Source: Olsenella sp. An293 (GTDB taxonomy: Bacteria > Actinomycetota > Coriobacteriia > Coriobacteriales > Atopobiaceae). Taken from it: a DNA stretch of 64,000 nucleotides. Positions 1 through 64,000 of this stretch are shown one piece after another; position 1 is the first letter of the stretch, and each line of letters starts with the position of its first letter. The DNA lies in NCBI RefSeq assembly GCF_002159495.1, contig NZ_NFIT01000005.1, positions 1 through 64,000 on the forward strand, in the 5' to 3' direction. Position numbers and translations under genes: made by a program. A model generated the notes under the pieces. The model searched no databases and was not told the DNA's origin. It saw only the letters and a program-made list of their open reading frames with translations.

Positions 1-63
1 GTCCATGTGGTCATCTCCCAAGTCTCTGTCAGCGTGGTAACTGAAGATTCTAGGCGGTGGCCA

Positions 64-81
64 CACCCCTTTTCAGGGGTG
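64..81 (-). terminator. possible weak terminator hairpin downstream of gltA
   Basis: A 6-bp GC-rich stem (CACCCC and GGGGTG around a 6-nt loop) lies about 65 nt past the citrate synthase stop. There is no T-run after it in the direction of transcription, so termination is only a guess. The rest of positions 1-144 shows nothing I can name. Confidence 0.3.
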
Positions 82-144
82 CTCTGACACCAACGTTTGG
101 CACGCGATCTGGAGATGGCGGGCGAGAAGAACGAGGCCTTGACC

Positions 145-1596
145 CTAGCGCTCGTCGAGCGGCACGTAGCCCTCCGAGTTGGGCATGACGGAGTTGTAGG
201 CGGGACGGATGATGCGCCCCGCGCCGTAGAGCTCCTCCATGCGGTGGGCCGTCCAGCCCGCAAGGCGCGCCATCGCGAAGATCGGGGTGTAGAGGTCCTG
301 GGGGATGCCGAGCATCGAGTACACGAAGCCGGTGTACATGTCGATGTTGGTACTGATGGACTTGGTGATGCCACGGACGTCGCGCATGACCTGCGGGCCC
401 AGGCGCTCGATGCTCGCGATGAGGTCGAGCTTCTCGACCTGACCCTTCTGCTCGGCGAGCTTGCGCGCATAGGAGCGGATGATCTCGGCGCGCGGGTCGG
501 TCTTGGTGTAGACGGCATGGCCCAGGCCGTAGAGCAGACCGGCCTTGTCGAAGGCCTCCTTGCGCAGAATCTTGCCCAGGTAGTCCGCCACCTCGTCGTC
601 ATTTGACCAGTCGCGCACGTGGGCGGCGACGTCCTCGATCATGTCGTTGGCCTTGTAGTTGGCGCCGCCGTGCTTGGGACCCTTGAGCGATCCGATGGCC
701 GCCGCGTAGGCTGAGTAGGCGTCGGTCCCGGAGGACGACAGGACGCGCGTGGTGAACGTGGAGTTGTTGCCGCCGCCGTGCTCGGCGTGGAGGATGAGCA
801 TGACGTCGAGTAGCATCGCCTCCTCGTGCGAGAAGCCCTCGTCGCTGCGCAGGACGTCGAGCACGGTCTCGGCCATCGAGTAGCCCTCGCGGACGGGCGG
901 GACCATGAGCTTGGTGTCGTTCTGCTCGGCGACGTGCGCAGCGTGCGCCACGGCCGCCGTGCGAGGCCAGCGGCCGAGCAGCGAGAGCGCGACGTCGATC
1001 TCGTGCGTAGGCGAGGTGTCGTCCGGCGTGGGGTCGAAGGCGTAAAGCAGCAGCGTCGCGCGCTGCAGCACGTTCATGATGGAGTGGCTGTACGTGGCGC
1101 GCGGGAAGATGCCCAGATAGCCCTCGGGGAGCTGCTTGCGCGCGTCGATGCGGGCGCGGAAGTCGTCGAGCTCGTCGCGCGTGGGAAGGCGCCCGGAGAT
1201 GAGCAGGTAGGCGACCTCCTCGTAGCCAAAGCGGTCATCGGCCTGCGCGGCGTTGATGAGCTGGTCCACGCCGTAGCCACGATAGATCAGCTGGCCGTCG
1301 TCGGGCTCGATGCCGTGCTCGGTCCGGTTGTAGCCGTGGACGTTGGAGATCGTCGTGAGGCCCACGAGCACGCCTGAGCCGTCCGCGTTGCGCAGGCCGC
1401 GCTTGACGTCGTACTTCTCGTACAGCTCGGCGGGGACCACGTCCACGTCCTCGTAGCCGTGATAGAGCCCGTCGGAGACGGGGGGCAGCCCGAGGGCGAC
1501 CGAGGGCATGGGATAGGCGTCGGCGACATGGTCGAAGGCCGGCGTGTCGCGCGGCGTCAGGATGGGCCAGCCGGCCCCCTTGGGAATGCGGATCAT
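145..1596 (-). CDS. gltA: citrate synthase
   Basis: This enzyme condenses oxaloacetate and acetyl-CoA to citrate in the cytoplasm. The 483-residue protein is slightly longer than the usual 430 or so because of an N-terminal extension of about 80 residues. The family's catalytic motifs are present: LHAEHGGGNNS and KGPKHGGAN supply the two histidines, and YTKTDPRAE supplies the aspartate. The start is supported by GGAGG seven bases before the ATG. It is followed upstream by the ACT-domain gene with about 50 nt between them, on the same strand. No other TCA-cycle gene is visible nearby, so the role may be glutamate precursor supply rather than a full cycle (inference). Confidence 0.95.
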   Translation of the reverse strand: MIRIPKGAGWPILTPRDTPAFDHVADAYPMPSVALGLPPVSDGLYHGYEDVDVVPAELYEKYDVKRGLRNADGSGVLVGLTTISNVHGYNRTEHGIEPDDGQLIYRGYGVDQLINAAQADDRFGYEEVAYLLISGRLPTRDELDDFRARIDARKQLPEGYLGIFPRATYSHSIMNVLQRATLLLYAFDPTPDDTSPTHEIDVALSLLGRWPRTAAVAHAAHVAEQNDTKLMVPPVREGYSMAETVLDVLRSDEGFSHEEAMLLDVMLILHAEHGGGNNSTFTTRVLSSSGTDAYSAYAAAIGSLKGPKHGGANYKANDMIEDVAAHVRDWSNDDEVADYLGKILRKEAFDKAGLLYGLGHAVYTKTDPRAEIIRSYARKLAEQKGQVEKLDLIASIERLGPQVMRDVRGITKSISTNIDMYTGFVYSMLGIPQDLYTPIFAMARLAGWTAHRMEELYGAGRIIRPAYNSVMPNSEGYVPLDER

Positions 1597-1647
1597 GGGC
1601 TACCTCCTCATCTGTTGCCGGGCCGAGGAGACGGCCCGACGCGCCCC

Positions 1648-1953
1648 CTAGAGACGGTACATGTACCTGAAGACCTCCTCGCGCTGCATCATGATCTGCA
1701 CGCCGAGGGTTGCGGAGAGCTCGTCCAGGCAGGCCTTGAGGTCGGAGAAGTCCGCAGGGCCCAGGTCGACGAGCATCGTCATCGTGAAGGTGCCCTGCAG
1801 GATGGTCTGAGAGATGTCGAGGATGTTGGCATTGCGCTCGCTGAGCGCGCCGGCGACCGCGGCAACGATTCCGGGGCGGTCCCCACCCAGAACGGTGATG
1901 ATCGCGCGGCTCTCGGTTGCGGCGTTAGTCGTCGCCATGTCGTTTTCCGCCAT
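1648..1953 (-). CDS. ACT domain-containing protein (UPF0237-like)
   Basis: A small protein of 101 residues made almost entirely of one ACT domain; VLGGDRPGIVAAVAGAL is the typical first strand-helix of that fold. Stand-alone ACT proteins of this group resemble the N-terminal half of glycine-cleavage regulators and are thought to bind amino acids. I chose the ATG at 1953 rather than a longer frame starting at 1977 because AAGGAGG sits five bases before it. It lies between carD-like and gltA on the same strand. The ligand and partner are unknown. Confidence 0.8.
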   Translation of the reverse strand: MAENDMATTNAATESRAIITVLGGDRPGIVAAVAGALSERNANILDISQTILQGTFTMTMLVDLGPADFSDLKACLDELSATLGVQIMMQREEVFRYMYRL

Positions 1954-2076
1954 GGTGCCTCCTTGGGTACGGCTCATTCAGATGGTGCCCATTCTACCGG
2001 CAGAGCCGACCGCCGTCACAACTTGCCCACGCAACCGTGCGAGAGACGTAACCTCCGAGGGGCTGCCAAAGCGGCG

Positions 2077-2574
2077 CTAGTTCTGACTCTCCTCGCCCAT
2101 GCGCTGCTCAAAGAGGACGGCGACGTCCTCCGGCGTGATGCCGAGCGCGACCGCCAACTCCGCACACGAACGCTCGCGCGCCTCCTTGAGAATGCGCTCG
2201 TAGGCCACGGGCGGCTTCTTGTTGCGCGCCGAGAGGTCCTCTATGCGGATGCGGAAGGTCTTGGCGATGCGCACGGAGTCGAGGCACGAGCCCTGCCGCA
2301 TCTCGCTGCGGTAGTGCTCCTCCTCGAGCGAGTTGTTGCGCGCGGTGAAGCTCTCGACCTCGAGGGCGGGATAGACGTCGATGATGTGCTGCGCCTCGTC
2401 GCGCGTGAGGACCGGCCTCAGGCGTGCCTCGTTGGCGATGGGAAAGCTGATGTGCACCGGATGACGCTTGCCAACGGGCAGCAGCCGATAGACCGCCTGG
2501 GGTCCCTCCGTCACTTCCTCCACGCGACAGACGCCCTGACCGGGATGGACGAGGTACTCCCCTATGCCATACAT
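2077..2574 (-). CDS. CarD family transcriptional regulator
   Basis: A 165-residue protein with an N-terminal CarD/TRCF RNA-polymerase-interacting domain (MYGIGEYLVHPGQGVCRVEE), followed by an alpha-helical C-terminal part. CarD proteins bind the RNA polymerase beta subunit and stabilise open complexes, notably at rRNA promoters; in actinobacteria they are often essential. The length fits the family. AAAGGAG lies before the ATG. It faces the ACT-domain gene downstream with a gap of about 120 nt, so the two may be transcribed separately. Confidence 0.85.
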   Translation of the reverse strand: MYGIGEYLVHPGQGVCRVEEVTEGPQAVYRLLPVGKRHPVHISFPIANEARLRPVLTRDEAQHIIDVYPALEVESFTARNNSLEEEHYRSEMRQGSCLDSVRIAKTFRIRIEDLSARNKKPPVAYERILKEARERSCAELAVALGITPEDVAVLFEQRMGEESQN

Positions 2575-2598
2575 TGGCAGCTCCTTTCACTGCTGCTC

Positions 2599-2604
2599 AG
2601 TATA
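2599..2604 (-). promoter_or_regulatory. candidate -10 box for the carD-like gene
   Basis: On the minus strand TATACT lies about 25 nt before the carD-like ATG, within an AT-richer stretch that stands out from the GC-rich surroundings. No good -35 hexamer is seen at the usual spacing, so this is a partial promoter call. Confidence 0.4.
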
Positions 2605-2701
2605 GCACGGAGACAGGTGAATCCATGTCGTTTACGGAAACGGTATTGAAACCTTAAGCACACTCAAGTAGGTTAGTACGTTTATGTCTTGCAAGCGGTT
2701 T

Positions 2702-3397
2702 CTAGTCAACGAGCGTGATGCTCGAGATGACGGGCTGGGTCTGCTCCGTGACCAGGCCGCTTGCCTCGTCGGCGATGGACACGCCCTCGCAGATGGCGTC
2801 GACGACCTCGATGCCCGAGGTCACGGTCCCAAACGCCGCGTACTGGCCGTCCAGGTAGTCCGCCTCCTCCTGCATGATGAAGAACTGGGAGCTCGCGGAG
2901 TCGTAGTCGCTCGCGCGCGCCATGGAGATCGTCCCGCGCACGTGCGGGATGTTGTTCTCCACGCCGTTGTCCTCGAACTCGCCCTTGATCGTGGCGTCCG
3001 AGCCGCCGGTCCCGTTGCCCTCGGGGTCCCCGCCCTGGATCATGAAGCCCGGCACCACGCGATGAAACGTCAGGCCGTCGTAGAAGCCCTCCTCCACGAG
3101 GTGACAGAAGTTGGAGACCGTGATGGGCGCCACGTTGGCGTTGAGCGCCACCTCGATCGTGCCGTAGCCCTCGACCTCGATCTTGGCGTGGTGCACGCCC
3201 GTGGCGTAAGGGTCGTCCGCGTCGACGGAGGAGATGTCGGCGCCCGAGGTCTGCTCGGCGGGGGCCGTGGCGTCGTCTCCCTGCGTCTGCGAGGCGGTCT
3301 CGCCCGTGCAGCCCGCCGCGAGGACGACGAGGCACGCCGCGAGCGCGAGCGCAAAGATGCCGAGAAGGGCGCGGGGCTTTCTGTTTCTGACGGTCAC
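2702..3397 (-). CDS. peptidyl-prolyl cis-trans isomerase, cyclophilin-type lipoprotein
   Basis: A secreted, lipid-anchored foldase of 231 residues. The N-terminus has basic residues, a hydrophobic stretch and the lipobox LAAGC, so the mature protein would begin at that cysteine, followed by an acidic, Thr/Ala-rich linker. The cyclophilin domain contains FHRVVPGFMIQGGDPEGNG and SQFFIMQ, the core of the active site. The start is probably the GTG at 3397, which is preceded by GAAAGGA; a longer frame has no signal peptide at its own start. It probably assists folding of exported proteins outside the membrane (inference). Confidence 0.9.
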   Translation of the reverse strand: MTVRNRKPRALLGIFALALAACLVVLAAGCTGETASQTQGDDATAPAEQTSGADISSVDADDPYATGVHHAKIEVEGYGTIEVALNANVAPITVSNFCHLVEEGFYDGLTFHRVVPGFMIQGGDPEGNGTGGSDATIKGEFEDNGVENNIPHVRGTISMARASDYDSASSQFFIMQEEADYLDGQYAAFGTVTSGIEVVDAICEGVSIADEASGLVTEQTQPVISSITLVD

Positions 3398-3410
3398 GAC
3401 GGTTCCTTTC

Positions 3411-4802
3411 TCACGAGGTCCTGCCGCCCGGAGCCTGAGCCGGGCGGAGACGCCGCGCGACGAGCGTCGCGGCGCAGCAGAGGGCGGCGGCGAGCGCCGC
3501 GGGAAGCACCCATCCGAGGCCGAGGTCTGCCAGCGGGAGCGCGTCGAGGGGCAGGGAGAGGTCGGGCGCGAGCACGTCACGCGCCGACTCGACCGAGCTC
3601 ACGACCACGGTCACCCCGACCGTCCATGGCCAGACGCTCGGGAGGGCGTCGTAGGGTCTTCTCAGCATGCCCATGACCACGAGCACGATCGCGGGCGGGT
3701 AGAGCGCCCCAAGCAGCGCCGCCGAGAAGCTCAGGATCGCGTCGAGCCCGAGGTTGGAGACGGCGCAGGAGAAAACCGCGAAGACGAGCGCGCAGGCACG
3801 GTACGAGACGCGGGGCAGCTCGCCCGAGAAGTACGTCCCACAGCAGCTGATGAGGCCGACGCACACGTTCAGGCACGCGAGCAGGAAGATGGCGGCGACG
3901 AGCACCGTCCCGAGCAGGCCAAAGTGCAGCGTCGCCGACTCCGTGATGACCTCGGCCCCGTTGGTGGCACCCGCAAGCGGGGCGCTCAGCTCAAGTCCCA
4001 CGAGACAGAGCCCGCCGTAGACGAGCATCATGAGCGCGCCAGCGATCACGCCGGCGCGGCAGACCTCCCGCATCACGCCGCGCCCGTCCGCGACGCCGAG
4101 CCCACGGACGTTCTCGGCGATGACGAGGCCGAAGGTGAGCGAGGCGAGCAGGTCCATGGTCTGGTAGCCTGTGAGGAAGCCCTGGACGGGGGCGTTGCCG
4201 TCATAGGGGGCCACCGGCGCGGCGGGCGCCTCTGCGCCTCCCGAGAGCAGCGAGAAGAGCGCGGCGCCGACCACCGCGACGATGAGTGCTATGAGCGCGG
4301 GCCCGGTGACGCGCCCGAGAAACCTCGTGAGCCGCCCCGGACGCAGCGCGAGCAGAAACGCCAGCGCGAAGAAGGCGAGCGAGAACGCGAGGCGCGCCGC
4401 GTCGACCGAGCTGTCCGCGGGCAGAAGCGGGGCGAGCATCTCAAAGGCGGTCGAGGCCGTGCGCGGGATGGCGAGGCACGGACCGATGGCCAGATAGACG
4501 AGGGCGACGAAGACGCGGGCAAAGAGCGGGTGCACGCGCGCGGCGAGCTCGCGCAGGGTGCCCGCGAGCGCGACGGCGACGATCCCCAGGACCGGCAGCC
4601 CCACGCCCGCGGCAAAGAACCCCAGCAGGGCAGGAAGGCTCTCGGTGCCCGCCTGGACGCCGAGCAGGGGCGGGAGGATGAGGTTGCCCGCGCCAAAGAA
4701 CATCGAGAAGAGCGTGATCCCCACGGCGAGGGTCTGTCGCATGGGGAGGCTGCCCGAGGGTTCCTCTCCCCTGTCGCGGCACTCGATCGAGACGGCTGCC
4801 AT
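3411..4802 (-). CDS. brnQ: branched-chain amino acid:cation symporter, BrnQ/LIVCS family
   Basis: A polytopic membrane protein of about 463 residues with roughly twelve hydrophobic segments. The first segment, LFSMFFGAGNLILPPLLG, is highly typical of BrnQ carriers, which import Leu, Ile and Val with Na+ or H+. The ATG at 4802 lies 14 nt after the stop of the upstream lipoprotein gene, and its ribosome site is weak. An internal ATG at 4742 would begin just before the first membrane segment and is an alternative start. It ends 13 nt before the cyclophilin start, so the three genes may share a transcript. Confidence 0.9.
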   Translation of the reverse strand: MAAVSIECRDRGEEPSGSLPMRQTLAVGITLFSMFFGAGNLILPPLLGVQAGTESLPALLGFFAAGVGLPVLGIVAVALAGTLRELAARVHPLFARVFVALVYLAIGPCLAIPRTASTAFEMLAPLLPADSSVDAARLAFSLAFFALAFLLALRPGRLTRFLGRVTGPALIALIVAVVGAALFSLLSGGAEAPAAPVAPYDGNAPVQGFLTGYQTMDLLASLTFGLVIAENVRGLGVADGRGVMREVCRAGVIAGALMMLVYGGLCLVGLELSAPLAGATNGAEVITESATLHFGLLGTVLVAAIFLLACLNVCVGLISCCGTYFSGELPRVSYRACALVFAVFSCAVSNLGLDAILSFSAALLGALYPPAIVLVVMGMLRRPYDALPSVWPWTVGVTVVVSSVESARDVLAPDLSLPLDALPLADLGLGWVLPAALAAALCCAATLVARRLRPAQAPGGRTS

Positions 4803-4816
4803 CGTCAGACGTGACC

Positions 4817-6781
4817 TTACGCCGAGCAGCAGGACGTGACCCAGGCGACGAGGTTGGCCGTCGCCGAGCCGGAGCGCTCCGCCAGGACGTGCCCCTGACC
4901 CCAGACCGGGGTGTGGGCGACGTCGGTCACGCCGTCGTACTTCCTCAGCGCGAAGACGATGTTGGGCGCGGTGCCGAGGGGGACGTCGGTGTCAAAGAGT
5001 CCCTCGTTGATGCGCCAGTGCGGCGCAACGGTCGCCTGCCCGTAGCCCTCGTAGTGGCCGCTCAGCCAGAAGAGCGGGTTCATCATGGCCACGCGCGTCA
5101 CCATGTCGGTCTCGAGGGAGTCGACCTTCTCGAGGTCCTCCTCCCAGTCCGCCTCAAGCTCGGCCGGCCAGTCCTCGCAGGACGCATAGGCGTCGAGGTT
5201 GGCCTGGATCAGGCCCTCGGCGAGGGCGTCGAAGTGCAGCGTCGACTCCTCGCCGATGCCAAAGAGCTGGTTGGTCTGGGAGCTGCGGTCCGGATGGTCG
5301 AAGGGGGACGCGTCGAGCGCGGCGGGGCGCAGGTTCAAGACAAAGTCGCGCAGACTCGAGACCGAGACGCTCCCGGAGCGGTGGTTGTAGTTGATCCACC
5401 AGTTCTGCGCGTTGAGCGCGGCGAAGTAGCTCTGCGCGGTGTCGTAGATGGTCGACTGGACCTGGGCGACGCCCGTGAGCGTGACCTGCGCGGGATCCTG
5501 AGCGGGCGTCTCGGCGGGCGCCTCTGCCGTCTCGGCGTCCCCCGCGGCGGCCTCGCCCACCGTCTCCTGACCCGTCCCGTCGGCGACCGCCTCGGCGGGA
5601 GCGGCGCTCATGGCGGCATCCGCCTCGCGCGTCGCGGCGAGGTTGGGGTCGCCGGGGAAGGTGGGGTCCTCGAGGCGCTGCGGGGTGTAGGCATAGGGGA
5701 ACGAGGTGTTCTGCACGAAGTGCGTGGCGGCCTCGTCGATGACGTCGAGCAGGGCACTCGCGTAGGAGCCCATCGAGTAGACGCCCGCCTCGGTCTCGTC
5801 GAGCGTGAGCTGGGCGTCATCCGCGTCGCGGAGATCCATCTCGTTGACCCAGGTCCCGTAGGCCCCGGCGAGATCCTGCGAGAACAGGCGCGTCCAGGTG
5901 CCCTCAGCGCGCGTGGCTTCGCTCGCGTACTGGCCCTGGCCCCACTCGTAGGCGGCGTCCGCCACGTCAAAGGACGTGACGGGGCACCACGAGGCGCTGC
6001 CGGCGATGGCGTCCGAGACCGCCTGCCCCTCGGCGTCGTGCGTGATCGCGCCGATCGAGTCCAGGTAGGGCTCGAAGAGAGCGGCATCGCCGGAGGAGCC
6101 GAGCACCGCGCTCAGCCCGCCGCCGGCGCCGAAGCCAAAGACAAATACCCGGCTCGCGTCGCAAGGAAGGGCGGCGGCGTTGTAGCGCAGGTACCTGATC
6201 GCCGCCTTGAGGTCCACGACCGGCCAGGGAGAGCCGCCCGGGAAGAGCTCGTCGGAGCCGGAGGCCGTGTCATAGCCCGCGGACCTGCCGCGGAAGCCGG
6301 CGTAGACGTAGATGCAGCCGGCGTCTAGATAGGGCGCGAGGCCGTCGAAGGCGTAGGTGGTGGGGCTTGCCTGCGCGGCGAGCGTCCCGGTGTTGATGGG
6401 CATGAGGACAGGCGCGGTGGCGGCGGTGAAGGCGCCCACCACGGCCTTCTCGTTCACGGTGCAGGTATACGTTGACCCGTTCTTCTCGGCCGTGAAATAG
6501 GCCCCGGGGACAAAGACCGCGAGGGACTCGTAGGTCTCGGTCGCAGGAGACAGGCAGTAGCGCAGGCCGAGCTGGTAGTAGACGTCGTTCTCCTCGTCGT
6601 AGCGCCAGGCGCCGGCGTCGAGCGCCAGCGACTCGAACTCCGTGAGGTCGACGGAGGGGTCGGGGGACTCGGGGTCCTCGGTCGGGGTCTGGGGCGGCTG
6701 CGCGGCGGGGGTGCAGCCGGCCAGGCCAACGGCGGCGCCCGCGGACGCCAGCGCGAGGAACTCTCTTCTTGTGCAGCCCAT
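4817..6781 (-). CDS. tannase-like alpha/beta-hydrolase lipoprotein lacking the nucleophile serine
   Basis: A 654-residue exported protein. The start at 6781 is chosen because AAGGAGG precedes it. The N-terminus has a twin-arginine pattern (TRREFLALA) and a lipobox (LAGC), then an acidic linker. The body resembles bacterial subtype B tannase/feruloyl esterase-like hydrolases: ASWCPVTSFDVADAAYEW, a FWLSGHYEGYGQ segment, and WGQGHVLAERSG carrying the expected catalytic histidine. At the nucleophile elbow, where relatives have G-x-S-G-G-G, this protein reads FGFGAGGGLSA, so the serine is glycine. It may be a binding protein or pseudoenzyme. An Ala/Glu-rich insert of about 60 residues lies in the middle. 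It is upstream of brnQ. Confidence 0.75.
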   Translation of the reverse strand: MGCTRREFLALASAGAAVGLAGCTPAAQPPQTPTEDPESPDPSVDLTEFESLALDAGAWRYDEENDVYYQLGLRYCLSPATETYESLAVFVPGAYFTAEKNGSTYTCTVNEKAVVGAFTAATAPVLMPINTGTLAAQASPTTYAFDGLAPYLDAGCIYVYAGFRGRSAGYDTASGSDELFPGGSPWPVVDLKAAIRYLRYNAAALPCDASRVFVFGFGAGGGLSAVLGSSGDAALFEPYLDSIGAITHDAEGQAVSDAIAGSASWCPVTSFDVADAAYEWGQGQYASEATRAEGTWTRLFSQDLAGAYGTWVNEMDLRDADDAQLTLDETEAGVYSMGSYASALLDVIDEAATHFVQNTSFPYAYTPQRLEDPTFPGDPNLAATREADAAMSAAPAEAVADGTGQETVGEAAAGDAETAEAPAETPAQDPAQVTLTGVAQVQSTIYDTAQSYFAALNAQNWWINYNHRSGSVSVSSLRDFVLNLRPAALDASPFDHPDRSSQTNQLFGIGEESTLHFDALAEGLIQANLDAYASCEDWPAELEADWEEDLEKVDSLETDMVTRVAMMNPLFWLSGHYEGYGQATVAPHWRINEGLFDTDVPLGTAPNIVFALRKYDGVTDVAHTPVWGQGHVLAERSGSATANLVAWVTSCCSA

Positions 6782-6936
6782 CGATCCTCCTTGCGAGCGG
6801 GCGCGGCGCATCCGTTCGCCGCCCGCGCCTCGTGGGATTGCTCAACGCAGCTAGTATTGTACGCGTACGCATACGCGCGCGGCGTTTCTCGCGCGGTAAC
6901 CATCAATTGCCGACAGGGCTCGAAGGGACGGCCGCC

Positions 6937-7281
6937 ATGCTCAGGTTTGGGCGCAGAGACGACGGGACGAGGCGGGAGCCGGCGCAGCCGCTGCCCGAGG
7001 ACGCGCGTCGGCTGCGGCTGCGCTTCGTCGGGCAGGTGCAGGGCGTCGGCTTTCGCTGGACCTCGATGAGCGTGGCGCGCGGGCTCGGCCTCACCGGCTG
7101 GGTGAGAAACGAGCGCGACGGCTCGGTCAGCGCGGAGATCCAGGGCAGCGCGGCCCACGTGGGAGCGTTCTTCTCGGGCATGCTCGAGGCGTATCGCCGC
7201 CACCCCATCAGCTACACCGTGGACCAGCGCGAGGACATCCCCCTGGTGGAGGGCGAGCGCGACTTCGAGGTGCGCTACTAG
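6937..7281 (+). CDS. acylphosphatase
   Basis: A 114-residue cytoplasmic enzyme that hydrolyses carboxyl-phosphate bonds. The family's phosphate-binding loop GQVQGVGFRW with the catalytic arginine, and GWVRNERDGSV with the catalytic asparagine, are both intact. The protein has about 25 extra N-terminal residues, rich in Arg and Glu, compared with the usual 90. The ATG at 6937 is preceded by GAAGGGA. It is the only plus-strand gene in the first 18 kb and is transcribed divergently from the tannase-like gene. Confidence 0.9.
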   Translation: MLRFGRRDDGTRREPAQPLPEDARRLRLRFVGQVQGVGFRWTSMSVARGLGLTGWVRNERDGSVSAEIQGSAAHVGAFFSGMLEAYRRHPISYTVDQREDIPLVEGERDFEVRY

Positions 7282-7359
7282 CGAGAAGGGTGACACGGGG
7301 GCGACGAGGCGCAGGCGGCCTTAGCGGAGCTTAGCGGAGAAAAACGTGCAGATAGCAAA

Positions 7360-7390
7360 GCAGGCCGGAGACACATGGCCTCCGACCTGC
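7360..7390 (-). terminator. rho-independent terminator of tRNA-Phe
   Basis: Read on the minus strand, GCAGG-t-CGGAG pairs with CTCCG-g-CCTGC around a short loop and is followed by TTTGCT. It starts 8 nt past the CCA end of the tRNA gene. Confidence 0.75.
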
Positions 7391-7398
7391 GAAAGTTC

Positions 7399-7474
7399 TG
7401 GTGGCGGGGAAGGGAGTCGAACCCCTGACACGGGGATTTTCAGTCCCCTGCTCTACCAACTGAGCTACCCAGCC
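7399..7474 (-). tRNA. tRNA-Phe (anticodon GAA)
   Basis: A 76-nt tRNA including an encoded CCA end. The D-arm (TAGCTCAGTTGGTAGAGC), the anticodon arm with CTGAAAA giving anticodon GAA, and the T-arm with GGTTCGACTC are all present. The acceptor stem pairs GGCTGGG with CCCCGCC; position 4-69 is a T-C mismatch, the other six pairs are GC. It supplies the amino-acid acceptor sensed by the T-box in front of pheS at 46 kb (inference). Confidence 0.95.
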
Positions 7475-7490
7475 ATTTGGTGCGGGAATT

Positions 7491-7518
7491 ACTATACCAA
7501 ACTCGCCGTCGCTGTCAA
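7491..7518 (-). promoter_or_regulatory. promoter of tRNA-Phe
   Basis: On the minus strand a perfect -35 TTGACA and a -10 TATAGT are separated by 16 bp. The -10 box ends about 16 nt before the tRNA 5' end. This is the best match to the primary sigma factor consensus that I found in the window. Confidence 0.85.
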
Positions 7519-7570
7519 AGACTTTTTTCTGGGAAGAGGAGGCGCGCGACCCTGCGCTGCCGAGGGGCCG

Positions 7571-8056
7571 TCACGTCCCGCTCGGAGATGTCGGCCGCGG
7601 GCCCGTCATCGTGAGCTGGCAGCCGCAGACATCGATTGCGTCGCCGTACGGGACCACGACGCGGCGGTCGATGGGGCGGCTGCGATACGTCGCCCGGACG
7701 GAGGAGCCGAGGTCACTCACCTCCATCCCGTCCGACGTGGGCACAAGGCGCAGGTGCCGGTCGGAGACGGGAGGCGCGCGGAGGATGACGTCGCACGACG
7801 CTCTCCCGCCAACGACCGCTCCCCCATCGCCCACCGGCGTCCACACCTCGAGCGCAGAGCCCCGCACGACGACGCCGACCTCATCTGCATGGCGCAGCGC
7901 CAATGAGCGCTCCATCACCGACGGGAGCGGCACCTCCCTCGCGGCGCCCCGCGAGAAGTCGTAGAGGCACCCGTAGCAGACGTCCATGTCCGCGTAGAGC
8001 TCCGAGTCGCACCGTGGGCATCGCTTGACCTCGTATCTTCCCGAACCGTTACCCAT
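7571..8056 (-). CDS. zinc-ribbon plus FHA domain protein
   Basis: A 161-residue protein with an N-terminal zinc ribbon (CPRCDSELYADMDVCYGC, two CxxC knuckles) and a C-terminal FHA domain from about residue 65, with GG-R-x-S-CDV and VSDRHLRL. FHA domains bind phosphothreonine peptides, which suggests Ser/Thr-kinase-linked control. It is the last gene of the long Tad operon, 12 nt after the DUF192 gene, so it may regulate pilus assembly (inference). Confidence 0.75.
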   Translation of the reverse strand: MGNGSGRYEVKRCPRCDSELYADMDVCYGCLYDFSRGAAREVPLPSVMERSLALRHADEVGVVVRGSALEVWTPVGDGGAVVGGRASCDVILRAPPVSDRHLRLVPTSDGMEVSDLGSSVRATYRSRPIDRRVVVPYGDAIDVCGCQLTMTGPRPTSPSGT

Positions 8057-8068
8057 GATTCACCCCTT

Positions 8069-8431
8069 CTAGAGAGCCCCGACGCCGTCCGCGCTGATCG
8101 AGCAGGCCCACAGATGCTCGCCCTCCTCGAGCCAGCCCCCTTCGCGGGCCGGCCTCTCCACGACGCACCGGGCGCGCGGGTGAGACGCGCCCCGCCCCGG
8201 CGAAAGTCCCCTCTTGACGAGAAGCACCTCCCCACGCTCCCCAATAAAGGCGACGTCAAGGGGGTATCGCATCCCAAAGGTGTGTATGGAGGAACACAGG
8301 GTCAGAAGCACCGCGGGGGCGTCCTCGTCCGTGCCGAGAAGACCCCTCAGCCTGTCTCTCCAGGCGGAGAGCACCGTGACCTCGAGAACCTCCCCCGGGC
8401 GCTCGTCAGAGCGCAGACGCGCCGCCACCAT
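8069..8431 (-). CDS. DUF192 family protein
   Basis: A 120-residue protein with the characteristic DUF192 core CSSIHTFGMRYPLDVAFI. The biochemical role of the family is not established. It follows the TadE-like gene directly, with its ATG abutting that gene's stop, and precedes the FHA gene; it therefore rides on the pilus operon. DUF192 genes next to Tad loci are something I have seen in other actinobacteria, but a mechanistic link is unknown. Confidence 0.8.
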   Translation of the reverse strand: MVAARLRSDERPGEVLEVTVLSAWRDRLRGLLGTDEDAPAVLLTLCSSIHTFGMRYPLDVAFIGERGEVLLVKRGLSPGRGASHPRARCVVERPAREGGWLEEGEHLWACSISADGVGAL

Positions 8432-8911
8432 CTAGACCACCACCCCGGGCCGATAGCGGTCCACCACGAGCTGTCGCTCGTGGCGCAGGGCGAGCGGTGC
8501 GGCGTAGGTGATTCCCGGCATCCTGAGAAGGCGTGGCCACGGACGATAGGTGAGCGTGCAGGTATAGCGCGTGAGCAGGGGCGATATGACAAACGTCGTC
8601 CCCTCCCCGCCGCCCTCCACCGCGCTCGCGCTCACCTCGACCTCACAGGTTTCTTCCCGACCCAGCGCCTCGGAGAGGGCGGACTCCACCTCGTCGACAG
8701 CCGCGACCTGGGTCTGCTCGCCTGCCGGAGCCACGCCGTGGGAGATGACCGCGTCGAGCGCGGCCTGGTCGAACGCGGCGCACGCCTCGATGAACCACAT
8801 CAGGTTGAGCACGATGAGGGCGACCACGATGACCACGGGCGTCATCACCGCGAGCTCTACGGTCATCTGGCCCTCCTCCCCTCGCCGCGGGCGGGCGACG
8901 CGCGCGCTCAT
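8432..8911 (-). CDS. TadE-like pseudopilin
   Basis: A 159-residue single-pass membrane protein. A short basic N-terminus is followed by EEGQMTVELAVMTPVVIVV, matching the G-x-x-T/S-x-E start of TadE pseudopilins, then a periplasm-facing-type soluble domain with two cysteines. The start at 8911 overlaps the stop of the upstream gene by ATGA, a sign of translational coupling. TadE proteins are needed for maturation or assembly of Flp pili. Confidence 0.75.
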   Translation of the reverse strand: MSARVARPRRGEEGQMTVELAVMTPVVIVVALIVLNLMWFIEACAAFDQAALDAVISHGVAPAGEQTQVAAVDEVESALSEALGREETCEVEVSASAVEGGGEGTTFVISPLLTRYTCTLTYRPWPRLLRMPGITYAAPLALRHERQLVVDRYRPGVVV

Positions 8912-10968
8912 GCCGCTCCCCCGAGCTTCGAGAGGTCGATGGTGAGGGGGATGCCGATGCCCGTCCCCGGGATCGGGAGCTCGGCGACGGTGAACTCCTC
9001 CGTGCCCACCTCGTCGGCAAGCCATAGCCCCACCGACTGCGCGAAGTCGGTCGCCGAGCCCGAGTCCGGAAGCGTCGCCACGAGCTCGCGGACGGAGGAG
9101 ACCTGGTCGAAGCCTCCCTGGTCGAGCACCTTCTGGGAGTTCACAAGGACGGGCTTTCGCAGCCGCAGGTCAACGGGCTCGAGGCCGGCGTCGCTCATGA
9201 CTTGCTTGAGACGCCCCTTCAGCCAGGCGCCGACCGTCCCCCCGAGCACCCCGTCGAGGTTGTCAAGAAACTCGCCGCCCTTCTCGGCCACGCTCCCGTA
9301 CGCCGAGCCGTACCCCAGAAGCAGGCTTCCCCAGAGGTCCATCACGCCATCCAGGGCCCCGCCAAGGGCGGAGTCGCTCGCCGAGATGGCGTCAAAGAAG
9401 CGCGAGAGCACGTTGTTCTCGGCAGTGGAAGGGTCCGGGGCGAGGACGGCTGCGGAGACGGCCGCCCCCTCGGGGAGCTCTGCGGACGAGAGGAACGCGG
9501 CGGTGAGCTCGGTCGGGACCACCCTCGAGGCATCGCGGGCGACGACGGCGACGCAGCCCCAGGCGCCCGGCGGGCACAGGGAGGGTCGCGCGACGCTCAA
9601 CTGGTCGAGGGCCGTCGAGAAGGCCCCCTCGCCCTCCTCGGCTAGTCCCTTCAGGCGCTGCTCCAAGGCGACCTCCTCGTTTCTCGCGCGCTCGTGGTCC
9701 TCGGACGCCTCGACGATGATCCTCCAGTAGTACTCAAACCCGTTGTCGATGGGCGTCGAGGCGGCGGCGACCCTTCCGAGATCGCCGACGTCCATCCGGC
9801 ACTCGTCGCAGCGGGCAACCGAGCCCGCGTCGACCTCGGCGACCGAGGCCAGCCCCGCGGAGGCCCCCGTTGCCCCGGGGCACAGCAGCGAGGAGTGCAG
9901 GGTCCTCCCGCCCTCCTCGGTCGTGCACGGCCAGCGAACGTCGGTGTAGAGGGTGGTCGAGCGGGTCTGGTCGGCGTTTCTCGGCAGGCTCGGAAGGTCG
10001 ATGGAGACGCTGCCGTCCGGAAGCTCCTGATACGACCCGCCCCTCACCTGCTCGAGCGCATACTCGTAGAAGGCCTCGCGACAGGCGGAGTCGGTGATCT
10101 CCTCGGCGGTCGAGCCTCCGACCTGCGCGGACGCCACGCGCGCCGCATAGTAGTTTCGGGCGCGGGCGAGCGGCGCGCCGAACGTCCACCCGGCAGACGT
10201 CGGGTAGCGGGGGTTGAGCGATCCCCCCAAGCCGGCGAGCGTGGATGCCCGCTCCCACAGACAGTACGGCGACGACCCGCAGTCGGCCTCCCAGCCGCGA
10301 TCGAGCGCCTCCTGCGCCCGGAGGCGCGCCCGCTCCATCTCGTCCGAGACCTCGCCCATCTCGACCGAAAGCTCGGCGAGGCGCTCGTCGTCGACCTCCT
10401 TGCGCAGCCCGGAGAAGTCCGACCTGGACTCGGACGGAAACGGAAGCGCGCATCCCGCGTAGGACATCCCGCCCACGGAGTTGGCCTCGACGCAGCTCGC
10501 CGAGTTCGCGACGATCAGCAGCGGCAGCGTCGCCTCGAGGCGCTCGATTCCGTCCGCGGCGCTCCGCGCGAACTCCCCGCGCGCGTCGAGGATGCGGCTC
10601 CCCGCCTGAACAATCTGCGCCCCCGTGGCGGAAAGCCCCGGGACGCACGAGACGACCAGGCCCGCGCCCAGCACCACGACTCCCGTGAGCCCCAGGCTCA
10701 GGACGCACGCGTCGATCGCCTGGGTCACGGTCGAGAAGGCCGCGACCGCGTTCTGTCCCGCCATGGCGCAGGCATCGGCCACGCGCTGGACCTCGGAGGA
10801 GCGCCCCGCCACCCACGTCGCCCCCGCGGAGGCGAAGACGAGCGACAGGCTCAGAACCAGGGCGACCGCGACGCCCACCGTCGTGAAGCCGTCCTCGTCG
10901 TCCCTGAACAGCGAGAGCACGGGCGCGCCCGCGACGCGCTCAGCCCCAGACCCCAATCCACTCCGCAT
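8908..10968 (-). CDS. large TadG-like pilus-associated protein
   Basis: About 686 residues. After a short basic segment comes DGFTTVGVAVALVLSLSLVFA, a pilin-like hydrophobic N-terminal helix, then a second hydrophobic stretch near residue 95 and a long Ala/Ser/Glu-rich extracellular region with many cysteines and coiled-coil-like segments (about 200-240 and 430-470). Its position between TadE-like genes suggests a TadG role or a minor tip subunit. I chose the ATG at 10968; a TTG four codons upstream is also possible. The frame overlaps the end of the preceding gene by about 29 nt. I do not recognise a closer family. Confidence 0.6.
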   Translation of the reverse strand: MRSGLGSGAERVAGAPVLSLFRDDEDGFTTVGVAVALVLSLSLVFASAGATWVAGRSSEVQRVADACAMAGQNAVAAFSTVTQAIDACVLSLGLTGVVVLGAGLVVSCVPGLSATGAQIVQAGSRILDARGEFARSAADGIERLEATLPLLIVANSASCVEANSVGGMSYAGCALPFPSESRSDFSGLRKEVDDERLAELSVEMGEVSDEMERARLRAQEALDRGWEADCGSSPYCLWERASTLAGLGGSLNPRYPTSAGWTFGAPLARARNYYAARVASAQVGGSTAEEITDSACREAFYEYALEQVRGGSYQELPDGSVSIDLPSLPRNADQTRSTTLYTDVRWPCTTEEGGRTLHSSLLCPGATGASAGLASVAEVDAGSVARCDECRMDVGDLGRVAAASTPIDNGFEYYWRIIVEASEDHERARNEEVALEQRLKGLAEEGEGAFSTALDQLSVARPSLCPPGAWGCVAVVARDASRVVPTELTAAFLSSAELPEGAAVSAAVLAPDPSTAENNVLSRFFDAISASDSALGGALDGVMDLWGSLLLGYGSAYGSVAEKGGEFLDNLDGVLGGTVGAWLKGRLKQVMSDAGLEPVDLRLRKPVLVNSQKVLDQGGFDQVSSVRELVATLPDSGSATDFAQSVGLWLADEVGTEEFTVAELPIPGTGIGIPLTIDLSKLGGAA

Positions 10969-11407
10969 AGTCTCCCCCAATCCAGTCCGCCCGCACCTCG
11001 CGAGTCACCTCTGCCTCCAGCTCGACCACGCCGCCCGCCGAGGTCCCCAGCGCCAGCACGACCGCGCCGAACAGCGGGAGCGGCCGCACGGAGCCCCCGA
11101 CGGACGCCGTCACCCTCCCGTCGTCCCCCGGGCCCTCGACCTCGACCTCCCAGGCGCCCGGGCCTCCCTCGTGAAACACGGGCACGTTGGGGACGGCGGC
11201 AAGACGCCGAAGCGCGTAGGAGCGCAGGTCCCCCTCCGTCCCGAGCGACGTGGCGGCGAGACGAGTCAGCTCGGCTGCCGTCGACGCCATGACGGAGCGC
11301 GTGTACAGCACGCACGCCGGCTGCACGAGCAGCGCCAGCAGCGTCAGCACGACGGGCACGAGCAGGGCGGCCTCGACGCTCGCCTGGCCGCTCCCTCCCC
11401 GCGCCAT
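10940..11407 (-). CDS. TadE-like pseudopilin
   Basis: About 155 residues. GGSGQASVEAALLVPVVLTLL is the classic TadE start, a glycine followed by Q-x-S-V-E and a hydrophobic helix, and a small soluble domain follows. The ATG at 11407 gives a sensible short leader; a TTG at 11419 that overlaps the previous stop would add four residues and would be translationally coupled. It belongs to the same operon as its neighbours. Confidence 0.75.
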   Translation of the reverse strand: MARGGSGQASVEAALLVPVVLTLLALLVQPACVLYTRSVMASTAAELTRLAATSLGTEGDLRSYALRRLAAVPNVPVFHEGGPGAWEVEVEGPGDDGRVTASVGGSVRPLPLFGAVVLALGTSAGGVVELEAEVTREVRADWIGGDYAEWIGVWG

Positions 11408-11415
11408 GAGGCGCG

Positions 11416-11667
11416 TCAATACTCCAGGACGTCCTTGAGCAGCGACGTCATGCCGCCACCCGAGCTGTGGGACGCCGCGTCGACGGAAAGCTCGAGGAGC
11501 CTGCCGTCCCTCGCGGCGTGCCACAGCAGCGCGAGCGCCCCGACCATTGCGACAAAGGCCACGAGCAGCAGGAGGTACTCGAGCGTCGACTGCCCCGCGT
11601 CCCCCGCCGCGCCAGGCCTTCGTGGCCAAGCGATCAGAGCTCGACGTCGTCGACGTCCATGCGCCAT
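11416..11667 (-). CDS. small pilin-like protein with Flp-type cleavage motif
   Basis: About 83 residues. A basic leader (Arg-rich) is followed by AGQSTLEYLLLLVAFVAMVGAL, with glycine before the cut site and glutamate-tyrosine at +5/+6, as in Flp pilins, and then a short C-terminal tail. A second prepilin-peptidase substrate besides flp is likely. The start at 11667 has GCGAGG before it and lies inside the end of the upstream gene, an overlap of about 34 nt. Confidence 0.65.
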   Translation of the reverse strand: MAHGRRRRRALIAWPRRPGAAGDAGQSTLEYLLLLVAFVAMVGALALLWHAARDGRLLELSVDAASHSSGGGMTSLLKDVLEY

Positions 11668-12098
11668 GACGTGACCTCGCTTCCACCGCCGTCCCCCTCT
11701 CGTATGACGCACAGCTCGACCCATCCCGCCCCCTGAATCACGCAGGCCCACGTCTTTCCGGACAAGTCGAGGTAGCCCGCCTGCGCGACGATGCAGTCGC
11801 CGCGCAGGCGAAACCCCTCGAGGACCTTCTCGCCCTCCTCGACGAGCGAAAGCTCGCTCTCGCGCCGCGTCTGCCGTGCGCCGTCGAGCAGGTCGAGGGC
11901 GACCTCAGAAGCCTCGTCCTCGCCCAGGGCGTCCAGGGACCCCTCCACGACCTCCTCTAGTTCGCGCGAGGTCTCTCGCCGCCCTCCCGCCCACAGCGCC
12001 GCCAGCGAGAGGGCCGCGCAGAGCACGAGAAGGACGGCGGCCGCGACGCCGCGGCCTCGCCCTACAGCGAGTTGATGCCGCTCGCGATGGCGTCCCAC
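11634..12098 (-). CDS. small membrane-anchored protein of the Tad operon
   Basis: About 154 residues with an N-terminal hydrophobic segment (VAAAVLLVLCAALSLAALW), a charged helical middle and a C-terminal beta-rich part containing two cysteines. I see no pilin cleavage motif and do not recognise the family. The only start that covers the hydrophobic segment is a GTG at 12098 that overlaps the last 37 nt of flp; GGAG is close to it. Codon use fits the operon. The function is unknown, probably an accessory pilus subunit. Confidence 0.5.
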   Translation of the reverse strand: MGRHRERHQLAVGRGRGVAAAVLLVLCAALSLAALWAGGRRETSRELEEVVEGSLDALGEDEASEVALDLLDGARQTRRESELSLVEEGEKVLEGFRLRGDCIVAQAGYLDLSGKTWACVIQGAGWVELCVIREGDGGGSEVTSWRMDVDDVEL

Positions 12099-12253
12099 AG
12101 CTCCGCCACCTTGTCCCTGAACAGCAGGATGGCCGCGATGGCGATGACCACCAATACGCCGACGAGGATCGCGTACTCGGTCGTCCCCTGGCCCCTCCTG
12201 TCCGCGAGGACCTCCCTCGCCCTGGCCCTCCCCATCGTCACGATCTCAGCCAT
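12062..12253 (-). CDS. flp: Flp-type major pilin
   Basis: A 63-residue prepilin. The leader ends in RRG, followed by QGTTEYAILVGVLVVIAIAAI: cleavage after glycine, glutamate at +5 and tyrosine at +6, then one hydrophobic helix, which is the Flp signature. It would be processed by a TadV/CpaA prepilin peptidase, which is not encoded in this window. The start has GGAGAG before the ATG. It sits between tadC and the minor subunit genes. Confidence 0.9.
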   Translation of the reverse strand: MAEIVTMGRARAREVLADRRGQGTTEYAILVGVLVVIAIAAILLFRDKVAELWDAIASGINSL

Positions 12254-12290
12254 GCGTCTCTCCTCTCTTCCCACGGTCTCATGCGACCTC

Positions 12291-12935
12291 CTAACCAACC
12301 ACCAGCGCCGAGCCCAGAAGCGGGCCCAGAATCGCCAGAAACATCGCCGGGACGATGAGCGTCCCCAGAGGGACGAGCATCTTGACCGGCACCTTCTCGA
12401 TCTGCTCCTCGACCCTAGAGCGCTGCTCCTCGCGAACGGCATGGGCCTGCCGCTCGAGAGCGCCGGCGAGCGGGGCGCCAAACGAGAGCGCCTCGGCGAC
12501 GACCGACGCAAAGCGCCGCAGCGCGCCGATCCCCAGCTCGTCCGCGAGGCGAGCGAGCGCGTCCTCTCGCGTCCTCGCCCCGATGCGCCAGCTGAGCATC
12601 GCCTCCCCAAAGGCCTCCGAGAGCGCGTTTTTGTACTGCTCGCAGTACAGCTCGAGGGACGAGTCAAAGGAGAGCCCCGCCGAAAGCCCCAGCGTCACGA
12701 TGTCGAGAAGAACCGGTAGCTCAGAGAGGCACGCCTCCCTGCGCTGCGATCGTGCCTCCGCCTCGCGAGCCCTGCGCACGACGGGAAGGTCCAGCGCCAG
12801 GTCCGCGAGCCGGGAGATCCGCGTCGTCCCGAGCGACTCCCGACGCAGGTGCAGCGGACCTCCGAGCGCGAGATAGCACGACAGCGCCGTCAGCGCCGCG
12901 ACGCAAAGCGTCAGCGCAAGTCCCTCGGGCCCCAT
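12291..12935 (-). CDS. tadC: Tad inner-membrane platform protein TadC
   Basis: About 214 residues with a type II secretion F domain. Hydrophobic segments lie at the N-terminus and at the C-terminus (MLVPLGTLIVPAMFLAILG), and the helical cytoplasmic part between them contains LPVLLDIVTLGLSAGLSFDSSL. TadB and TadC together form the membrane platform that couples the TadA ATPase to pilus extrusion. The ATG overlaps the tadB stop as TGATG, so translation is probably coupled. Confidence 0.85.
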   Translation of the reverse strand: MGPEGLALTLCVAALTALSCYLALGGPLHLRRESLGTTRISRLADLALDLPVVRRAREAEARSQRREACLSELPVLLDIVTLGLSAGLSFDSSLELYCEQYKNALSEAFGEAMLSWRIGARTREDALARLADELGIGALRRFASVVAEALSFGAPLAGALERQAHAVREEQRSRVEEQIEKVPVKMLVPLGTLIVPAMFLAILGPLLGSALVVG

Positions 12936-13876
12936 CACATCACCCCCCGAATGAGCCTTCTGATCAGCAGCAGTGCCGCTCCGTCAAGCACCATGGCCAG
13001 AAGGACGCACCCGGCGCCTGAGGGCGTGAACAGGCCCTGCTGGAAGTCGGGGGACACGAGGGAGAGCACCCCGACCATCACCACCGGAAGCAGGCACACG
13101 ATCCTGACCGAGAGCCTGACCTGCGCCGTCTTGACCACGAGCATGCGCTCGAACTCCTCTTGGCGCTCGGCGAGGCGCGCGGAGCGAAGCAGCAGGTCCC
13201 TCAGGGGACTTCCCGTCCGATGCGAGATGACGAGCGCAGCCGCGAGCAGGCGCGCGCCGGGGACGTCGAGCTCCTCCGCAAGGCTCGCGACGGCCTCCTC
13301 CGTCGCCACTCCGCACCTCAGACGCAAGGACATGCGCGCGAACACGCCCGAGGCGGGCCCACGCTCGTGCGACCCCACGTAATCCACCGCCTGGGAGAGC
13401 GTCTGCCCCGACCCCATGGCAACGGCGAGCGTCCGATAGATCCCCGGCATCTCGGCGAGCACCTCCCGACGCATGCGCTGCCGGCGCGCGGCATCCCGGG
13501 CAACCACGAGCGCGCACAGGGCGCAGGCGACGACGGGAAACGCCAGCGGCGTGAGAAACAGCACGGATGACGCCGCGGAGGCCAGCCCAATGCCCATGAG
13601 AAGGGCGGCGAGGGCCTCCGCCCCACCCAGACCAAGCGAGGCGAGAAACCCCTGCGCCTGAGCCTCGCGCGCCATGCGGCGGCCAAGCTCCGTCCCGAGC
13701 AGCGCCGCGACGGGCCTCGTCCCCGCCACTCGACGGACGACGCGAGACGCCCGGCGCGCGACGAGAAACGCCATGCGGCCCCCTGAGCGCAGGACGTCAC
13801 CCGTCCCGGTGGCCAGCAGCACGGAAAGCCCGGCGAAGGCAGCCAGGCCAACGCTCATCGGAAGCAGGACCTCCAT
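12935..13876 (-). CDS. tadB: Tad inner-membrane platform protein TadB
   Basis: About 313 residues with N-terminal hydrophobic segments, a helical T2SSF domain containing EMPGIYRTLAVAMGSGQTLSQA, and C-terminal membrane helices. The start at 13876 is supported by GGGGAGG before the ATG and gives a normal family length; the longer open frame has an unnatural composition. It overlaps the end of tadA by 22 nt. Confidence 0.85.
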   Translation of the reverse strand: MEVLLPMSVGLAAFAGLSVLLATGTGDVLRSGGRMAFLVARRASRVVRRVAGTRPVAALLGTELGRRMAREAQAQGFLASLGLGGAEALAALLMGIGLASAASSVLFLTPLAFPVVACALCALVVARDAARRQRMRREVLAEMPGIYRTLAVAMGSGQTLSQAVDYVGSHERGPASGVFARMSLRLRCGVATEEAVASLAEELDVPGARLLAAALVISHRTGSPLRDLLLRSARLAERQEEFERMLVVKTAQVRLSVRIVCLLPVVMVGVLSLVSPDFQQGLFTPSGAGCVLLAMVLDGAALLLIRRLIRGVM

Positions 13877-15177
13877 CGCCGCACCTCCCCCTCCTCCAGC
13901 ACGCCGTCCAAGACCGCCGAGGCGACGAACCCCGGCTCGTGGCCCATCGACCACGTACCCTCCGACGCGTCGAACGTGACGCACTCGTCGAGCACCGCCT
14001 CCCCTCCCGCGCCACGGGAGACCTCGGAGAGCGACGTCACCACGCGCCGGCCGCCCGCGAGACGCCTCGTCACCACGACGAGGTCGATCGCCGTCGCGAT
14101 CTGCTCCTCGATGAGATCCGTGGGCAGGTCCATGCCAAAGCGCGCCATGAGGATGAGCCGCAGGACCGCCTCCTCCGCGCTGCCCGCGTGCAGGGTCGTC
14201 AGCGACCCATCATGCCCCGTGTTGAGCGCGTTGAGCATGTCGATGCACTCCCCGCCGCGCACCTCGCCGACCACGATCCGGTCCGGGCGCATCCTCAGGG
14301 CGTTCTTCACGAGGTCCCTGATCGTGACCTCGCCTGAGCCCTCGATCGAGGTCCCGCGCGCCTCGAGGCGCACGACGTTGGGATGGGCGTCAAAGCGCAG
14401 CTCCGCTGAGTCCTCGATCGTGACGATCCGCTCGCCGAGGGGAATCTCGCACGAGAGGGCGTTGAGCAGGGTCGTCTTTCCGGACCCCGTGCCTCCCGCG
14501 ACCGCAATCGAGCGCCGGGCGCGAACCGCCCAGGAGAGCAGCGTCGCGAACCAGCGGGGAATGGACCCGAGCTCGACGAGCCGCTCGAGGGACCAGGCTC
14601 GCGCCGAGAACTTCCGTATCGTGACCGCCGGCCCGTCGATAGCGATGGGCGCCGCCACGGCGTTCACACGGTCGCCGTTGGCGAGACGTGCGCTCACGAG
14701 CGGGCTCGACCTGTCGAGACGCCGCCCAAGCGGGGCGAGGATGCGGTCCATGACGATCATGATCTGCTCGGGGGAGTCAAAGACCGTCTCGGCGGGGTGC
14801 AGCTCTCCCCCGCGCTCGTAGAAGAGCGCCTTGCACCCGTTGATCATCACCTCGGTAATCTCCTCGTCCTCCAGCAGCCGCTGGATGGGGCCGAGGCCGC
14901 ACACCTCGTCAAGAACCTGCGAGACGAGCGTCGAGCGCTCGTTGGGGAGCAGCCCCTCGAATCCCTGGGTGTTGAGGATGGTCTCGAGGGCAACCGCAAG
15001 CTCGTCGCGAACCTGGCCGGAGCGCTCGCTCGAGAGCATCCCGGCGATCACGGAGAGCCCCACACGCTCGACCAGCGCCGCCTTGAGCCGCTCCCGCGTT
15101 TCCCTCAGGTCGGCGGGTCCCCGCTCCTCGGGGCCTCGCTGCGCCTCGATCTCCCGGACCCGCTCGAGAACAGACAT
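13855..15177 (-). CDS. tadA: Tad pilus assembly ATPase TadA/CpaF
   Basis: A 440-residue secretion ATPase. An N-terminal helical domain is followed by EEITEVMING and the Walker A motif AVAGGTGSGKTTLLNAL in the middle of the protein, the Asp box IEDSAELRF, and a Walker B/His-box region with GEVRGGECIDMLNALNTGHDG. It powers Flp pilus polymerisation at the cytoplasmic face. The ATG follows the tadZ stop immediately, with GGGAGG embedded in the last codons of tadZ. Confidence 0.95.
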   Translation of the reverse strand: MSVLERVREIEAQRGPEERGPADLRETRERLKAALVERVGLSVIAGMLSSERSGQVRDELAVALETILNTQGFEGLLPNERSTLVSQVLDEVCGLGPIQRLLEDEEITEVMINGCKALFYERGGELHPAETVFDSPEQIMIVMDRILAPLGRRLDRSSPLVSARLANGDRVNAVAAPIAIDGPAVTIRKFSARAWSLERLVELGSIPRWFATLLSWAVRARRSIAVAGGTGSGKTTLLNALSCEIPLGERIVTIEDSAELRFDAHPNVVRLEARGTSIEGSGEVTIRDLVKNALRMRPDRIVVGEVRGGECIDMLNALNTGHDGSLTTLHAGSAEEAVLRLILMARFGMDLPTDLIEEQIATAIDLVVVTRRLAGGRRVVTSLSEVSRGAGGEAVLDECVTFDASEGTWSMGHEPGFVASAVLDGVLEEGEVRRWRSCFR

Positions 15178-16410
15178 CTACCTCGCCTCCCTTCGCAATC
15201 CAAACAGCCCCCGATGCCATCGGGGCTCGCCTCCGGCCGCCCTTCTCGCCCCCTCCGCGTCCGGGAGTCGCCCGAGCTCCGCGAGCATCTGCGCGAGCGC
15301 CGACGCCACCGAGTCGGAAAACGGCGAGCCCGACTCCGCCAGGTCGATCGCCCGGCCGGACGCGAGAAGGTCCTCGGTCTCGAGCCCGCCCTCAAAGGTG
15401 CGGAACACCCGTGCGGTCTCGAGCCCCACCTCCGCTCGCCCGGTCGAGAGGTCCGCGTGCTCGCGCGGGTTCGCCCGATTCTCGATCCGGGCGATCCTGG
15501 TGCGCGCGACGCCGAGGCGCACCGCCAGCCCGCTCGTCCTCGCCAGCGCCGCCGTTGCCCCCGGCCCGCCGTCCGAGACGATCACGAGACGGTCTGCGAG
15601 CTGCGCTGCCTGGGCCACGGCATCGGTGAAGGTCGGAGAGGTGTCCACGAGCAGGAGGTCGCACGAGGTCGCAAGCGCCGAGAGAAGCTCCCCCGCCCTC
15701 GCCGCAGCGAGCTCGGACGTCTCTGGTCGGTCGCAGGGGCCCACGACGCTCAGGCCGGGATGCGCGGTGACCCTCATGCCCTCTGCCACCTCGGGCGAGA
15801 TCGAGCCGACCGCGGAAAGCCGAGAGAGGTCGCTGCCCCCGGAAAGACCGAAGCAGGAAAAGAGGTTCCCGCAGGCGAGGTCGAGATCGACGGCGCAGAC
15901 GTCCAGCCCCCACAGCGCCGCGTGGGCCGCGGCCGTCGCCACGATCGACGTCTTCCCGACGCCCCCGCGCCCCGAGCACATGACCACCAGCGGGGCGCGC
16001 GGCCCCGCCACATCGATGGCCACGGGACGGGGCGGGGGCGCAGGGACGACCGGGCTGACCGGGCGACCCCCATCGCCGGTCCCGATTGCCGCGTCAAGGT
16101 CGATGACGAGGTCGATGCCCGCCCGCGCGGCGCGGGAGCGCAGGGAGCCCGTGACGCCCCGCTCCGCCAGGGCAACGGTCCGCGCGCCCCCGTCGCTCAC
16201 GATGGCGGCCGCGAGATTCACGGGAGAGACGCCGTCTGCCGACGGGCCCACGAGGGCGCAGAGCTCACCCGGCACCGCCTCGGCAATCGCCCCGCGCAGC
16301 GCATCGGCCGACCCCACGAGCTCGAGAGACGCCCCCGGGTCGACGCCGAGCAGCGCGGCGCGCAGGGCGGCGCGGTCGCGCTCCGCGCACAAGGCCACCC
16401 ACTCGCTCAT
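15178..16410 (-). CDS. tadZ: TadZ/CpaE-like ParA/MinD-type ATPase
   Basis: A 410-residue protein with an N-terminal receiver-like pseudo-domain and a MinD-type ATPase domain from about residue 130 (VVMCSGRGGVGKTSIVATA). The first lysine of the deviant Walker A motif is arginine here, a change worth noting because that lysine contacts the partner's nucleotide in dimers; the P-loop lysine is kept. VDTSPTFTDAV supplies the switch region. TadZ proteins place the pilus machine at a site in the cell. The start overlaps the cpaB stop as ATGA. Confidence 0.8.
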   Translation of the reverse strand: MSEWVALCAERDRAALRAALLGVDPGASLELVGSADALRGAIAEAVPGELCALVGPSADGVSPVNLAAAIVSDGGARTVALAERGVTGSLRSRAARAGIDLVIDLDAAIGTGDGGRPVSPVVPAPPPRPVAIDVAGPRAPLVVMCSGRGGVGKTSIVATAAAHAALWGLDVCAVDLDLACGNLFSCFGLSGGSDLSRLSAVGSISPEVAEGMRVTAHPGLSVVGPCDRPETSELAAARAGELLSALATSCDLLLVDTSPTFTDAVAQAAQLADRLVIVSDGGPGATAALARTSGLAVRLGVARTRIARIENRANPREHADLSTGRAEVGLETARVFRTFEGGLETEDLLASGRAIDLAESGSPFSDSVASALAQMLAELGRLPDAEGARRAAGGEPRWHRGLFGLRREAR

Positions 16411-17117
16411 GAGCTCCCCTCCTCATCCGTCGTCTCCTCGGGCATGACCGACGTGGGCGCGATGCCCGAGCCCTCCGCGAGCCCCTCCGCATCATCTGCG
16501 GGAAGGGCGAGCCGCAGGCTTCCGTCCGCGCTCGACGAGAGGACGCTCGCCACCGCCTCGGGCGTCACCGCCACCGTGACGCTGCCCCGAGACCCGATCC
16601 CCGTCTGCTCTCCCAGCGCGCGCAGCACCACCAGATCCGCGCTCACCAGTCCCACGCCCGTGTCGCTCACCCGATAGGCGACGAGCGTCGTTCCCTCCGT
16701 CGCGGACGGGGGAAGCCCCAGGCTCTCGGTGACCGGAAGGGACAGCGCGACGCGGCCGGACGGGACCTCGATGGCGTCCTCGTCGTCGCGGAAGTTGAGA
16801 TCCGTAAGAGGCGCGCCCGCGGCGGCGGGAATCGTCACCTCGGCACCCATGACCTCGTCAAGGCCAACCACCGCCCCCTCGGGAGCAAGGTCGGCGAGCC
16901 AGTCGCGCTCCGTGACGTTTCTGCCGTCCACGACCTCGCCCGCCTCGAGCCCCTCGGGGGCAACCACGAGGCTCACGACCTCGCCGCCGTAGCGCTCGAG
17001 GGCCTCGGCCCTCACGCGGTCGGCCTCCTCCTGGACGTGCTGGCCGTACAGCGCGCAGAGCATCATGGCGAGAACCGCGCACGAACCTGAGATCGCCAAC
17101 CTGAAGCGACGCGTCAT
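16407..17117 (-). CDS. cpaB: CpaB/RcpC-like SAF domain pilus protein
   Basis: About 236 residues with one N-terminal membrane segment, then a SAF domain (VVAPEGLEAGEVVDGRNVT) and a CpaB C-terminal beta domain. In diderms CpaB supports the secretin; in monoderms without a secretin it probably acts as an extracytoplasmic part of the assembly platform (inference). The start at 17117 is supported by AAGGGGG. It is the first gene of the Tad operon, which runs to about 7571. Confidence 0.8.
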   Translation of the reverse strand: MTRRFRLAISGSCAVLAMMLCALYGQHVQEEADRVRAEALERYGGEVVSLVVAPEGLEAGEVVDGRNVTERDWLADLAPEGAVVGLDEVMGAEVTIPAAAGAPLTDLNFRDDEDAIEVPSGRVALSLPVTESLGLPPSATEGTTLVAYRVSDTGVGLVSADLVVLRALGEQTGIGSRGSVTVAVTPEAVASVLSSSADGSLRLALPADDAEGLAEGSGIAPTSVMPEETTDEEGSS

Positions 17118-17364
17118 CGAACAGACCCCCTTCCTCGCGCCTGCGCCGCAAGCGCGGCGCGTGAGGGGATTCTCCGCCCGCCGGAGCCGGGGGACGGCAA
17201 GCTCGCGAGAAACCTCGACACGACGCCGACGGGGAGCTGACCGCACGCTGACATAACGGCCGTTCGGGCCGCTCAGCAACTTGACATAAGTGAATGAGCG
17301 TGAAACATTCGACGTTTCACGCTGAGGAGAACCTGTGAATCCGCAGGTAATCTGATTCTATATT
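17118..17364 (-). promoter_or_regulatory. control region of the Tad pilus operon
   Basis: About 250 nt between rsgA and cpaB, less GC-rich than its surroundings. It contains a perfect 10-bp inverted repeat, AGCGTGAAAC and GTTTCACGCT, at 17297-17323 with a 7-nt spacer and no T-run, which looks more like an operator than a terminator. Downstream of it on the minus strand TTGCTG and TTATGT are spaced by 17 bp and could be a weak promoter. The regulator is unknown. Confidence 0.45.
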
Positions 17365-18555
17365 TTATATGACCACATCAGGGTCGAGAGAAAGGGCGCT
17401 TTCGCGCATCTCCGCCGCCAAAGAGACGTAGCACTCGAGCCGACGGGACGAGAAGCGCCCCTCCCGCTCGCCGGCGCGCACGCCGCATCCCGGCTCATGC
17501 GTGTGGGTGCAGTCCCTGAAGCGGCACTCGCGCGCCGCCTCGGCAATCTCCGGGAAGACCTTCGCGAGGCCGCGCTCGTGGCCGACGATCGGAAGGCTCC
17601 GAAGCCCCGGCTCGTCGACGATGACCCCGCCTCCCGGCAGCGAGACCATGCGCCGGGCCACCGTCGTGTGCCGGCCGGCGTCATCGCTCGCCCGCACCGC
17701 GCCCGTCTCGAGCACGTCGCGTCCGAGAAGGGCGTTGAGCAGCGTGGACTTGCCCGCCCCCGACTCGCCCAGCACGATCGCCACCGTCCCACGCGGCACG
17801 AGCTCCCTCACGGCGTCCGTGCCCCAGGGCACTTCGAGCCGGGCCGCGCAGACGCCCACCCGACGAGCCTGCGCCCCGTCCGCCGTCGAGGAGGTGAGCG
17901 CGATCCCGCATCCCTCCCCCAGGACGTCGCGCACCGCCGCCACGTCCTTCTCGAGCGTCTCGTCCGAGGCGCGGTCGGCCTTGGTGAGCACCACCGCGAC
18001 GTCCGACCCGCAGTCGCGCGCGATGACCGCCGAGCGGGCGATGCGGTCGCACGACACCGGTCGCTCGCCGAGCTGCTGGACCACGAGCACAAGGCCGACG
18101 TTGGCCGCGAGCGTCTGACGCTCTCCGCGGGCGCCCCCGCGCCAGCGGGCGATGTCGCTCTCGCGCGGGAGGATCTCCTCGATGAGGCCCATGTCGTGCC
18201 CGTGAGGCCTGCGGGCGCACACCCAGTCGCCCACCGCCGCGCGGGAGTCCGCGCGGCCGCGCAGGCCGTCCTTGGTGAGCCGCGTCGAGAACTCCGCCCG
18301 GAAGGTGGCGTCCGCCGCGAGCACGGCGGGATAGCCGCGGTCGAGGCGCACGACGCAGCCCATGACCAGCTCGTCCTTATCGGCACCTGCCTCGACCGCC
18401 CGCTCGCAGGCCCCGACATACGCCGCGCGCTGGCCCTCGCTCGGCGAGAGCTCGTCAAAGGAGGGCAGCTCCGTCAGCGTGGAGAGCGCAGGAAGGCTCC
18501 CCTGAGTCCCGTCGGCGCTCCGCACGCGCCTTTTCTTGGATGATCGCTTGGCCAC
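17365..18555 (-). CDS. rsgA: ribosome small subunit-dependent GTPase RsgA
   Basis: A circularly permuted GTPase of about 396 residues that acts in late 30S maturation. Motif order is as expected: an OB-fold region, VVLTKADRAS (G4), GESGAGKSTLLNALLG (G1), DEPGLRSL (G3), and a C-terminal zinc site CRFRDCTHTHEPGC. I place the start at a GTG at 18555, preceded by GGAAAGGG; longer in-frame extensions have no ribosome site. The N-terminus has about 40 extra basic residues (KRSSKKRRVRS). It is divergent from the gntP gene. Confidence 0.9.
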   Translation of the reverse strand: MAKRSSKKRRVRSADGTQGSLPALSTLTELPSFDELSPSEGQRAAYVGACERAVEAGADKDELVMGCVVRLDRGYPAVLAADATFRAEFSTRLTKDGLRGRADSRAAVGDWVCARRPHGHDMGLIEEILPRESDIARWRGGARGERQTLAANVGLVLVVQQLGERPVSCDRIARSAVIARDCGSDVAVVLTKADRASDETLEKDVAAVRDVLGEGCGIALTSSTADGAQARRVGVCAARLEVPWGTDAVRELVPRGTVAIVLGESGAGKSTLLNALLGRDVLETGAVRASDDAGRHTTVARRMVSLPGGGVIVDEPGLRSLPIVGHERGLAKVFPEIAEAARECRFRDCTHTHEPGCGVRAGEREGRFSSRRLECYVSLAAEMRESALSLDPDVVI

Positions 18556-18706
18556 GACACCCTTTCCGTTGCGTCTTTTGTCTCCGCAAGTATAGCCGTG
18601 GCGCATGGCCGCAGCGGGGATTGTTGCCAGTGCGTCACGCTCCGGCGCAGGCGGTCGCCGCCCGTCATACTCAGGCATGTCACGTCGCCGCAGGAACGGA
18701 GCCCCC

Positions 18707-20014
18707 ATGATCGGCACCATCGGACTTTTGCTCGCCGTCGTCGCAATCGTGCTGCTCGTCTGGCGCGGCTGGCACATGGCCATCGTCTCGGTTGCGGCGT
18801 CGCTGATCGTCATCCTCGCGAACGGCATGGATCCGCTCGAGAGCATCAACGTGAGCTATCTGGGCGACATGTCCGCCTTCGTGGGCAGCTGGTTTCTCCT
18901 CTTTGCCCTGGGCTCTATCTTTGGGCGCATCATGGGGGACTCCGGGGCCTCGGCGGGCATAGCGGCAAGCATGCTGCGCCTCGCGGGCGAGCGCCACGCG
19001 CTGCTCGTCATCATGGTCACGGGCCTCGTGCTCTCCTATGGCGGCATCAGCGCCTTCATCATCGCGTTTTCGGTCTACCCCATCGCGGCCGAGCTCTTCG
19101 AGCGCGCGGACATCCCCAAGAAGCTCATCGTCGCCGCGATCATGGTCTGTCCCGCCACGCTCGGCATGGTCATGATGCCGGGCATCCCCTCCACGCAAAA
19201 CCTCATCCCCGCGAGCTTCCTCGGAACCGACGCCTACGCCGGGGCGCTTCTCGGCGTCATCTGTTCCGTGGTGATGTTCGCCGCGTCCTACGTCTACCTG
19301 CAGTGGGAGATCGGACGGTGCCGGGCGCGCGGCGAACACTTCGTCCCGAGCCCCGGGGAGACGCTCTCCCGCCCGGACGACGCCGACACCCCGCCGATCT
19401 GGGCGTGCTTTGCCCCCATCGTTCTTCTCGTCATCTTGGTGTTTGCTCTGCAGACCGCCGGCATGGGAGCCACGGACGCGGTGGTCGTCTCGATGACGGC
19501 GGCGGTCCTTGCCGCGTGTGCGCTCTTCCGCCGGCGCGTCCCCGGCATGAGGCGCGCCGTCGGGGAGGCGTGCGCGAGCGGCCTGGGGTCGCTCGTCTCC
19601 GTGGCGGCCATCATGGGCTTTGGTGGGGTGGTCGTGGACTCCCCCGCCTACCAGGGCATCGTCGCGGCGCTCATGTCCACGAGCCTGAGCCCGCTGTGGC
19701 AGGGCTTCATCACGATCTTTGCCATCGCCGGCATCACGGGCTCGGCCATCGGGGCGCTCAACATCTACCTTGGCAGCATGGCGCAGACGCTGCTGGCGAC
19801 CGGGCTCGACCCCGCGATGATGCACCGCGTCCTCTGCATGGCATCCGTGGGCCCCGCCACGCTTCTGCCCCACACCTCGGCCATGGTCGCCGCCAACCAG
19901 GCCGCCCACACCGAGGTGAGGGACACGTACCGCTACGTGCTGGTCTCCTGCGCGTTGCTGCCGATCGCCGTGTCGCTTCTGGGCATGGCCCTCGGCCTCG
20001 TTGGCGTGGTGTAG
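18707..20014 (+). CDS. GntP family permease
   Basis: A 435-residue polytopic membrane protein with about twelve hydrophobic segments. GGISAFIIAFSVYPIAAELF and ATLGMVMMPGIPSTQNLIPA are typical of GntP/CitMHS-like carriers for gluconate and other organic acids. The start at 18707 is chosen from GGAACGGAG before the ATG and because it begins the first membrane helix. It stands alone on the plus strand, so the substrate cannot be inferred from neighbours. Confidence 0.85.
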   Translation: MIGTIGLLLAVVAIVLLVWRGWHMAIVSVAASLIVILANGMDPLESINVSYLGDMSAFVGSWFLLFALGSIFGRIMGDSGASAGIAASMLRLAGERHALLVIMVTGLVLSYGGISAFIIAFSVYPIAAELFERADIPKKLIVAAIMVCPATLGMVMMPGIPSTQNLIPASFLGTDAYAGALLGVICSVVMFAASYVYLQWEIGRCRARGEHFVPSPGETLSRPDDADTPPIWACFAPIVLLVILVFALQTAGMGATDAVVVSMTAAVLAACALFRRRVPGMRRAVGEACASGLGSLVSVAAIMGFGGVVVDSPAYQGIVAALMSTSLSPLWQGFITIFAIAGITGSAIGALNIYLGSMAQTLLATGLDPAMMHRVLCMASVGPATLLPHTSAMVAANQAAHTEVRDTYRYVLVSCALLPIAVSLLGMALGLVGVV

Positions 20015-20016
20015 GG

Positions 20017-20062
20017 CGGCTCGGCGTTCTTGTCCTCCCCAGAGGACAAGAACGGAGAGCCG
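20017..20062. terminator. bidirectional terminator hairpin
   Basis: A perfect 13-bp stem (CGTTCTTGTCCTC and its complement, loop CCCA) is extended by a CGGCTC/GAGCCG stem across a 2-nt internal loop. It fills the gap between the convergent gntP and DUF559-like genes and could stop both. Confidence 0.75.
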
Positions 20063-20064
20063 TC

Positions 20065-21087
20065 TCAACCCCTGACGTGCAGCTTCACCGCGCCGTGCGA
20101 CACGGGCACGCCAAAGAGGGCCCGCTCGAGCCCAACGCCGCACCGCGTGGCCTTGAGCAGCCGCTGATGCAGCTCGGCGACCTGCTCCGCCGGGGCCGGG
20201 CCTCCCGGCTGGCGGGGGATCTCGTCCTCGAAGAGCGCCACGGCCCTCATGAGCTCCGCGTGGTCTGACATCTGGTCTAGCTTGATGGTGTTTATCGTCC
20301 AGCCCATGTGCTCGAGCGCCTCCTTGCGGCGCAGGTCCTTCTCGGGATCGAGGTGAAACTCGAGGCTGTCATACTCCGCCCCGCGCCGCACGGCCGGCCA
20401 GGCGATGTCGATCGAGCAGCTCCTCGTGCCCGTCACCGCCGCCGCGGCGTCGTCGAGCGGAACCACGTAGTTGAGCTCCGGCCGCACGAAGGCGAGCCCC
20501 CGGTGGCGCCCGGGCAAAAAGAGCTCTCCCGTCAGCACCGTCTCCATCGGGGAGCGCGCGGCGTCGCACACCCAGCGCAGCGCCTCGCGCGCCCGGCTGA
20601 GCCCGTAGAGCCCCGAGAGCGCGTCCACGACCTCACCGATCTTCTCGACGGACGTGAGCGGCGGACGCTCGTAGTAACCTGAGACCATCTCGGAGAAGTG
20701 GGAGTAGCGCCCGCACAGCTCACAGCCAAGGACGACGGCACCCACCAGAGAGAAGCCCCGCGCCATCTGCACGAAGCAAAGCTCCGGACCGGCCGCATAG
20801 ACGTCCGGCGCGAGCTCCAGCAGCAGCCCCTCCGGCATGACCGGCAGTCCAAAGTTATGCGTTTCGAAGGCCTCGGACTGGATGGCGCGCACTCCCTTGG
20901 CGGCAAGAACGTGGACCGGAACGCGACGAATGCCAAACTCACTCAGGTCGAGACGACGAAGCTCCCGGGAGTCTGTCGAGATGAGTCCCATGTCCAGAGC
21001 CTCGCTTACGCGAGGATAGGCCCTCACCTGCGGCGGAACGGCACGCAAGAGCTCCAGGGCGGAGTTGTGAGAGATGACTACCGGCAT
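20065..21087 (-). CDS. hypothetical protein with DUF559/PD-(D/E)XK-like C-terminus
   Basis: A 340-residue soluble protein. The start at 21087 has GAAGGGGG before the ATG. The C-terminal third has YDSLEFHLDPEKDLRRKEAL followed by EHMGWTINTI, reminiscent of DUF559/Vsr-like nuclease folds (E, D, then a helix with R-R-x-x-L). The N-terminal part (VISHNSALELLRA) may be a DNA-binding region such as in AbiEi-like antitoxin proteins of actinobacteria. The link is from memory of family patterns and is tentative. It stands alone next to an unusual inverted repeat. Confidence 0.45.
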   Translation of the reverse strand: MPVVISHNSALELLRAVPPQVRAYPRVSEALDMGLISTDSRELRRLDLSEFGIRRVPVHVLAAKGVRAIQSEAFETHNFGLPVMPEGLLLELAPDVYAAGPELCFVQMARGFSLVGAVVLGCELCGRYSHFSEMVSGYYERPPLTSVEKIGEVVDALSGLYGLSRAREALRWVCDAARSPMETVLTGELFLPGRHRGLAFVRPELNYVVPLDDAAAAVTGTRSCSIDIAWPAVRRGAEYDSLEFHLDPEKDLRRKEALEHMGWTINTIKLDQMSDHAELMRAVALFEDEIPRQPGGPAPAEQVAELHQRLLKATRCGVGLERALFGVPVSHGAVKLHVRG

Positions 21088-21190
21088 ACGACCCCCTTCG
21101 CTCGCAAGCGATGGGGGTCGCCGTGCCAGACACTCTACCACAGCCCGATCATGAGACATTGAGTCGACCTTAGGCCAAAGACGGAAAGAA

Positions 21191-21280
21191 TTACCTACTT
21201 CAAAACCAGTAGGTAACGGGCCCATAATCGGAGAAGAACCCCTTTTGAATGCAGTTACCTACTGGTTTTGAAGTAGGCAA
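21191..21280. repeat. paired 27-bp inverted repeats with internal dyads
   Basis: Two 27-nt segments (21191-21217 and 21254-21280) are reverse complements of each other with one mismatch, separated by 36 nt. Each is itself a dyad, TTACCTAC and GTAGGTAA around a 10-nt AT-rich centre, so the element carries four related half-sites. It lies between the DUF559-like gene start and the P-ATPase stop (21088-21386); the rest of that gap shows nothing else I can name. It may be an operator or a small mobile/REP-type unit. Confidence 0.7.
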
Positions 21281-21386
21281 CCGATCAGCCCAGAACAGCC
21301 GCGCCGAGAAGGGCATCGAGCCGCGAAAAAACGGGGGCGGGGCCAAAGCCCCGTCCCCGTGGACGCACGTATGTCGAGAAGGACCG

Positions 21387-24074
21387 CTAGTCCTGGTTCT
21401 TCTCGATGGAGCGCATGACGGCCTTGTAGACCTCCATGATCGGGATGATCAGGAAGGCCAGGCCGAGGGCGGCGGCGAGCGCCTCCATCGGCAGCTCCAT
21501 GAAGCCGAACATCTCGGCCAGGAACGGGACCTCGACCACGATGACAGTGAGGATGAGGGCCAGGATCGCGGCGCCCCACAGCCACTTGTTCTGCTTCTTC
21601 ATGGAGAACAGCGACGCGCGGCGGCTGCGCATGTTGAAGCAATGGAAGATCTCGACCATCGAGAGGGTGATGAACGCCATGGTGACGCCCTCCTCGTCGG
21701 CGGTGCCCGCGATCATGTCGGCGATGTTGATGTAGCCCATGTCGAGGTAGACGCCCACGAAGAACGAGGCCAGGACCAGGATGGTGATGACGATGCCCTG
21801 GAAGAGGATGTCGACGCCCATGCCGCCCGCGAAGACGCCGTCAGAGGCCTTGCGCGGCTTGCGCTTCATGATGTCGCCCTCGGCCTCCTCCATGCCGAGC
21901 GCCAGCGCCGGGAAGCAGTCCGTGATGAGGTTGATCCAGAGCAGCTGGACCGGCTGGAAGATCGTGAAGCCCACGAGCGTGGCCACAAAGACCGAGAGCA
22001 CCTCGGCGATGTTGGCGGAGAGCAGGAACTGGATGACCTTGCGGATGTTGTCGTAGATCCTGCGGCCCTCCTCCACCGCGTTGATGATGGTGGCGAAGTT
22101 GTCGTCGGCAAGGACCATGTCGGCCACGTTCTTGGTGACGTCGGTGCCGGTGATGCCCATGCCCACGCCGATGTCGGCGCGCTTGATGGACGGGGCGTCG
22201 TTCACGCCGTCGCCGGTCATGGCCACGATCTTGTCGCGGCTCTTCCAGGCGTCGACGATGCGGGCCTTGTGCTCGGGCTGGACGCGGGCGTAGACGCTGT
22301 ACTCGGTGACCTTCTCCTTGAAGTCCTCGTCGGAGATCTTGTCGAGCTGGGCGCCCGTGATGGCCTCGGAGGCATCCTTGCAGATGCCGAGGTTCTTGGC
22401 GATGGCCACGGCGGTGTCGATGTGGTCGCCGGTGATCATGACCGGGCGGATGCCGGCCTCCTTGGCCTCGGCGATGGCCGGGGCGACCTCAGGACGCTCG
22501 GGGTCGATCATGCCGGAGAGGCCTACGAAGACGAGGTCGTGCTCGAGCGCCTCGGGGCTGCAGTCGGCGGGCAGCGCCTTGTGCATGCGCACGGCGGAGG
22601 CGAGCACGCGCAGCGCCTGGTTGGCCATGTCCTTGTTGGCGGTCATGATCTTCTCGCGGCGGGCGTCGGTCAGGGTCTCGACGGTGCCGTCGGCGTTCAT
22701 GACCTGGGTGCAGCGGCCGAGCACCACGTCGGGGCCGCCCTTGGTGTACTGCTCGAAGGTGCCCTCGGGGGTCTTCACCACGACGGACATCATCTTGCGG
22801 CCGGAGTCAAACGGGGCCTCGCCCACGCGCTCGTAGCGATCGGCGTTGCCGTTCTCGTAGAAGCCGAGCTTGGCGGCATCGTTGACCAGGGCGCACTCGG
22901 TGGGCTCGCCCACGGCCTCGCCCTTCTCGGCGTCCCACTTGGCGTCGGAGCACAGGGCCATGGCGCGCACGTGCAGCTCGTCGGGACCCTCGACCTCGTG
23001 CTTGGTGACGGTCATCTTGTTCTGCGTGAGGGTGCCCGTCTTGTCCGAGCAGATGATCTGGGTGCAGCCGAGCGTCTCGACGGCGGTCATCTTGCGGATG
23101 ATGGCCTGGCGCTTGGACATCTTGGTGACGCCCATGGAGAGCACGATCGTGACCACGGCCACGAGGCCCTCGGGGATGGCGGCGACGGCGAGCGACACGG
23201 CGACCATGAAGGTGTCGAGGATCATCTCGGGGTTGGAGCCGAGCTCGCCGCCGTGGCGGATGAGGTCGACGGCGAAGATGATCACGCAGATCGCGAGCAC
23301 CAGCTTGGTGAGGATGCCGGAGAGCTCGTTGAGCTTGATCTGGAGCGGCGTGAGCTCCTTCTTGGCGGTGGTGAGGGCGTCGGCGATCTTGCCCATCTCG
23401 GTCTTCATGCCGGTTGCGGCGACGACGGCGCGGCCGCGGCCGTAGACCACGGTGGAGCCCATGTAGCACATGTTCTTGCGGTCGCCCAGGGGCACGTCAT
23501 CAGTGCCGGCGTCGAGCGCGATCGGCTCGACGTGCTTCTCCACGGGCACGGACTCGCCGGTGAGGGCGGCCTCCTCGATCTTCATCGAGGCGCTCTCCAG
23601 GACGCGGCAGTCCGCGGGCACGGAGTCGCCGGCCTCGAGAAGGACGATGTCGCCGGGCACGAGGTCGGCGGAGGGCAGGTGGGTCAGCTTGCCGTCGCGG
23701 ATGACCTTGGACTGGGCCGCGCTCATCTGCTGCAGGGCCTCGAGGGCCTGCTCGGACTTTGCCTCCTGGACCACGCCGAGCACGGAGTTGATGATGACGA
23801 CGGCCATAATGATGATGACGTCGGCCCACTCGGACTCGCCCTGGATGGTGCCGGTGATCGCCGAGATGGCGGCCGCCACGATGAGCATGATGACCATCGG
23901 GTCGGCCATCTGCTCGAAGAAGCGCTTCCAGAGCGGGGTCTTCTCCTCCTTCTCGAGCTCGTTGGGCCCGTATTGGGCCAGGCGAGAAGAAGCCTCGCCC
24001 GAGCTGAGACCGCTCTCCTCGTCAGAGGACAGCTCGCTCAGCACCTCGTCGGTAGGTACCAAGTACTCCTTCAT
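21387..24074 (-). CDS. cation-transporting P-type ATPase (Ca2+/PacL-YoaB type)
   Basis: An 895-residue P2-type ATPase that exports Ca2+ or perhaps Mn2+. Domains in order: cation_ATPase_N, two membrane helices, actuator domain with LTGESVPV, two helices, the phosphorylation site CSDKTGTLTQNKMTV, nucleotide-binding domain, hinge MTGDGVNDAPSIK, and six C-terminal helices. The intramembrane site AAIPEGL is that of P2A/PMCA pumps. AGGAGGGG precedes the ATG and is buried in a strong leader stem, so translation may be regulated. Confidence 0.9.
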   Translation of the reverse strand: MKEYLVPTDEVLSELSSDEESGLSSGEASSRLAQYGPNELEKEEKTPLWKRFFEQMADPMVIMLIVAAAISAITGTIQGESEWADVIIIMAVVIINSVLGVVQEAKSEQALEALQQMSAAQSKVIRDGKLTHLPSADLVPGDIVLLEAGDSVPADCRVLESASMKIEEAALTGESVPVEKHVEPIALDAGTDDVPLGDRKNMCYMGSTVVYGRGRAVVAATGMKTEMGKIADALTTAKKELTPLQIKLNELSGILTKLVLAICVIIFAVDLIRHGGELGSNPEMILDTFMVAVSLAVAAIPEGLVAVVTIVLSMGVTKMSKRQAIIRKMTAVETLGCTQIICSDKTGTLTQNKMTVTKHEVEGPDELHVRAMALCSDAKWDAEKGEAVGEPTECALVNDAAKLGFYENGNADRYERVGEAPFDSGRKMMSVVVKTPEGTFEQYTKGGPDVVLGRCTQVMNADGTVETLTDARREKIMTANKDMANQALRVLASAVRMHKALPADCSPEALEHDLVFVGLSGMIDPERPEVAPAIAEAKEAGIRPVMITGDHIDTAVAIAKNLGICKDASEAITGAQLDKISDEDFKEKVTEYSVYARVQPEHKARIVDAWKSRDKIVAMTGDGVNDAPSIKRADIGVGMGITGTDVTKNVADMVLADDNFATIINAVEEGRRIYDNIRKVIQFLLSANIAEVLSVFVATLVGFTIFQPVQLLWINLITDCFPALALGMEEAEGDIMKRKPRKASDGVFAGGMGVDILFQGIVITILVLASFFVGVYLDMGYINIADMIAGTADEEGVTMAFITLSMVEIFHCFNMRSRRASLFSMKKQNKWLWGAAILALILTVIVVEVPFLAEMFGFMELPMEALAAALGLAFLIIPIMEVYKAVMRSIEKNQD

Positions 24075-24080
24075 TCAGTT

Positions 24081-24141
24081 CCCCTCCTGGGAAATAGGCG
24101 CCCGGCAGATTGATGCCCGATCATAATTCCCCAGGAAGGGG
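24081..24141 (-). promoter_or_regulatory. leader stem-loop sequestering the P-ATPase ribosome site
   Basis: In the mRNA, CCCCUUCCUGGGGAA (24127-24141) pairs with UUUCCCAGGAGGGG (24081-24094), about 14 base pairs with one bulged U. The second arm contains the whole Shine-Dalgarno sequence of the P-ATPase. The loop of about 32 nt has its own GC-rich dyad. This resembles a translational switch. I do not see the conserved blocks of the yybP-ykoY manganese riboswitch. Confidence 0.6.
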
Positions 24142-24452
24142 CAAGGGCCCATCAAGGCTGCCATGCCGGACGCATGGATAAAAACACGAGGGCTATTCTA
24201 CCCGACGCTGGGCTTACATTTCATTGTCCCTTTGACCAGTTGAGCGGTTTTGGTGAACGTCTATCGATGTCGCCGCGACCATGCGACGTCGCCGACCTCG
24301 CCGCGCCCGTCTCGCCGTACGCCTGAGACCGATTTCAAAATCAAGCTGGAATCGGCGGGCGATCACTTACGCCACCCTTGCGTGCGCTAAACTTGGGGCC
24401 GATAGACTATCGCCGCGCGTGCGCCTTACGCACACAGAAGGGACTTCTTGCG
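24142..24452. promoter_or_regulatory. divergent promoter region of P-ATPase and ldh
   Basis: The remainder of the roughly 380-nt gap between two divergent genes. On the minus strand TAGAAT at 24195-24200 could be a -10 box for the ATPase. On the plus strand a TTGCGT near 24378 and TAGACT near 24403 are spaced by 19 bp and may serve ldh. Both calls are weak. No open frame or known RNA is evident. Confidence 0.35.
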
Positions 24453-25454
24453 ATGAACATTCTTTTCTACGGAACCGCCAGCTACGACAGGGCTTCGTTC
24501 ACCACGGAGCTGACCGACTACCCCGAGATCAAGATCGACTTCACCGAGACCAACCTCACGCCCATGACCGCCGCCCTCGCCCGCGGCTACGATGCGGTCT
24601 GCGCCTTCGTCAACGCCGACTGCGGCGCCATGACGCTCGAGATCCTTGCCGGGTTTGGCGTGAAGCTGCTGCTCATGCGCTGCGCCGGCTTCGACGCCGT
24701 CAACGTGGCCGTGGCCAAGGACCTGGGCATCAAGGTCACGCGCGTCCCCGCCTACTCCCCCGAGGCCATCGCCGAGCACGCCATGGCCCTCGCACTGGCG
24801 GCCAACCGCCGCATCTGCAAGGGCTACATCCGCGTCCGCGAGAACGACTTCTCGCTCGACGGCCTGGTGGGCAACACCCTGCACGGCAAGACCGCCGGCA
24901 TCATCGGCACCGGCCGCATCGGCGCCGCCCTCTGCCGCATCTGCAAGGGCTTTGGCATGAAGGTCCTGGGCTCGGACCTCTATCCCAACCAGGGGCTCGT
25001 GGACGAGGGCGTCGTCGACGAGTACGTGGACTACGACGAGCTCTACCGCCGCTCCGACCTCATCTCGCTGCACGCCTTCCTCAACGACGAGAGCCGTCAC
25101 ATGATCAACGACGAGTCCATCGCCAAGATGAAGGACGGCGTGATCTTTGTGAACACCGGCCGCGGCGGGCTCGTGGACACGCAGGCCCTCATCCGCGGCA
25201 TCCTCTCCGGCAAGATCGGCGCCGCGGGCATCGACGTCTACGACGAGGAGGGCCCCAACGTCTACCAGAACCGCGCCGGCCAGGTCATCGACTCCGTCAC
25301 CGCGCGCCTCTGCTCCTTCCCCAACGTCGTCATGACGAGCCACCAGGCCTTCTTCACCCACGAGGCCCTCGGTGAGATCGCCCGCGTCACCCTCGACAAC
25401 GCCAAGGCCTTCGCCAACGGCACTGACTTTGTTGACCGCAGCGTCGTCTGCTAG
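24453..25454 (+). CDS. ldhA: D-2-hydroxyacid dehydrogenase, probably D-lactate dehydrogenase
   Basis: A 333-residue NAD-dependent enzyme, likely reducing pyruvate to D-lactate in fermentation. It has the Rossmann motif GIIGTGRIGAALCRI, the catalytic arginine in NTGRGGLVD, and a histidine in TSHQAFFTHEAL in the arrangement typical of LdhA rather than phosphoglycerate dehydrogenase. AAGGGA precedes the ATG at 24453; a longer frame from 24378 has no ribosome site. The pyruvate kinase gene follows after 46 nt, so the two may form an operon linking pyruvate production to lactate. Confidence 0.85.
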   Translation: MNILFYGTASYDRASFTTELTDYPEIKIDFTETNLTPMTAALARGYDAVCAFVNADCGAMTLEILAGFGVKLLLMRCAGFDAVNVAVAKDLGIKVTRVPAYSPEAIAEHAMALALAANRRICKGYIRVRENDFSLDGLVGNTLHGKTAGIIGTGRIGAALCRICKGFGMKVLGSDLYPNQGLVDEGVVDEYVDYDELYRRSDLISLHAFLNDESRHMINDESIAKMKDGVIFVNTGRGGLVDTQALIRGILSGKIGAAGIDVYDEEGPNVYQNRAGQVIDSVTARLCSFPNVVMTSHQAFFTHEALGEIARVTLDNAKAFANGTDFVDRSVVC

Positions 25455-25500
25455 CACGGCAGCGGCGCGGTAAGAATCGCCTCTCGAAGAAAGGGCACAG

Positions 25501-26949
25501 ATGGCATTCAACAAGAAGAAGACCAAGATCGTCTGCACGATGGGTCCCGCCGTCGAGGACGAGGAGGTGCTGCGTCAGCTCATCCTGCACGGCATGAACG
25601 TCGCGCGCTTCAACTTCTCCCATGGTAGCCACGAGTACCACCGCAAGAACATCGAGCGGGTCCGCGCCCTCTCCCGCGAGCTCGCCATCCCCGTTGCCAT
25701 CATGCTCGACACCAAGGGCCCCGAGGTCCGCACCGGGCTTCTCGAGGGCGGCAAGAAGGTCACCCTCGAGACCGGCGGCACCTGCGTCATCACCACCGAC
25801 GACGACGTCGTGGGCACCGCCGAGCGCTTCTCGCTCGACTACAAGAACCTCCCGAACGAGGTCGAGGAGGGCACGGTCATCCTCATCGACGACGGCCTCA
25901 TCGGCCTCGAGGTCGTGAGCGTCGAGGGCAACGACATCACCTGCAAGATCAACAACGGCGGCGAGCTCGGCGAGCGCAAGGGCGTCAACTTCCCCAACCT
26001 CAACATCAACCTCCCCTCCGTCACGCCGCAGGACCGCGCGGACATCATGTTTGGCTGCGAGCTCGGCATCGACGCCATCGCCGCCTCCTTCATCCGCGAC
26101 GGCGAGGCCGTTCAGGAGATCCGCAAGATCTGCATCGAGATGGGCACCCCCAACGTCCTCATCTTCCCCAAGATCGAGAGCGCCCTGGGCGTCAAGAACT
26201 TCGACGAGATCCTGCACGCGGCCGACGGCTGCATGGTCGCCCGCGGCGACCTCGGCGTCGAGGTTCCCGCCGCGCAGGTCCCGCACATCCAGAAGACCAT
26301 CATCCGCAAGTGCAACGAGCACTACAAGCCCGTCATCACCGCCACGCAGATGCTCGACTCCATGCAGCGCAACCCGCGCCCCACGCGCGCCGAGATCACC
26401 GACGTCGCCAACGCCGTCTACGACGGCACCGACTGCGTCATGCTCTCCGGCGAGACCGCTGCCGGCAAGTACCCGATCGAGGCCGTCAAGACCATGTCCG
26501 ACATCTGCAAGGAGACCGAGAAGTACCTGCCCGAGCGCAAGGAGTACCACGAGCGCGGCGGCATGCGCAACGTGAGCGGCGCGACCGGCTTCGCGGCGCT
26601 CGAGATGGCCGACCGCGTGGGCGCCAAGTGCATCCTCGCCCCCACCAACTCCGGCCGCTCCGCGCGCCTCATCTCGACCTTCCGCCCGCGGGTGCCGCTG
26701 TTCGCCACCTCCCCCAACGAGCAGACCATCCGTCGCACCTGCTTCTACTGGGGCGTCTACGCGTACCGCACCACCGAGCAGGGGTCACTCTCCAGCACGC
26801 TCTACAACGCGCTGACCACCGCCAAGCTCAACAACCTCGTCGACACCGGTGACATCGTGGTCATCACCGCCGGCGACCCGCAGACCTCGCCGCGCATGGG
26901 CGACTACACCACCTCCACCAACATGGCGATGGTGGCCCAGGTGCAGTAG
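25501..26949 (+). CDS. pyk: pyruvate kinase
   Basis: A 482-residue glycolytic enzyme that makes ATP and pyruvate from phosphoenolpyruvate. The N-terminal KKTKIVCTMGPAV, the substrate and metal site IFPKIESALGV and VARGDLGVEVP, and TQMLDSM are all standard. The length includes the C-terminal allosteric domain. GAAAGGGC lies about 8 nt before the ATG. It is followed by a large terminator hairpin. Confidence 0.95.
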   Translation: MAFNKKKTKIVCTMGPAVEDEEVLRQLILHGMNVARFNFSHGSHEYHRKNIERVRALSRELAIPVAIMLDTKGPEVRTGLLEGGKKVTLETGGTCVITTDDDVVGTAERFSLDYKNLPNEVEEGTVILIDDGLIGLEVVSVEGNDITCKINNGGELGERKGVNFPNLNINLPSVTPQDRADIMFGCELGIDAIAASFIRDGEAVQEIRKICIEMGTPNVLIFPKIESALGVKNFDEILHAADGCMVARGDLGVEVPAAQVPHIQKTIIRKCNEHYKPVITATQMLDSMQRNPRPTRAEITDVANAVYDGTDCVMLSGETAAGKYPIEAVKTMSDICKETEKYLPERKEYHERGGMRNVSGATGFAALEMADRVGAKCILAPTNSGRSARLISTFRPRVPLFATSPNEQTIRRTCFYWGVYAYRTTEQGSLSSTLYNALTTAKLNNLVDTGDIVVITAGDPQTSPRMGDYTTSTNMAMVAQVQ

Positions 26950-26974
26950 GCGGGCCATTTCTCCCGCAACGGCT

Positions 26975-27042
26975 GAGGCCCCGGGAAGTTCCCTCCAGGC
27001 GTGCTCTTCGAGAAACGCCTTTCGGGAACTTCCCGGGGCCTC
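26975..27042. terminator. bidirectional terminator between pyk and GH13 gene
   Basis: A perfect 19-bp stem (GAGGCCCCGGGAAGTTCCC and its complement) encloses a 30-nt loop that itself holds a 6-bp hairpin (AGGCGT/ACGCCT). TCTTGCT follows on the plus strand. It separates two convergent genes. Confidence 0.8.
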
Positions 27043-27088
27043 TTGCTGTCGACGAGTCCCTTACCGCAGGGTTTGGTTGGGACGCCCC

Positions 27089-28438
27089 CTACCGCTCGCA
27101 GCGCCAGTAGTACGCCGAGTAGGGCTTGAGCTCGGAGCCGCCGCCGAAGTCGTGCTCCTCGCCGGTGATGAGGTCGACCGCGCGGCCGCATTGGGCGTCG
27201 AAGTGCACCGTCGCCGGCTCGCCGCTCGCGTTGATCGCCACGATCACGCGCTCGTAGGTCCCGTGCTCGCCGCCTGCGTAGGTACGCTGGAACACCAGCT
27301 GCTGGGGCTGGCACTGGAGCTGCGCGTAGTCGCCCCAGACAAGGGCCGTCGAGTCCTCGCGGGCGCGCGCGATCGCCGCGACCCAGTCAGTGAGCGCGCC
27401 CCACTCGGGCGCGTCGAGCGCCGGTCGCAGCTCGTGGTCGCCGGGAAGCTGCTCGCCCTCGATCCCCCACTCGGAGCCGTAGTAGACGGCCGGCACGCCG
27501 CTCATCGCAAAGAGCAGGCCGTAGAGCGGGACCAGCTGGTTCTTGTCGGTGAGCTTGGTGGCGATGCGCGGCACGTCGTGGTTGTCCACGAAGTCGAGCA
27601 TGTGGCGGCCGGTGTAGAGGTCCCACGGCTGGCTGCCGCTCTGGCGCTCCAGCGCGTAGGCGATCTCGTGCATGTTGGCGGCGTTCATCGACGACCAGAG
27701 GCCCTTGTAGGCCTCGTAGTTGGTGACCGAGTCGCAGAGGTCGTCGCCCATCCACTGGTTGTAGTCGCCGAACATGGTCTCGCCCACCAGCGGGAACTTC
27801 TCGCCGCGCTCGCTGCCGATCTGGTTGGCGAGGTTGCGCAGGAAGCGCAGGAACCCCTGGTCAAGGCAGTAGGCCACGTCCAGGCGCAGGCCGTCGATGT
27901 CAAACTCGCGCACCCAGCCGCGGATGACGTCCGCCAGGTAGTCGTTGAGCTCGCCGTTCCAGTGGTTGAGCTTCACGAGGTTCTGGGCACCCTCCCAGCA
28001 GCTGTAGGAGAGACCGTCGTTGAAGCAGTTGTTGCCGTTGAAGTCGATCTCGAACCAGCCGGCATAGGGGCTCTCGCCGCGGCGGGCGAGCACGTCCTGG
28101 AACGCCCAGAAGCCGCGCCCCACGTGGTTGAACACGCCGTCCAGCAGAACCTTGATGCCGGCATCGTGACAGGCGTCCACCACGCGGCGCAGGTCCTCGC
28201 CCGTGCCCAGGCGGCAGTCGACCTTGGTGTAGTCGCGCGTGTCATAGCCGTGCGCATCGGACTCGAAGACGGGGTTGAGCAGCAGGCACGTGACGCCGAG
28301 CCGGGCCATGTGGTCGATCCAGCCGTTGTCAATAAGCTGCAGGATGCGGTGCTCGAGAACGCCGTCGTTCTCATGCGGGGCGCCGGTGAGGCCCAGCGGA
28401 TACACCTGATAGACAAAGGACGGCTCGTACCAACTCAT
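27089..28438 (-). CDS. GH13 alpha-amylase family enzyme
   Basis: A 449-residue cytoplasmic glycoside hydrolase. The four GH13 regions are visible: LDGVFNHVG, GLRLDVAYC with the nucleophile aspartate, LVGETMFG with the acid/base glutamate, and FVDNHD. A C-terminal beta domain follows. There is no signal peptide and no N-terminal CBM34, so it is shorter than most cyclomaltodextrinases/neopullulanases; it probably trims imported maltodextrins (inference). GAGAGGAG precedes the ATG. Confidence 0.85.
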   Translation of the reverse strand: MSWYEPSFVYQVYPLGLTGAPHENDGVLEHRILQLIDNGWIDHMARLGVTCLLLNPVFESDAHGYDTRDYTKVDCRLGTGEDLRRVVDACHDAGIKVLLDGVFNHVGRGFWAFQDVLARRGESPYAGWFEIDFNGNNCFNDGLSYSCWEGAQNLVKLNHWNGELNDYLADVIRGWVREFDIDGLRLDVAYCLDQGFLRFLRNLANQIGSERGEKFPLVGETMFGDYNQWMGDDLCDSVTNYEAYKGLWSSMNAANMHEIAYALERQSGSQPWDLYTGRHMLDFVDNHDVPRIATKLTDKNQLVPLYGLLFAMSGVPAVYYGSEWGIEGEQLPGDHELRPALDAPEWGALTDWVAAIARAREDSTALVWGDYAQLQCQPQQLVFQRTYAGGEHGTYERVIVAINASGEPATVHFDAQCGRAVDLITGEEHDFGGGSELKPYSAYYWRCER

Positions 28439-28534
28439 GCGGGAGCTCCTCTCAAAGACAGCGGACCTCCAACATTCTAGCCGCCTCCCGCTCGCCTATT
28501 TTTGCGGTGGGTCAGCGGCAGACGGCCGCGTGGC

Positions 28535-28675
28535 AGGGTATGTACACCGCCTCTTGAGGGTATGTACACCCGCCGGTTTTGGGTTGGTTGCAAACGCGCA
28601 GGTAGATAAGCTGGCGAGAAGAACGGGTGGCTCGGAGGGGTGTACATACCCTCAGGCGGGGGTGCACACACCCTC
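28535..28675. repeat. 141-bp intergenic repeat, copy A
   Basis: The left end has two direct copies of GGGTATGTACACC (28536-28548 and 28558-28570); the right end has inverted copies GGTGTACATACCC and a decayed GGTGCACACACCC. The core reads in reverse orientation relative to copies B (59467) and C (63710) and shares TTCTTCTCG and ATCTACCTG blocks with B. It occupies most of the 322-nt gap between nagA and the GH13 gene; the flanks hold nothing else I can name. Confidence 0.85.
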
Positions 28676-28760
28676 GCGCTGCGGCCGCGAAGGACGCGCG
28701 GCAGGAAAAGGGCGGCCCCAGCGGGACCGCCCTCGGGAAAGGGGACGCCGGAAGCGAGCG

Positions 28761-29921
28761 TCAGCGCTCGTAGACGGTGCGGCCGCCCACGATCGTGCGG
28801 ACCACGTCGTAGGCATCGTCCATGAGCACGAGGTCGGCGCGGGCGCCCACGGCGATACGGCCGCGGTCGGCCCAGCCGAAGAGGCGCGCCGGGTTCTCGG
28901 AGAGCGGCTTGGCGGCCAGCTCCACCGGGGCGCCCGTGAACTTCATGAAGTTGCGCAGCGCGGTGGCCTGCGTGAGCGTGGAGCCGGCACGAACCCCCGT
29001 GGTGGCGAGCTTGGCGTCGCCGTCCTCGACCACCACGTCGTTGACGCCGAGCTTGTAGTTGCCGTCGGGCAGGCCAGCGGCCATGATCGAGTCCGTGATG
29101 CCCAAGATCTTGTCCCAGCCCTTGACTTTGACGTAGAGGCGCACCGTGCCCGGGACGAGGTGACGGCCGTCGCAGATCGTCTCCGCGTAGAGGTCGCTCT
29201 CGAGCGCCACGCCAAAGATCGCGGGCTCGTGCTGGTGGAAGAGGCGCATCGCGTTGCCCACGTGCGTGGCGGACTTGGCGCCCGCGTTCACGCACGCCCA
29301 GGAGAGGTCGTAGCCAGCGCCGCTGTGGCCGATGGCGGAGGTGATGCCCAGGGCCTCGAGCTGCGGGATGAGCTCGGGCACGCCGGGGACCTCAGGCGCG
29401 AGCGTGGTATAGAGGATGTGCCCGCCCGCGGCCTCCTGGTACCGGCGGAAGAGGTCGACGGACGCCTCGTGCATGAGCAGGTGCTCGGGCATGGCGCCCT
29501 TGTACTCGCTCGAGAGGCACGGCCCCTCCAGGTGGATGCCGAGAAGCGCGGCGCCGTCGTAGGGGCCGCCCTCGATGACCTGGCGCGCCTGCTCGATGCA
29601 CCAGAGCGTCTGCTCCGGCGTGTCCGTGAGGATGGAGCAGAGCCAGCCCGTGGTGCCCTGGGAGGCGAAGAAGCGACCGATGGTGCGCAGGCCCTCGACA
29701 TCGGCGGCGTTCACGTCGAAGCCGGCGGCGCCGTGGGTGTGCACGTCGATGAAGCCGGGCAGGGCGAGAAGCCCGCTCGCGTCGATGACCGGCAGGCCCT
29801 TCTCGTTGTCATAGGCCGAGGAGAGGCCCGTGACGACGCCGTCCTCGACGGTGACGTTCAGGCGCGCGAGCTCGCCCTTGGACAGGACGCGCGCACCCGT
29901 GATGTAGCAGCTGGAAAGCAT
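28761..29921 (-). CDS. nagA: N-acetylglucosamine-6-phosphate deacetylase
   Basis: A 386-residue amidohydrolase that removes acetate from GlcNAc-6-phosphate. Metal and catalytic residues are in FIDVHTHGAAGFD, IHLEGPCLS, IGHSGAGYD, THVGNAM and GITDS. The start at 29921 has GGGAGG eight bases before the ATG; upstream in-frame sequence is the antisense-like shadow of the next gene. It follows the nagB-like gene by 11 nt and forms an operon with it. Confidence 0.9.
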   Translation of the reverse strand: MLSSCYITGARVLSKGELARLNVTVEDGVVTGLSSAYDNEKGLPVIDASGLLALPGFIDVHTHGAAGFDVNAADVEGLRTIGRFFASQGTTGWLCSILTDTPEQTLWCIEQARQVIEGGPYDGAALLGIHLEGPCLSSEYKGAMPEHLLMHEASVDLFRRYQEAAGGHILYTTLAPEVPGVPELIPQLEALGITSAIGHSGAGYDLSWACVNAGAKSATHVGNAMRLFHQHEPAIFGVALESDLYAETICDGRHLVPGTVRLYVKVKGWDKILGITDSIMAAGLPDGNYKLGVNDVVVEDGDAKLATTGVRAGSTLTQATALRNFMKFTGAPVELAAKPLSENPARLFGWADRGRIAVGARADLVLMDDAYDVVRTIVGGRTVYER

Positions 29922-29932
29922 GGGGCGCCTCC

Positions 29933-30748
29933 CTAGTAGGCCTGCTGGCGGGCGACGTCGTTGACGTAGATCTTGGCGTCGGGATGGCTCTGGAGCAGCG
30001 TCGCCGGGAAGGCGGCGGTGGGCTCGCCGTAGGCCGCGCGGCGCACGACGCCGCGGTGCCAGTCGCGGAAGACGCCGAGGCGCACCTTGCGGGCGCCCAG
30101 GATCTCGCGCATGCCGATGGTCACGCAGCGGTGCGGCATGTCCTCGAGGGCGCCGCCGAGGTCGCCCACGCAGTTGGTGGCACGGGTCTCGGGGTGGATG
30201 TCGAGGGTGCGGGTCTCGAGCGCGGCAAACTCCTCGCAGGTGAGCTCGGGCTGCGGCTCGTTGAAGGCGAGGTGCCCCGTGATGCCGATGCCGCCGAAGG
30301 CGATGTCCACGCCGCCGAGCTCGTCGATCACGCGACCGATGTGGCCAAGATCGTGCGGGTCGGGGAAGACGCGCTGCTCCTCGGGCATCACGAGCTCGGG
30401 GTCGATCTTGTCGTAGACGGTTTTGGCCATGAAGCCGCGGAAGGAGAGCGGGTCGTCGGCGCTGATCCACTCGTCGTTGTCGTCCAGATACTCGTCCATG
30501 TTGATGAACCAGCAGTCCTTGAGGGAGATGCGCTGGTCGTTGACCATCTTCACGAAGTAGGGATAGTGGCCGACGGGGCCCACCGGGCAGATGAACACGG
30601 TCTTCTCGCCACGGGCGTTGTGCTCGCGGATGGTGCTCACCATCTCAAGGGCGAGGTCGAAGAAGACCTCGGCGGAGTCACCGGCGCAGACGAGCGGCAC
30701 GCGGGCGCCCTGGCCCAGGTCCTCGGCCGAGATGTGATAGTACTCCAT
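29933..30748 (-). CDS. nagB: glucosamine-6-phosphate deaminase-like protein
   Basis: A 271-residue NagB-family protein expected to convert glucosamine-6-phosphate to fructose-6-phosphate and ammonia. FINMDEYLDD keeps the ring-opening aspartate region. In the second active-site loop E. coli NagB has G-x-G-x-D-G-H-x-A-F-N-E-P; this protein reads GGIGITGHLAFNEP, with threonine in place of the catalytic Asp141, while the His and Glu are kept. The substrate or mechanism may therefore differ. ACAAGGAG precedes the ATG. Confidence 0.75.
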   Translation of the reverse strand: MEYYHISAEDLGQGARVPLVCAGDSAEVFFDLALEMVSTIREHNARGEKTVFICPVGPVGHYPYFVKMVNDQRISLKDCWFINMDEYLDDNDEWISADDPLSFRGFMAKTVYDKIDPELVMPEEQRVFPDPHDLGHIGRVIDELGGVDIAFGGIGITGHLAFNEPQPELTCEEFAALETRTLDIHPETRATNCVGDLGGALEDMPHRCVTIGMREILGARKVRLGVFRDWHRGVVRRAAYGEPTAAFPATLLQSHPDAKIYVNDVARQQAY

Positions 30749-30774
30749 GCTTGCTCCTTGTCTCGCATAAGAGA

Positions 30775-30826
30775 GGCGGCCTCCCCGCGCGGATGGGGAG
30801 GGTCACCCTGCTGCGGAGAGGCCGTC
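30775..30826 (-). terminator. intercistronic hairpin between SBP gene and nagB
   Basis: GGCGGCCTC and GAGGCCGTC pair over about 50 nt, with an inner CTCCCC/GGGGAG stem. It lies in the 126-nt gap between the substrate-binding-protein gene and nagB. It might be a partial terminator that separates expression of the transporter and nag genes; the T-run is only on the opposite strand, so direction is uncertain. Confidence 0.4.
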
Positions 30827-30874
30827 TTTTCGGGGGCGTCGAGCGCCCTCAGAAAACTGCTGTGCGCGCGAGCG

Positions 30875-31975
30875 CTACTTGAGGGTCGTCTCGTAGAGCT
30901 CGTCGGACTCGGTGATGACGTCGGTCAGGACGTAGTCCTCGACGGGCACCTCGGCCTCGATCTGGCCGCCGTCCAGGAAGACCTTCTGCTGGGCCTCGTA
31001 GTAGCCGACGATCGTGTCGGTGTTGCCGATGGCGTCGACGGCGCCCTGCCAGTCGCCCTCGCCCGTGGACTGAAGGAGCGTGTCCTCGGGAACGCCGAGC
31101 TCGGAGGCAAGCAGCTTGGCCACGGCGTCGATGTTCTCGGCGCGATAGACCTTGCCCTTGTCCAGAGCGGCGCCAAAGCGCACGAGGACGTCGTGGTTGG
31201 CCTCGGCGTACTCGGGCAGGACGACGTAGGAGCCGGGGAAGGCGACCTCGTCGGAGTAGTCGGTGTTGGTGCCGAGGACGAGGTAGTCGTCGCCGAGCTG
31301 CTGCTCGAGGGTGACGGTGTTGGGCGACCAGGTGGCGGCGGCGTCGATCTGGCCGGCGATGAGGGCCGTCGTCATGCCGGAGACGTCCATCTCGACGGTG
31401 TTGATGTCGTCGACGGTGAGGCCGGCGTCCTGGAGGACGTACTGGAGGATGATCTCGGAGGAGGTGCCGGAGGCAACGCCCACCGTCTTGCCGGCGAGGT
31501 CGGCGCCGGTCTCGATGCCGTGGGACTTGTTGGCGACGACGCAGTCGGCCTGGGAGAGCTGGTCGAAGGCGAAGATCTTGGCCTGGCCCTGGATGCACAG
31601 GGAGTGCGCGCCGTGGCCGATCTGGGAGATGTCCACGGAGCCGGACTGCATGGCCGTGATCTCGGCGGGGCCGGCCTGGAACTGCTCGGTCTCGACGGTG
31701 ATGCCGACCTCCTCGAAGTAGCCCTGGTCGATGGCCGAGAAGAGCGTGGCGGCGGAGCCCAGGTTGGGCATGAAGGCCACGTGGACGGTGACGGGCTCGT
31801 ACTCGGTGCCGGCCGGCTCCTCGTCGGCGGTGTCGTCGGCGGTGTCGTCAGTCTCGGGCTCCTGGGTGCCGTTGTCGCAGCCGGCGAGCATCATGCCGGA
31901 GCCCACGACGCCGGCGGCGCCGGCGACCTTGAGGAAGGAGCGGCGGCTGAGCTGGTTCATGTCGATCTTCTTCAT
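30875..31975 (-). CDS. ABC transporter substrate-binding lipoprotein (SsuA/TauA/NMT1-like)
   Basis: A 366-residue lipoprotein. The N-terminus has a Tat-like SRRSFLKVAG, a hydrophobic stretch and the lipobox LAGC, then an acidic linker. The body is of the nitrate/sulfonate/taurine type (AFMPNLGSAATLFSAIDQGYFEE). The start at 31975 is backed by GAAAGGA. It follows the ATPase gene by 89 nt. The ligand cannot be read from the sequence. Confidence 0.85.
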   Translation of the reverse strand: MKKIDMNQLSRRSFLKVAGAAGVVGSGMMLAGCDNGTQEPETDDTADDTADEEPAGTEYEPVTVHVAFMPNLGSAATLFSAIDQGYFEEVGITVETEQFQAGPAEITAMQSGSVDISQIGHGAHSLCIQGQAKIFAFDQLSQADCVVANKSHGIETGADLAGKTVGVASGTSSEIILQYVLQDAGLTVDDINTVEMDVSGMTTALIAGQIDAAATWSPNTVTLEQQLGDDYLVLGTNTDYSDEVAFPGSYVVLPEYAEANHDVLVRFGAALDKGKVYRAENIDAVAKLLASELGVPEDTLLQSTGEGDWQGAVDAIGNTDTIVGYYEAQQKVFLDGGQIEAEVPVEDYVLTDVITESDELYETTLK

Positions 31976-32064
31976 ATCGTTTCCTTTCTCGTGGAGGCGA
32001 GTTCTTCTCGCTTCCCTCCCATTTCGGGGACTGGGCCCCGCGTAAAGCCAAAACAAGGTCGGAC

Positions 32065-32856
32065 CTACTTGCGGACGGAGAGGTACTCCTGGTAGACCTG
32101 GCTCCAGATGTGGTTCTTGAGCTCGAGGAAGCGCGGGCTCATCTTGGTCTCCTGCGTGCGGGGATACGGGATGTCGATGTCCACGATCTCCTTCACGCGG
32201 CCCGGGCGCGCATACATGATGATGACGCGCTGGGCGAGGATGATGGCCTCCTCGACGTCGTGGGTGATGAAGAAGCAGGTCTTCTGCTCCTTCTCCCAGG
32301 TCTCGAGCAGCTCGGACTGGAGCTGGGTGCGCGTCTGGGCGTCAAGGGCGCCAAACGGCTCGTCCATGAGAAGGACCTTGGGGTTGACCGCGTAGGCGCG
32401 GGCGATGGCCACGCGCTGCTTCATGCCGCCCGAGAGCTCCTTGGGGTAGGACTGCACGAAGTCCTGCAGCTCGACGAGCTTGATGTACTTGAGCGCGATC
32501 TCCTCGGCCTCCTTGTCGGACTTACCCTGGAGCTTGAGGCCAAACTTGACGTTCTCGAGGACCGTGAGCCACGGGAACAGCGCGTACTGCTGGAAGACGA
32601 TGCCGCGGTCGGGGCCGGGGCCGGTGACCTCCTGGCCGTCAACGAGGACGCGACCCTCGGTGGGCTCCTCGAGGCCGCCGATGATGTTCAGGAGCGTGGA
32701 CTTGCCGCAGCCGGACGGCCCGACGACGCACACGAACTCGTTCTCGTGGATGTCGAAGTTGGCGCCGTTGAGGGCGACCACCTCGCCCTTGCGGGTGTTG
32801 AACTTCTTGACCACGTTCTCGATGTGGACCTTTACTGCTGAATCGTTTCCTGCCAT
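32065..32856 (-). CDS. ABC transporter ATP-binding protein (SsuB/TauB-like)
   Basis: A 263-residue ATPase with Walker A GPSGCGKSTLLN, signature LSGGMKQRVAIARA and Walker B LLMDEPFGALD. It energises the SsuC-like permease encoded just upstream, whose stop lies 25 nt inside this gene. GAGAGGAGG precedes the ATG. Confidence 0.9.
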   Translation of the reverse strand: MAGNDSAVKVHIENVVKKFNTRKGEVVALNGANFDIHENEFVCVVGPSGCGKSTLLNIIGGLEEPTEGRVLVDGQEVTGPGPDRGIVFQQYALFPWLTVLENVKFGLKLQGKSDKEAEEIALKYIKLVELQDFVQSYPKELSGGMKQRVAIARAYAVNPKVLLMDEPFGALDAQTRTQLQSELLETWEKEQKTCFFITHDVEEAIILAQRVIIMYARPGRVKEIVDIDIPYPRTQETKMSPRFLELKNHIWSQVYQEYLSVRK

Positions 32857-33632
32857 CCCGTGAACCTCCTCTCAAGGAACCGGACGATCTTCTCGAAGCA
32901 GATGCCGATGATGCCGAGCATGATGATGCCCAGGAGCACGACGTCCATCTGGTAGTAACCGCTCGCCTGCTGGATCATCATGCCGATGCCCTTGTCGCCG
33001 CCGACGATCTCGGACGCCATGAGCGTGGTGAGCGAGGTGGAAAGGCCCAGGCGCGCCGCGACGAGGATGAACGGGGTGGAGGCGGGGATGGTGACCTTGA
33101 AGAAGATGTCCTTCTGGGTGGCGCCGAGCACGCGCGCCGCCTTGATGAGCGTGACGTCAACGCCCTTGACGCCCTGGTAGATGGTGATGACCATGACCAG
33201 GAACGCCGCGATGAAGATGACCGTGATCTTGGAGGTCTGGCCGATGCCGAGGGCGGCGATGATCAAGAAGACGTACGCCAGCGGCGGGATGTTGCGGATG
33301 AACTGGATCCAGGGCTCCACGACATGGCGGAACGGATCGTACCACGCCATAAGGAAGGCGACCGGAATCGACACCACGAAGGCGATGCCGAAGCCCGTGA
33401 GGACACGGGACACGGAGGCCCAGACGTGCTCCCAGAGCAGGCCGCTCTGGGCACGCTCGATGAAGGCGTTGAGGACCTTCTCGGGTGACGCGAAGACCGC
33501 CGGCCACGTGCCGGAGGCGGCGAGCCACAAAGCTATCGCCAGCGCCAGGGAGATCAGTGCCCAAGCCCAGCTTGGCACCTTACTCCAGATGGGTACTTTC
33601 TTCTCTTTCAATGACGGCCTCCTTCTTTTCAT
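32832..33632 (-). CDS. ABC transporter permease (SsuC/TauC-like)
   Basis: About 266 residues with six hydrophobic segments and a BPD_transp_1 domain; the loop GVKGVDVTLIKAARVLGATQ is the ATPase-contacting EAA-type motif. The start at 33632 (MKRRRPSLKEKK) gives a basic cytoplasmic N-terminus; the longer frame is unsupported. First gene of the permease-ATPase-binding protein operon, divergent from the lacI-type gene. Confidence 0.85.
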   Translation of the reverse strand: MKRRRPSLKEKKVPIWSKVPSWAWALISLALAIALWLAASGTWPAVFASPEKVLNAFIERAQSGLLWEHVWASVSRVLTGFGIAFVVSIPVAFLMAWYDPFRHVVEPWIQFIRNIPPLAYVFLIIAALGIGQTSKITVIFIAAFLVMVITIYQGVKGVDVTLIKAARVLGATQKDIFFKVTIPASTPFILVAARLGLSTSLTTLMASEIVGGDKGIGMMIQQASGYYQMDVVLLGIIMLGIIGICFEKIVRFLERRFTGWQETIQQ

Positions 33633-33972
33633 CCCGCCGTGCCCCTCCCCTTTTGAGACGCTGATGGAGGCGCGACGAGAGCATCCGGCGAACGCGCGTG
33701 CGACGTGCAAAAGACCACAGAGCCCAGGGGGCGAGAAGAGCCTTGAAGCGCTCAAACCCAATCGTCCGGCACTCAAACGATTAAGTTACTGCACATCTAA
33801 ACACACCGTTTGGAGATTTCCTAGTGTAAAGTTGACGTAAGGTCCGCTGGGGGCCGATTTGGTACCGTTCAGCACTTGTTAACCAGTTGAACTCGATAAA
33901 CGGTCGATTTTGACCCGTGAGCGCGATTCTCCAAGTTCTTCTCAATATGTGGCCTGTGTCATGGTAAACAGG
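33633..33972. promoter_or_regulatory. divergent control region of ABC operon and LacI-type operon
   Basis: Part of a roughly 390-nt gap that is markedly AT-richer than the genes. At 33899-33921 it carries a 23-bp motif, AACGGTCGATTTTG then ACCCGTGAG, found again with two changes at 58130-58152 before the beta-galactosidase operon. No confident -35/-10 pair was found for the ABC operon. Confidence 0.5.
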
Positions 33973-34000
33973 TACTATCTCACTTAATCGAAAAAGTGAG
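33973..34000 (+). promoter_or_regulatory. -10 box and operator of the LacI-type gene
   Basis: TACTAT (33973-33978) fits a -10 box and is followed at once by a 7-bp inverted repeat, CTCACTT and AAGTGAG (33979-34000, 8-nt spacer), which would cover the transcription start. This placement suits autorepression. No good -35 is seen. Confidence 0.5.
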
Positions 34001-34022
34001 TCTAGGAGGATGGGAGGCGGAA

Positions 34023-35081
34023 ATGCGGAAACGGACCACGCTCAAGGATGTGGCGCAGGAAGCCGGGGTCACCGCCGCGACCGTCTCCTACGTCATCAAC
34101 AACACGCCCGGCCAGTCCATCCGACCGGAGACGCGCCGGCGGGTGCTCCAGGCGGTGCGGCGGCTCAACTACATGCCCAACGCGCACGCCCGCACGCTCA
34201 GAAACCGCACCGTCCCCTGCGTGGGCGTGGTCCTGCGCAGAAACCTCTCGGTCCCGCGCTTCAGCCAGATGGCCTTTGGCATACAGACGCGCCTCGAGGA
34301 GGAGGGCTACAACGTCTTGCTCCTCGGCAACCGGGCCGACGCCCTCGGGCACGCGGACTATGCGAGCGCCTACCTCGCCGGGCGCGTGGGCGGCATCATC
34401 TTCATCGGCATCGAGAACGAGGGGCCCGACCCCGAGAGCCTCAAGATCCTCTCCGACGAGTCGGCGCCGCTCGTGGTCTTTGACTGCCAGCAGCAGGCGG
34501 ACACCTACAGCACCGTGGACCTCGACTACCGCGGCGGGGCGCGCCTGATCACCTCGCGCATCCTGGAGCGCGGCTGCCGACGCGTCCTCTACCTGAGACC
34601 ACAGGTCGACACTGCCCAGGAGCGCCTTCGCGAGCAGGGCGTTCGCGACATCTGCGAGGCGTCCGGCGCCGAGCTGCTCGTACGCGAGGCACCCATCGAC
34701 CTGCACAACATCGACGTCTGGGACGAGCGCTACACCGTTGGCAGCACCGAGGACGGGATCAAGCTGAGCGAGGAGCTCATCGAGACGGCTCGCGACCTGC
34801 TCACGGAGGCCGAGGACGGTGACGCGATCATCACGAGCTGGGCAACGTGGACGCACTTCTTCCGCAAGATCGCCCCGGAGCGCAACCTCATCTACGCGGA
34901 GCTCGCCAACAACGGCGAGAACTGGCTCGCCGCCAACTTCTACACGCGCCTGCCCAACTACGAGACCGGCATCGCCTGTGCCGAGGAGGTCCTCTCGCTC
35001 ATGCGCGGGGGCGCCCCCTCGGCGCGCATCATCAAGCTCACCAACGTCATCGAGCCCAAGCTCGAGCCCCGTCGGCACTAA
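34023..35081 (+). CDS. LacI family transcriptional regulator
   Basis: A 352-residue regulator. The N-terminal HTH (TLKDVAQEAGVTAATVSYVINN) and hinge helix (ARTLRN) are typical; the C-terminal part is a periplasmic-binding-protein-like effector domain. The start at 34023 has GGGAGGCGG before it. It heads the plus-strand operon of altered glycolytic enzymes and is divergent from the ABC transporter, so either or both may be its targets. The effector is unknown, probably a sugar or sugar phosphate. Confidence 0.9.
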   Translation: MRKRTTLKDVAQEAGVTAATVSYVINNTPGQSIRPETRRRVLQAVRRLNYMPNAHARTLRNRTVPCVGVVLRRNLSVPRFSQMAFGIQTRLEEEGYNVLLLGNRADALGHADYASAYLAGRVGGIIFIGIENEGPDPESLKILSDESAPLVVFDCQQQADTYSTVDLDYRGGARLITSRILERGCRRVLYLRPQVDTAQERLREQGVRDICEASGAELLVREAPIDLHNIDVWDERYTVGSTEDGIKLSEELIETARDLLTEAEDGDAIITSWATWTHFFRKIAPERNLIYAELANNGENWLAANFYTRLPNYETGIACAEEVLSLMRGGAPSARIIKLTNVIEPKLEPRRH

Positions 35082-35086
35082 GCGGG

Positions 35087-35101
35087 CGGGGCTCGGCCCC
35101 G
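35087..35101 (+). promoter_or_regulatory. hairpin between lacI-type gene and fba
   Basis: CGGGGC and GCCCCG form a small GC stem six bases past the regulator's stop, followed by TCTGTC. It could weaken read-through or stabilise the downstream message; the gap to the aldolase gene is 110 nt. Confidence 0.35.
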
Positions 35102-35191
35102 TCTGTCGGACATCGCAAGGCACGACCGAACGACCAAGGAACGCAAGGGAAAGCGCCCGGGAGGCCGGGCCACGAACAAGGAGATGGTCAC

Positions 35192-36349
35192 ATGGCACTC
35201 GTACCGCTCAAGCCCGTCCTGGACGCCGCGCGCAAGGGGGGCTACGCCCAGGGCGCGTTCAACGTCAACGCCGTCTGCCAGGCCAAGGCAGTCATCGAGG
35301 TCCACGAGATGCTGAGGAGCGCCGCCATCCTGCAGGGCGCCGACCTCGCCAACGCCTTCATGGGCGGGCGCGCCGACTTTGCCAACGGCACGGTCGAGGA
35401 CAAGATCGTGGGCGCCAAGAACATCGGCGACGCCGTGAAGAAGTACGGCGAGAAGAGCCCCATCCCGGTGGTCCTGCACCTCGACCACGGCCGCGACATG
35501 GAGAGCGTCAAGGCGGCCATCGCCGGCGGCTACACCTCCGTCATGATCGACGGCTCGTCGCTGCCGCTCGAGGAGAACATGGAGCTCACGCGCGAGGTCG
35601 TCAAGTACGCCCACCCGCGCGGCGTCTCCGTCGAGGGCGAGCTCGGCGTGCTGGCCGGCGTGGAGGACCACGTCTTCGCCGCGTCGAGCACCTACACCAA
35701 CCCGCTCACGGCCGTCGAGTTCGTGCGCAACACCAAGGTCGACGCCCTCGCCATCAGCTACGGCACCATGCACGGCCCCTCCAAGGGCAAAGACGTCAAG
35801 CTCCGCCGCGAGATCCCCATCGCCATCCGCGAGTGCCTCTCCCACGAGGGGCTCGACTGCGCTCTCGTGAGCCACGGCTCCTCCACCGTGCCGGGCTACA
35901 TCGTGCGCGAGATCAACGCCCTCGGCGGCAACATCCAAAACGCCTACGGCATCAGCCTCTCCGAGCTCAAGGCCGCCATCCCCGCCGGCATCAACAAGAT
36001 CAACGTCGACACCGACATCCGCCTCGCCGTCACCCGCAACATGCGCGAGCTCTTCGCCACGCGCCCGGAGCTCCAGGAGAGCCCGTCGATCGGCGGCGTC
36101 TGGCAGCTGCTCAAGGAGCACCCTGAGAACCCCGACCCGCGCGCGTTCCTCCCGCCCGTGTACGACACCGTCATGTACGGCGTGGTCGCCGATGACGACC
36201 GCGCGGCGCTCGTCGCCGCCATCGAGGCCGGCGTGAAGGAGGCCGTGGCCACCCTCATCGTCGAGTTTGGCAGCTACGGTCACTACCCCGACGTCGAGCT
36301 CGCCACGCTCGACGAGATGGCCGAGCGCTACGAGAAGGCGGGGATCTAG
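35192..36349 (+). CDS. fba: class II fructose-bisphosphate aldolase family protein
   Basis: A 385-residue zinc aldolase. Key residues are present: VLHLDHG (Asp98 catalytic, His99 zinc), EGELG (Glu150), SYGTMHG (His194) and VSHGSS (His228), so it should be active on a ketose phosphate. It is longer than GatY/KbaY types because of a C-terminal extension. The ATG at 35192 has AAGGAG. It is the first enzyme gene after the LacI-type regulator, and the PFK-like gene begins 2 nt after its stop. Confidence 0.85.
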   Translation: MALVPLKPVLDAARKGGYAQGAFNVNAVCQAKAVIEVHEMLRSAAILQGADLANAFMGGRADFANGTVEDKIVGAKNIGDAVKKYGEKSPIPVVLHLDHGRDMESVKAAIAGGYTSVMIDGSSLPLEENMELTREVVKYAHPRGVSVEGELGVLAGVEDHVFAASSTYTNPLTAVEFVRNTKVDALAISYGTMHGPSKGKDVKLRREIPIAIRECLSHEGLDCALVSHGSSTVPGYIVREINALGGNIQNAYGISLSELKAAIPAGINKINVDTDIRLAVTRNMRELFATRPELQESPSIGGVWQLLKEHPENPDPRAFLPPVYDTVMYGVVADDDRAALVAAIEAGVKEAVATLIVEFGSYGHYPDVELATLDEMAERYEKAGI

Positions 36350-36351
36350 CC

Positions 36352-37518
36352 ATGGAGGCAGACGGCCTGCTCGTCGTCCACGGCGGCGGCCCGACCGCCG
36401 TCATCAACGCCTCGCTCTACGGCGCCGTCGACGAGGCCCTGAATACGCCTGGCGTGGGACGGGTCCTCGGCGCCCTGGGCGGCGTGGGCGGCATCACCGA
36501 CGGCAACCTCGTCGACTTTGGCCAGGTGTCGCGCGACAAACTCGACCTGCTGCCCTTCTCGCCCTCCTCGGCCATCGGCACGAGCAGAAAGCCCCTCGAG
36601 GACGAGGACTACCGCGAGCTCGCGCACGCGCTCGACCGCCAGGGCATCCGGTGGCTTCTGTGCACCGGCGGCAACGGCACGATGGACACCTGCGGCAAGA
36701 TCTGGCGCGCCTGCCACGAGGGGGGCGTGCCCATCGACGTCGTGGGCATCCCCAAGACCATGGACAACGACATCGCCGTGACCGACCATGCCCCCGGCTT
36801 CGCGAGCGCGGCGCGCTACATGGCGGCCACCACCTCGGCCATCTGCTGCGACGTGCGCGGCCTGCCCATCCACATCGTCATCGTCGAGGCCATGGGCCGA
36901 AACGCCGGCTGGGTGAGCGCCTCGAGCTGCTTCGCGGACGAGTCCGGCACCGGCGGCCCCGATCTCATCTACCTTCCCGAGCGCGCGTTCGACGAGCGCG
37001 CCTTCCTCGACGACGCGCAGCGTCTGATCGACGAGAAGGGCTCGGGCGTCGTTGTGGTGAGCGAGGGTCTGCACGCCGCTGACGGAACGCCGGTGGCGCC
37101 TCCCCTCATGACCGTGGGGCGCGCCACCTACTTTGGCGACGTCTCGGCACACCTCGCCAAGCTCGTCATCTCCGAGCTCGGCTACAAGGCGCGCTCTGAG
37201 AAGCCCGGCCTCATCGGCCGCGCGTCGATCGCCTGGCAGAGCCCCGTGGACCGCGAGGAGGCCATCGGCTGCGGCCGCGAGGCGACCCGCGCCGTGCTCG
37301 AGGGCGACTCCGGCAAGATGGTGGGCATCGAGCGCCTCTCGAACGAGCCCTACGAGTCCCGTCTCATCCGCATCCCCATCGAGCAGGTCATGCTCGATGA
37401 GCGCACCATGCCGGACGAGTACATCAACGAGCGCGGCAACGGCGTGACCGATGCCTTCCGCAGCTGGTGCCGGCCGCTTCTGGGGCCGGAGCTGCCGCGC
37501 TTCGCGAGCTTCGTGTGA
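36352..37518 (+). CDS. 6-phosphofructokinase family protein with mixed donor signature
   Basis: A 388-residue PFK that would phosphorylate a ketose phosphate at C1. It belongs to the branch usually called PPi-dependent: PKTMDND (134-140) has the lysine typical of PPi enzymes and holds the catalytic aspartate. However, the donor loop is GGNGTMDTC (106-114), with glycine where PPi enzymes have aspartate, a change associated with ATP use. The start is 2 nt after the aldolase stop. The enzyme's real substrate may be a fructose-6-phosphate analogue, given its neighbours. Confidence 0.8.
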   Translation: MEADGLLVVHGGGPTAVINASLYGAVDEALNTPGVGRVLGALGGVGGITDGNLVDFGQVSRDKLDLLPFSPSSAIGTSRKPLEDEDYRELAHALDRQGIRWLLCTGGNGTMDTCGKIWRACHEGGVPIDVVGIPKTMDNDIAVTDHAPGFASAARYMAATTSAICCDVRGLPIHIVIVEAMGRNAGWVSASSCFADESGTGGPDLIYLPERAFDERAFLDDAQRLIDEKGSGVVVVSEGLHAADGTPVAPPLMTVGRATYFGDVSAHLAKLVISELGYKARSEKPGLIGRASIAWQSPVDREEAIGCGREATRAVLEGDSGKMVGIERLSNEPYESRLIRIPIEQVMLDERTMPDEYINERGNGVTDAFRSWCRPLLGPELPRFASFV

Positions 37519-37563
37519 CGCGAGGGAGCGCCGCGACCGCCAGACCATCAGATTGGAGCCTTC

Positions 37564-38403
37564 ATGAAGCACATCTTCCTCAACCTCAAGCGCTTTGACA
37601 TCACGCCCGAGCTCGGCGGCGTCAACCGCCTCGCCGAGCCCGCCCGCTGGGGCGAGACCGTCGCCTCCTCCATCAAGGACGTGGCAGAGAAGTACGGCGA
37701 GGTCGCGGAGTTCGCCGCGTTTCTCCCCGAGGCGCACCTCGTGGGCGCCTGCGCCGGCGCCGAGGGCAGCCCGCTCGGGATCGGCTGCCAGGGCGTGCAC
37801 GTGGCAGACACCGCCCCCGGCGGCAACTTCGGCGCCTTCACCACGCTGCGCACCGGCAACTCCGTCGCCCAGCTCGGCTGCTCGTGGGCGCTCATCGGCC
37901 ACTGCGAGGAGCGCATGAACCTCCGCGCCATCCTCGGTGAGGTCGGGGCTGCCCCGGCCGACGTCGAGGCGGCCGTGAGCCGCATCCTCTCCCGCGAGGT
38001 CCGCGCCGCGCAGGCGGCCGGCCTCAAGGTGCTCTTCTGCATGGGCGAGCGCGAGGAGGAGGTCGACAACTGGGAGGCCGTCCTCACCGCCCAAGTGACC
38101 CAGGGCCTCGAAGGGGCCGACCTCTCCGGCGTCCGCATCGCCTACGAGCCCGTCTGGAGCATCGGCCCCGGCAAGACCCCTGCCGACGCCCCCTACATCA
38201 CCAAGGTCGCGCGTCTCATCAAGAGCGTCGTGCCCGGCGTCGACGTGGTCTACGGCGGCGGCCTCAAGGCCGACAACGCCGAGATGCTCGCCGGCATCCC
38301 CGAGATCGACGGCGGTCTTATCGCCCTCACGCGCTTCACCGGCGAGATCGGCTTCTACCCGGAGGAGTACGCCCAGATCGTCGACCTGTACCTGAACGCG
38401 TAG
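37564..38403 (+). CDS. triosephosphate isomerase family protein, divergent
   Basis: A 279-residue TIM-barrel isomerase. The catalytic triad is kept: Lys9 in NLKRFD, His113 in IGHCEERMN, Glu195 in AYEPVWSIGPGKT. The surrounding motifs differ from housekeeping TpiA (NWKMN, GHSERR), and it is about 30 residues longer. It may isomerise another small aldose/ketose phosphate, as some dedicated TpiA paralogues do. It sits in the middle of the altered-glycolysis operon, 45 nt after the PFK gene. Confidence 0.75.
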   Translation: MKHIFLNLKRFDITPELGGVNRLAEPARWGETVASSIKDVAEKYGEVAEFAAFLPEAHLVGACAGAEGSPLGIGCQGVHVADTAPGGNFGAFTTLRTGNSVAQLGCSWALIGHCEERMNLRAILGEVGAAPADVEAAVSRILSREVRAAQAAGLKVLFCMGEREEEVDNWEAVLTAQVTQGLEGADLSGVRIAYEPVWSIGPGKTPADAPYITKVARLIKSVVPGVDVVYGGGLKADNAEMLAGIPEIDGGLIALTRFTGEIGFYPEEYAQIVDLYLNA

Positions 38404-38438
38404 AACGCACCGCGTCGCACAACGAGAAAGGAAACGTC

Positions 38439-39935
38439 ATGCATCTTGATTTCGAGTGGGGCACCGGCATGATGGGCGCCGAGCTCCCCGACACCACCGA
38501 CGTCTTTGTCACCGGCGAGACCGTCAAGGACCCCGAGTGCCTGCCGCAGGACTGGGACAGCCTCTACAACGCCACGCTCGAGAGCATCCGCAACCCCATC
38601 GGCATGGAGCCGCTCGCCGACCTCGCCCACCCCGGCGCCAAGGTCGTCATCGTCATCCCCGACATCGTGAAGGGCGGCACGCAGCCCACCTCACACCGCA
38701 AGGTCGCCATCCGCGCCTGCCTCGACGAGCTCTTCGCCAACGGCGTCTCCCACGACGACGTGCTGCTGCTCTTCTCCAACGGCCTGCACCCCCGCACCTC
38801 CACCGCCGAGGCCAAGCTCATCCTGGGAGAGGACCTCTACAACGAGTTCGAGGGCACCGGCCAGATCACAAGCCACGACTCCGAGGACTACGACCATCTC
38901 GTCGACCTCGGCTTCACGCCGCAGGGCGACCACGTGATCATGAACAAGTACGTCTATGACGCCGACATCGCCATCCTCATCGGCCACACGCAGGGCAACC
39001 CCTACGGCGGCTACTCGGGAGGCTACAAGCACTGCGCGACCGGCATCACCCACTGGCGCTCGATCAGCGCCCACCACGTGCCGCGCGTCATGAGCCGACC
39101 GGACTTCGTCCCCGTCTCCACCTCCTCCCTGATGCGCGACAAGTTCGACCAGCAGGGCATGTTCATGGAAGAGAAGATGGGCAAGAAGTTCTTCTGCTGC
39201 GACGCGGTGCTCGACACCTGGAGCCGCCAGATCGCGATCTTCTCGGGCTATGCCGCCGAGATGCAGCCCGTCTCCTGGGCGCTCGCCGACAAGCGCACCT
39301 ACGTGCACTGGGCCGAGAAGAAGTACGACATCGTGGTCATGGGCATGCCCACCAACTTCCACTACGGCGACGGCATGGGCACCAACCCCATCCAGATGAT
39401 GCAGGCCGTCTCCGCCCAGGTCATCCGCCACAAGCGCATCCTCTCCGACCACTGCGTCTTTGTCATCGCCAGCTACTGCAACGGCTGGTTCCACGACGAG
39501 CGCTGGCCGTACCTGCGCGAGCAGTGGGAGCTCTGGCAGTCCGACAAGATGAACACCCTCGACGAGATGATCAAGTACGGCGAGTACTTCGCCACTAACG
39601 AGGAGTACATCCGCAAGTACCGCTTTGCCAACGCCTTCCACCCGTTCCACGGCTTCAGCATGATGACCTGCGGCAACCTTGCCGAGAAGTACCTCAGTGC
39701 CACCTACATCGTGGGCGCGCAGAAGCCCGGCATCGCCCGCACCATGGGCCTCAAGACCCGCCCGACCTTCGAGGAGGCCATCGCGGACGCCACGCGCAAG
39801 TACACCGACGGCAACCCCAACATCCTCGCGCTGCCGCACGCCTACAACCGCGCTGTGCCGCACCTGTGCATGAAGGACCCGTCCCAGAACAGCCACTTCC
39901 GCGACGACGCCCCCGCGCACCCCTGCGGCTGCTAG
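38439..39935 (+). CDS. LarA-like nickel-dependent racemase/epimerase family protein (DUF2088)
   Basis: A 498-residue protein of the lactate racemase superfamily, which racemises or epimerises 2-hydroxy acids using a nickel-pincer nucleotide. SNGLHPRTS and GHTQGNPYGGYSGGYKHCATG correspond to the LarA metal and cofactor sites; His183 and Lys197 align roughly with the nickel ligand and the cofactor lysine. The cofactor-making larB, larC and larE genes are not in this window. It ends in CGC, cysteine-rich. GAAAGGAAAC lies before the ATG. The substrate is unknown. Confidence 0.75.
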   Translation: MHLDFEWGTGMMGAELPDTTDVFVTGETVKDPECLPQDWDSLYNATLESIRNPIGMEPLADLAHPGAKVVIVIPDIVKGGTQPTSHRKVAIRACLDELFANGVSHDDVLLLFSNGLHPRTSTAEAKLILGEDLYNEFEGTGQITSHDSEDYDHLVDLGFTPQGDHVIMNKYVYDADIAILIGHTQGNPYGGYSGGYKHCATGITHWRSISAHHVPRVMSRPDFVPVSTSSLMRDKFDQQGMFMEEKMGKKFFCCDAVLDTWSRQIAIFSGYAAEMQPVSWALADKRTYVHWAEKKYDIVVMGMPTNFHYGDGMGTNPIQMMQAVSAQVIRHKRILSDHCVFVIASYCNGWFHDERWPYLREQWELWQSDKMNTLDEMIKYGEYFATNEEYIRKYRFANAFHPFHGFSMMTCGNLAEKYLSATYIVGAQKPGIARTMGLKTRPTFEEAIADATRKYTDGNPNILALPHAYNRAVPHLCMKDPSQNSHFRDDAPAHPCGC

Positions 39936-39944
39936 CGTCCTGAG

Positions 39945-41231
39945 ATGCTGGGGCTCAACGAGACATACCTGGGTGCCCGGGTGACCTCCGAGGAGGTCGC
40001 CCGGGCCTCGGCCGCGTGCGCCGAGGTGCTCGCGCGCTGCCAGGCCGGTGAGGAGCGTCACGCGGACTCCCTCGGCTGGCTCCACGTGGACGACTGGGCC
40101 TCCGACGAGAAGATCGCGCAGATCGAAGCCCTCGCGGCACGCCTGCGCGAGCGTGCGGACACCTTCGTCCTCATCGGCGTGGGCGGCTCCAACAACGCCG
40201 CCCGGGCCGCGCTCGCCGCCCTCGGCGCGCGCGACGGCTCGATTGACGGCACTCATCGCGTCGTCTATTCCGGCAACACGCTCTCGGCCTTCGAGCTGCG
40301 GCGCGCCCTCGAGGACCTGGAGGGCCATGAGGTCGTCATCGACTGCGTGGCCAAGAACTTCGAGACACTCGAGCCCGGGTCGTCCTTCCGGCTGCTGCGC
40401 CAGTGGCTCGTCTCGCGATACGGCGAGAAGGACGCAGCGTCGCGCATCGTCTGCTGCGGCACGCCGGGATCGCACCTCGAGGACCTCTGTCGCGAGCACG
40501 GCTACGCGTTCACGACCTTCCCCGAGCCCGTGGGCGGCCGCTACACCGCGCTCACCGAGGTGCACCTGCTGCCGCTGGCCTTTGCCGGCGTGAACGTCCG
40601 CGCCTTGGTGGCCGGAGGGCGCGCCGAGGAGGCCCTGCTGCGCGATGCTGCGGCAGACCCCGCGGACAACCCCGCCTGGCGCTACGCGCTTGCGCGACGC
40701 CTTGCCCGGGACACAGGGCTGCGCGTCGAGCTCCTGAGCTTCTTCGAGCCGCGCTTCCGCTGGTTCTCCAAGTGGTACGAGCAGCTCTTTGGCGAGAGCG
40801 AGGGCAAGGATGGGCGCGGCCTGTTCCCGGCCTCGGCCGAGTACTCCGAGGAGCTTCACAGTCTGGGGCAGTACGTCCAGGACGGAACGGCGCAGATCAT
40901 GGAGACCTTCCTCGACGTGCTCGAGCCTGGAGACGAGGACTCGCTCGTCCTCGGCGGGCAGGACATCGATGACCGCTTTGGCTACCTCGACGGCGCCGAC
41001 TTCTGGGACGTCAACAAGGCGAGCTTCTCCGCCTCGCGCGCGGCGCACGCCCAGACGCTGCCCTGCCCCACCATCGAGCTCGACCGCCTCGACGAGGAAC
41101 ACCTGGGTCGCCTGTTCTACTTCTTCATGTTCTCGTGCTATCTCTCCGCCGAGCTCCTCGGCGTGAACCCCTTTGACCAGCCCGGCGTCGAGGCGTACAA
41201 GCGCCTCATGTTCCAGACGCTCGGCAGGTAG
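39945..41231 (+). CDS. glucose-6-phosphate isomerase family protein with altered phosphate site
   Basis: A 428-residue Pgi homologue. LIGVGGSNNAARA, GGRYTALT, WYEQLFGESEGKDGRG, ELHSLGQYVQDG and QPGVEAYKRLMF are clear family motifs, including catalytic Glu, His and Lys regions. The phosphate-binding loop normally reading SKSGTTTEP is replaced by AKNFETLEP (135-143), so the phosphate contacts are largely gone. It may act on a different aldose or an unphosphorylated sugar. It begins 9 nt after the LarA-like stop with a weak ribosome site. Last gene of the operon. Confidence 0.75.
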   Translation: MLGLNETYLGARVTSEEVARASAACAEVLARCQAGEERHADSLGWLHVDDWASDEKIAQIEALAARLRERADTFVLIGVGGSNNAARAALAALGARDGSIDGTHRVVYSGNTLSAFELRRALEDLEGHEVVIDCVAKNFETLEPGSSFRLLRQWLVSRYGEKDAASRIVCCGTPGSHLEDLCREHGYAFTTFPEPVGGRYTALTEVHLLPLAFAGVNVRALVAGGRAEEALLRDAAADPADNPAWRYALARRLARDTGLRVELLSFFEPRFRWFSKWYEQLFGESEGKDGRGLFPASAEYSEELHSLGQYVQDGTAQIMETFLDVLEPGDEDSLVLGGQDIDDRFGYLDGADFWDVNKASFSASRAAHAQTLPCPTIELDRLDEEHLGRLFYFFMFSCYLSAELLGVNPFDQPGVEAYKRLMFQTLGR

Positions 41232-41304
41232 CGGGACCTTCGGCAGTCCCCCCTTCCCTGGCCGGCCAGATTCCTACCCCCGAGTCTGGCCGGCCTCCGC
41301 TGAT

Positions 41305-41364
41305 TTGACAATCACGTCAGGTTATATTGTCAAGTTGTCAATCGCGTCAGGTTATATTGTCAAG
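41305..41364. repeat. two 30-bp tandem hairpin repeats
   Basis: Units 41305-41334 and 41335-41364 are identical at 28 of 30 positions. Each is bounded by TTGACAAT or TTGTCAAT and ATTGTCAA, so each can form a hairpin. They lie about 75 nt past the Pgi-like stop. Confidence 0.8.
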
Positions 41365-41383
41365 CTTGGCCGTCCCTCTGCCG

Positions 41384-41485
41384 TGCTGATTGGGGACGGG
41401 TTATTTCGTGCAGACCGTTTGGGACAGGTTTCCCATGAACCCTGTCCCAAACGGTCTGCACGAAATAACCCGTCCCCAATCAGCA
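41384..41485. repeat. perfect 45-bp inverted repeat
   Basis: The arms 41384-41428 and 41441-41485 are exact reverse complements, separated by only 12 nt. The arm begins TGCTGATTGGGGACGGG and ends TTTGGGACAGG. In RNA it is a 45-bp hairpin able to stop both convergent genes; as DNA it can extrude a cruciform. A nearby GGGACTGTCCCC is a related fragment. It looks like a REP/MITE-type insertion. Confidence 0.85.
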
Positions 41486-41499
41486 GGGACTGTCCCCAA

Positions 41500-42153
41500 T
41501 TAACAGAGGGCCTTGAGGCCGGAGACGATGGTGTCGTGCGCCTCCTTGCGCGCGGTCTCGAAGAACTCCGCGAAGAGCAGCTGGTAGATGGGCTCTCCCG
41601 TCACGTGCTCGGCACGGTTCTGCTCCACGATGTCGCGAGCGACCTCCACCGCGGCGAGCACGTCCTTCTCGGCGATCGAGTACATGGGGAAGTCGGCACA
41701 CTGAGCGACCAGCGCGTCGTCGACGTGCGGGACCATCGAGATGTCGAGGGTGCGCCCAAAGAGGGCGAAGTCCGCCTGCTTGCCCACGCGCGCCCGCTCC
41801 CCCGGCTTCACGCCAACGGAGGCCAGATAGGCCCGGGTGTGCGCGTTGTAGACGTGGTCAGCGACGAGGTGTGCCCACGCGCCGCGCACAAGATCGCTCA
41901 CGTGATCTTGGCGCTCCACGTAGAAGCGCCAGAAGTCATCGTAGCGCGGCAGGGGGATGTGCTCGCGCAGCGCGAGGTGCGTGAGCTTGTAGTCGATCCG
42001 AAAGCTGGGGCTGGGCACCATGTAGCCCACGTAGACGTCCGGCACGAAGTTGCCAAAGAGAAAGGCGTTGACGTCGGCCACGCCCAAGGCATCGGCCCCC
42101 TCTTCGCGAAGAAGCCGCTCGACGTGCGCGATATGTATGTTCCAGCTTGGCAT
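41500..42153 (-). CDS. zinc-dependent phospholipase C-like protein
   Basis: A 217-residue protein beginning PSWNIHIAHVERLL, with a histidine-rich pattern (NIHIAH, HLVADHVYNAHTR, VPHVDDA) like the helical metal-binding fold of PF00882 phospholipases. There is no signal peptide, so an intracellular or non-classical role is likely. The start has AGGA about eight bases before the ATG. It converges with the Pgi-like gene across the inverted repeat. Confidence 0.6.
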   Translation of the reverse strand: MPSWNIHIAHVERLLREEGADALGVADVNAFLFGNFVPDVYVGYMVPSPSFRIDYKLTHLALREHIPLPRYDDFWRFYVERQDHVSDLVRGAWAHLVADHVYNAHTRAYLASVGVKPGERARVGKQADFALFGRTLDISMVPHVDDALVAQCADFPMYSIAEKDVLAAVEVARDIVEQNRAEHVTGEPIYQLLFAEFFETARKEAHDTIVSGLKALC

Positions 42154-42240
42154 GGGAGTATCCTAACACGACAGATGCGGCCGGGCACCCGAGGGCGCCC
42201 GGCCGCGACTTGGCTCCATGGCCCAAAGCTCCGGCAAAGG

Positions 42241-44709
42241 CTAGGAACGGACCTCGCCGCCGGTGGACTTGCAGACCTTGGTCACGAGCTTCTCGTGGGC
42301 CTTCTCGACCTCCTCGGAGGTGAGGGTGCGGTCGGCCGCGCGATACGTGAGCGAGAAGGCCATGGACTTCTTGCCCGGGCCCACACGCTTCTCGTCACGA
42401 TAGACGTCAAAGAGGCGCACGTCGGAGAGGAGCTTGCCTCCGGCGGAGGTGATGCGCTGCATGAGGGTCTCGCAGGTCACAGACTCGTCGACCACGATGG
42501 CCAGGTCCACGTCCACGCCGGGAAGCGTGGGGATGTCCTGGTAGGGGCGCTGGTCCACGGCGAGGCGAAGCAGCGCCTCCTGGGAGAGCTCGAAGGCAAC
42601 GACCGGCACCTCGATGCCCATGGCCGCAAGACCGCGCGGGTGGACGTTGCCGACCCAGCCCACGATCTGTCCGCCACCGGCCACGACCTCGGCGGCGCGG
42701 CCGGGCTGCAGCCAGGGGTACTTCTCGGCGTCGGCGACCTTGAAGCGCACCTTGCTCACGCGCAGGGCGTCGAGGAGCTCCTCGACCACGCCCTTGGCGT
42801 CGAAGAAGTCATAGTCGGCGAAGCGCTGGTTCCAGGCGTCGTCGGCACGCTTGCCCGCCATCACGCCGCAGACGTAGCTCGGCTCGTCCGGCAGGCTCTT
42901 GTGCTCGTGGCCAAAGAAGACGCGGCCGATCTCGTAGAGCGCCACGTTGGAGACGCCGTGATCGAGGTTGTAGGCCACCGAGCGCAGCAGGCCCGGAAGC
43001 ATGTCGCGGCGCATCTCGGACTGCTCGGCCACGAGGGGGCGGATGATCTTCACGGGCACGCCGCGGCCGGTCTCGGGGATGCCCAGGCGAGAGAGGTCGT
43101 CAGGTGCGGCGAAGCAGTACGTGGAGGTCTCGGAGAGGCCACAGGCGCGCAGGACCTGGCCGATCTTGCGGACGCGACGCTGCTCGGGGGTGAGGCCGCC
43201 GGCGTGGTTTCTGGCGGAGGGGATGGTGGGCTCGATGTCGCCCTCGCCCCAGAGGCGCACGACCTCCTCGATGAGGTCGACCTCACGGGTGAGGTCGGGA
43301 CGGTTGGTGGGCGCGGTCACAGCGAGCGCGTCATCGCCGGACGCCTCCACCGCGCAGCCCAGGCGACGCAGGCGGGAGACCATGAAGTCCTCGGGGATGT
43401 CCGCCCCGCCGATCAGGCGCGCACGGCTCGGGCGCAGCGTGATCTGGGCGGGGGCATCGTCGGCCTCGCCCGGATAGACGTCGACGATGCCGGGGCAGAC
43501 CTCGGCGCCGCAGCACTCCTCGAAGAGGGCCGCCGCGATCTGGGCGACGTTGGCGCAGTTGGAGCCATCGACCTTGCGCTCGTAGCGGATGGAGGCCTCG
43601 CTCATGAGGTCGAGGTTGCGGGAGGTGCGAGAGGTGTGCCCGGCCGAGAAGTTCGCGCTCTCGAGAAGGACGTCGGTGGTGGCCTCGGTGATCTCGGAGT
43701 CGAGGCCGCCCATGACGCCGGCGAGGGCGATCGGGGTCACGCCGTCGTCGGTGATCAGGCACATGTCGGGCGTGAGGGCGCGCTCCTGGCCGTCAAGCGT
43801 CACGAGCTTCTCGCCGTCGCGCGCGGCGCGCACGACGATGTGGCGGCGACCGTCGCGCTCGGTAAGCGTCCCCAGGTCAAAGGCGTGAAGCGGCTGGCCG
43901 GTGAGGTACATCACGTAGTTGGTCACGTCCACGACGTTGTTGATCGAGCGTCCGCCCGCGGCGGCGACGCGCTGCGCGAGCCACTCCGGCGAGGGGCCAA
44001 TCTTGACGTTGCGGACCACGCGCGCGGTGTAGCGCGGGCAGAGCTCGGGGTCGTCAATCGTCACGTCGACGAGCTCGGCGGCGTCCGGCCCCTGCTCGGC
44101 CTTGACGGCGGGCAGCTCGATGTGGGTGTCCTCGTCGAGCATCGCGGCGACCTCGACGGCCATGCCGGTCATGGAGAGGCAGTCGGGGCGGTTGGGCGTG
44201 ATCTCGCAGTCGATCACGGTATCGGACATGCCGAGGTAGTCGGTGAAGTCCATGCCCACCGGCGCGTCCTCGGGAAGGATCATGATGCCCTCATGGTCGT
44301 CGCCCAGACCGAGCTCGCGGGCCGAGCAGTTCATGCCGCAGGACTCGACGCCGCGCAGCTTGCTCTTCTTGATCTTGAAGTCACCGGGCAGCACCGCGCC
44401 GATCATGGCGCACACGATGTGGTCGCCCTCGTTGAAGTTCTGGGCGCCGCAGACGATCTGCAGCGGGACGGGGTTGCCGTTCTCGTCCACGTTCTTGTCG
44501 CCCACCGAGACCTGGCAGAGCCACATGTGATCGGAGTCGGGGTGGGGCTTCTTGCTCACGACCTGGGCCGTGACCACGTGCTCGAGGTTGGCGCCGACCT
44601 TCTCCACGGCCTCGACCTCGGTGCCGGTGCGGGTGAACTCGGCCACGAGCTCGGCGGGGTCCGCCGGCACGTCGACCATGCTCTTGAGCCACTCATATGA
44701 GACGCGCAT
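42241..44709 (-). CDS. pheT: phenylalanyl-tRNA synthetase beta subunit
   Basis: An 822-residue subunit with an N-terminal EMAP/OB domain, B3/B4 editing domain, B5 domain, and a C-terminal anticodon-binding (FDX-ACB) domain (YPWLQPGRAAEVVAGG, then VFDVYR-type motifs: RLFDVYRDEKRVGPGKKSMA). With PheS it forms the heterotetramer that charges tRNA-Phe. The gap to pheS is 189 nt, longer than usual, and holds a large hairpin. Confidence 0.95.
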   Translation of the reverse strand: MRVSYEWLKSMVDVPADPAELVAEFTRTGTEVEAVEKVGANLEHVVTAQVVSKKPHPDSDHMWLCQVSVGDKNVDENGNPVPLQIVCGAQNFNEGDHIVCAMIGAVLPGDFKIKKSKLRGVESCGMNCSARELGLGDDHEGIMILPEDAPVGMDFTDYLGMSDTVIDCEITPNRPDCLSMTGMAVEVAAMLDEDTHIELPAVKAEQGPDAAELVDVTIDDPELCPRYTARVVRNVKIGPSPEWLAQRVAAAGGRSINNVVDVTNYVMYLTGQPLHAFDLGTLTERDGRRHIVVRAARDGEKLVTLDGQERALTPDMCLITDDGVTPIALAGVMGGLDSEITEATTDVLLESANFSAGHTSRTSRNLDLMSEASIRYERKVDGSNCANVAQIAAALFEECCGAEVCPGIVDVYPGEADDAPAQITLRPSRARLIGGADIPEDFMVSRLRRLGCAVEASGDDALAVTAPTNRPDLTREVDLIEEVVRLWGEGDIEPTIPSARNHAGGLTPEQRRVRKIGQVLRACGLSETSTYCFAAPDDLSRLGIPETGRGVPVKIIRPLVAEQSEMRRDMLPGLLRSVAYNLDHGVSNVALYEIGRVFFGHEHKSLPDEPSYVCGVMAGKRADDAWNQRFADYDFFDAKGVVEELLDALRVSKVRFKVADAEKYPWLQPGRAAEVVAGGGQIVGWVGNVHPRGLAAMGIEVPVVAFELSQEALLRLAVDQRPYQDIPTLPGVDVDLAIVVDESVTCETLMQRITSAGGKLLSDVRLFDVYRDEKRVGPGKKSMAFSLTYRAADRTLTSEEVEKAHEKLVTKVCKSTGGEVRS

Positions 44710-44810
44710 TTCTCTTCTCCTTTTCGCGCGATCAGTACAAATCTACCGAGAAGTACCTTGGGTTCCGGATTGGAATAACCTCCCAAGTCCGGCCTGAGGG
44801 TTTCACTGGT

Positions 44811-44885
44811 GCCCGAGATTGGCGCGAAAGCCGAGGCCGCACGCCTGACGTGCGGCGGCCGAAGGCTTGAGCGCCAAGATCGGGC
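44811..44885 (-). promoter_or_regulatory. long imperfect hairpin between pheS and pheT
   Basis: The outer arms GCCCGAGATTGGCGC and GCGCCAAGATCGGGC, then AAGCC/GGCTT and GGCCGCACG/CGTGCGGCC stems, fold into one hairpin of about 75 nt. A second small dyad with CCGGA/TCCGG lies just before pheT. They may set the PheS:PheT ratio by partial termination, processing or mRNA stability (inference). Confidence 0.55.
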
Positions 44886-44898
44886 GCCAGGGGAAGTC

Positions 44899-45978
44899 TC
44901 AGAACTGCGAGAGGAAGCGCATGTCGCCGGTCATGAGCATGCGCAGGTCGGGCAGGTCGTAGCGCAGGCAGGCGATGCGCTCGACGCCCATGCCAAAGGC
45001 AAATCCGGTGTACTTCTCGGAGTCGATGCCGCAGTACTCGAGAACGTTGGGGTCGACCATGCCGGCGCCCAGGATCTCGAGCCAGCCGGTGCCCTTGCAG
45101 AAGCGGCAGCCCTTGCCGCCGCAGACGCCGCAGGAGACGTCGACCTCGCAGGAGGGCTCGGTGAAGGGGAAGAAGTGCGGGCGATAGCGCGTAGCGCGGT
45201 CCTCGCCAAAGACCTGGCGCAGGAAGTAGTCCATGGTGCCCTTGAAGTCGCCGAAGGTGATGCCCTCATCGACGACGAGACCCTCGATCTGGGTGAACTG
45301 CGGCAGGTGGTTGGCGTCGGCCGTGTCGGGGCGGAAGACCGTGCCCGGGCAGATCATGTAGATGGGCGGCTTCTGACGCTCCATCACGTGCACCTGGACG
45401 CCGGAGGTCTGGGTGCGCAGGAGCACGTCCGACTCGCCCTGGACGTTGGTCTCCTCGGCGTGCAGCATGGTGCCCGGCGCATTGTCCACCACGTAGAAGG
45501 TGTCCTTGGCCGAACGGCTGGGGTGGTCCTCGGGGGCGTTGAGCGCGGTGAAGTTATACCAGGTGCTCTCCACGTAGGGGCCGTCCTCGACGGTGTAGCC
45601 CAGACCGCAGAAGATGTCCTCGACCTCCTCGCGGATCTGGGAGATGAGGTGCTGGGTGCCGTGGGAGAGGCGACGGCCCGGCAGCGTGACGTCACAGGCA
45701 TCAGCCGCCATCTTGCGCTCCATGAGCTCGCGGCCGAGCTCCTCCCTTCGGGCCTTGAGCGCGGCCTCGACGTTGCCGCGCACGGTGTTGGCGAGCTGGC
45801 CCATCGCGGGGCGCTCCTCCGGGGCGACCTTGCCCATCGAGCGCATGATCTGCGTGAGGGAGCCCTTCTTGCCCAGCACGCTCACGCGCAGGGCCTCGAG
45901 GGCCTCCATGCTCTCGGCGGCGGCGAGGCCCTCCGCCACCTGTGCCTCAATCGCCTTGAGGTCGTCGGACATCGACAT
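44899..45978 (-). CDS. pheS: phenylalanyl-tRNA synthetase alpha subunit
   Basis: A 359-residue class II synthetase subunit with an N-terminal coiled coil and a catalytic core: TQIEGLVVDEGITF, FFPFTEPSCEVDV and GFAFGMGVERIACLRYDLPDLR are motifs 2 and 3. An insert with CGVCGGKGCRFCKG forms a four-cysteine zinc-ribbon-like patch seen in some bacterial PheS. The start at 45978 has AAGGGA before the ATG. It is preceded by a T-box leader. Confidence 0.95.
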   Translation of the reverse strand: MSMSDDLKAIEAQVAEGLAAAESMEALEALRVSVLGKKGSLTQIMRSMGKVAPEERPAMGQLANTVRGNVEAALKARREELGRELMERKMAADACDVTLPGRRLSHGTQHLISQIREEVEDIFCGLGYTVEDGPYVESTWYNFTALNAPEDHPSRSAKDTFYVVDNAPGTMLHAEETNVQGESDVLLRTQTSGVQVHVMERQKPPIYMICPGTVFRPDTADANHLPQFTQIEGLVVDEGITFGDFKGTMDYFLRQVFGEDRATRYRPHFFPFTEPSCEVDVSCGVCGGKGCRFCKGTGWLEILGAGMVDPNVLEYCGIDSEKYTGFAFGMGVERIACLRYDLPDLRMLMTGDMRFLSQF

Positions 45979-46000
45979 AGCTTCTCGTCCCTTCTCTACT

Positions 46001-46295
46001 AAAAAACCGCCCTTACGGCAGCCGTGCTGCTGCCCAAGGACGGAATGATCCGCGGTACCACCTCGGTTGGCGCGCGGGTTTTCTCTCCCGAGCGCCCTCT
46101 CGTTTGCGCCCCGTGCCGTGGGGCTCCCGGCTTCCCTACTGACGATGAGAAGGGGCCGTCCCCTCTCGTCATGTTCAGGTCGCGGCTGGTGGAGTGAACT
46201 CCGGGCCTCTGCCTTGGAGGGGGCTCTCAGCCGGTGACCCCCATCTCTTGTCCGCTGGCAACGCGACGCCCAGACCTCTCCGTCATCGCCTAGCG
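46001..46295 (-). ncRNA. T-box riboswitch for phenylalanine (pheS leader)
   Basis: On the minus strand the T-box sequence GAGGTGGTACCGCGG (46050-46064) is followed by a terminator, CCGTCCTT...AAGGGCGG with inner GGCAGC/GCTGCC stem (46007-46043), and TTTTTT. A UUC triplet at 46196-46198 in GGAGTTCACTCC is the likely specifier for tRNA-Phe(GAA). Uncharged tRNA would base-pair with the T-box and prevent termination. Confidence 0.9.
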
Positions 46296-47594
46296 TCACA
46301 TGGTAGCACACATCTCTGCGCGCAGCGCGTCGAGCCAGGCGATGTAGGTGTTGGGATAGTGGTTCGCGAGCAGGTGGACGACGTCGATCTGGACGACCGC
46401 CCCGGCCAGCTCGACGAGTCCCGCGGGCGAGACGAGCTCGTCGAAGCTCTCCGCGCGCTCGCCGATGCTCTCCGCGAAGCGCTCCACCACCGCGCGGTCG
46501 CCCGCCTCCGCGGGGCTCTCGGTCCCCATGGACGCGAGGTAGGACTGCCCCATCGCCCCCTCGAGCTCCGAGAAGGACGCGTCGCCCTCGCCGGGCAGCC
46601 ACACGTCGCGACCGTAGCGCTCGTAGCCCCAGCTTGCCAGCGGCAGCTCCGGCACAAGGTCTGACGGATTGAGCACGTTGAAGATGTTGTCGTAGGCCGC
46701 CTCGCGCGCGTCATCCGACGAGGTGCAGTTGGGCGTCGCAAAGGTATAGGCTCGAACGTCTTTTGCCGTGGCGAGAGCGCCCACCGTGTCAGCGTAGCTC
46801 GCGAGCAGGTTGGCCACCGCGCCGCCCCGGCTGTGACCGCAGAAGAGATAGGTGCGCTCGACGCCCGGGTCGCTCTTGGCCGCGCGCTCCTCGAGGTCCG
46901 CCACGATCTCCTCTGCGGCGAGCGTGAACCCCAGGTGGTCGGGGTCGCCCTCGGCGCTCTCGATCTTGATGTTGGAGAGCCACTCGGATCCGTAGGAGCC
47001 ACGCACCACGACCACGCAGAGCTGCTTCTCGGCGCCCGTCTCGGACGAGCGGACGCGCTTGGTCGCCAGGGTGTAGGCCACCACGTCCGTGCCGTCGAGC
47101 ATGCCCAGCACCTCGTCGAGCACCTCGCTGCGGTAGCGGTAGGAGGCCGTGCACACCTCGTCGAAGCCTAGCTCCGCAAAGGCTTGCTCGGCGTAGGCGG
47201 GCGCGGTCGAACCCTGCTGATAGTAGGAGCTCTCGGCGTTGGCGACGGCCGAGAGCACGGCACAGGTGTGCGCGAGCTCGGGGTTGTAGGCGGTGGCGTC
47301 CTGGAAGAACCAGTCATCGTCCCAGGCAACCTCGGAGCTCACGCGGTGCCCCTCGGCCGAGAAGAGCGCGGCGTACTCGATCCGCGTCGTGAAGGCTCCC
47401 GTGCGGCGCTGGGCCTCGACGGCAGGCGCCGTGACGGCGTTGACGCCCGTGACGCGCTCGAGCCGGCGCGCGTGCAGCACGGCGGCGCCCGCAAGCGTGG
47501 CGCTGTCAAGCAGGGCAACGGTCACGAGCAGCACCAGCAGCAGGCTGCGCCTCCTGCGCCCTCTTGATCTGGGTCTGTCGACGCGTGGCCGCAT
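46296..47594 (-). CDS. secreted or membrane-anchored class 3 lipase
   Basis: About 432 residues. A basic N-terminus (RPRSRGRRRRS) precedes a membrane segment (LLLVLLVTVALLDSATLAGA), so it is exported or anchored. The lipase fold has the nucleophile elbow LFCGHSRGGAVANLL, an aspartate in NPSDLVPE and a histidine in LLANHYPNTYI. The start at 47594 has GGAGGTGA. Its stop is directly followed by the pheS T-box leader, so the leader's promoter may lie inside the lipase coding end. Confidence 0.8.
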   Translation of the reverse strand: MRPRVDRPRSRGRRRRSLLLVLLVTVALLDSATLAGAAVLHARRLERVTGVNAVTAPAVEAQRRTGAFTTRIEYAALFSAEGHRVSSEVAWDDDWFFQDATAYNPELAHTCAVLSAVANAESSYYQQGSTAPAYAEQAFAELGFDEVCTASYRYRSEVLDEVLGMLDGTDVVAYTLATKRVRSSETGAEKQLCVVVVRGSYGSEWLSNIKIESAEGDPDHLGFTLAAEEIVADLEERAAKSDPGVERTYLFCGHSRGGAVANLLASYADTVGALATAKDVRAYTFATPNCTSSDDAREAAYDNIFNVLNPSDLVPELPLASWGYERYGRDVWLPGEGDASFSELEGAMGQSYLASMGTESPAEAGDRAVVERFAESIGERAESFDELVSPAGLVELAGAVVQIDVVHLLANHYPNTYIAWLDALRAEMCATM

Positions 47595-47714
47595 GGTCAC
47601 CTCCGTCCGGGCCTTATAGCGATGATACCCGGGCAGCGGGCGTCGCCGGACGAGACGAGCCAACGTGACGAAAGCGTTAGGCGGGCGGAAGGGCGGTCCT
47701 TCTCGCCCGTGCCG

Positions 47715-48503
47715 CTACGCCAGCGCGAACTTCCAGATGTTGTACGCGTTGATGAGGATGATCAGCACCATGAGACCCATGAAGAGCTTGTCCACGGTCT
47801 TGTCGTCGATCTTGGCGTTGACCTTGCGGCCCACGATGCCGCCCAGGATGCCGCAGACCACCATCGCGGCGAGCAGCAGCAGGTCCACGCCCACGTAGCC
47901 CCCGGTGACGATGGAGCTCGCAGTGCTCGTGGCCTGCGAGAACAAGATGATGTAGAGCGAACTCGAGGCCGCACGCTTGGTGGCCATGGTGAAGAAGTAG
48001 AAGAGCACCACGAGGTTGATCGGGCCGCCGCCGATGCCGAGGAACGACGAGCACACGCCCAGCGCAAAGCCGATAGCCAGGCACGCCGCGGCGGACGTAA
48101 CGTTAAGGGTGGGGATCTTCTCCTTGTAGATGGTATAGACGAGCGTCCCCAGCGTGATGAGCAGGAGGAGCCCCGCCTGGACCGCGCCGGCGGTGTTGGG
48201 GTCGGGGAAGAGCCCTGCCACGATGGAGAAGAGCTCCTTGCCGGCAAGGCCGCCCACCGCGGCGCCGATCGCAAGCGGGGTGTCGGTCTTGGGGTCGATC
48301 GTGGAGGTGCCCGAGAGCTTGGCCTTGAGGACGGAGTAGAGCGTCATCGAGAGGACCGTGCAGCCCGAGAGGAAGTTGATCGTGGCCACGTCCGCCACGC
48401 CCGTGGCGTCGAGCACCGGCTTGATGATGATGCCGCCGCCGATGCCGCAGATGGCGCCCACCGTGCAGGCAAAGAAGCTGACGAGAAGAACGAGCACTTG
48501 CAT
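47715..48503 (-). CDS. TauE/SafE family sulfite/organosulfonate exporter-like permease
   Basis: A 262-residue membrane protein with about eight hydrophobic segments and two family repeats, CTVGAICGIGGGIIIKPVL and GVCSSFLGIGGGPINLVVL. The family moves sulfite, sulfoacetate or related anions. The start at 48503 has GAAAGG before it. It is monocistronic, with a strong terminator of the upstream operon just before it. Confidence 0.85.
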   Translation of the reverse strand: MQVLVLLVSFFACTVGAICGIGGGIIIKPVLDATGVADVATINFLSGCTVLSMTLYSVLKAKLSGTSTIDPKTDTPLAIGAAVGGLAGKELFSIVAGLFPDPNTAGAVQAGLLLLITLGTLVYTIYKEKIPTLNVTSAAACLAIGFALGVCSSFLGIGGGPINLVVLFYFFTMATKRAASSSLYIILFSQATSTASSIVTGGYVGVDLLLLAAMVVCGILGGIVGRKVNAKIDDKTVDKLFMGLMVLIILINAYNIWKFALA

Positions 48504-48585
48504 GGTTGACGACCTTTCTTCCTCATGGGTCACTGGCCCTGCGCGGGGGCAGTGACGGCTGCCCGGACGGCCTGTAGCGGCGGAC

Positions 48586-48627
48586 GGCCCCGGTTGTCGT
48601 CCTCCCTAGAGGATAGCAACCGGGGCC
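48586..48627 (-). terminator. terminator hairpin at the end of the bga/aga operon
   Basis: GGCCCCGGTTG and CAACCGGGGCC pair exactly, with an inner TCCTC/GAGGA stem across a symmetric 3-nt internal loop. It lies 30 nt past the SIS-domain gene's stop. Confidence 0.7.
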
Positions 48628-48656
48628 CGCGAGCGACAAGAACGCGCGATCGCCGC

Positions 48657-49370
48657 CTAGTACTCAGCCAGGCGCTCCTTGAACTGGTCGAGCAGGCGCT
48701 GGTTGAACTCCGGGCCGCCGTCCACGTTGGCGCTCATAAAGAGCGGCGGCTGCACGCCGCGCTCGAGCAGGATGTCGAGCGACTCCATGACGGCGCAGTC
48801 CAGCAGCAGGCAGCCCGTATAGAGCGAGGTGCCGCCCACCTTGGTGGGGATGCCCTCGATCGAAAGCGCCGCGTCGCCGAAGGAGGACTTGTTGTCCAGG
48901 ACCACGTCGGCGCACTGATAGAGGAGCTTGCCGGACTTGGCGCGCGAGGTGCCCGCGCGCGAGACCTCGAGCGCCGTCACGGCGATGACGGGCACGCCCG
49001 CCTCCTGCGCGTGCTGGGCGAGCTCGATGGGCAGCGGGTTGCGACCGGAGTTGGAGATCACCACGAGGCAGTCCTCGGGACGCAGGTCGAGCTTGAGCCA
49101 GAACTGGTCGCCCACGCCGTCGATCATCTCGTAGATGCCCCAGGCAGGCTCGCGGACCACCTTGGTCTGGATGTAGCCGCCCGCGCGCCCGCAGATCTCG
49201 AGCGCGTTGGCGTGGCTGTGTCCGGAGCCGAAGGCGCGGATGATGCCGCCGCGCTCGATGGTGTTGGCAAAGATGGTCGCGGCCTGGTGCAGGGCCTCCT
49301 CCTGACCGTCGAGGACGGTGTCAAGACGCCGCAGAACCTCGGCTTTGAAGCGCGCCGCGGAATCGCCCAT
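48657..49370 (-). CDS. SIS domain sugar-phosphate protein (UPF0309-like)
   Basis: About 237 residues with one SIS domain: FGSGHSHANALEICGRAGG binds a phosphosugar and VVISNSGRNPLPIELA is the second phosphate loop. The UPF0309 type is often found with amino-sugar genes and may act as an isomerase or sensor. The ATG at 49370 has GGGGAGG; a GTG two codons earlier is possible. It is the last gene of the bga/aga operon, 12 nt after the NagA-like gene. Confidence 0.75.
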   Translation of the reverse strand: MGDSAARFKAEVLRRLDTVLDGQEEALHQAATIFANTIERGGIIRAFGSGHSHANALEICGRAGGYIQTKVVREPAWGIYEMIDGVGDQFWLKLDLRPEDCLVVISNSGRNPLPIELAQHAQEAGVPVIAVTALEVSRAGTSRAKSGKLLYQCADVVLDNKSSFGDAALSIEGIPTKVGGTSLYTGCLLLDCAVMESLDILLERGVQPPLFMSANVDGGPEFNQRLLDQFKERLAEY

Positions 49371-49382
49371 CGTCACCCTCCC

Positions 49383-50549
49383 CTACTTGACCTCGACGCC
49401 GCCCACAAAGGCGGCGGCGAGGGTCATGTCGGCGTTGAAGATCGTGAGGTCGGCGTCACGGCCGGGCTTGATGAAGCCAAAGCGCTCCTCAATGTGAGCG
49501 GAGCGGGCGGCAACCTCGGAGGCCATGCGGATGGCCTGCTCGGCGGTCACGATCTGCCAATCCACCATGTTCTTGACGCCCTCGGCGAGCGTGAGCACCG
49601 AGCCCGCGATCGAGCCCGTGGTCCCGTCCTCGTTGAGGAGGTAGCACAGGCCGCCCTTCATGACCACGGGCAGGCCGCCGGACATATACTCGCCCTCGGG
49701 CATGCCGCCACAACCCAGGCAATCGGTGATCAGGACCGTGTGGTCCCAGCCCTTGGCGTCGACGAGCGCCTTGACGGCGCCGGGAACGACGTGACGGCCG
49801 TCGCAGATGATCTCGGCATAGGTGCCGTTGGTGGTCATCGCGGCGCCCACGACGCCCGGGTCGCGGTGATGCAGGCCGCGCTGACCGTTGTAGGTGTGCA
49901 CGAAGCAGCTTGCGCCGGCGTTGACAGCGGCGAGGGCCTCGTCGTAGGTGGCGTCGGAGTGGCCGATGGAGGTCACGACGTCGCGCTCGTCGAGGGCGGC
50001 GCAGTACTCGCACGCGCCGTCCTTCTCGGCGGCAAGCGCGCTCTTCACGATGCGGCCGCCGGCCTTCTCCTGCCACAGGTCAAAGGTCTCGACGCTCGGG
50101 TCGATGAGGTAGACCGGGTTCTGGGCGCCCACGTGCTTCATCGTGAAGAAGGGGCCCTCGAGGTAGATGCCGCCGATGCGCGCGCCCACGAAGTCCTCGC
50201 CACGGGACTCGTCGGCCTCGGCGATGGCGGCGCAGGAGTCGGCGATCTGGTCGACGGACTCGGTGAAGGTCGTGGGCAGCCAGCAGGTGGTGCCGCGACG
50301 GGCGAGCTCGACGCTCGAGGCGTTGATGCCGGCGGCCTCGCGGTCGGTGGTGGCGTGGTTATAGAAGCCGTGGATGTGCGTGTCCACGAGGCCCGGGCCC
50401 ACGATGCAGCCCGTGAAGTCACGAATCTCGCAGTCGGGGGCGTCGGCGGACCACATACCGAACTTCCCGTCGGTCACGGTGAGGTAGCCGCCCCGCATCG
50501 TGGTTCCCGGAAGCACGAAGCGGTCGGCCTTGATGGCAAAGGTGTCCAT
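49383..50549 (-). CDS. N-acetylhexosamine-6-phosphate deacetylase (NagA/AgaA-like)
   Basis: A 388-residue amidohydrolase, the second NagA homologue in the window. VDTHIHGFYNH, YLEGPFF, IGHSDATYDEA, HTYNG and ITDCLG supply metal and catalytic residues. Because it is encoded with AgaS and a galactosamine-type PTS, N-acetylgalactosamine-6-phosphate is the more likely substrate than GlcNAc-6-phosphate (inference). GGAGC lies before the ATG. Confidence 0.85.
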   Translation of the reverse strand: MDTFAIKADRFVLPGTTMRGGYLTVTDGKFGMWSADAPDCEIRDFTGCIVGPGLVDTHIHGFYNHATTDREAAGINASSVELARRGTTCWLPTTFTESVDQIADSCAAIAEADESRGEDFVGARIGGIYLEGPFFTMKHVGAQNPVYLIDPSVETFDLWQEKAGGRIVKSALAAEKDGACEYCAALDERDVVTSIGHSDATYDEALAAVNAGASCFVHTYNGQRGLHHRDPGVVGAAMTTNGTYAEIICDGRHVVPGAVKALVDAKGWDHTVLITDCLGCGGMPEGEYMSGGLPVVMKGGLCYLLNEDGTTGSIAGSVLTLAEGVKNMVDWQIVTAEQAIRMASEVAARSAHIEERFGFIKPGRDADLTIFNADMTLAAAFVGGVEVK

Positions 50550-50650
50550 GTCTGCTCCTTACGACAATTGTTTGCGGAGACGCCCGCCCGCAGGGTCATG
50601 CAGGCGGGCGCCGAATGTGCCTATGACGAGCTCGGAGAGCCTGTGCGACC

Positions 50651-51817
50651 TTACGCCTCGAACTCGTGGATCGTGACGCCCTTGACGACGCGGTTGACGG
50701 TGCCGGTGGGACTCGGCGTGTCGGGGGTGTTGCCCACGCGCACGGAGTTGAGCAGCGAGACCGTCTGCGCGACCATCACGAACGGCAGCGCGAGGTAGGC
50801 CTCGGGCAGCGCATCGTAGCCGTCGAAGGTGAACGACTCGCCCTCGAAGGCCGGCGCCACGTCCTGCTGGACGGCGATGGTCTTCTGCGCGATCTGGTCG
50901 CCGTTGATCTCGTTCAGGATGTCGAGGTCATACTGGCGGGTGTAGGCGTCGTTGTTCATGAAGACAAAGACGAGGGTCTTGTCGTCCACGAAGGACTTGG
51001 GCCCGTGACGGTAGCCCATCGAGCTGTCCCAGGAGGTGGCCACGAGGCCGTGGGCAAGCTCGAGGATCTTGAGCTGGCTCTCCTGGGCGAGGCCCACGAA
51101 GGAACCGGAGCCCAGGTAGGTCACGCGGTTGAAGTCGCCGGCGAGGAAGGCTGCGACCTCGCCCTCGCGCGCGACGACGGCCTCGCCCATCTTGGCGGCC
51201 TGCTCGACCCAGGCGCGCTTCTGCTCGAGGGAGGCCGCGTCAAAGACGAGCGTGGTGAGCAGCGTCATGCAGCTGTAGGAGCCGGTCATGGCAAAGCCCT
51301 TGTCGTTGGCGCGCGGGATGAGCAGCGTCAGGGCGTCGGGGTCGTCCGCCGACTCGACGGCGAGCTTGCCCTCGGGGGCGCAGGTGATGTTGAGGAACTT
51401 GACGTTTCTCACGAACTTCTTGGCCACCTGCACGGCGGCGAGGGACTCGGGGCTGTTGCCGGAGCGCGCGAAGGAGACGAGCAGCGTGGGCTCGTCCGGG
51501 TTCAGGAAGTCGCGCGGCGCGGAGACGATGTCGGTCGTGGCGACGGGCTTGAAGTCATAGAGCGAGACGTCGCCGGCGTGACGCAGGTACGGGCCCACGG
51601 TGTCGCCCACGTAGTCGGAGGTGCCGGCGCCGGTGAAGACGACGGACAGTCGGCCCTCGCCCATGGCGCGGGCGCTGGCGAGAAACGCCTCGATGGCGTC
51701 GAGGTTGTCCTCGTAGATCTTGAGGGTGTCGACCCAGAGCTCGGGCTGCTGGGCGATCTCTGCCGTGGTGATGTCGGCGCCCAGGGCCTTAAGCTCCTTC
51801 ACGCTCTTCTCAAACAT
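50651..51817 (-). CDS. agaS: AgaS-type galactosamine-6-phosphate deaminase/isomerase
   Basis: A 388-residue protein with two SIS domains (FTGAGTSDYVGDTVGPYL and VSFARSGNSPESLAAVQVA in the first; YLGSGSFVGLAQESQLKILE in the second). AgaS converts galactosamine-6-phosphate to tagatose-6-phosphate. MGYRHGPKSFV is typical. GAAAGGAA precedes the ATG. It follows the GntR gene in the operon and feeds a tagatose-phosphate pathway, consistent with the divergent PfkB kinase. Confidence 0.85.
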   Translation of the reverse strand: MFEKSVKELKALGADITTAEIAQQPELWVDTLKIYEDNLDAIEAFLASARAMGEGRLSVVFTGAGTSDYVGDTVGPYLRHAGDVSLYDFKPVATTDIVSAPRDFLNPDEPTLLVSFARSGNSPESLAAVQVAKKFVRNVKFLNITCAPEGKLAVESADDPDALTLLIPRANDKGFAMTGSYSCMTLLTTLVFDAASLEQKRAWVEQAAKMGEAVVAREGEVAAFLAGDFNRVTYLGSGSFVGLAQESQLKILELAHGLVATSWDSSMGYRHGPKSFVDDKTLVFVFMNNDAYTRQYDLDILNEINGDQIAQKTIAVQQDVAPAFEGESFTFDGYDALPEAYLALPFVMVAQTVSLLNSVRVGNTPDTPSPTGTVNRVVKGVTIHEFEA

Positions 51818-51879
51818 TGGCGGTTCCTTTCTTCGAACAGGGTGCGGAAGTCAACGAAACGGGACGCCCCATTTCGTCG

Positions 51880-52605
51880 CTACATGCGCTGGTGCAGGAC
51901 CTTGTACTTGAACTGGTCCGCGCGGGCCACCGAGAGGGTGTACTCGATGATCTCGTTGGCGATATTGTAGGTGGTGCGGGCGAGCTCGAGCACGGGGGCG
52001 TTCTCGGGGATGTCGAGCAGGTGCGCCTCGCCCGGACGCGCCACGCTCGCGAAGAACTCCTCCTCTGCCACTCGGATCTTCTCGTGGTAGACGTTCTCGA
52101 CGATCTCGTAGAGCGGCATGCTGTCGAGCAGCGGCCGCTTGAGGGTCAAGAACTTGCGCACGGGCAGGAAGCTCCGCTCCACCATCATGGGGATGCCGTC
52201 GGCGGAGCGCAGGCGCTTGAGCTTGAAGAGGCGGTCGCCCAGGCGCACGCCCATGTGCTGCGCGAGGTTCTTGTCGGCGTCGATCTCCGAGAACTCGAGG
52301 ATTGTGGTCTCGGGGACGCGTCCGGCCGCCTTCATCTGGTCGGTGAAGCTGTACGCCTGCATGAGGTTGGTGACCTGGGCGGACTGATCCGCGACGAAGG
52401 TCCCCCGCCCATGCTTGCGCACGACCATCCCCAGGCGCTCGAGCTCCTGCAGGGCAAGGCGCACCGTGGTGCGCGAGAGCCCGTAGCGCTCGGAGAGCTC
52501 ACGCTCGGAGGGCATCAGGTCTCCCGGACGATACTCCTGGTTGATCTTCTCGGTGAGAATGTCAACCAGCTGGTCATAGAGCGGCTGCTTGCTTGCTCGT
52601 GCCAC
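51880..52605 (-). CDS. GntR family regulator with UTRA domain
   Basis: A 241-residue regulator: N-terminal winged helix (PSERELSERYGLSRTTVRLALQEL) and a C-terminal UTRA ligand domain that in this HutC/NagR group binds sugar phosphates. It is inside the operon, between the IIA and agaS genes, like BgaR-type control of pneumococcal bgaC loci. Candidate operators with TGGT/ACCA half-sites lie upstream of the beta-galactosidase gene at 58179-58264. Confidence 0.85.
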   Translation of the reverse strand: MARASKQPLYDQLVDILTEKINQEYRPGDLMPSERELSERYGLSRTTVRLALQELERLGMVVRKHGRGTFVADQSAQVTNLMQAYSFTDQMKAAGRVPETTILEFSEIDADKNLAQHMGVRLGDRLFKLKRLRSADGIPMMVERSFLPVRKFLTLKRPLLDSMPLYEIVENVYHEKIRVAEEEFFASVARPGEAHLLDIPENAPVLELARTTYNIANEIIEYTLSVARADQFKYKVLHQRM

Positions 52606-52657
52606 GTTTCGCCTCCCCTCGCTATCTCGACTCGTCTTCTATGCCGAGAAGTGCCCG

Positions 52658-53083
52658 CTACTCGTCCTCGTCGTCATCGGCCGCGCCGGCGCCGAGCTCC
52701 ATGTGGCAGACGCCCTCCTTGCCAACCTCGACGGCCTCGGACACGAGGTCGGCGATCGCGGAGTCCTCGGTGCGCGACATCACAATGTCAATGAGCATAG
52801 GCAGGTTGGTACCGGCGACGACGGAGACGTTGTCCTGCTCGGCGGTGATCATCATGGACTGGTTGAACGGGGTGCCGCCCATGAGGTCGCAGAAGATGAG
52901 GACGCCGTCGGTCTCGGCGCGCATGGCCTTGACGGCCTCGCGGAGCTTGTCGCCGTAGGTGCCGGCGCCCTCCTCCTCAAACGGGACGATCTCAAAGGCG
53001 GACTGCGGGCCCGCGATCATGTCAAGCGCGCTCTTGAGGCCGGTCGAGAAATGCCCGTGCCCGGTGAGGATAAAGCCGATCAT
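52658..53083 (-). CDS. PTS system IIA component, mannose/galactosamine family
   Basis: A 141-residue phosphocarrier. FILTGHGHFSTGL carries the phosphorylated histidine and CDLMGGTPFNQS is the family's second motif. The C-terminus ends in an acidic tail (ADDDEDE). It receives phosphate from HPr and passes it to IIB. It is separated from IID by the TPR-like gene. Confidence 0.9.
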   Translation of the reverse strand: MIGFILTGHGHFSTGLKSALDMIAGPQSAFEIVPFEEEGAGTYGDKLREAVKAMRAETDGVLIFCDLMGGTPFNQSMMITAEQDNVSVVAGTNLPMLIDIVMSRTEDSAIADLVSEAVEVGKEGVCHMELGAGAADDDEDE

Positions 53084-53149
53084 GTCTGGTCCTCCTTCGT
53101 GTCGAGGGCGGTATGCCCCTGGACTCCCCTATGCGTACGGCAACGCGGC

Positions 53150-53773
53150 CTAAGCGACCGCCTGCTGGTTCGTGTTCGTCTTGGTGAGCTCGTCGAAGCG
53201 GCGCTTGTACTGCTTCGCGTGCGTCTTGTCGCCCTTGTTGGCGTACTGCTTCCACAAAAGGAAGCAGAGCTTGCCCTGCAGGGCCGGGTTCTTCTCCTTC
53301 TTGAGCAGCTGCTCCATCTGGTCGATGTAGCCGTGCTTCTTGGAGAAGACGATGTCGTAGGTGAGCTGGCAGTCCTGGATGACGGCCTTTTCGGCCGCCT
53401 TGCACGTCTTGAGCTGGGCGAGAAGCTCCTTGCAACGCTCCTTGTTGCCCAGCTGGGTGAAGTAGTTGAACGCCACGACGACGGTCTGGGCCTGGCGCTT
53501 GGCCGAGTTTCTCATGCGCACGAGAAGCTCGATCATGCGGGTGGCCATCTCCTCGTCGTCCATGGCCTGGTAGCACAGAAAGCGCAGGTAGTACTGGCGA
53601 TAGGTGGTCAGCGTCACGCGCGCGGGTATCTTGTTCAGGGCCTCGATGGCCTCCTTGTAGTGTCCCGTCTCAAAGAAGCCCTGGTACTTGGCCTCATAGT
53701 AGTGACGAAAGCCCTCGGAGGCGGCAAAGTAGGCAACGACGAGGACGATGAATGCGATGACGCCAGGATGCAC
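53150..53773 (-). CDS. TPR-like membrane-anchored protein in the PTS operon
   Basis: A 207-residue protein with an N-terminal membrane helix (VIAFIVLVVAYFAA) followed by helix pairs resembling tetratricopeptide repeats (for example YQGFFETGHYKEAIEALNKI and a later ALQGKLCFLLWKQYANKGDK). I do not know a PTS component of this type. It sits between IID and IIA in the same direction, preceded by two strong hairpins, so its expression may be uncoupled from the permease. It might scaffold the transporter (inference). GAAAGGCAA lies before the ATG. Confidence 0.6.
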   Translation of the reverse strand: MHPGVIAFIVLVVAYFAASEGFRHYYEAKYQGFFETGHYKEAIEALNKIPARVTLTTYRQYYLRFLCYQAMDDEEMATRMIELLVRMRNSAKRQAQTVVVAFNYFTQLGNKERCKELLAQLKTCKAAEKAVIQDCQLTYDIVFSKKHGYIDQMEQLLKKEKNPALQGKLCFLLWKQYANKGDKTHAKQYKRRFDELTKTNTNQQAVA

Positions 53774-53797
53774 GAAATTGCCTTTCTAGAGAAGAAC

Positions 53798-53915
53798 GGG
53801 CGCGCATCTCGGGAGATAGGGCAAAGACCGTGAGGTCTGGAGCCGTGAGATGCGCGCCCGCTCGAACGTAGCAGTCAGGTCCCGCGGAACCCGGGGAACC
53901 GGGCTCCGCGGGACC
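53798..53915 (-). promoter_or_regulatory. two strong hairpins between IID and the TPR-like gene
   Basis: First hairpin on the minus strand: GGTCCCGCGGA and TCCGCGGGACC (53878-53915). Second: a perfect 13-bp stem GGGCGCGCATCTC with its complement (53798-53859), with a small inner AGACC/GGTCT hairpin. They fill a 152-nt gap within the operon. Neither is followed by a long T-run, so partial termination or mRNA stabilisation are both possible. Confidence 0.6.
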
Positions 53916-53925
53916 AAGAGGTGCC

Positions 53926-54747
53926 TTAGCCCTTCGCGACGAGGTTGAGGGCGCCAAAGACGATGCCGATGACCAGGACGATGAAGATCGCCTTGGTGGA
54001 GGTCATGCCCTTGCGGCCAAGCAGCCAGTACACGAAGCCGACGAGCGCGGCGGGGACGAGCTTGGGGCAGATGTTGTTCAGAATGTCCTGAACGTTCAGC
54101 GGAACGCCACCGATGTTCGGGTTGATCGTGAGGACGATGCCCACGTTGGTGGAGACAAGCGCGCCGACCATGAAGACGCCCATGACGGTGGCGGCGTCGG
54201 TGATGGCGTTGAGCTTGTCGGACATGGTGGTGACGAGCTTCATGCCCTGATCGTAGGCGATGTAGGTCTGCTTGCAGCGGAACCAGTCGACAACCACGCA
54301 GGAGGCGATCCAGATGAAGATGCCGAGCGGGTTGCCCTCCATGGCCATGTTGGCGGCCAGGGCGCCGAAGATCGTCGGGAGCAGCGAGCCAAAGATGGAG
54401 TCGCCGATGGAGGCGAGCGGGCCCATGAGGCCGGTCTTCAGGGAAGCGACGGTCTCGAGACCCTCGACGCCCTCGGTCTCCTCGATGGCGAGGTCGATGC
54501 CCGTGATGATCGTGTTGAGGAAGTTGGAGGTGTTGAAGAACGGCGAGCACTGGGTGCGGCAGGCGGTCTTCAGGGCCTCGGTGTTGTCCCCATAGATCTT
54601 GCGGAGCTGCGGAAGGATGATCCACAGGTAGCCAGAGTGCTGCATACGCTCGTAGTTCCAGCCAGCCTGGAAGCCGACGAGGTTACGGATGTTGATCTGA
54701 CGAAGGTCAGCCTTCGTGAGCTTGTAGCCAGTGGTCTTAGAGCTCAT
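53926..54747 (-). CDS. PTS system IID component, mannose family
   Basis: About 273 residues. NIRNLVGFQAGWNYERMQHSG is the typical N-terminal motif, followed by several membrane helices (SIGDSIFGSLLPTIFGALAA). IIC and IID together form the membrane channel. The ATG at 54747 overlaps the end of the IIC gene by 11 nt and uses GGAGGGAG within the IIC coding end. Confidence 0.9.
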   Translation of the reverse strand: MSSKTTGYKLTKADLRQINIRNLVGFQAGWNYERMQHSGYLWIILPQLRKIYGDNTEALKTACRTQCSPFFNTSNFLNTIITGIDLAIEETEGVEGLETVASLKTGLMGPLASIGDSIFGSLLPTIFGALAANMAMEGNPLGIFIWIASCVVVDWFRCKQTYIAYDQGMKLVTTMSDKLNAITDAATVMGVFMVGALVSTNVGIVLTINPNIGGVPLNVQDILNNICPKLVPAALVGFVYWLLGRKGMTSTKAIFIVLVIGIVFGALNLVAKG

Positions 54748-55624
54748 CGTCGTCATCTCCCTCCACGCCAGCAGAGACAGCCGCGACGGCGCCGGTCTGG
54801 TGCTGCTGGTAGTAGATGTAGGCAAGAGCGAAGCCGATGAGAGCAACGGTCAGCATCGACAGACCCTTGAAGCTGCCACCGGTGATGGCGGTCTCGGTAG
54901 CACCAGCGACCGTGGCGACGTCGCCGCCGATGGTCTGGATGCTCGAGAAGGCGGTGCCGAGGAGGGCAGCGATCACGAAGCCGAGGATGAGGTAGGCAAC
55001 GTGCTTCTTGACGGGCAGGTAACGGAGCAGGATGGCGAAGCCGACGGCCGGCAGCATGCCACCGGCGACGGTGAGGCCGGTGCCGAGCCAGGCGAGGTCG
55101 CCGTTGAGGGCGCCGGTGATGGCGTCAACCAGACCCTGGCCGAAGGCGAGGGCGAGGAAGACCGGGATCATACGGGAGAGGCACCAGGAGACAGCGCCCA
55201 TCCAGTAGTGAACGTTGTAGGCGCCCCAGTTCATCTTCTCGACGTCAGCGTCGCAGGCGTGACCCCAGAAGGTGTTGGCCATACGACCGAGAATGTCGGT
55301 GTAGACGAGGATCGCGGCCACGGGCACGCCGAGGGCGGCGAGGGCCTGCTCCGGGTCCATGCCGGAGCTCACGGCGAAGGCCGTGGCGATCAGGGTGCCG
55401 GAGTTGGCGTCGATGCGGGAAGCGCCGCCGAAAGTGCCAACACCGAGGATGGTGAGCTGCATGCTACCACCGATGAAAAGACCAGTTGCCATGTCGCCCA
55501 TCACGAGGCCCGTGAAGAAGCCAGAGAACACGGCGGAGCCGGCGCTGGAGTACCAGTGCAGCTCGTCCATGATCTGGAAGCCCGCGTAGAGCGTGAGCAG
55601 AAGAATCTGCCACCACTGAATCAT
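54737..55624 (-). CDS. PTS system IIC component, mannose/sorbose/galactosamine family
   Basis: A 295-residue integral membrane protein with about eight to ten hydrophobic segments. GLVMGDMATGLFIGGSMQLTIL is the hallmark of the mannose-family IIC. The tail is acidic (EGDDDDEL), and its codons double as the IID ribosome site. AAGGAGG precedes the ATG. Confidence 0.9.
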   Translation of the reverse strand: MIQWWQILLLTLYAGFQIMDELHWYSSAGSAVFSGFFTGLVMGDMATGLFIGGSMQLTILGVGTFGGASRIDANSGTLIATAFAVSSGMDPEQALAALGVPVAAILVYTDILGRMANTFWGHACDADVEKMNWGAYNVHYWMGAVSWCLSRMIPVFLALAFGQGLVDAITGALNGDLAWLGTGLTVAGGMLPAVGFAILLRYLPVKKHVAYLILGFVIAALLGTAFSSIQTIGGDVATVAGATETAITGGSFKGLSMLTVALIGFALAYIYYQQHQTGAVAAVSAGVEGDDDDEL

Positions 55625-55725
55625 GGTTCTTTTCCTCCTTCTAACAACTCGAACGTATCGTACGTTTCACGCTATATCGCTGCGGTGCATCTCCCCTCAC
55701 CGCGTAGCGCCTTGCTCGCCGCAGC

Positions 55726-56190
55726 CTAGGGCTTGAAGGTCTCCGGGCTGTTCTGCGGGGTGAGCTGGATGACCATGGGAATGCCCATGGAGGCGAGCTC
55801 GTTCAGGGCGTCGACGTCGTCCTGGCCACAGTTGATGTTGCGGTTGTAGGTCTTGACGATGTTCATCGAGGTGATGTTGCCGAGGATGATCTCGTCGAAC
55901 TTCACGCCGGCCTTGGCGAGCTTGACGTAGACCTCGGGCTTCTTGACGACGATGAACAGACGCTGGGCGTCATACTTGCCGGCGAGGATGTTGGCCGCGG
56001 CCTTCTCGACGGGCAGGACGGAGAGCTTGCAGGTGGCGGGGGTGGCCATGCGCAGGACCTGCTTCTGCGTGGCGTCCTCGGCGACCTGGTCATCGACGAC
56101 CATGAAGCGGCTGACCTGGCGGGCGTTGGCCCAGAGGTTGCCGACCTGGCCGTGGATGAGGCGGAAGTCAACACGTGCTCCAACGATCAT
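55726..56190 (-). CDS. PTS system IIB component, mannose family
   Basis: A 154-residue phosphotransfer protein. RVDFRLIHGQVGNLW carries the phosphorylated histidine. It transfers phosphate to the incoming sugar. The ATG at 56190 follows the beta-galactosidase stop after one base, with AAGGAG inside that gene's last codons, so translation is coupled. A TTG three codons earlier is a less likely start. Confidence 0.9.
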   Translation of the reverse strand: MIVGARVDFRLIHGQVGNLWANARQVSRFMVVDDQVAEDATQKQVLRMATPATCKLSVLPVEKAAANILAGKYDAQRLFIVVKKPEVYVKLAKAGVKFDEIILGNITSMNIVKTYNRNINCGQDDVDALNELASMGIPMVIQLTPQNSPETFKP

Positions 56191-56191
56191 G

Positions 56192-57997
56192 CTACTCAAC
56201 TCCTTCTTTCTCGAGGTGGTTGATGAGGGGCGTCGAACGTAGGGAGATGGCGTCGCTCACGTGACCCTCGGTCTCAAACAGCACGAGCTCGTTGACGCCG
56301 GCGCGCGTGATGCCGTGGGGGACGTAGAGGGTGGCGATGGGACCGATCTCCCAGTACCTGCCCACGTTGACCCCGTTGACAAACGCGACGCCCTTGCCAA
56401 AGCCCGTAGTGTCTATATAGGTGTCTGCCGGCTCGTCGAGCGAGAACTCGAAGCGCGAGAAGGACGGCGTCCCCTCGGCCCAGCCGGCGGTGTAGTCAAG
56501 CTTGGAGACGTCCTCGAGCGGCAGGCGGAAGGCCTCCCAGCCGAGGATGAAGTGCAGGTCGGCGCATACGCCGGTGCGGATGCCCTTGCGCTGGGTGTCC
56601 GCCAGGAACTTGTGGCCGTAGTTCACGCGGCCCATGTTCTCCACGAGGACGTCGAGCTGGTTCTTCTCGGCAGGAAGGGCGTAGCGGATGTCCTCGCCGA
56701 TGTGCTCCTGGTACTGGGTGGCCACGAGCGCGCCGTTGACGTAGACCTGCGCGCGGTCGCGGCCGTCCACCACGCGGATGCGCTCGGGCTCGGTCGTGTC
56801 GCGCTCGATCTGCGTGCGGTAGAGGACGTAGCCGTAGGACTGGCCCATGTCCTCCATCGTCTGCGGGTAGAGCGAGCGGACGGGCTCGGGGTCGAGGCAG
56901 CCGAGGTTCTCGAAGAGACCGGTGCGCGCCTTGAGCTCGATCTTCTCGGCCGGGACGTTTACCGCGGACTTGATCAGCGGCTCTGCGGTCCAGTTGTCCG
57001 GGAAGAGGTCGCGCACGACGTCGCGCAGCTTGTACCACTTCTCGGTGGGGTTGCCCTCCTCGTTCAGAGGGGCGTCGTAGTCGTAGGAGGTGACCTGGTG
57101 AAGGTCGTGGGTGTGGCGGGCGGAGCAGCCGTTCATGAAGCCAAAGTTGGTGCCGCCGTGGAACATGTACAGGTTGATGGACCCGCCGAGCTCCAGAAGC
57201 TCGCGCACGGAGTCAGCCAGGTCCTGGGCGTCGCGCGTGATGACGTTCTCGCCCCAGCGGTTGAACCAGCCGTCCCAGAACTCCATGCACATGAGCGGCC
57301 AACTCTTGCCGTGCTCCTCGTGGAAGGCCTTGAGGTTGGCAAAGTTCTCGGCCGCGCGGGAGCCAAAGTTGCCGGTGACGAAGACGTCGTCGTCGATGAG
57401 CGTGCCTGCGCGCAGGCATCCGCGCCACGGACCGTCGGAGGTGCACAGGGGGACGTCTACCCCGCGGTCGAGCATGAGGTCGCGGATGCCGCGCAGGTAC
57501 TCCTTGTCCTCGCAGTAGGAGCCGTACTCGTTCTCCACCTGCATCATGAGGATGTTGCCACCGCGCGTAACCTGACGCTCGACCAAAATGGGCATGAGCG
57601 CGTCATAGTAGGCAGCGACGCGGGCGAGGAACTTGGGGTCGCGCGAGCGCGGACGCAGGGCGTGGTCTGCGAGCAGCCAGGCGGGCAGGCCTCCCCACTC
57701 CCACTCGGCGCAGATGAACGGCGACGGGCGGACGATGATCCACAGGCCCAGCTCGGTCGCCTCGTCGAGGAAGCGGGCCAGGTCGCAGATGCCCTCGAAG
57801 TCGAACTCGCCGGGACGCGGCTCGTGGAGGTTCCACGGCACGTAGGTCTCGACGGTGTTGAAGCCCATCGCCTTGAGGTTGTAGAGGGAGTGGCGCCAGT
57901 CCGACGGGTGAACGCGGAAGTAGTGAATCGAGCCAGAGAGAATCGTGAAGGGCTTGCCGTCGAGCAGGAACTGGTCCTTGATCTCGAAAGTGTGCAT
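56192..57997 (-). CDS. bgaC: GH35 beta-galactosidase (BgaC-like)
   Basis: A 601-residue intracellular enzyme without a signal peptide. GH35 motifs: LDGKPFTILSGSIHYFRVHP at the start, MQVENEYGSY with the acid/base glutamate and MCMEFWDGWFNRWGE with the nucleophile, then C-terminal beta domains. The pneumococcal counterpart cleaves Gal-beta-1,3-linked HexNAc disaccharides imported by the linked PTS, and the gene order here (GH35, IIB, IIC, IID, IIA, agaS) is the same apart from insertions. GAGGAG precedes the ATG at 57997. Confidence 0.9.
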   Translation of the reverse strand: MHTFEIKDQFLLDGKPFTILSGSIHYFRVHPSDWRHSLYNLKAMGFNTVETYVPWNLHEPRPGEFDFEGICDLARFLDEATELGLWIIVRPSPFICAEWEWGGLPAWLLADHALRPRSRDPKFLARVAAYYDALMPILVERQVTRGGNILMMQVENEYGSYCEDKEYLRGIRDLMLDRGVDVPLCTSDGPWRGCLRAGTLIDDDVFVTGNFGSRAAENFANLKAFHEEHGKSWPLMCMEFWDGWFNRWGENVITRDAQDLADSVRELLELGGSINLYMFHGGTNFGFMNGCSARHTHDLHQVTSYDYDAPLNEEGNPTEKWYKLRDVVRDLFPDNWTAEPLIKSAVNVPAEKIELKARTGLFENLGCLDPEPVRSLYPQTMEDMGQSYGYVLYRTQIERDTTEPERIRVVDGRDRAQVYVNGALVATQYQEHIGEDIRYALPAEKNQLDVLVENMGRVNYGHKFLADTQRKGIRTGVCADLHFILGWEAFRLPLEDVSKLDYTAGWAEGTPSFSRFEFSLDEPADTYIDTTGFGKGVAFVNGVNVGRYWEIGPIATLYVPHGITRAGVNELVLFETEGHVSDAISLRSTPLINHLEKEGVE

Positions 57998-58079
57998 CTC
58001 ACTCCTCACGTCCGGACCGCTGGTTAATCGTTAAAGCGTCGTTCCGCGCGTCGTCGGTCGCTGGTCGCGCATGGTAGCC

Positions 58080-58085
58080 ACTATA
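58080..58085 (-). promoter_or_regulatory. candidate -10 box of the bgaC operon
   Basis: On the minus strand TATAGT lies about 80 nt before the beta-galactosidase ATG. The -35 at the normal spacing is poor (ACAACA), as is common for activated or repressed promoters. Confidence 0.45.
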
Positions 58086-58129
58086 CACGTTCTCGACATG
58101 TTTGTTGTGAAATTATGAAGAGACGTGTG

Positions 58130-58152
58130 AACGGTCGGTTTTGTCCCGTGAG
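58130..58152. promoter_or_regulatory. 23-bp motif shared with the LacI/ABC control region
   Basis: AACGGTCGGTTTTG followed by TCCCGTGAG. It matches 33899-33921 at 21 of 23 positions and in the same orientation. It lies about 45 bp upstream of the candidate -10 of bgaC, a position suited to a regulator site. Confidence 0.6.
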
Positions 58153-58178
58153 TGGAGTTTTCTGTTTTCGCAGTTCAG

Positions 58179-58264
58179 AAGTGGTATTAGTCACCACTTT
58201 TCGAATAAACACCAGCTAGTTGATAGAAAGAACTGGTAGTAACAACTGTATCAGTAATACCAGT
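58179..58264. promoter_or_regulatory. candidate GntR/UTRA operators between bgaC and pfkB
   Basis: AAGTGGT and ACCACTT form a 7-bp dyad at 58179-58199; ACTGGTA and TACCAGT form another at 58232-58264 with a 19-nt spacer. Both carry TGGT/ACCA half-sites, as recognised by NagR/DasR-type regulators, and lie between the divergent genes. The remaining parts of the 425-nt gap are AT-rich without a clear promoter for pfkB. Confidence 0.5.
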
Positions 58265-58336
58265 GGTACTTATTTCGGCAGACCACTCGTCCCGCCCCCG
58301 GACGGCGCCGTGCGCCACGCCCGCCCAGAAAGATAT

Positions 58337-58398
58337 GATGGGACAGACGCCTCCGGGGTATCTGTCAGATGGGACAGACACCTCCGGGATATCTGTCA
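58337..58398 (+). repeat. two 31-bp tandem hairpin repeats in the pfkB leader
   Basis: Units 58337-58367 and 58368-58398 differ at only two positions. Each has GACAGA and TCTGTC arms around a CCTCCGGG-containing loop. They end 24 nt before the pfkB start, so they are probably transcribed in its leader and could form two identical hairpins. Confidence 0.8.
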
Positions 58399-58422
58399 CA
58401 TACCGCTGGCAAAGGAGCCGCC

Positions 58423-59358
58423 ATGATCTCCACCGTCACGCTCAACACCTCCATCGACAAGGCCTACCAGCTTGCCTGCCCGCTCGTGGACGGCACGGTG
58501 ATGCGCGTGCAGACCTGCATCGACAACGCCGGCGGCAAAGGGCTGAACGCCGCCCGCGCGGTCGCGACCTGCGGCGAGAAGATCGTGGCCACGGGATTTG
58601 TGGGCGGCAACAACGGCCGGCTTCTCTGCGAGCTTCTGGACGCCGACGGCATCGAGCACGACTTCGTGCACGTGGCGGCCGAGACGCGCTGCTGCGTGAA
58701 CGTGCTCGAGCCAAACGGCCGCTCGACGGAGTTCCTGGAGCCCGGCCGCGCCGTGAGCGCGGACGAGGTGTCTGCCGTGCGCACGAAGGTCGCCGAGGTG
58801 GCGGCACGCGCCGACGTGGTGACCTTCAACGGCTCCGTGCCGGCAGGCTGCAGCGACGACATCTACCGCGAGCTGGTGGAGGTCGTGCGCGCGGCGGGCA
58901 AGCCGGCGATCCTGGACACCTCGGGCAAGCTGCTCGTGGGCAGCCTGGCCGCCCGTCCCGCGATGATCAAGCCCAACACCGACGAGATCCAGGCGATCCT
59001 GGGCCGCAAGCCGGAGTCCATCGACGAGATCTACGCCGCGGCGCGCGAGGTGCACGAGACCTACGGCATCGAGAAGGTCGTGGTGTCGCTGGGCGGCAAC
59101 GGATCGGTCATGGCCTGCTCCGAGGGCGTCTTCCGCGGGCGCGCGCCGCGGATCGAGGTGGTCAACCCCGTGGGCTCGGGCGACACGATGGTCGGCGCCT
59201 TCGCCGTCGCCATGGAGCGCGGCATGGCAGTTAAGGACCAGCTCGCGTTTGCGATGGCCTGCGCGAGCGCCAACTGCCTCACGCCCTCGACCGGCCACTT
59301 CGACATGGCCGTGGCCGACGAGCTGCGCACCGGCACGAGCGTCGAGAAGGTCGCGTAG
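58423..59358 (+). CDS. PfkB family 1-phosphofructokinase/tagatose-6-phosphate kinase
   Basis: A 311-residue ribokinase-type sugar kinase. NAGGKGLNAARAVATCG at the N-terminus and NPVGSGDTMVGAFAVAM with the catalytic aspartate near the C-terminus are the two family signatures of the FruK/LacC branch. Being divergent from an AgaS-encoding operon, tagatose-6-phosphate is a likely substrate, but fructose-1-phosphate cannot be excluded. AAAGGAG precedes the ATG. No tagatose-bisphosphate aldolase is adjacent. Confidence 0.85.
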   Translation: MISTVTLNTSIDKAYQLACPLVDGTVMRVQTCIDNAGGKGLNAARAVATCGEKIVATGFVGGNNGRLLCELLDADGIEHDFVHVAAETRCCVNVLEPNGRSTEFLEPGRAVSADEVSAVRTKVAEVAARADVVTFNGSVPAGCSDDIYRELVEVVRAAGKPAILDTSGKLLVGSLAARPAMIKPNTDEIQAILGRKPESIDEIYAAAREVHETYGIEKVVVSLGGNGSVMACSEGVFRGRAPRIEVVNPVGSGDTMVGAFAVAMERGMAVKDQLAFAMACASANCLTPSTGHFDMAVADELRTGTSVEKVA

Positions 59359-59372
59359 CCTCCGAACCTGGC

Positions 59373-59461
59373 GGCGCCCCGGCCCTCCCCTGTGCCCAGA
59401 CAGTCCTCGCCGCAAAGAGCGCGGCTGCGGAACTGCGCCAGAGGAAGGCCGGGCGCCTTTT
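59373..59461 (+). terminator. probable terminator after pfkB
   Basis: GGCGCC-c-CGGCC and GGCCG-GGCGCC pair across a long loop that holds smaller stems, followed by TTTTGC. It lies 15 nt past the stop. Confidence 0.55.
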
Positions 59462-59466
59462 GCTGC

Positions 59467-59607
59467 AGGGTATGTACACCGCCTCTTGAGGGTATGTACA
59501 CCTTTCCGGAATGCTCGTTCTTCTCGACAGCTCATCTACCTGGGGAAACGCTGATAGTCCGAACTCGGACGATGTACATACCCGGTATGCGCGGCGTACA
59601 TACCCTC
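59467..59607. repeat. 141-bp intergenic repeat, copy B
   Basis: Same size and ends as copies A (28535) and C (63710): two direct GGGTATGTACACC at the left, two inverted GTACATACCC at the right. The core has TTCTTCTCGACAGCT and ATCTACCTG. It lies between the convergent pfkB and histidine kinase genes. Confidence 0.85.
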
Positions 59608-59641
59608 GATGGCGGCGGGGATGATGAGTGATGGGCAGCGG

Positions 59642-60511
59642 CTACGGGGCCGGACGCAGTTCAAGGCGGGCCGAGAAGGACGGGCGCTCGCCGGCCGTGA
59701 CGTCCACCGTGAGCGACCCGCCCATCGACACCGCGAGCGCGCGGGCGACCGCGAGACCAAGGCCGGTGCCGCCGGAGTTGCGCGCGGGGTCTCCTTGGTA
59801 GAAGCGCTCCGTGAGGCGCGCGGGGTCGAGCCGGGCGGCGTCGGCGGGCGCAACGGGGTTCTCGACCGTGAGCGTCGTGCCCTCGACGCGCACGCACGGC
59901 GCGCCCGAGCCGTGGACGAGGGCGTTCTCCAGCAGGTTGGCGATCACACGCGCGAGGCCGTCGGGCGCAGCGAGCACGGGCGCGGTCTCGCCGAGCCGCA
60001 CGTCGGGCTCCCAGCCGCGCACCGCGAAGACCCCATAGCGGGCGGCGAGCGCATCCGCCGCGGCATCAGCGAGGTCGCAGGCGACAAGCTCCGGCTCCCA
60101 AGACGGGTCCGCGGCGCGGGCGTAGGTGAAGAGGTCGTCCACGAGCACGCGCATGGCAGCGAGGCGCTTCTCGGCACCCTCGAGGTAGCGGGCGGCGCGC
60201 TCCGGGTCCGTCGCGCGCTGGGCGAGCTGCAGGTAGCCCTGGGCCCCGGCGAGCGGGGTGCGGATGTCGTGGGAGAGCGCGGCGAGCTGCTCGCGGAAGC
60301 GCTCATCGGCGCGGCGGCGCTCGAGGTCGCGCTCGAGGTCTGCGTCCAGGTGGCAGTCGACCGCGCGGGCGAGCTCGGCGACGGCAGGGTCGGCGGACTC
60401 CAGACGCGCACGGAGCGCGGGAGCCACGGCGGCGCGGTCCAGCAGCTCCGCCAGCCGCGCGAGGTCGCGGTCGCGGGCCCGGCGTGACGAAAAGGGGCTG
60501 TCCCTCTTCAT
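59642..60511 (-). CDS. soluble sensor histidine kinase
   Basis: About 289 residues. The H-box ALSHDIRTPLAGAQGYLQLA, the N-box ANLLENALVHG and the G-box GGTGLGLAVARALA are intact. There is no membrane segment: the first 90 residues are a charged, Arg/Ala-rich helical region. It may therefore sense through the adjacent ABC transporter, as in small-peptide resistance systems (inference). The ATG overlaps the permease stop as TGATG. Confidence 0.85.
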   Translation of the reverse strand: MKRDSPFSSRRARDRDLARLAELLDRAAVAPALRARLESADPAVAELARAVDCHLDADLERDLERRRADERFREQLAALSHDIRTPLAGAQGYLQLAQRATDPERAARYLEGAEKRLAAMRVLVDDLFTYARAADPSWEPELVACDLADAAADALAARYGVFAVRGWEPDVRLGETAPVLAAPDGLARVIANLLENALVHGSGAPCVRVEGTTLTVENPVAPADAARLDPARLTERFYQGDPARNSGGTGLGLAVARALAVSMGGSLTVDVTAGERPSFSARLELRPAP

Positions 60512-61284
60512 CACAGGCTCACACGGGACATGAGCCTGTGGGAGATGACCCAGAACGCCGCGATGCAGACGACGCACGTCACGACAGGACCCAGGTCAAG
60601 CGTCGCGTTCATGCTGAGCAGCGCCGCCGGCTGAAGCGGCATCAGCAGCTGGGCCAGGTCGTAGGCGAGCTCCTGGGAAAACGGAATCGCCACCGCCATG
60701 GGCACGAGAAGCGCCAAGTTGAGCAGGCCACCTGCGAGCATGATCGAGATGAGCAGCGTCGTCCCAAAGCCGCGCGAGCGCCGGGAGAGCCACAGGAGCA
60801 GCAGGCCAAAGGCGGCGTACGTCCATCCCACGAGCATGCTGGCGAGCACGCGCAACACAAGCTCGCCCAGCGGCATCCCCTCGAGCTGTGCGCCGGGCGC
60901 GAGCAGCAGGATGAGCCCCAGCAGAACCGTCCAAGCCGTGAGCACCATCGAAAGCATGAGCGCAAGAATCATCCGCGTAGCCACGTAGTCGGCCCTTCCT
61001 CGCTCTGTGGCAATCGAGGCCCGCAGCCCGTCCGACGACAGGTCATGAACCGTGATGCCGGTCACAGCGAAGCACGTGCCAAAGATGGCTCCCGTATTGA
61101 CAAGCGAGAGGAGCGACGACTCAAACGATATGACCAGATGCATGTCGGCATTCTGCGGGGTGAGCAAGGTCGTGAGGAGAGTCGCAAGGGCCCGCAGTGC
61201 CGGCAGCACAAAGGCCCCCTTCACGTAGGCGTCGCGCGAGGCGAGGTAGAGCGCGGCGCGAAGCTGGTTTCTCAGGTTGGTCAT
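60511..61284 (-). CDS. ABC-2 type permease
   Basis: About 257 residues with six hydrophobic segments, of the ABC-2/lantibiotic-immunity-like type (for example MILALMLSMVLTAWTVLLGLILLL). It pairs with the ATPase encoded just upstream. A GTG at 61293 overlapping the ATPase stop is an alternative start. The cargo is unknown. Confidence 0.75.
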   Translation of the reverse strand: MTNLRNQLRAALYLASRDAYVKGAFVLPALRALATLLTTLLTPQNADMHLVISFESSLLSLVNTGAIFGTCFAVTGITVHDLSSDGLRASIATERGRADYVATRMILALMLSMVLTAWTVLLGLILLLAPGAQLEGMPLGELVLRVLASMLVGWTYAAFGLLLLWLSRRSRGFGTTLLISIMLAGGLLNLALLVPMAVAIPFSQELAYDLAQLLMPLQPAALLSMNATLDLGPVVTCVVCIAAFWVISHRLMSRVSL

Positions 61285-61289
61285 GGTGC

Positions 61290-62285
61290 TCACCTGCCCT
61301 TCTTTGACGTGCGGCGTCCGGCGGTGCCCGCCTTTCCGTCGATGATGCGCACGAGCTCGGCCTCCACGTCAGGCGCGCTCACGGCGAGCTCCGTCACGGC
61401 GATGCCCGCGGCCAGGAGCACCTGCGCCAGCACCGTGCGGTCCGGCTCGCCGCCGCCCGGCGCCGTCACGCGCAGGGCGCCGTCCGGCAGCACGCGCACC
61501 GTGAGGCCCGGCAGCTCCTCGGCGAGCACGGCCACCGTGCGCTCCGGGGCGTCGACGCGCAGCGTGAGGTAGGTGGCGCAGGCGTCGGCGAGCTCGTCGG
61601 AGGTGAGCTGGCGCATGAGGGCGCCGTCGCGCATGATGCCGTAGTGCGTGCACATGCGCTCGAGGTGCGTCAGGATGTGCGAGCTGATGACGATCGTCAC
61701 GCCGCGCTCGCGGTTGAGGCGGATTAGAAGGTCGCGCAGCTCGGAAGCCCCCGTGGGGTCGATGCCGTTGAGCGGCTCGTCGAGCAGCAGCACCTCGGGC
61801 GAGCCGAGCAGCGCGAGGGCCACGCCGAGGCGCTGGCGCTGGCCCGCGGAGAGGTCATCCACGTAGGAACCGCGCGGCCAGAGCGCACGGCGCTTGCCGT
61901 CGCCGCCCGTTCGCTCGTCCAGGCCCACAGCCGCAAGCACTTCTCGGCACGCCTTCTGTGGGTCGGGCAGGCCGAGCACCAGGGCGCGGTTCATAAGGTT
62001 CTCGAAGGCATCGAGCCGGCCGTAGACCGCGGGCGCCTCTATGAGCACGCCGACGCGCGGGTCGGACTCGCACGGGCGCAGCTGCCTGTCAAGGACGCTC
62101 ACGGTGCCCGCGTCCTGTCGCATGAAGCCCGCGACGAGCTTGAGCAGGGTGGACTTGCCCGCGCCGTTCTTGCCCACGATTCCAAAGACGGAGCCGGCAG
62201 GCACGGCGAGGCTCACGTCGCACACCGCGCGCACGCGGCCGCGCGAGAAGGACTTGGAGAGGCTGCTCGTCTCGATGGCGTTCAT
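61290..62285 (-). CDS. ABC transporter ATP-binding protein (exporter type)
   Basis: A 331-residue ATPase with Walker A GIVGKNGAGKSTLLKLV, a signature LSAGQRQRLGVALAL and Walker B VLLLDEPLNGIDP, followed by a C-terminal DUF4162-like domain of about 90 residues. Such ATPases work with ABC-2 permeases in export or antimicrobial-peptide immunity. Downstream of the toxin-antitoxin pair and upstream of permease and kinase genes. Confidence 0.85.
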   Translation of the reverse strand: MNAIETSSLSKSFSRGRVRAVCDVSLAVPAGSVFGIVGKNGAGKSTLLKLVAGFMRQDAGTVSVLDRQLRPCESDPRVGVLIEAPAVYGRLDAFENLMNRALVLGLPDPQKACREVLAAVGLDERTGGDGKRRALWPRGSYVDDLSAGQRQRLGVALALLGSPEVLLLDEPLNGIDPTGASELRDLLIRLNRERGVTIVISSHILTHLERMCTHYGIMRDGALMRQLTSDELADACATYLTLRVDAPERTVAVLAEELPGLTVRVLPDGALRVTAPGGGEPDRTVLAQVLLAAGIAVTELAVSAPDVEAELVRIIDGKAGTAGRRTSKKGR

Positions 62286-62399
62286 GGTGTCCCCCTTCCC
62301 TTGCTGCTTTCAGCCTACCCGGAAGGTGTCGGCAAACGCTCCAGAGACCTACAAGACTTTGACAAGATGCGCGCGTGGCAACGGGAAAGCGCGCCAACC

Positions 62400-62687
62400 C
62401 TACAGGCTCTTCGGAAGGTTCCCGTAGACCCCCTGTCTATGTCCCACGCGCACGACCTCAATAAGCAGCCTGTCCTCATGGATGCTGGCAAGTATGCGAT
62501 ATGACCCCACGCGATAGCGCCAACCCGACTCCGTTCCCTGGATCTGCTTTGATCCGGGAATGGCCTTGGGGTTATCGCAGCCCACGAGGTTTGTCTCAAC
62601 CCACCTGACAACCATCGAGCGCTGCTTCCTTTCAATGGAAAGCAGCTCCTTGGCAGCTCGTCTCGTCCACTCGACCTCGTAGCTCAC
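62400..62687 (-). CDS. RelE/ParE family toxin
   Basis: A 95-residue basic protein, with YEVEWTRRAAKELLSIERKQ at the start and YRVGSYRILASIHEDRLLIEVVRVGHRQGVY at the C-terminus written in separate halves by the family's beta-sheet; these are typical of RelE mRNA interferases. It starts with GTG overlapping the antitoxin stop (GTGA). It would cleave mRNA at ribosomes when released from its partner. Confidence 0.85.
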   Translation of the reverse strand: MSYEVEWTRRAAKELLSIERKQRSMVVRWVETNLVGCDNPKAIPGSKQIQGTESGWRYRVGSYRILASIHEDRLLIEVVRVGHRQGVYGNLPKSL

Positions 62688-62911
62688 TCAGCATCGGCGG
62701 CCATCCTCATGACCTCCTCCATGCTGTAGCGGATACCGTCATCTGAACGAATCGCCTCGTCATAGGCAAGCTTGTCCGCAGCCTCCTCGACCTTCTCGAG
62801 GGCCGCCTCCCTCACCACATCGGAAAACGTGCTCCCCACGAAGTCGGCGTATGCCTGAATCCAAGACTTCTCCTCAGGCGCAAAACGAATCGCCGTCGCC
62901 CCCATTGCCAT
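62684..62911 (-). CDS. RelB/DUF6290-like antitoxin
   Basis: A 75-residue protein with an N-terminal ribbon-helix-helix-like segment (AIRFAPEEKSWIQAYADFVG) and an acidic helical tail that would wrap the toxin. AAAGGGG precedes the ATG. It precedes and overlaps the toxin gene, the normal order for autoregulated pairs. Confidence 0.8.
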   Translation of the reverse strand: MAMGATAIRFAPEEKSWIQAYADFVGSTFSDVVREAALEKVEEAADKLAYDEAIRSDDGIRYSMEEVMRMAADAE

Positions 62912-62922
62912 GGTCTGCCCCT

Positions 62923-62952
62923 TTCGTACTACGCTGTAGTACGAATAGTATA
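62923..62952 (-). promoter_or_regulatory. palindromic operator and -10 box of the toxin-antitoxin pair
   Basis: TTCGTACTAC and GTAGTACGAA form a perfect 10-bp dyad with a 3-nt centre (62923-62945). On the minus strand TATACT (62947-62952) lies just upstream of it, so a bound antitoxin would block the transcription start. The -35 (ACGACT) is poor. Confidence 0.65.
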
Positions 62953-62957
62953 CCCAC

Positions 62958-63680
62958 TTACTGGCTAGAAGTCGTCTCGAGCTTGAAGCCGATGCCCCAG
63001 ACGGTCTGGAGGTAGGCGTCGGTGCCGGACGCGCGAAGCTTGGCGCGCAGGTTGCTCACGTGCGTGGCGATGGTGCGCTCCTCAGTGAGGGCCTCCTCGC
63101 CCGCAACCAGCTCAAAGAGGGCGCGCTTGGTGAAGACGCGGCCGGGCTCGGCCATCATGGCGGCGAGGATGTCAAACTCGGTGCGCGTGAGGCGCAGCGG
63201 AGCGCCGTCCACGGCAAACGTGCGGGCGGCGGAGTCGAGCTCCCAGCGGCCAAAGCGCGCTACGACGCCCGCGCGCTCTTCTCGCCCGCGGCCGCGCAGC
63301 TGCACCTCCACGCGCGCGAGCAGCTCGTCGAGGTCGAAGGGCTTGACGAGGTAGTCGCTCGCGCCCAGGCGAAGGAGCGCCACGCGGTCCGTCACGGCGG
63401 ACTTCGCCGAGGTCACGATTACGGGAGCGGCAACGCCGGCAGCGCGAAGGCGCCCGATGAGCTCCTCGCCGGGGACGCCGGGCAGCATGAGGTCCAAGAT
63501 CACGAGGTCGAAGGGCCGGTTCTTCTCGGCGGCGCGCTCTGCCGCAAGCAGGGCCTCCGTGCCGGAGAAGGCCGGCACGCACGCGTAGCCCTCGTCCCCG
63601 AGAAAGGTGCAGACCACCTCGGAGAGCGCGGCGTCGTCCTCGACCACGAGGGCGTGGGGGCTGTTGGCGAGCGTATTCAT
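62958..63680 (-). CDS. OmpR/PhoB family response regulator
   Basis: About 240 residues: receiver domain with VVEDDAA, phosphorylation site VILDLMLPG and SDYLVKPFD, then a winged-helix DNA-binding domain (RTEFDILAAMMAEPGRVFTK). It is most likely the partner of the histidine kinase 2.5 kb downstream. The ATG at 63680 lies six bases after TATACT, with no Shine-Dalgarno, so the message may be leaderless. It is separated from the ABC genes by the toxin-antitoxin pair. Confidence 0.85.
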   Translation of the reverse strand: MNTLANSPHALVVEDDAALSEVVCTFLGDEGYACVPAFSGTEALLAAERAAEKNRPFDLVILDLMLPGVPGEELIGRLRAAGVAAPVIVTSAKSAVTDRVALLRLGASDYLVKPFDLDELLARVEVQLRGRGREERAGVVARFGRWELDSAARTFAVDGAPLRLTRTEFDILAAMMAEPGRVFTKRALFELVAGEEALTEERTIATHVSNLRAKLRASGTDAYLQTVWGIGFKLETTSSQ

Positions 63681-63709
63681 GGAGCCAGTATAGCCCCGAC
63701 CCCGCCGTG

Positions 63710-63850
63710 AGGGTATGTACACCGCCCGCTCAGGGTATGTACACTTTCCGGCCCACCAGCACTTCTCGCCCGCGTCTCTGACCTGCGGCTTTGCGAGAAG
63801 AACCTCAAAGTCGACTGTACATACCCGATATGCGCACTGTACATACCCTC
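63710..63850. repeat. 141-bp intergenic repeat, copy C
   Basis: Same architecture as copies A and B: direct GGGTATGTACAC pair on the left, inverted GTACATACCC pair on the right, core with TTCTCGCC and GCGAGAAGAACC. It lies between the HAD gene's stop and the response regulator start. Confidence 0.85.
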
Positions 63851-63865
63851 AGGGACGGGCGCCCC

Positions 63866-64000
63866 TCAGCGCGTAAACGGCCACTCTCCCGCCGCGAGCG
63901 CCTCGATTGAGGCGGCCACCGCGTCGTCCTCGCAGGCACCGATGTGCCAGCGCGCCGCCTCGGCCGCCTCCGGCGCGGCGCCCGCCACCGCCACGGAGTT
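63866..64000 (-). CDS. HAD family hydrolase, C-terminal fragment (runs off the window)
   Basis: The last 44 codons of a minus-strand gene that continues past the window edge. NSVAVAGAAPEAAEAARW and EDDAVAASIEAL fit the C-terminal motif of Cof-type HAD phosphatases (normally M-G-N-A-x-x-x-x-K-x-x-A and E-D-G-V-A). The family call rests on a short segment. Confidence 0.55.
   Translation of the reverse strand, partial: NSVAVAGAAPEAAEAARWHIGACEDDAVAASIEALAAGEWPFTR

Follow-up and report, generated by a model that had tools for sequence, protein, structure and literature searches.

Dispersed iteron-bearing elements bracket the gene of a predicted two-domain nuclease-like protein in Olsenella-like Atopobiaceae

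A gene for a two-domain nuclease-like protein lies between copies of a dispersed intergenic element of about 140 bp, in which paired direct 12-mers, taken from their sequence as the putative protein sites and here called iterons, surround a conserved core. A partnership between this gene and the elements is very likely, and the explanation that we favour, with fair but clearly lesser confidence, is that the elements serve the protein as DNA sites throughout the genome and bracket its own gene. By analogy, we read it as a REPtron-like partnership on an unrelated nuclease. The candidate partner gene (G000:C1:252766-253746) encodes about 320 amino acids in about 330 codons and received no Pfam or NCBIfam call. 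G000 is the genome of origin, an Olsenella-like member of the Atopobiaceae with 2.31 Mb in 35 contigs.

Three copies of the element, A, B and C, are located in the window, i.e. the whole stretch of 64,000 nucleotides that was analysed. An earlier note on this DNA had described them as repeats of identical length with four inward-facing sites each, which is confirmed: the sequence from AGGGTATGTACAC to CCCTC comprises 141 nt in every copy, and the window contains 12 GGGTATGTACAC sites, all of them within the three copies. With up to two mismatches allowed, 1.08 such sites are expected, and none of 100 shuffles reached 12. Seven sites are exact, and the five with one or two mismatches are all found on the right-hand side. 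The extracted cores also bear out the claim that copy A carries its core in the opposite direction to copies B and C. The placement just downstream of a gene is true for all three copies but is an incomplete description, as copy B lies between the convergent ORFs 58369-59358 (plus strand) and 59642-60577 (minus strand), and copies A and C are each downstream of one ORF and upstream of another. The parts of the three copies are the following.

28535 to 28675, minus strand: copy A, whole element, class 1, core in minus orientation
28536 to 28569, plus strand: left iteron pair of copy A, GGGTATGTACAC at 28536 and 28558, 22 bp apart, both exact
28570 to 28639, minus strand: core of copy A
28640 to 28673, minus strand: right iteron pair of copy A, inverted; 28640 exact, 28662 with two mismatches
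59467 to 59607, plus strand: copy B, whole element, class 1
59468 to 59501, plus strand: left iteron pair of copy B, both exact
59502 to 59571, plus strand: core of copy B, CGTTCTTCTCGACA...CTACCTGGGG, plus orientation
59572 to 59605, minus strand: right iteron pair of copy B, one mismatch each, spacer of the TGCGCATACC type
63710 to 63850, plus strand: copy C, whole element, class 1
63711 to 63744, plus strand: left iteron pair of copy C, both exact
63745 to 63814, plus strand: core of copy C, with the inner inverted repeat ACTTCTCGC / GCGAGAAGAAC
63815 to 63848, minus strand: right iteron pair of copy C, one mismatch each

A plus-strand ORF that overlaps copy A (28437-29936) is the choice of a crude gene caller and was taken as spurious. 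A further sequence at 48466-48496 is core-like but was rejected, since it lies at the start of an ORF.

The 12-mer GGGTATGTACAC occurs 171 times in the whole of G000 at up to two mismatches, vs 40 times for a reversed control pattern, and at least 37 elements could be extracted from 28 stretches and the window. They follow the layout A-GGGTATGTACAC-N10-GGGTATGTACAC, with the paired 12-mers 22 bp apart and then the inverted pair, whose first site in each window copy stands 82 from the second site on the left. This inner spacing is 82 in 23 of the 37 copies and 81 in 14, the core is in plus orientation in 21 and in minus orientation in 16, and some elements lack the outer sites. Their length is near-constant, not strictly constant; the 26 four-site copies measure 138-140 on a scale on which the window copies measure 140. 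The conserved core is asymmetric and occurs in either orientation. It can be written as GTTCTTCTCGGCA..CTGACCTGCGG..TTTGC or as GTTCTTCTCGGCA..C..TGACCTGCGG..TTTGC, and the invariant columns of the G000 elements are in the inner 12-mers and in the core. The earlier note had named, as a refutation, copies across the genome that lack a conserved core or length; this was checked, and the outcome did not refute the family. The octamer GCGAGAAG, which is half of the core motif, is present 31 times in the whole window vs 5.1 expected from shuffles, an excess that may be due in part to codon usage, and in sister species it was noticed close to the ends of genes.

Beyond G000, the sequence profile R1 finds matches in 31 of 31 searched genomes of the genus (G000 and 26 others in one search, four in another) and in none of nine genomes outside it, with 2 to 83 hits per genus genome, part of them counted on both strands. 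The core is alike throughout the genus, as judged from the best profile match of each genome with an extracted locus; in G028 and G030 this match contains the core but no clear iterons. The 12-mers, in turn, form classes that depend on the species (GGGTATGTACAC, GGGTACGTACAC, GGTTATGTACAC, GGTTATGCGCAC, GGGTGTGTACGA, GCATCGTGTACAC and others), and some genomes hold two of these classes. The second class consists of CGTTGTGTACAC repeats in 19-bp steps with the same core and is present in G000, G006, G016 and G018. In G029 (L043, about 1455-1640) and G001 (L272, about 2440-2900), about eight iterons form an array to one side of a core. A search of named species genomes for the exact inner-pair pattern located it in 33 stretches, which belong without exception to uncultured Atopobiaceae and to Olsenella sp. 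An290 and An285. The pattern had no match in viral contigs; a looser core pattern gave three matches in viruses, apparently chance coding DNA. An origin from phages or plasmids was considered and dropped, as the old-type element L224 had no match in either. A gene-cassette (attC-like) reading was also discarded, because the genes examined between neighbouring copies are partly ordinary ones such as amtB-glnK. HicB-family and Fic-like genes were seen between neighbouring elements as well (L004 6304-6624, L153 1869-3158).

The candidate partner gene was found among elements in G000 and three sister genomes, where the adjoining gene was read by eye as hisS, and a protein search showed that the best homologue in other species likewise adjoins elements. 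Of 21 intact close homologues, 19 were examined (L263-L279, L323 and L324; G025:C2:307700 and G004:C17:69629 are outside this set), and all 19 have elements on both sides, the left elements of L272 and L274 being judged by eye. The bracketing elements are within about 420 bp in 18 of them; at L265, the left element is about 0.7 kb away, beyond a hicB-like gene. Two homologues that are not intact, one cut by a contig end (L281) and one holding a stop (L280), have one element each. The 19 loci are not all independent, and by their neighbouring genes they represent at least seven neighbourhoods, with G004 outside the grouping.

hisS/ABC transporter: G000, G006, G016, G018
glycosyl hydrolase family 2: G011, G022
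M20 peptidase/thiamin pyrophosphokinase: G019, G021, G028, and G029 by eye
DHQ synthase/EPSP synthase: G001, G003, G025, and G005 and G027 as seen from the DHQ side
pantothenate kinase/TetR: G002, the genome of Olsenella sp. An290, with its homologue at L273
B12-binding protein and oxidoreductase: G020
DUF4013 protein and glycine transporter: G014

The 12-mers that bracket the gene at the M20/thiamin locus differ: G019 has GCATCGTGTACAC, G021 and G029 have GGGTACGTACAC and G028 has CGTTGTGTACAC, and within each genome both sides carry the identical type. Two of these genes were examined after the idea had been formed, namely that of G029, which lies between elements mapped earlier at C53:53966-54071 and 55415-55521, and that of G028, which is bracketed by the class-2 12-mer. 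No partner of class 2 had been found among the genes in 15 class-2 loci, and the G028 gene later provided a candidate; its flank repeats have 21-bp steps vs 19 for class 2 elsewhere. The flank 12-mers match dispersed copies in the own clade, G011, G021 and G029, and nearly do so in G014 and G020. In G002, G003, G005, G025 and G027 the 12-mer at the gene differs from that of the best copy found with the class-1 profile, and at L277 the 12-mers differ between the two sides; this incomplete agreement speaks against the partnership. A repeat that both borders the gene and is dispersed in the genome is thus seen in the own clade, in G011, G021 and G029, and, for a more distant family member, at L318 in G039; for the other species, what was seen is the bordering.

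Gene and elements do not always occur together. All 31 genus genomes have profile matches and ten of them lack a close homologue, a point against the partnership, and the hisS locus has a single element without the gene in G009 and neither of them in G008. G009 possesses 25-40 class-1 elements and no close homologue, and its iterons are more degenerate, with 2.04 vs 0.85-1.31 mismatches per inner pair; among 13 paired loci it is worse at eight, equal at three and better at two, a weak point in favour of the partnership. Genomes with the gene have a median of 19 profile hits vs 7.5 in those without it (p 0.02), which carries little weight because the profile favours class 1 and the species are related.

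A wider protein family was analysed by aligning the two flanks of each of 61 family genes, 420 bp on either side, with each other, and the threshold was the 99th percentile of a control in which flanks of different loci were paired. A flank repeat above this threshold was obtained for 31 of the 61 family genes vs none of 61 ordinary genes from the same stretches, many of them from the window (Fisher 5e-12, which is overstated because the family genes are related), and no flank repeat was found for the other 30 family genes. The positives include loci in other genera (L303, L306, L312, L316, L318) and, within the own genus, a second group of paralogues that has a separate hairpin (L283, L287, L291, L295, L302). 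The repeat at L318 recurs at about 22 places in G039, which belongs to another family of the order, and that at L283 at about six places in G000, two of which span just 21 bp. In a later search of nine loci, six exceeded the threshold, including L325 and L328 as well as L330, whose match is apparently coding DNA; L326, L329 and L331 had no flank repeat. Core 7-mers are found in 36 of 87 flanks beside family genes vs 29 of 128 in the genus; the counts outside it, 7 of 36 vs 0 of 4, are uninformative. Genomes of the genus have 7-19 family matches each, and the window itself holds a distant paralogue, which is not the candidate partner of copies A-C.

20065 to 21087, minus strand: distant paralogue of the partner family, start set by eye within ORF 20065-21225
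21191 to 21280, no strand assigned: a different inverted repeat, 27-bp arms and a 36-bp centre with GGAGAAGAAC

This inverted repeat is situated just upstream of the distant paralogue and occurs at three places in its genome.

The protein was studied with an alignment of 60 homologues and a structural model (pLDDT 94.2). Residues 182-297 of the model match the catalytic domain of I-Bth0305I (3r3p_A) with Z 9.4 and an rmsd of 2.5 over 95 of 97 residues, followed by a Neisseria endonuclease-like protein (Z 7.8) and Vsr (1vsr, Z 6.9). Foldseek gave a probability of 0.97 for the nuclease domain at E 0.11, which alone is not significant, and the Pfam hint to REase MTES_1575 is below the cut-off. 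S182, E185, D230, E241 and H248 are invariant in the 60 sequences, and E185, D230, E241 and H248 are candidate catalytic residues. The modelled C-terminal domain accordingly shows a Vsr/EDxHD homing-endonuclease-like fold. For the N-terminal half, which was modelled alone (pLDDT 92.6), the top structural matches are AbiEi (Z 7.0 over 118 residues) and Rv2827c (Z 4.9) (6y8q, 1zel). The N-terminal domain may resemble the AbiEi antitoxin; the AbiEi value is within the background range, and such Z values are not decisive.

How the elements change was followed in five sister genomes, whose 166 elements yield 124 orthologous pairs with both flanks homologous at 45 loci; the elements thus keep orthologous intergenic places across sister species. 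The same core in the same orientation is found in 86 pairs and a clean inversion in 11; in 22 pairs the cores are less than 65% identical in either orientation, where unrelated cores within one genome have a median identity of about 60%, and five pairs are ambiguous. Counted by locus, the core was inverted in place at 6 of 45 and replaced at 12 of 45, in both cases with intact flanks. Where the exchange points of the inversions could be placed, they are within the inner 12-mers, and passive recombination between inverted repeats could bring such inversions about. The core of copy A, for example, is 99% identical to its orthologue in G016 and 51% to that in G006, at a locus that as a whole is about 93% identical to both, and the locus of copy C has the element also in G009, G016 and G018 and other sequence in G002, G008 and G012. 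Cores at non-homologous loci of one genome reach 96% identity, and therefore cores spread or are converted. At few loci, the same place is occupied by elements of different iteron classes in different species. In related species without the element, the same intergenic place may hold a different hairpin-like repeat (L249, L258, L256, L236, L243), as though several families of repeats settled in common at the ends of genes.

We infer a possible mechanism of cutting and repair copying from three observations, namely the fold, the replaced cores and the cores that different loci have in common. The protein probably binds the iterons, as the conservation of their sequence suggests, and dimers or higher oligomers would assemble on the two inverted iteron arms. 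The nuclease domain would then cut in or near the core, and repair of the break from another copy would homogenise the class, exchange or invert cores and keep the population alive, a maintenance like that of REPs with their RAYT. Cleavage with break-repair copying is a more tentative proposal than binding. More speculative still is a wider scheme for the Coriobacteriia, a novel partnership, selfish or domesticated, in which several paralogous AbiEi-like/Vsr-like fusions per genome would each keep their own population of iterons and cores through core cutting and repair, a "homing without an intron"; protein specificity and iterons would change together, and the core would be the constant cleavage site.

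Two alternatives, both unlikely, deserve closer attention. The first is an ordinary MITE family that arose by internal deletion from a DDE transposon with two or more 19-22-bp transposase sites at its ends, as in Tn7, IS21 or Tn402-like elements; the nuclease gene would be a frequent neighbour or cargo. The multi-repeat inverted ends, the 19-22-bp steps and the TGAGGG...CCCTCA edges do resemble such transposon ends, and the near-identity of cores between unrelated loci demonstrates spread or conversion of the copies. However, a conserved core with ends that vary between species is the reverse of a MITE, and the gene that is bracketed encodes a Vsr-like nuclease and no DDE enzyme. No target-site duplication was seen in the 37 copies of the own genome, the comparison with related genomes that the earlier note had proposed yielded only diverged empty sites and no clean one, and no longer element with these ends was present among the matches listed, which come from draft genomes. 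The same note had suggested a MITE/REP-like element, and this holds in so far as the elements are dispersed, intergenic and palindromic-ended and bracket a gene, which is REP-like behaviour; on the features compared, they fit neither named family, as there is no Y1 transposase or GTAG hairpin as in REPs, and no target-site duplication or parent transposon as for MITEs was seen among the copies and matches listed.

The second alternative, which we consider about equally improbable, regards the elements as sites with which the host organises or repairs its chromosome, and the nuclease gene as a parasite for which they are safe homes. The 45 loci common to sister species and the conserved sequence of the iterons would fit this view, but congeners differ widely in their profile hits (2 to 83), and at one shared locus the bracketing iterons depend on the species, with both sides in step.

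A structured RNA or a transcript-end hairpin formed by the inverted arms, a possibility also named in the earlier note, is very unlikely. The arms are inverted repeats and frequently near gene ends, and the spacers agree within copies more than in shuffled data (identity 0.606 vs 0.541 +/- 0.015 overall, clearest in G016 with 0.628 vs 0.536), which leaves some room for pairing. This excess is, however, absent from G018 and G009, and shared spacer types or conversion could yield it. The iterons hardly covary, with a left-right agreement within 109 copies of 0.924 vs 0.920 +/- 0.002 in shuffled ones and the 12-mer itself nearly fixed among copies; core orientation is not maintained, as cores flip in place, and Rfam at gathering scores finds only a tRNA in the window. 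A phase-variable switch, in which a recombinase flips the core between the arms and so toggles neighbouring genes, can draw on the clean inversions with intact flanks at 6 of 45 loci and is nevertheless hardly credible. A working switch should give nearly equal numbers, but 11 flips stand against 86 same-orientation pairs; orientation is thus mostly inherited, which speaks against a fast switch, and outright core replacement occurs as well.

The nearest working analogue is the REPtron. REPs and RAYTs are the case known to us of a gene that lives with dispersed short bacterial repeats. In a REPtron (PMC8266576), a TnpAREP/RAYT gene is flanked by palindromes of a kind found dispersed through the genome, and as here these repeats are intergenic, often form inverse pairs and have co-evolved with the protein. 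The system described here differs in its protein, which is a fusion with a nuclease of Vsr/EDxHD fold instead of a Y1 HUH transposase, and in its DNA unit, in which paired direct 12-mers that, judged on sequence, form no hairpin by themselves surround a conserved asymmetric core in about 140 bp, whereas the REPtron unit is a 20-50-nt hairpin with GTAG or a similar tetranucleotide in front of it. Because its proteins and DNA units are unrelated to those of the REPtron, we did not file it there and call it new in kind, though working like something known. No prior account of the family was found in open-licence PubMed Central text with few word choices.

Like EDxHD/Vsr-like homing endonucleases, the protein combines a nuclease fold, predicted for residues 182-297, with a further domain, which here is a different one. 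We know of no such homing endonuclease that maintains dozens of dispersed target elements bracketing its gene. I-Bth0305I itself dimerises on a target of nearly 60 bp (PMC3943268). The AbiEi antitoxin of type IV toxin-antitoxin systems is the top structural match of the N-terminal half, at the background-range Z given above, and differs in that the present half forms a fusion with a nuclease. Size, intergenic dispersal and inverted ends are similar in bacterial MITEs such as RUP, Correia and ERIC (reviewed in PMC10969869); the elements are likewise short and dispersed with terminal inverted repeats, but their core is better conserved across species than their ends.

If the partnership is true, it would be a second one between a gene and dispersed short repeats, on an unrelated nuclease fold and with iterons that vary among related species at a shared locus, and it would open the question of which features such populations share. 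It would also offer a testable role for an uncharacterised protein family and provide a naturally matched set of protein-DNA specificities.

A RAYT as the partner of the elements was considered and rejected, as RAYTs are present also where elements are few and were not beside exact 12-mers among the matches listed. RAYT-like Y1 genes were found in 22 of 30 genomes searched and in 18 of 19 of the genus, with up to six per genome, and those of the own genome (C5:16597 and C34:111178) were likewise not near exact 12-mers among the matches listed. The window also contains a tandem 30-bp repeat, TTGACAATCACGTCAGGTTATATTGTCAAG, at 41305-41364, and behind it, at 41381-41488, an almost perfect inverted repeat of 52 bp that includes GGGGACGGGTTATTTCG and looks like a repeat of the RAYT type.
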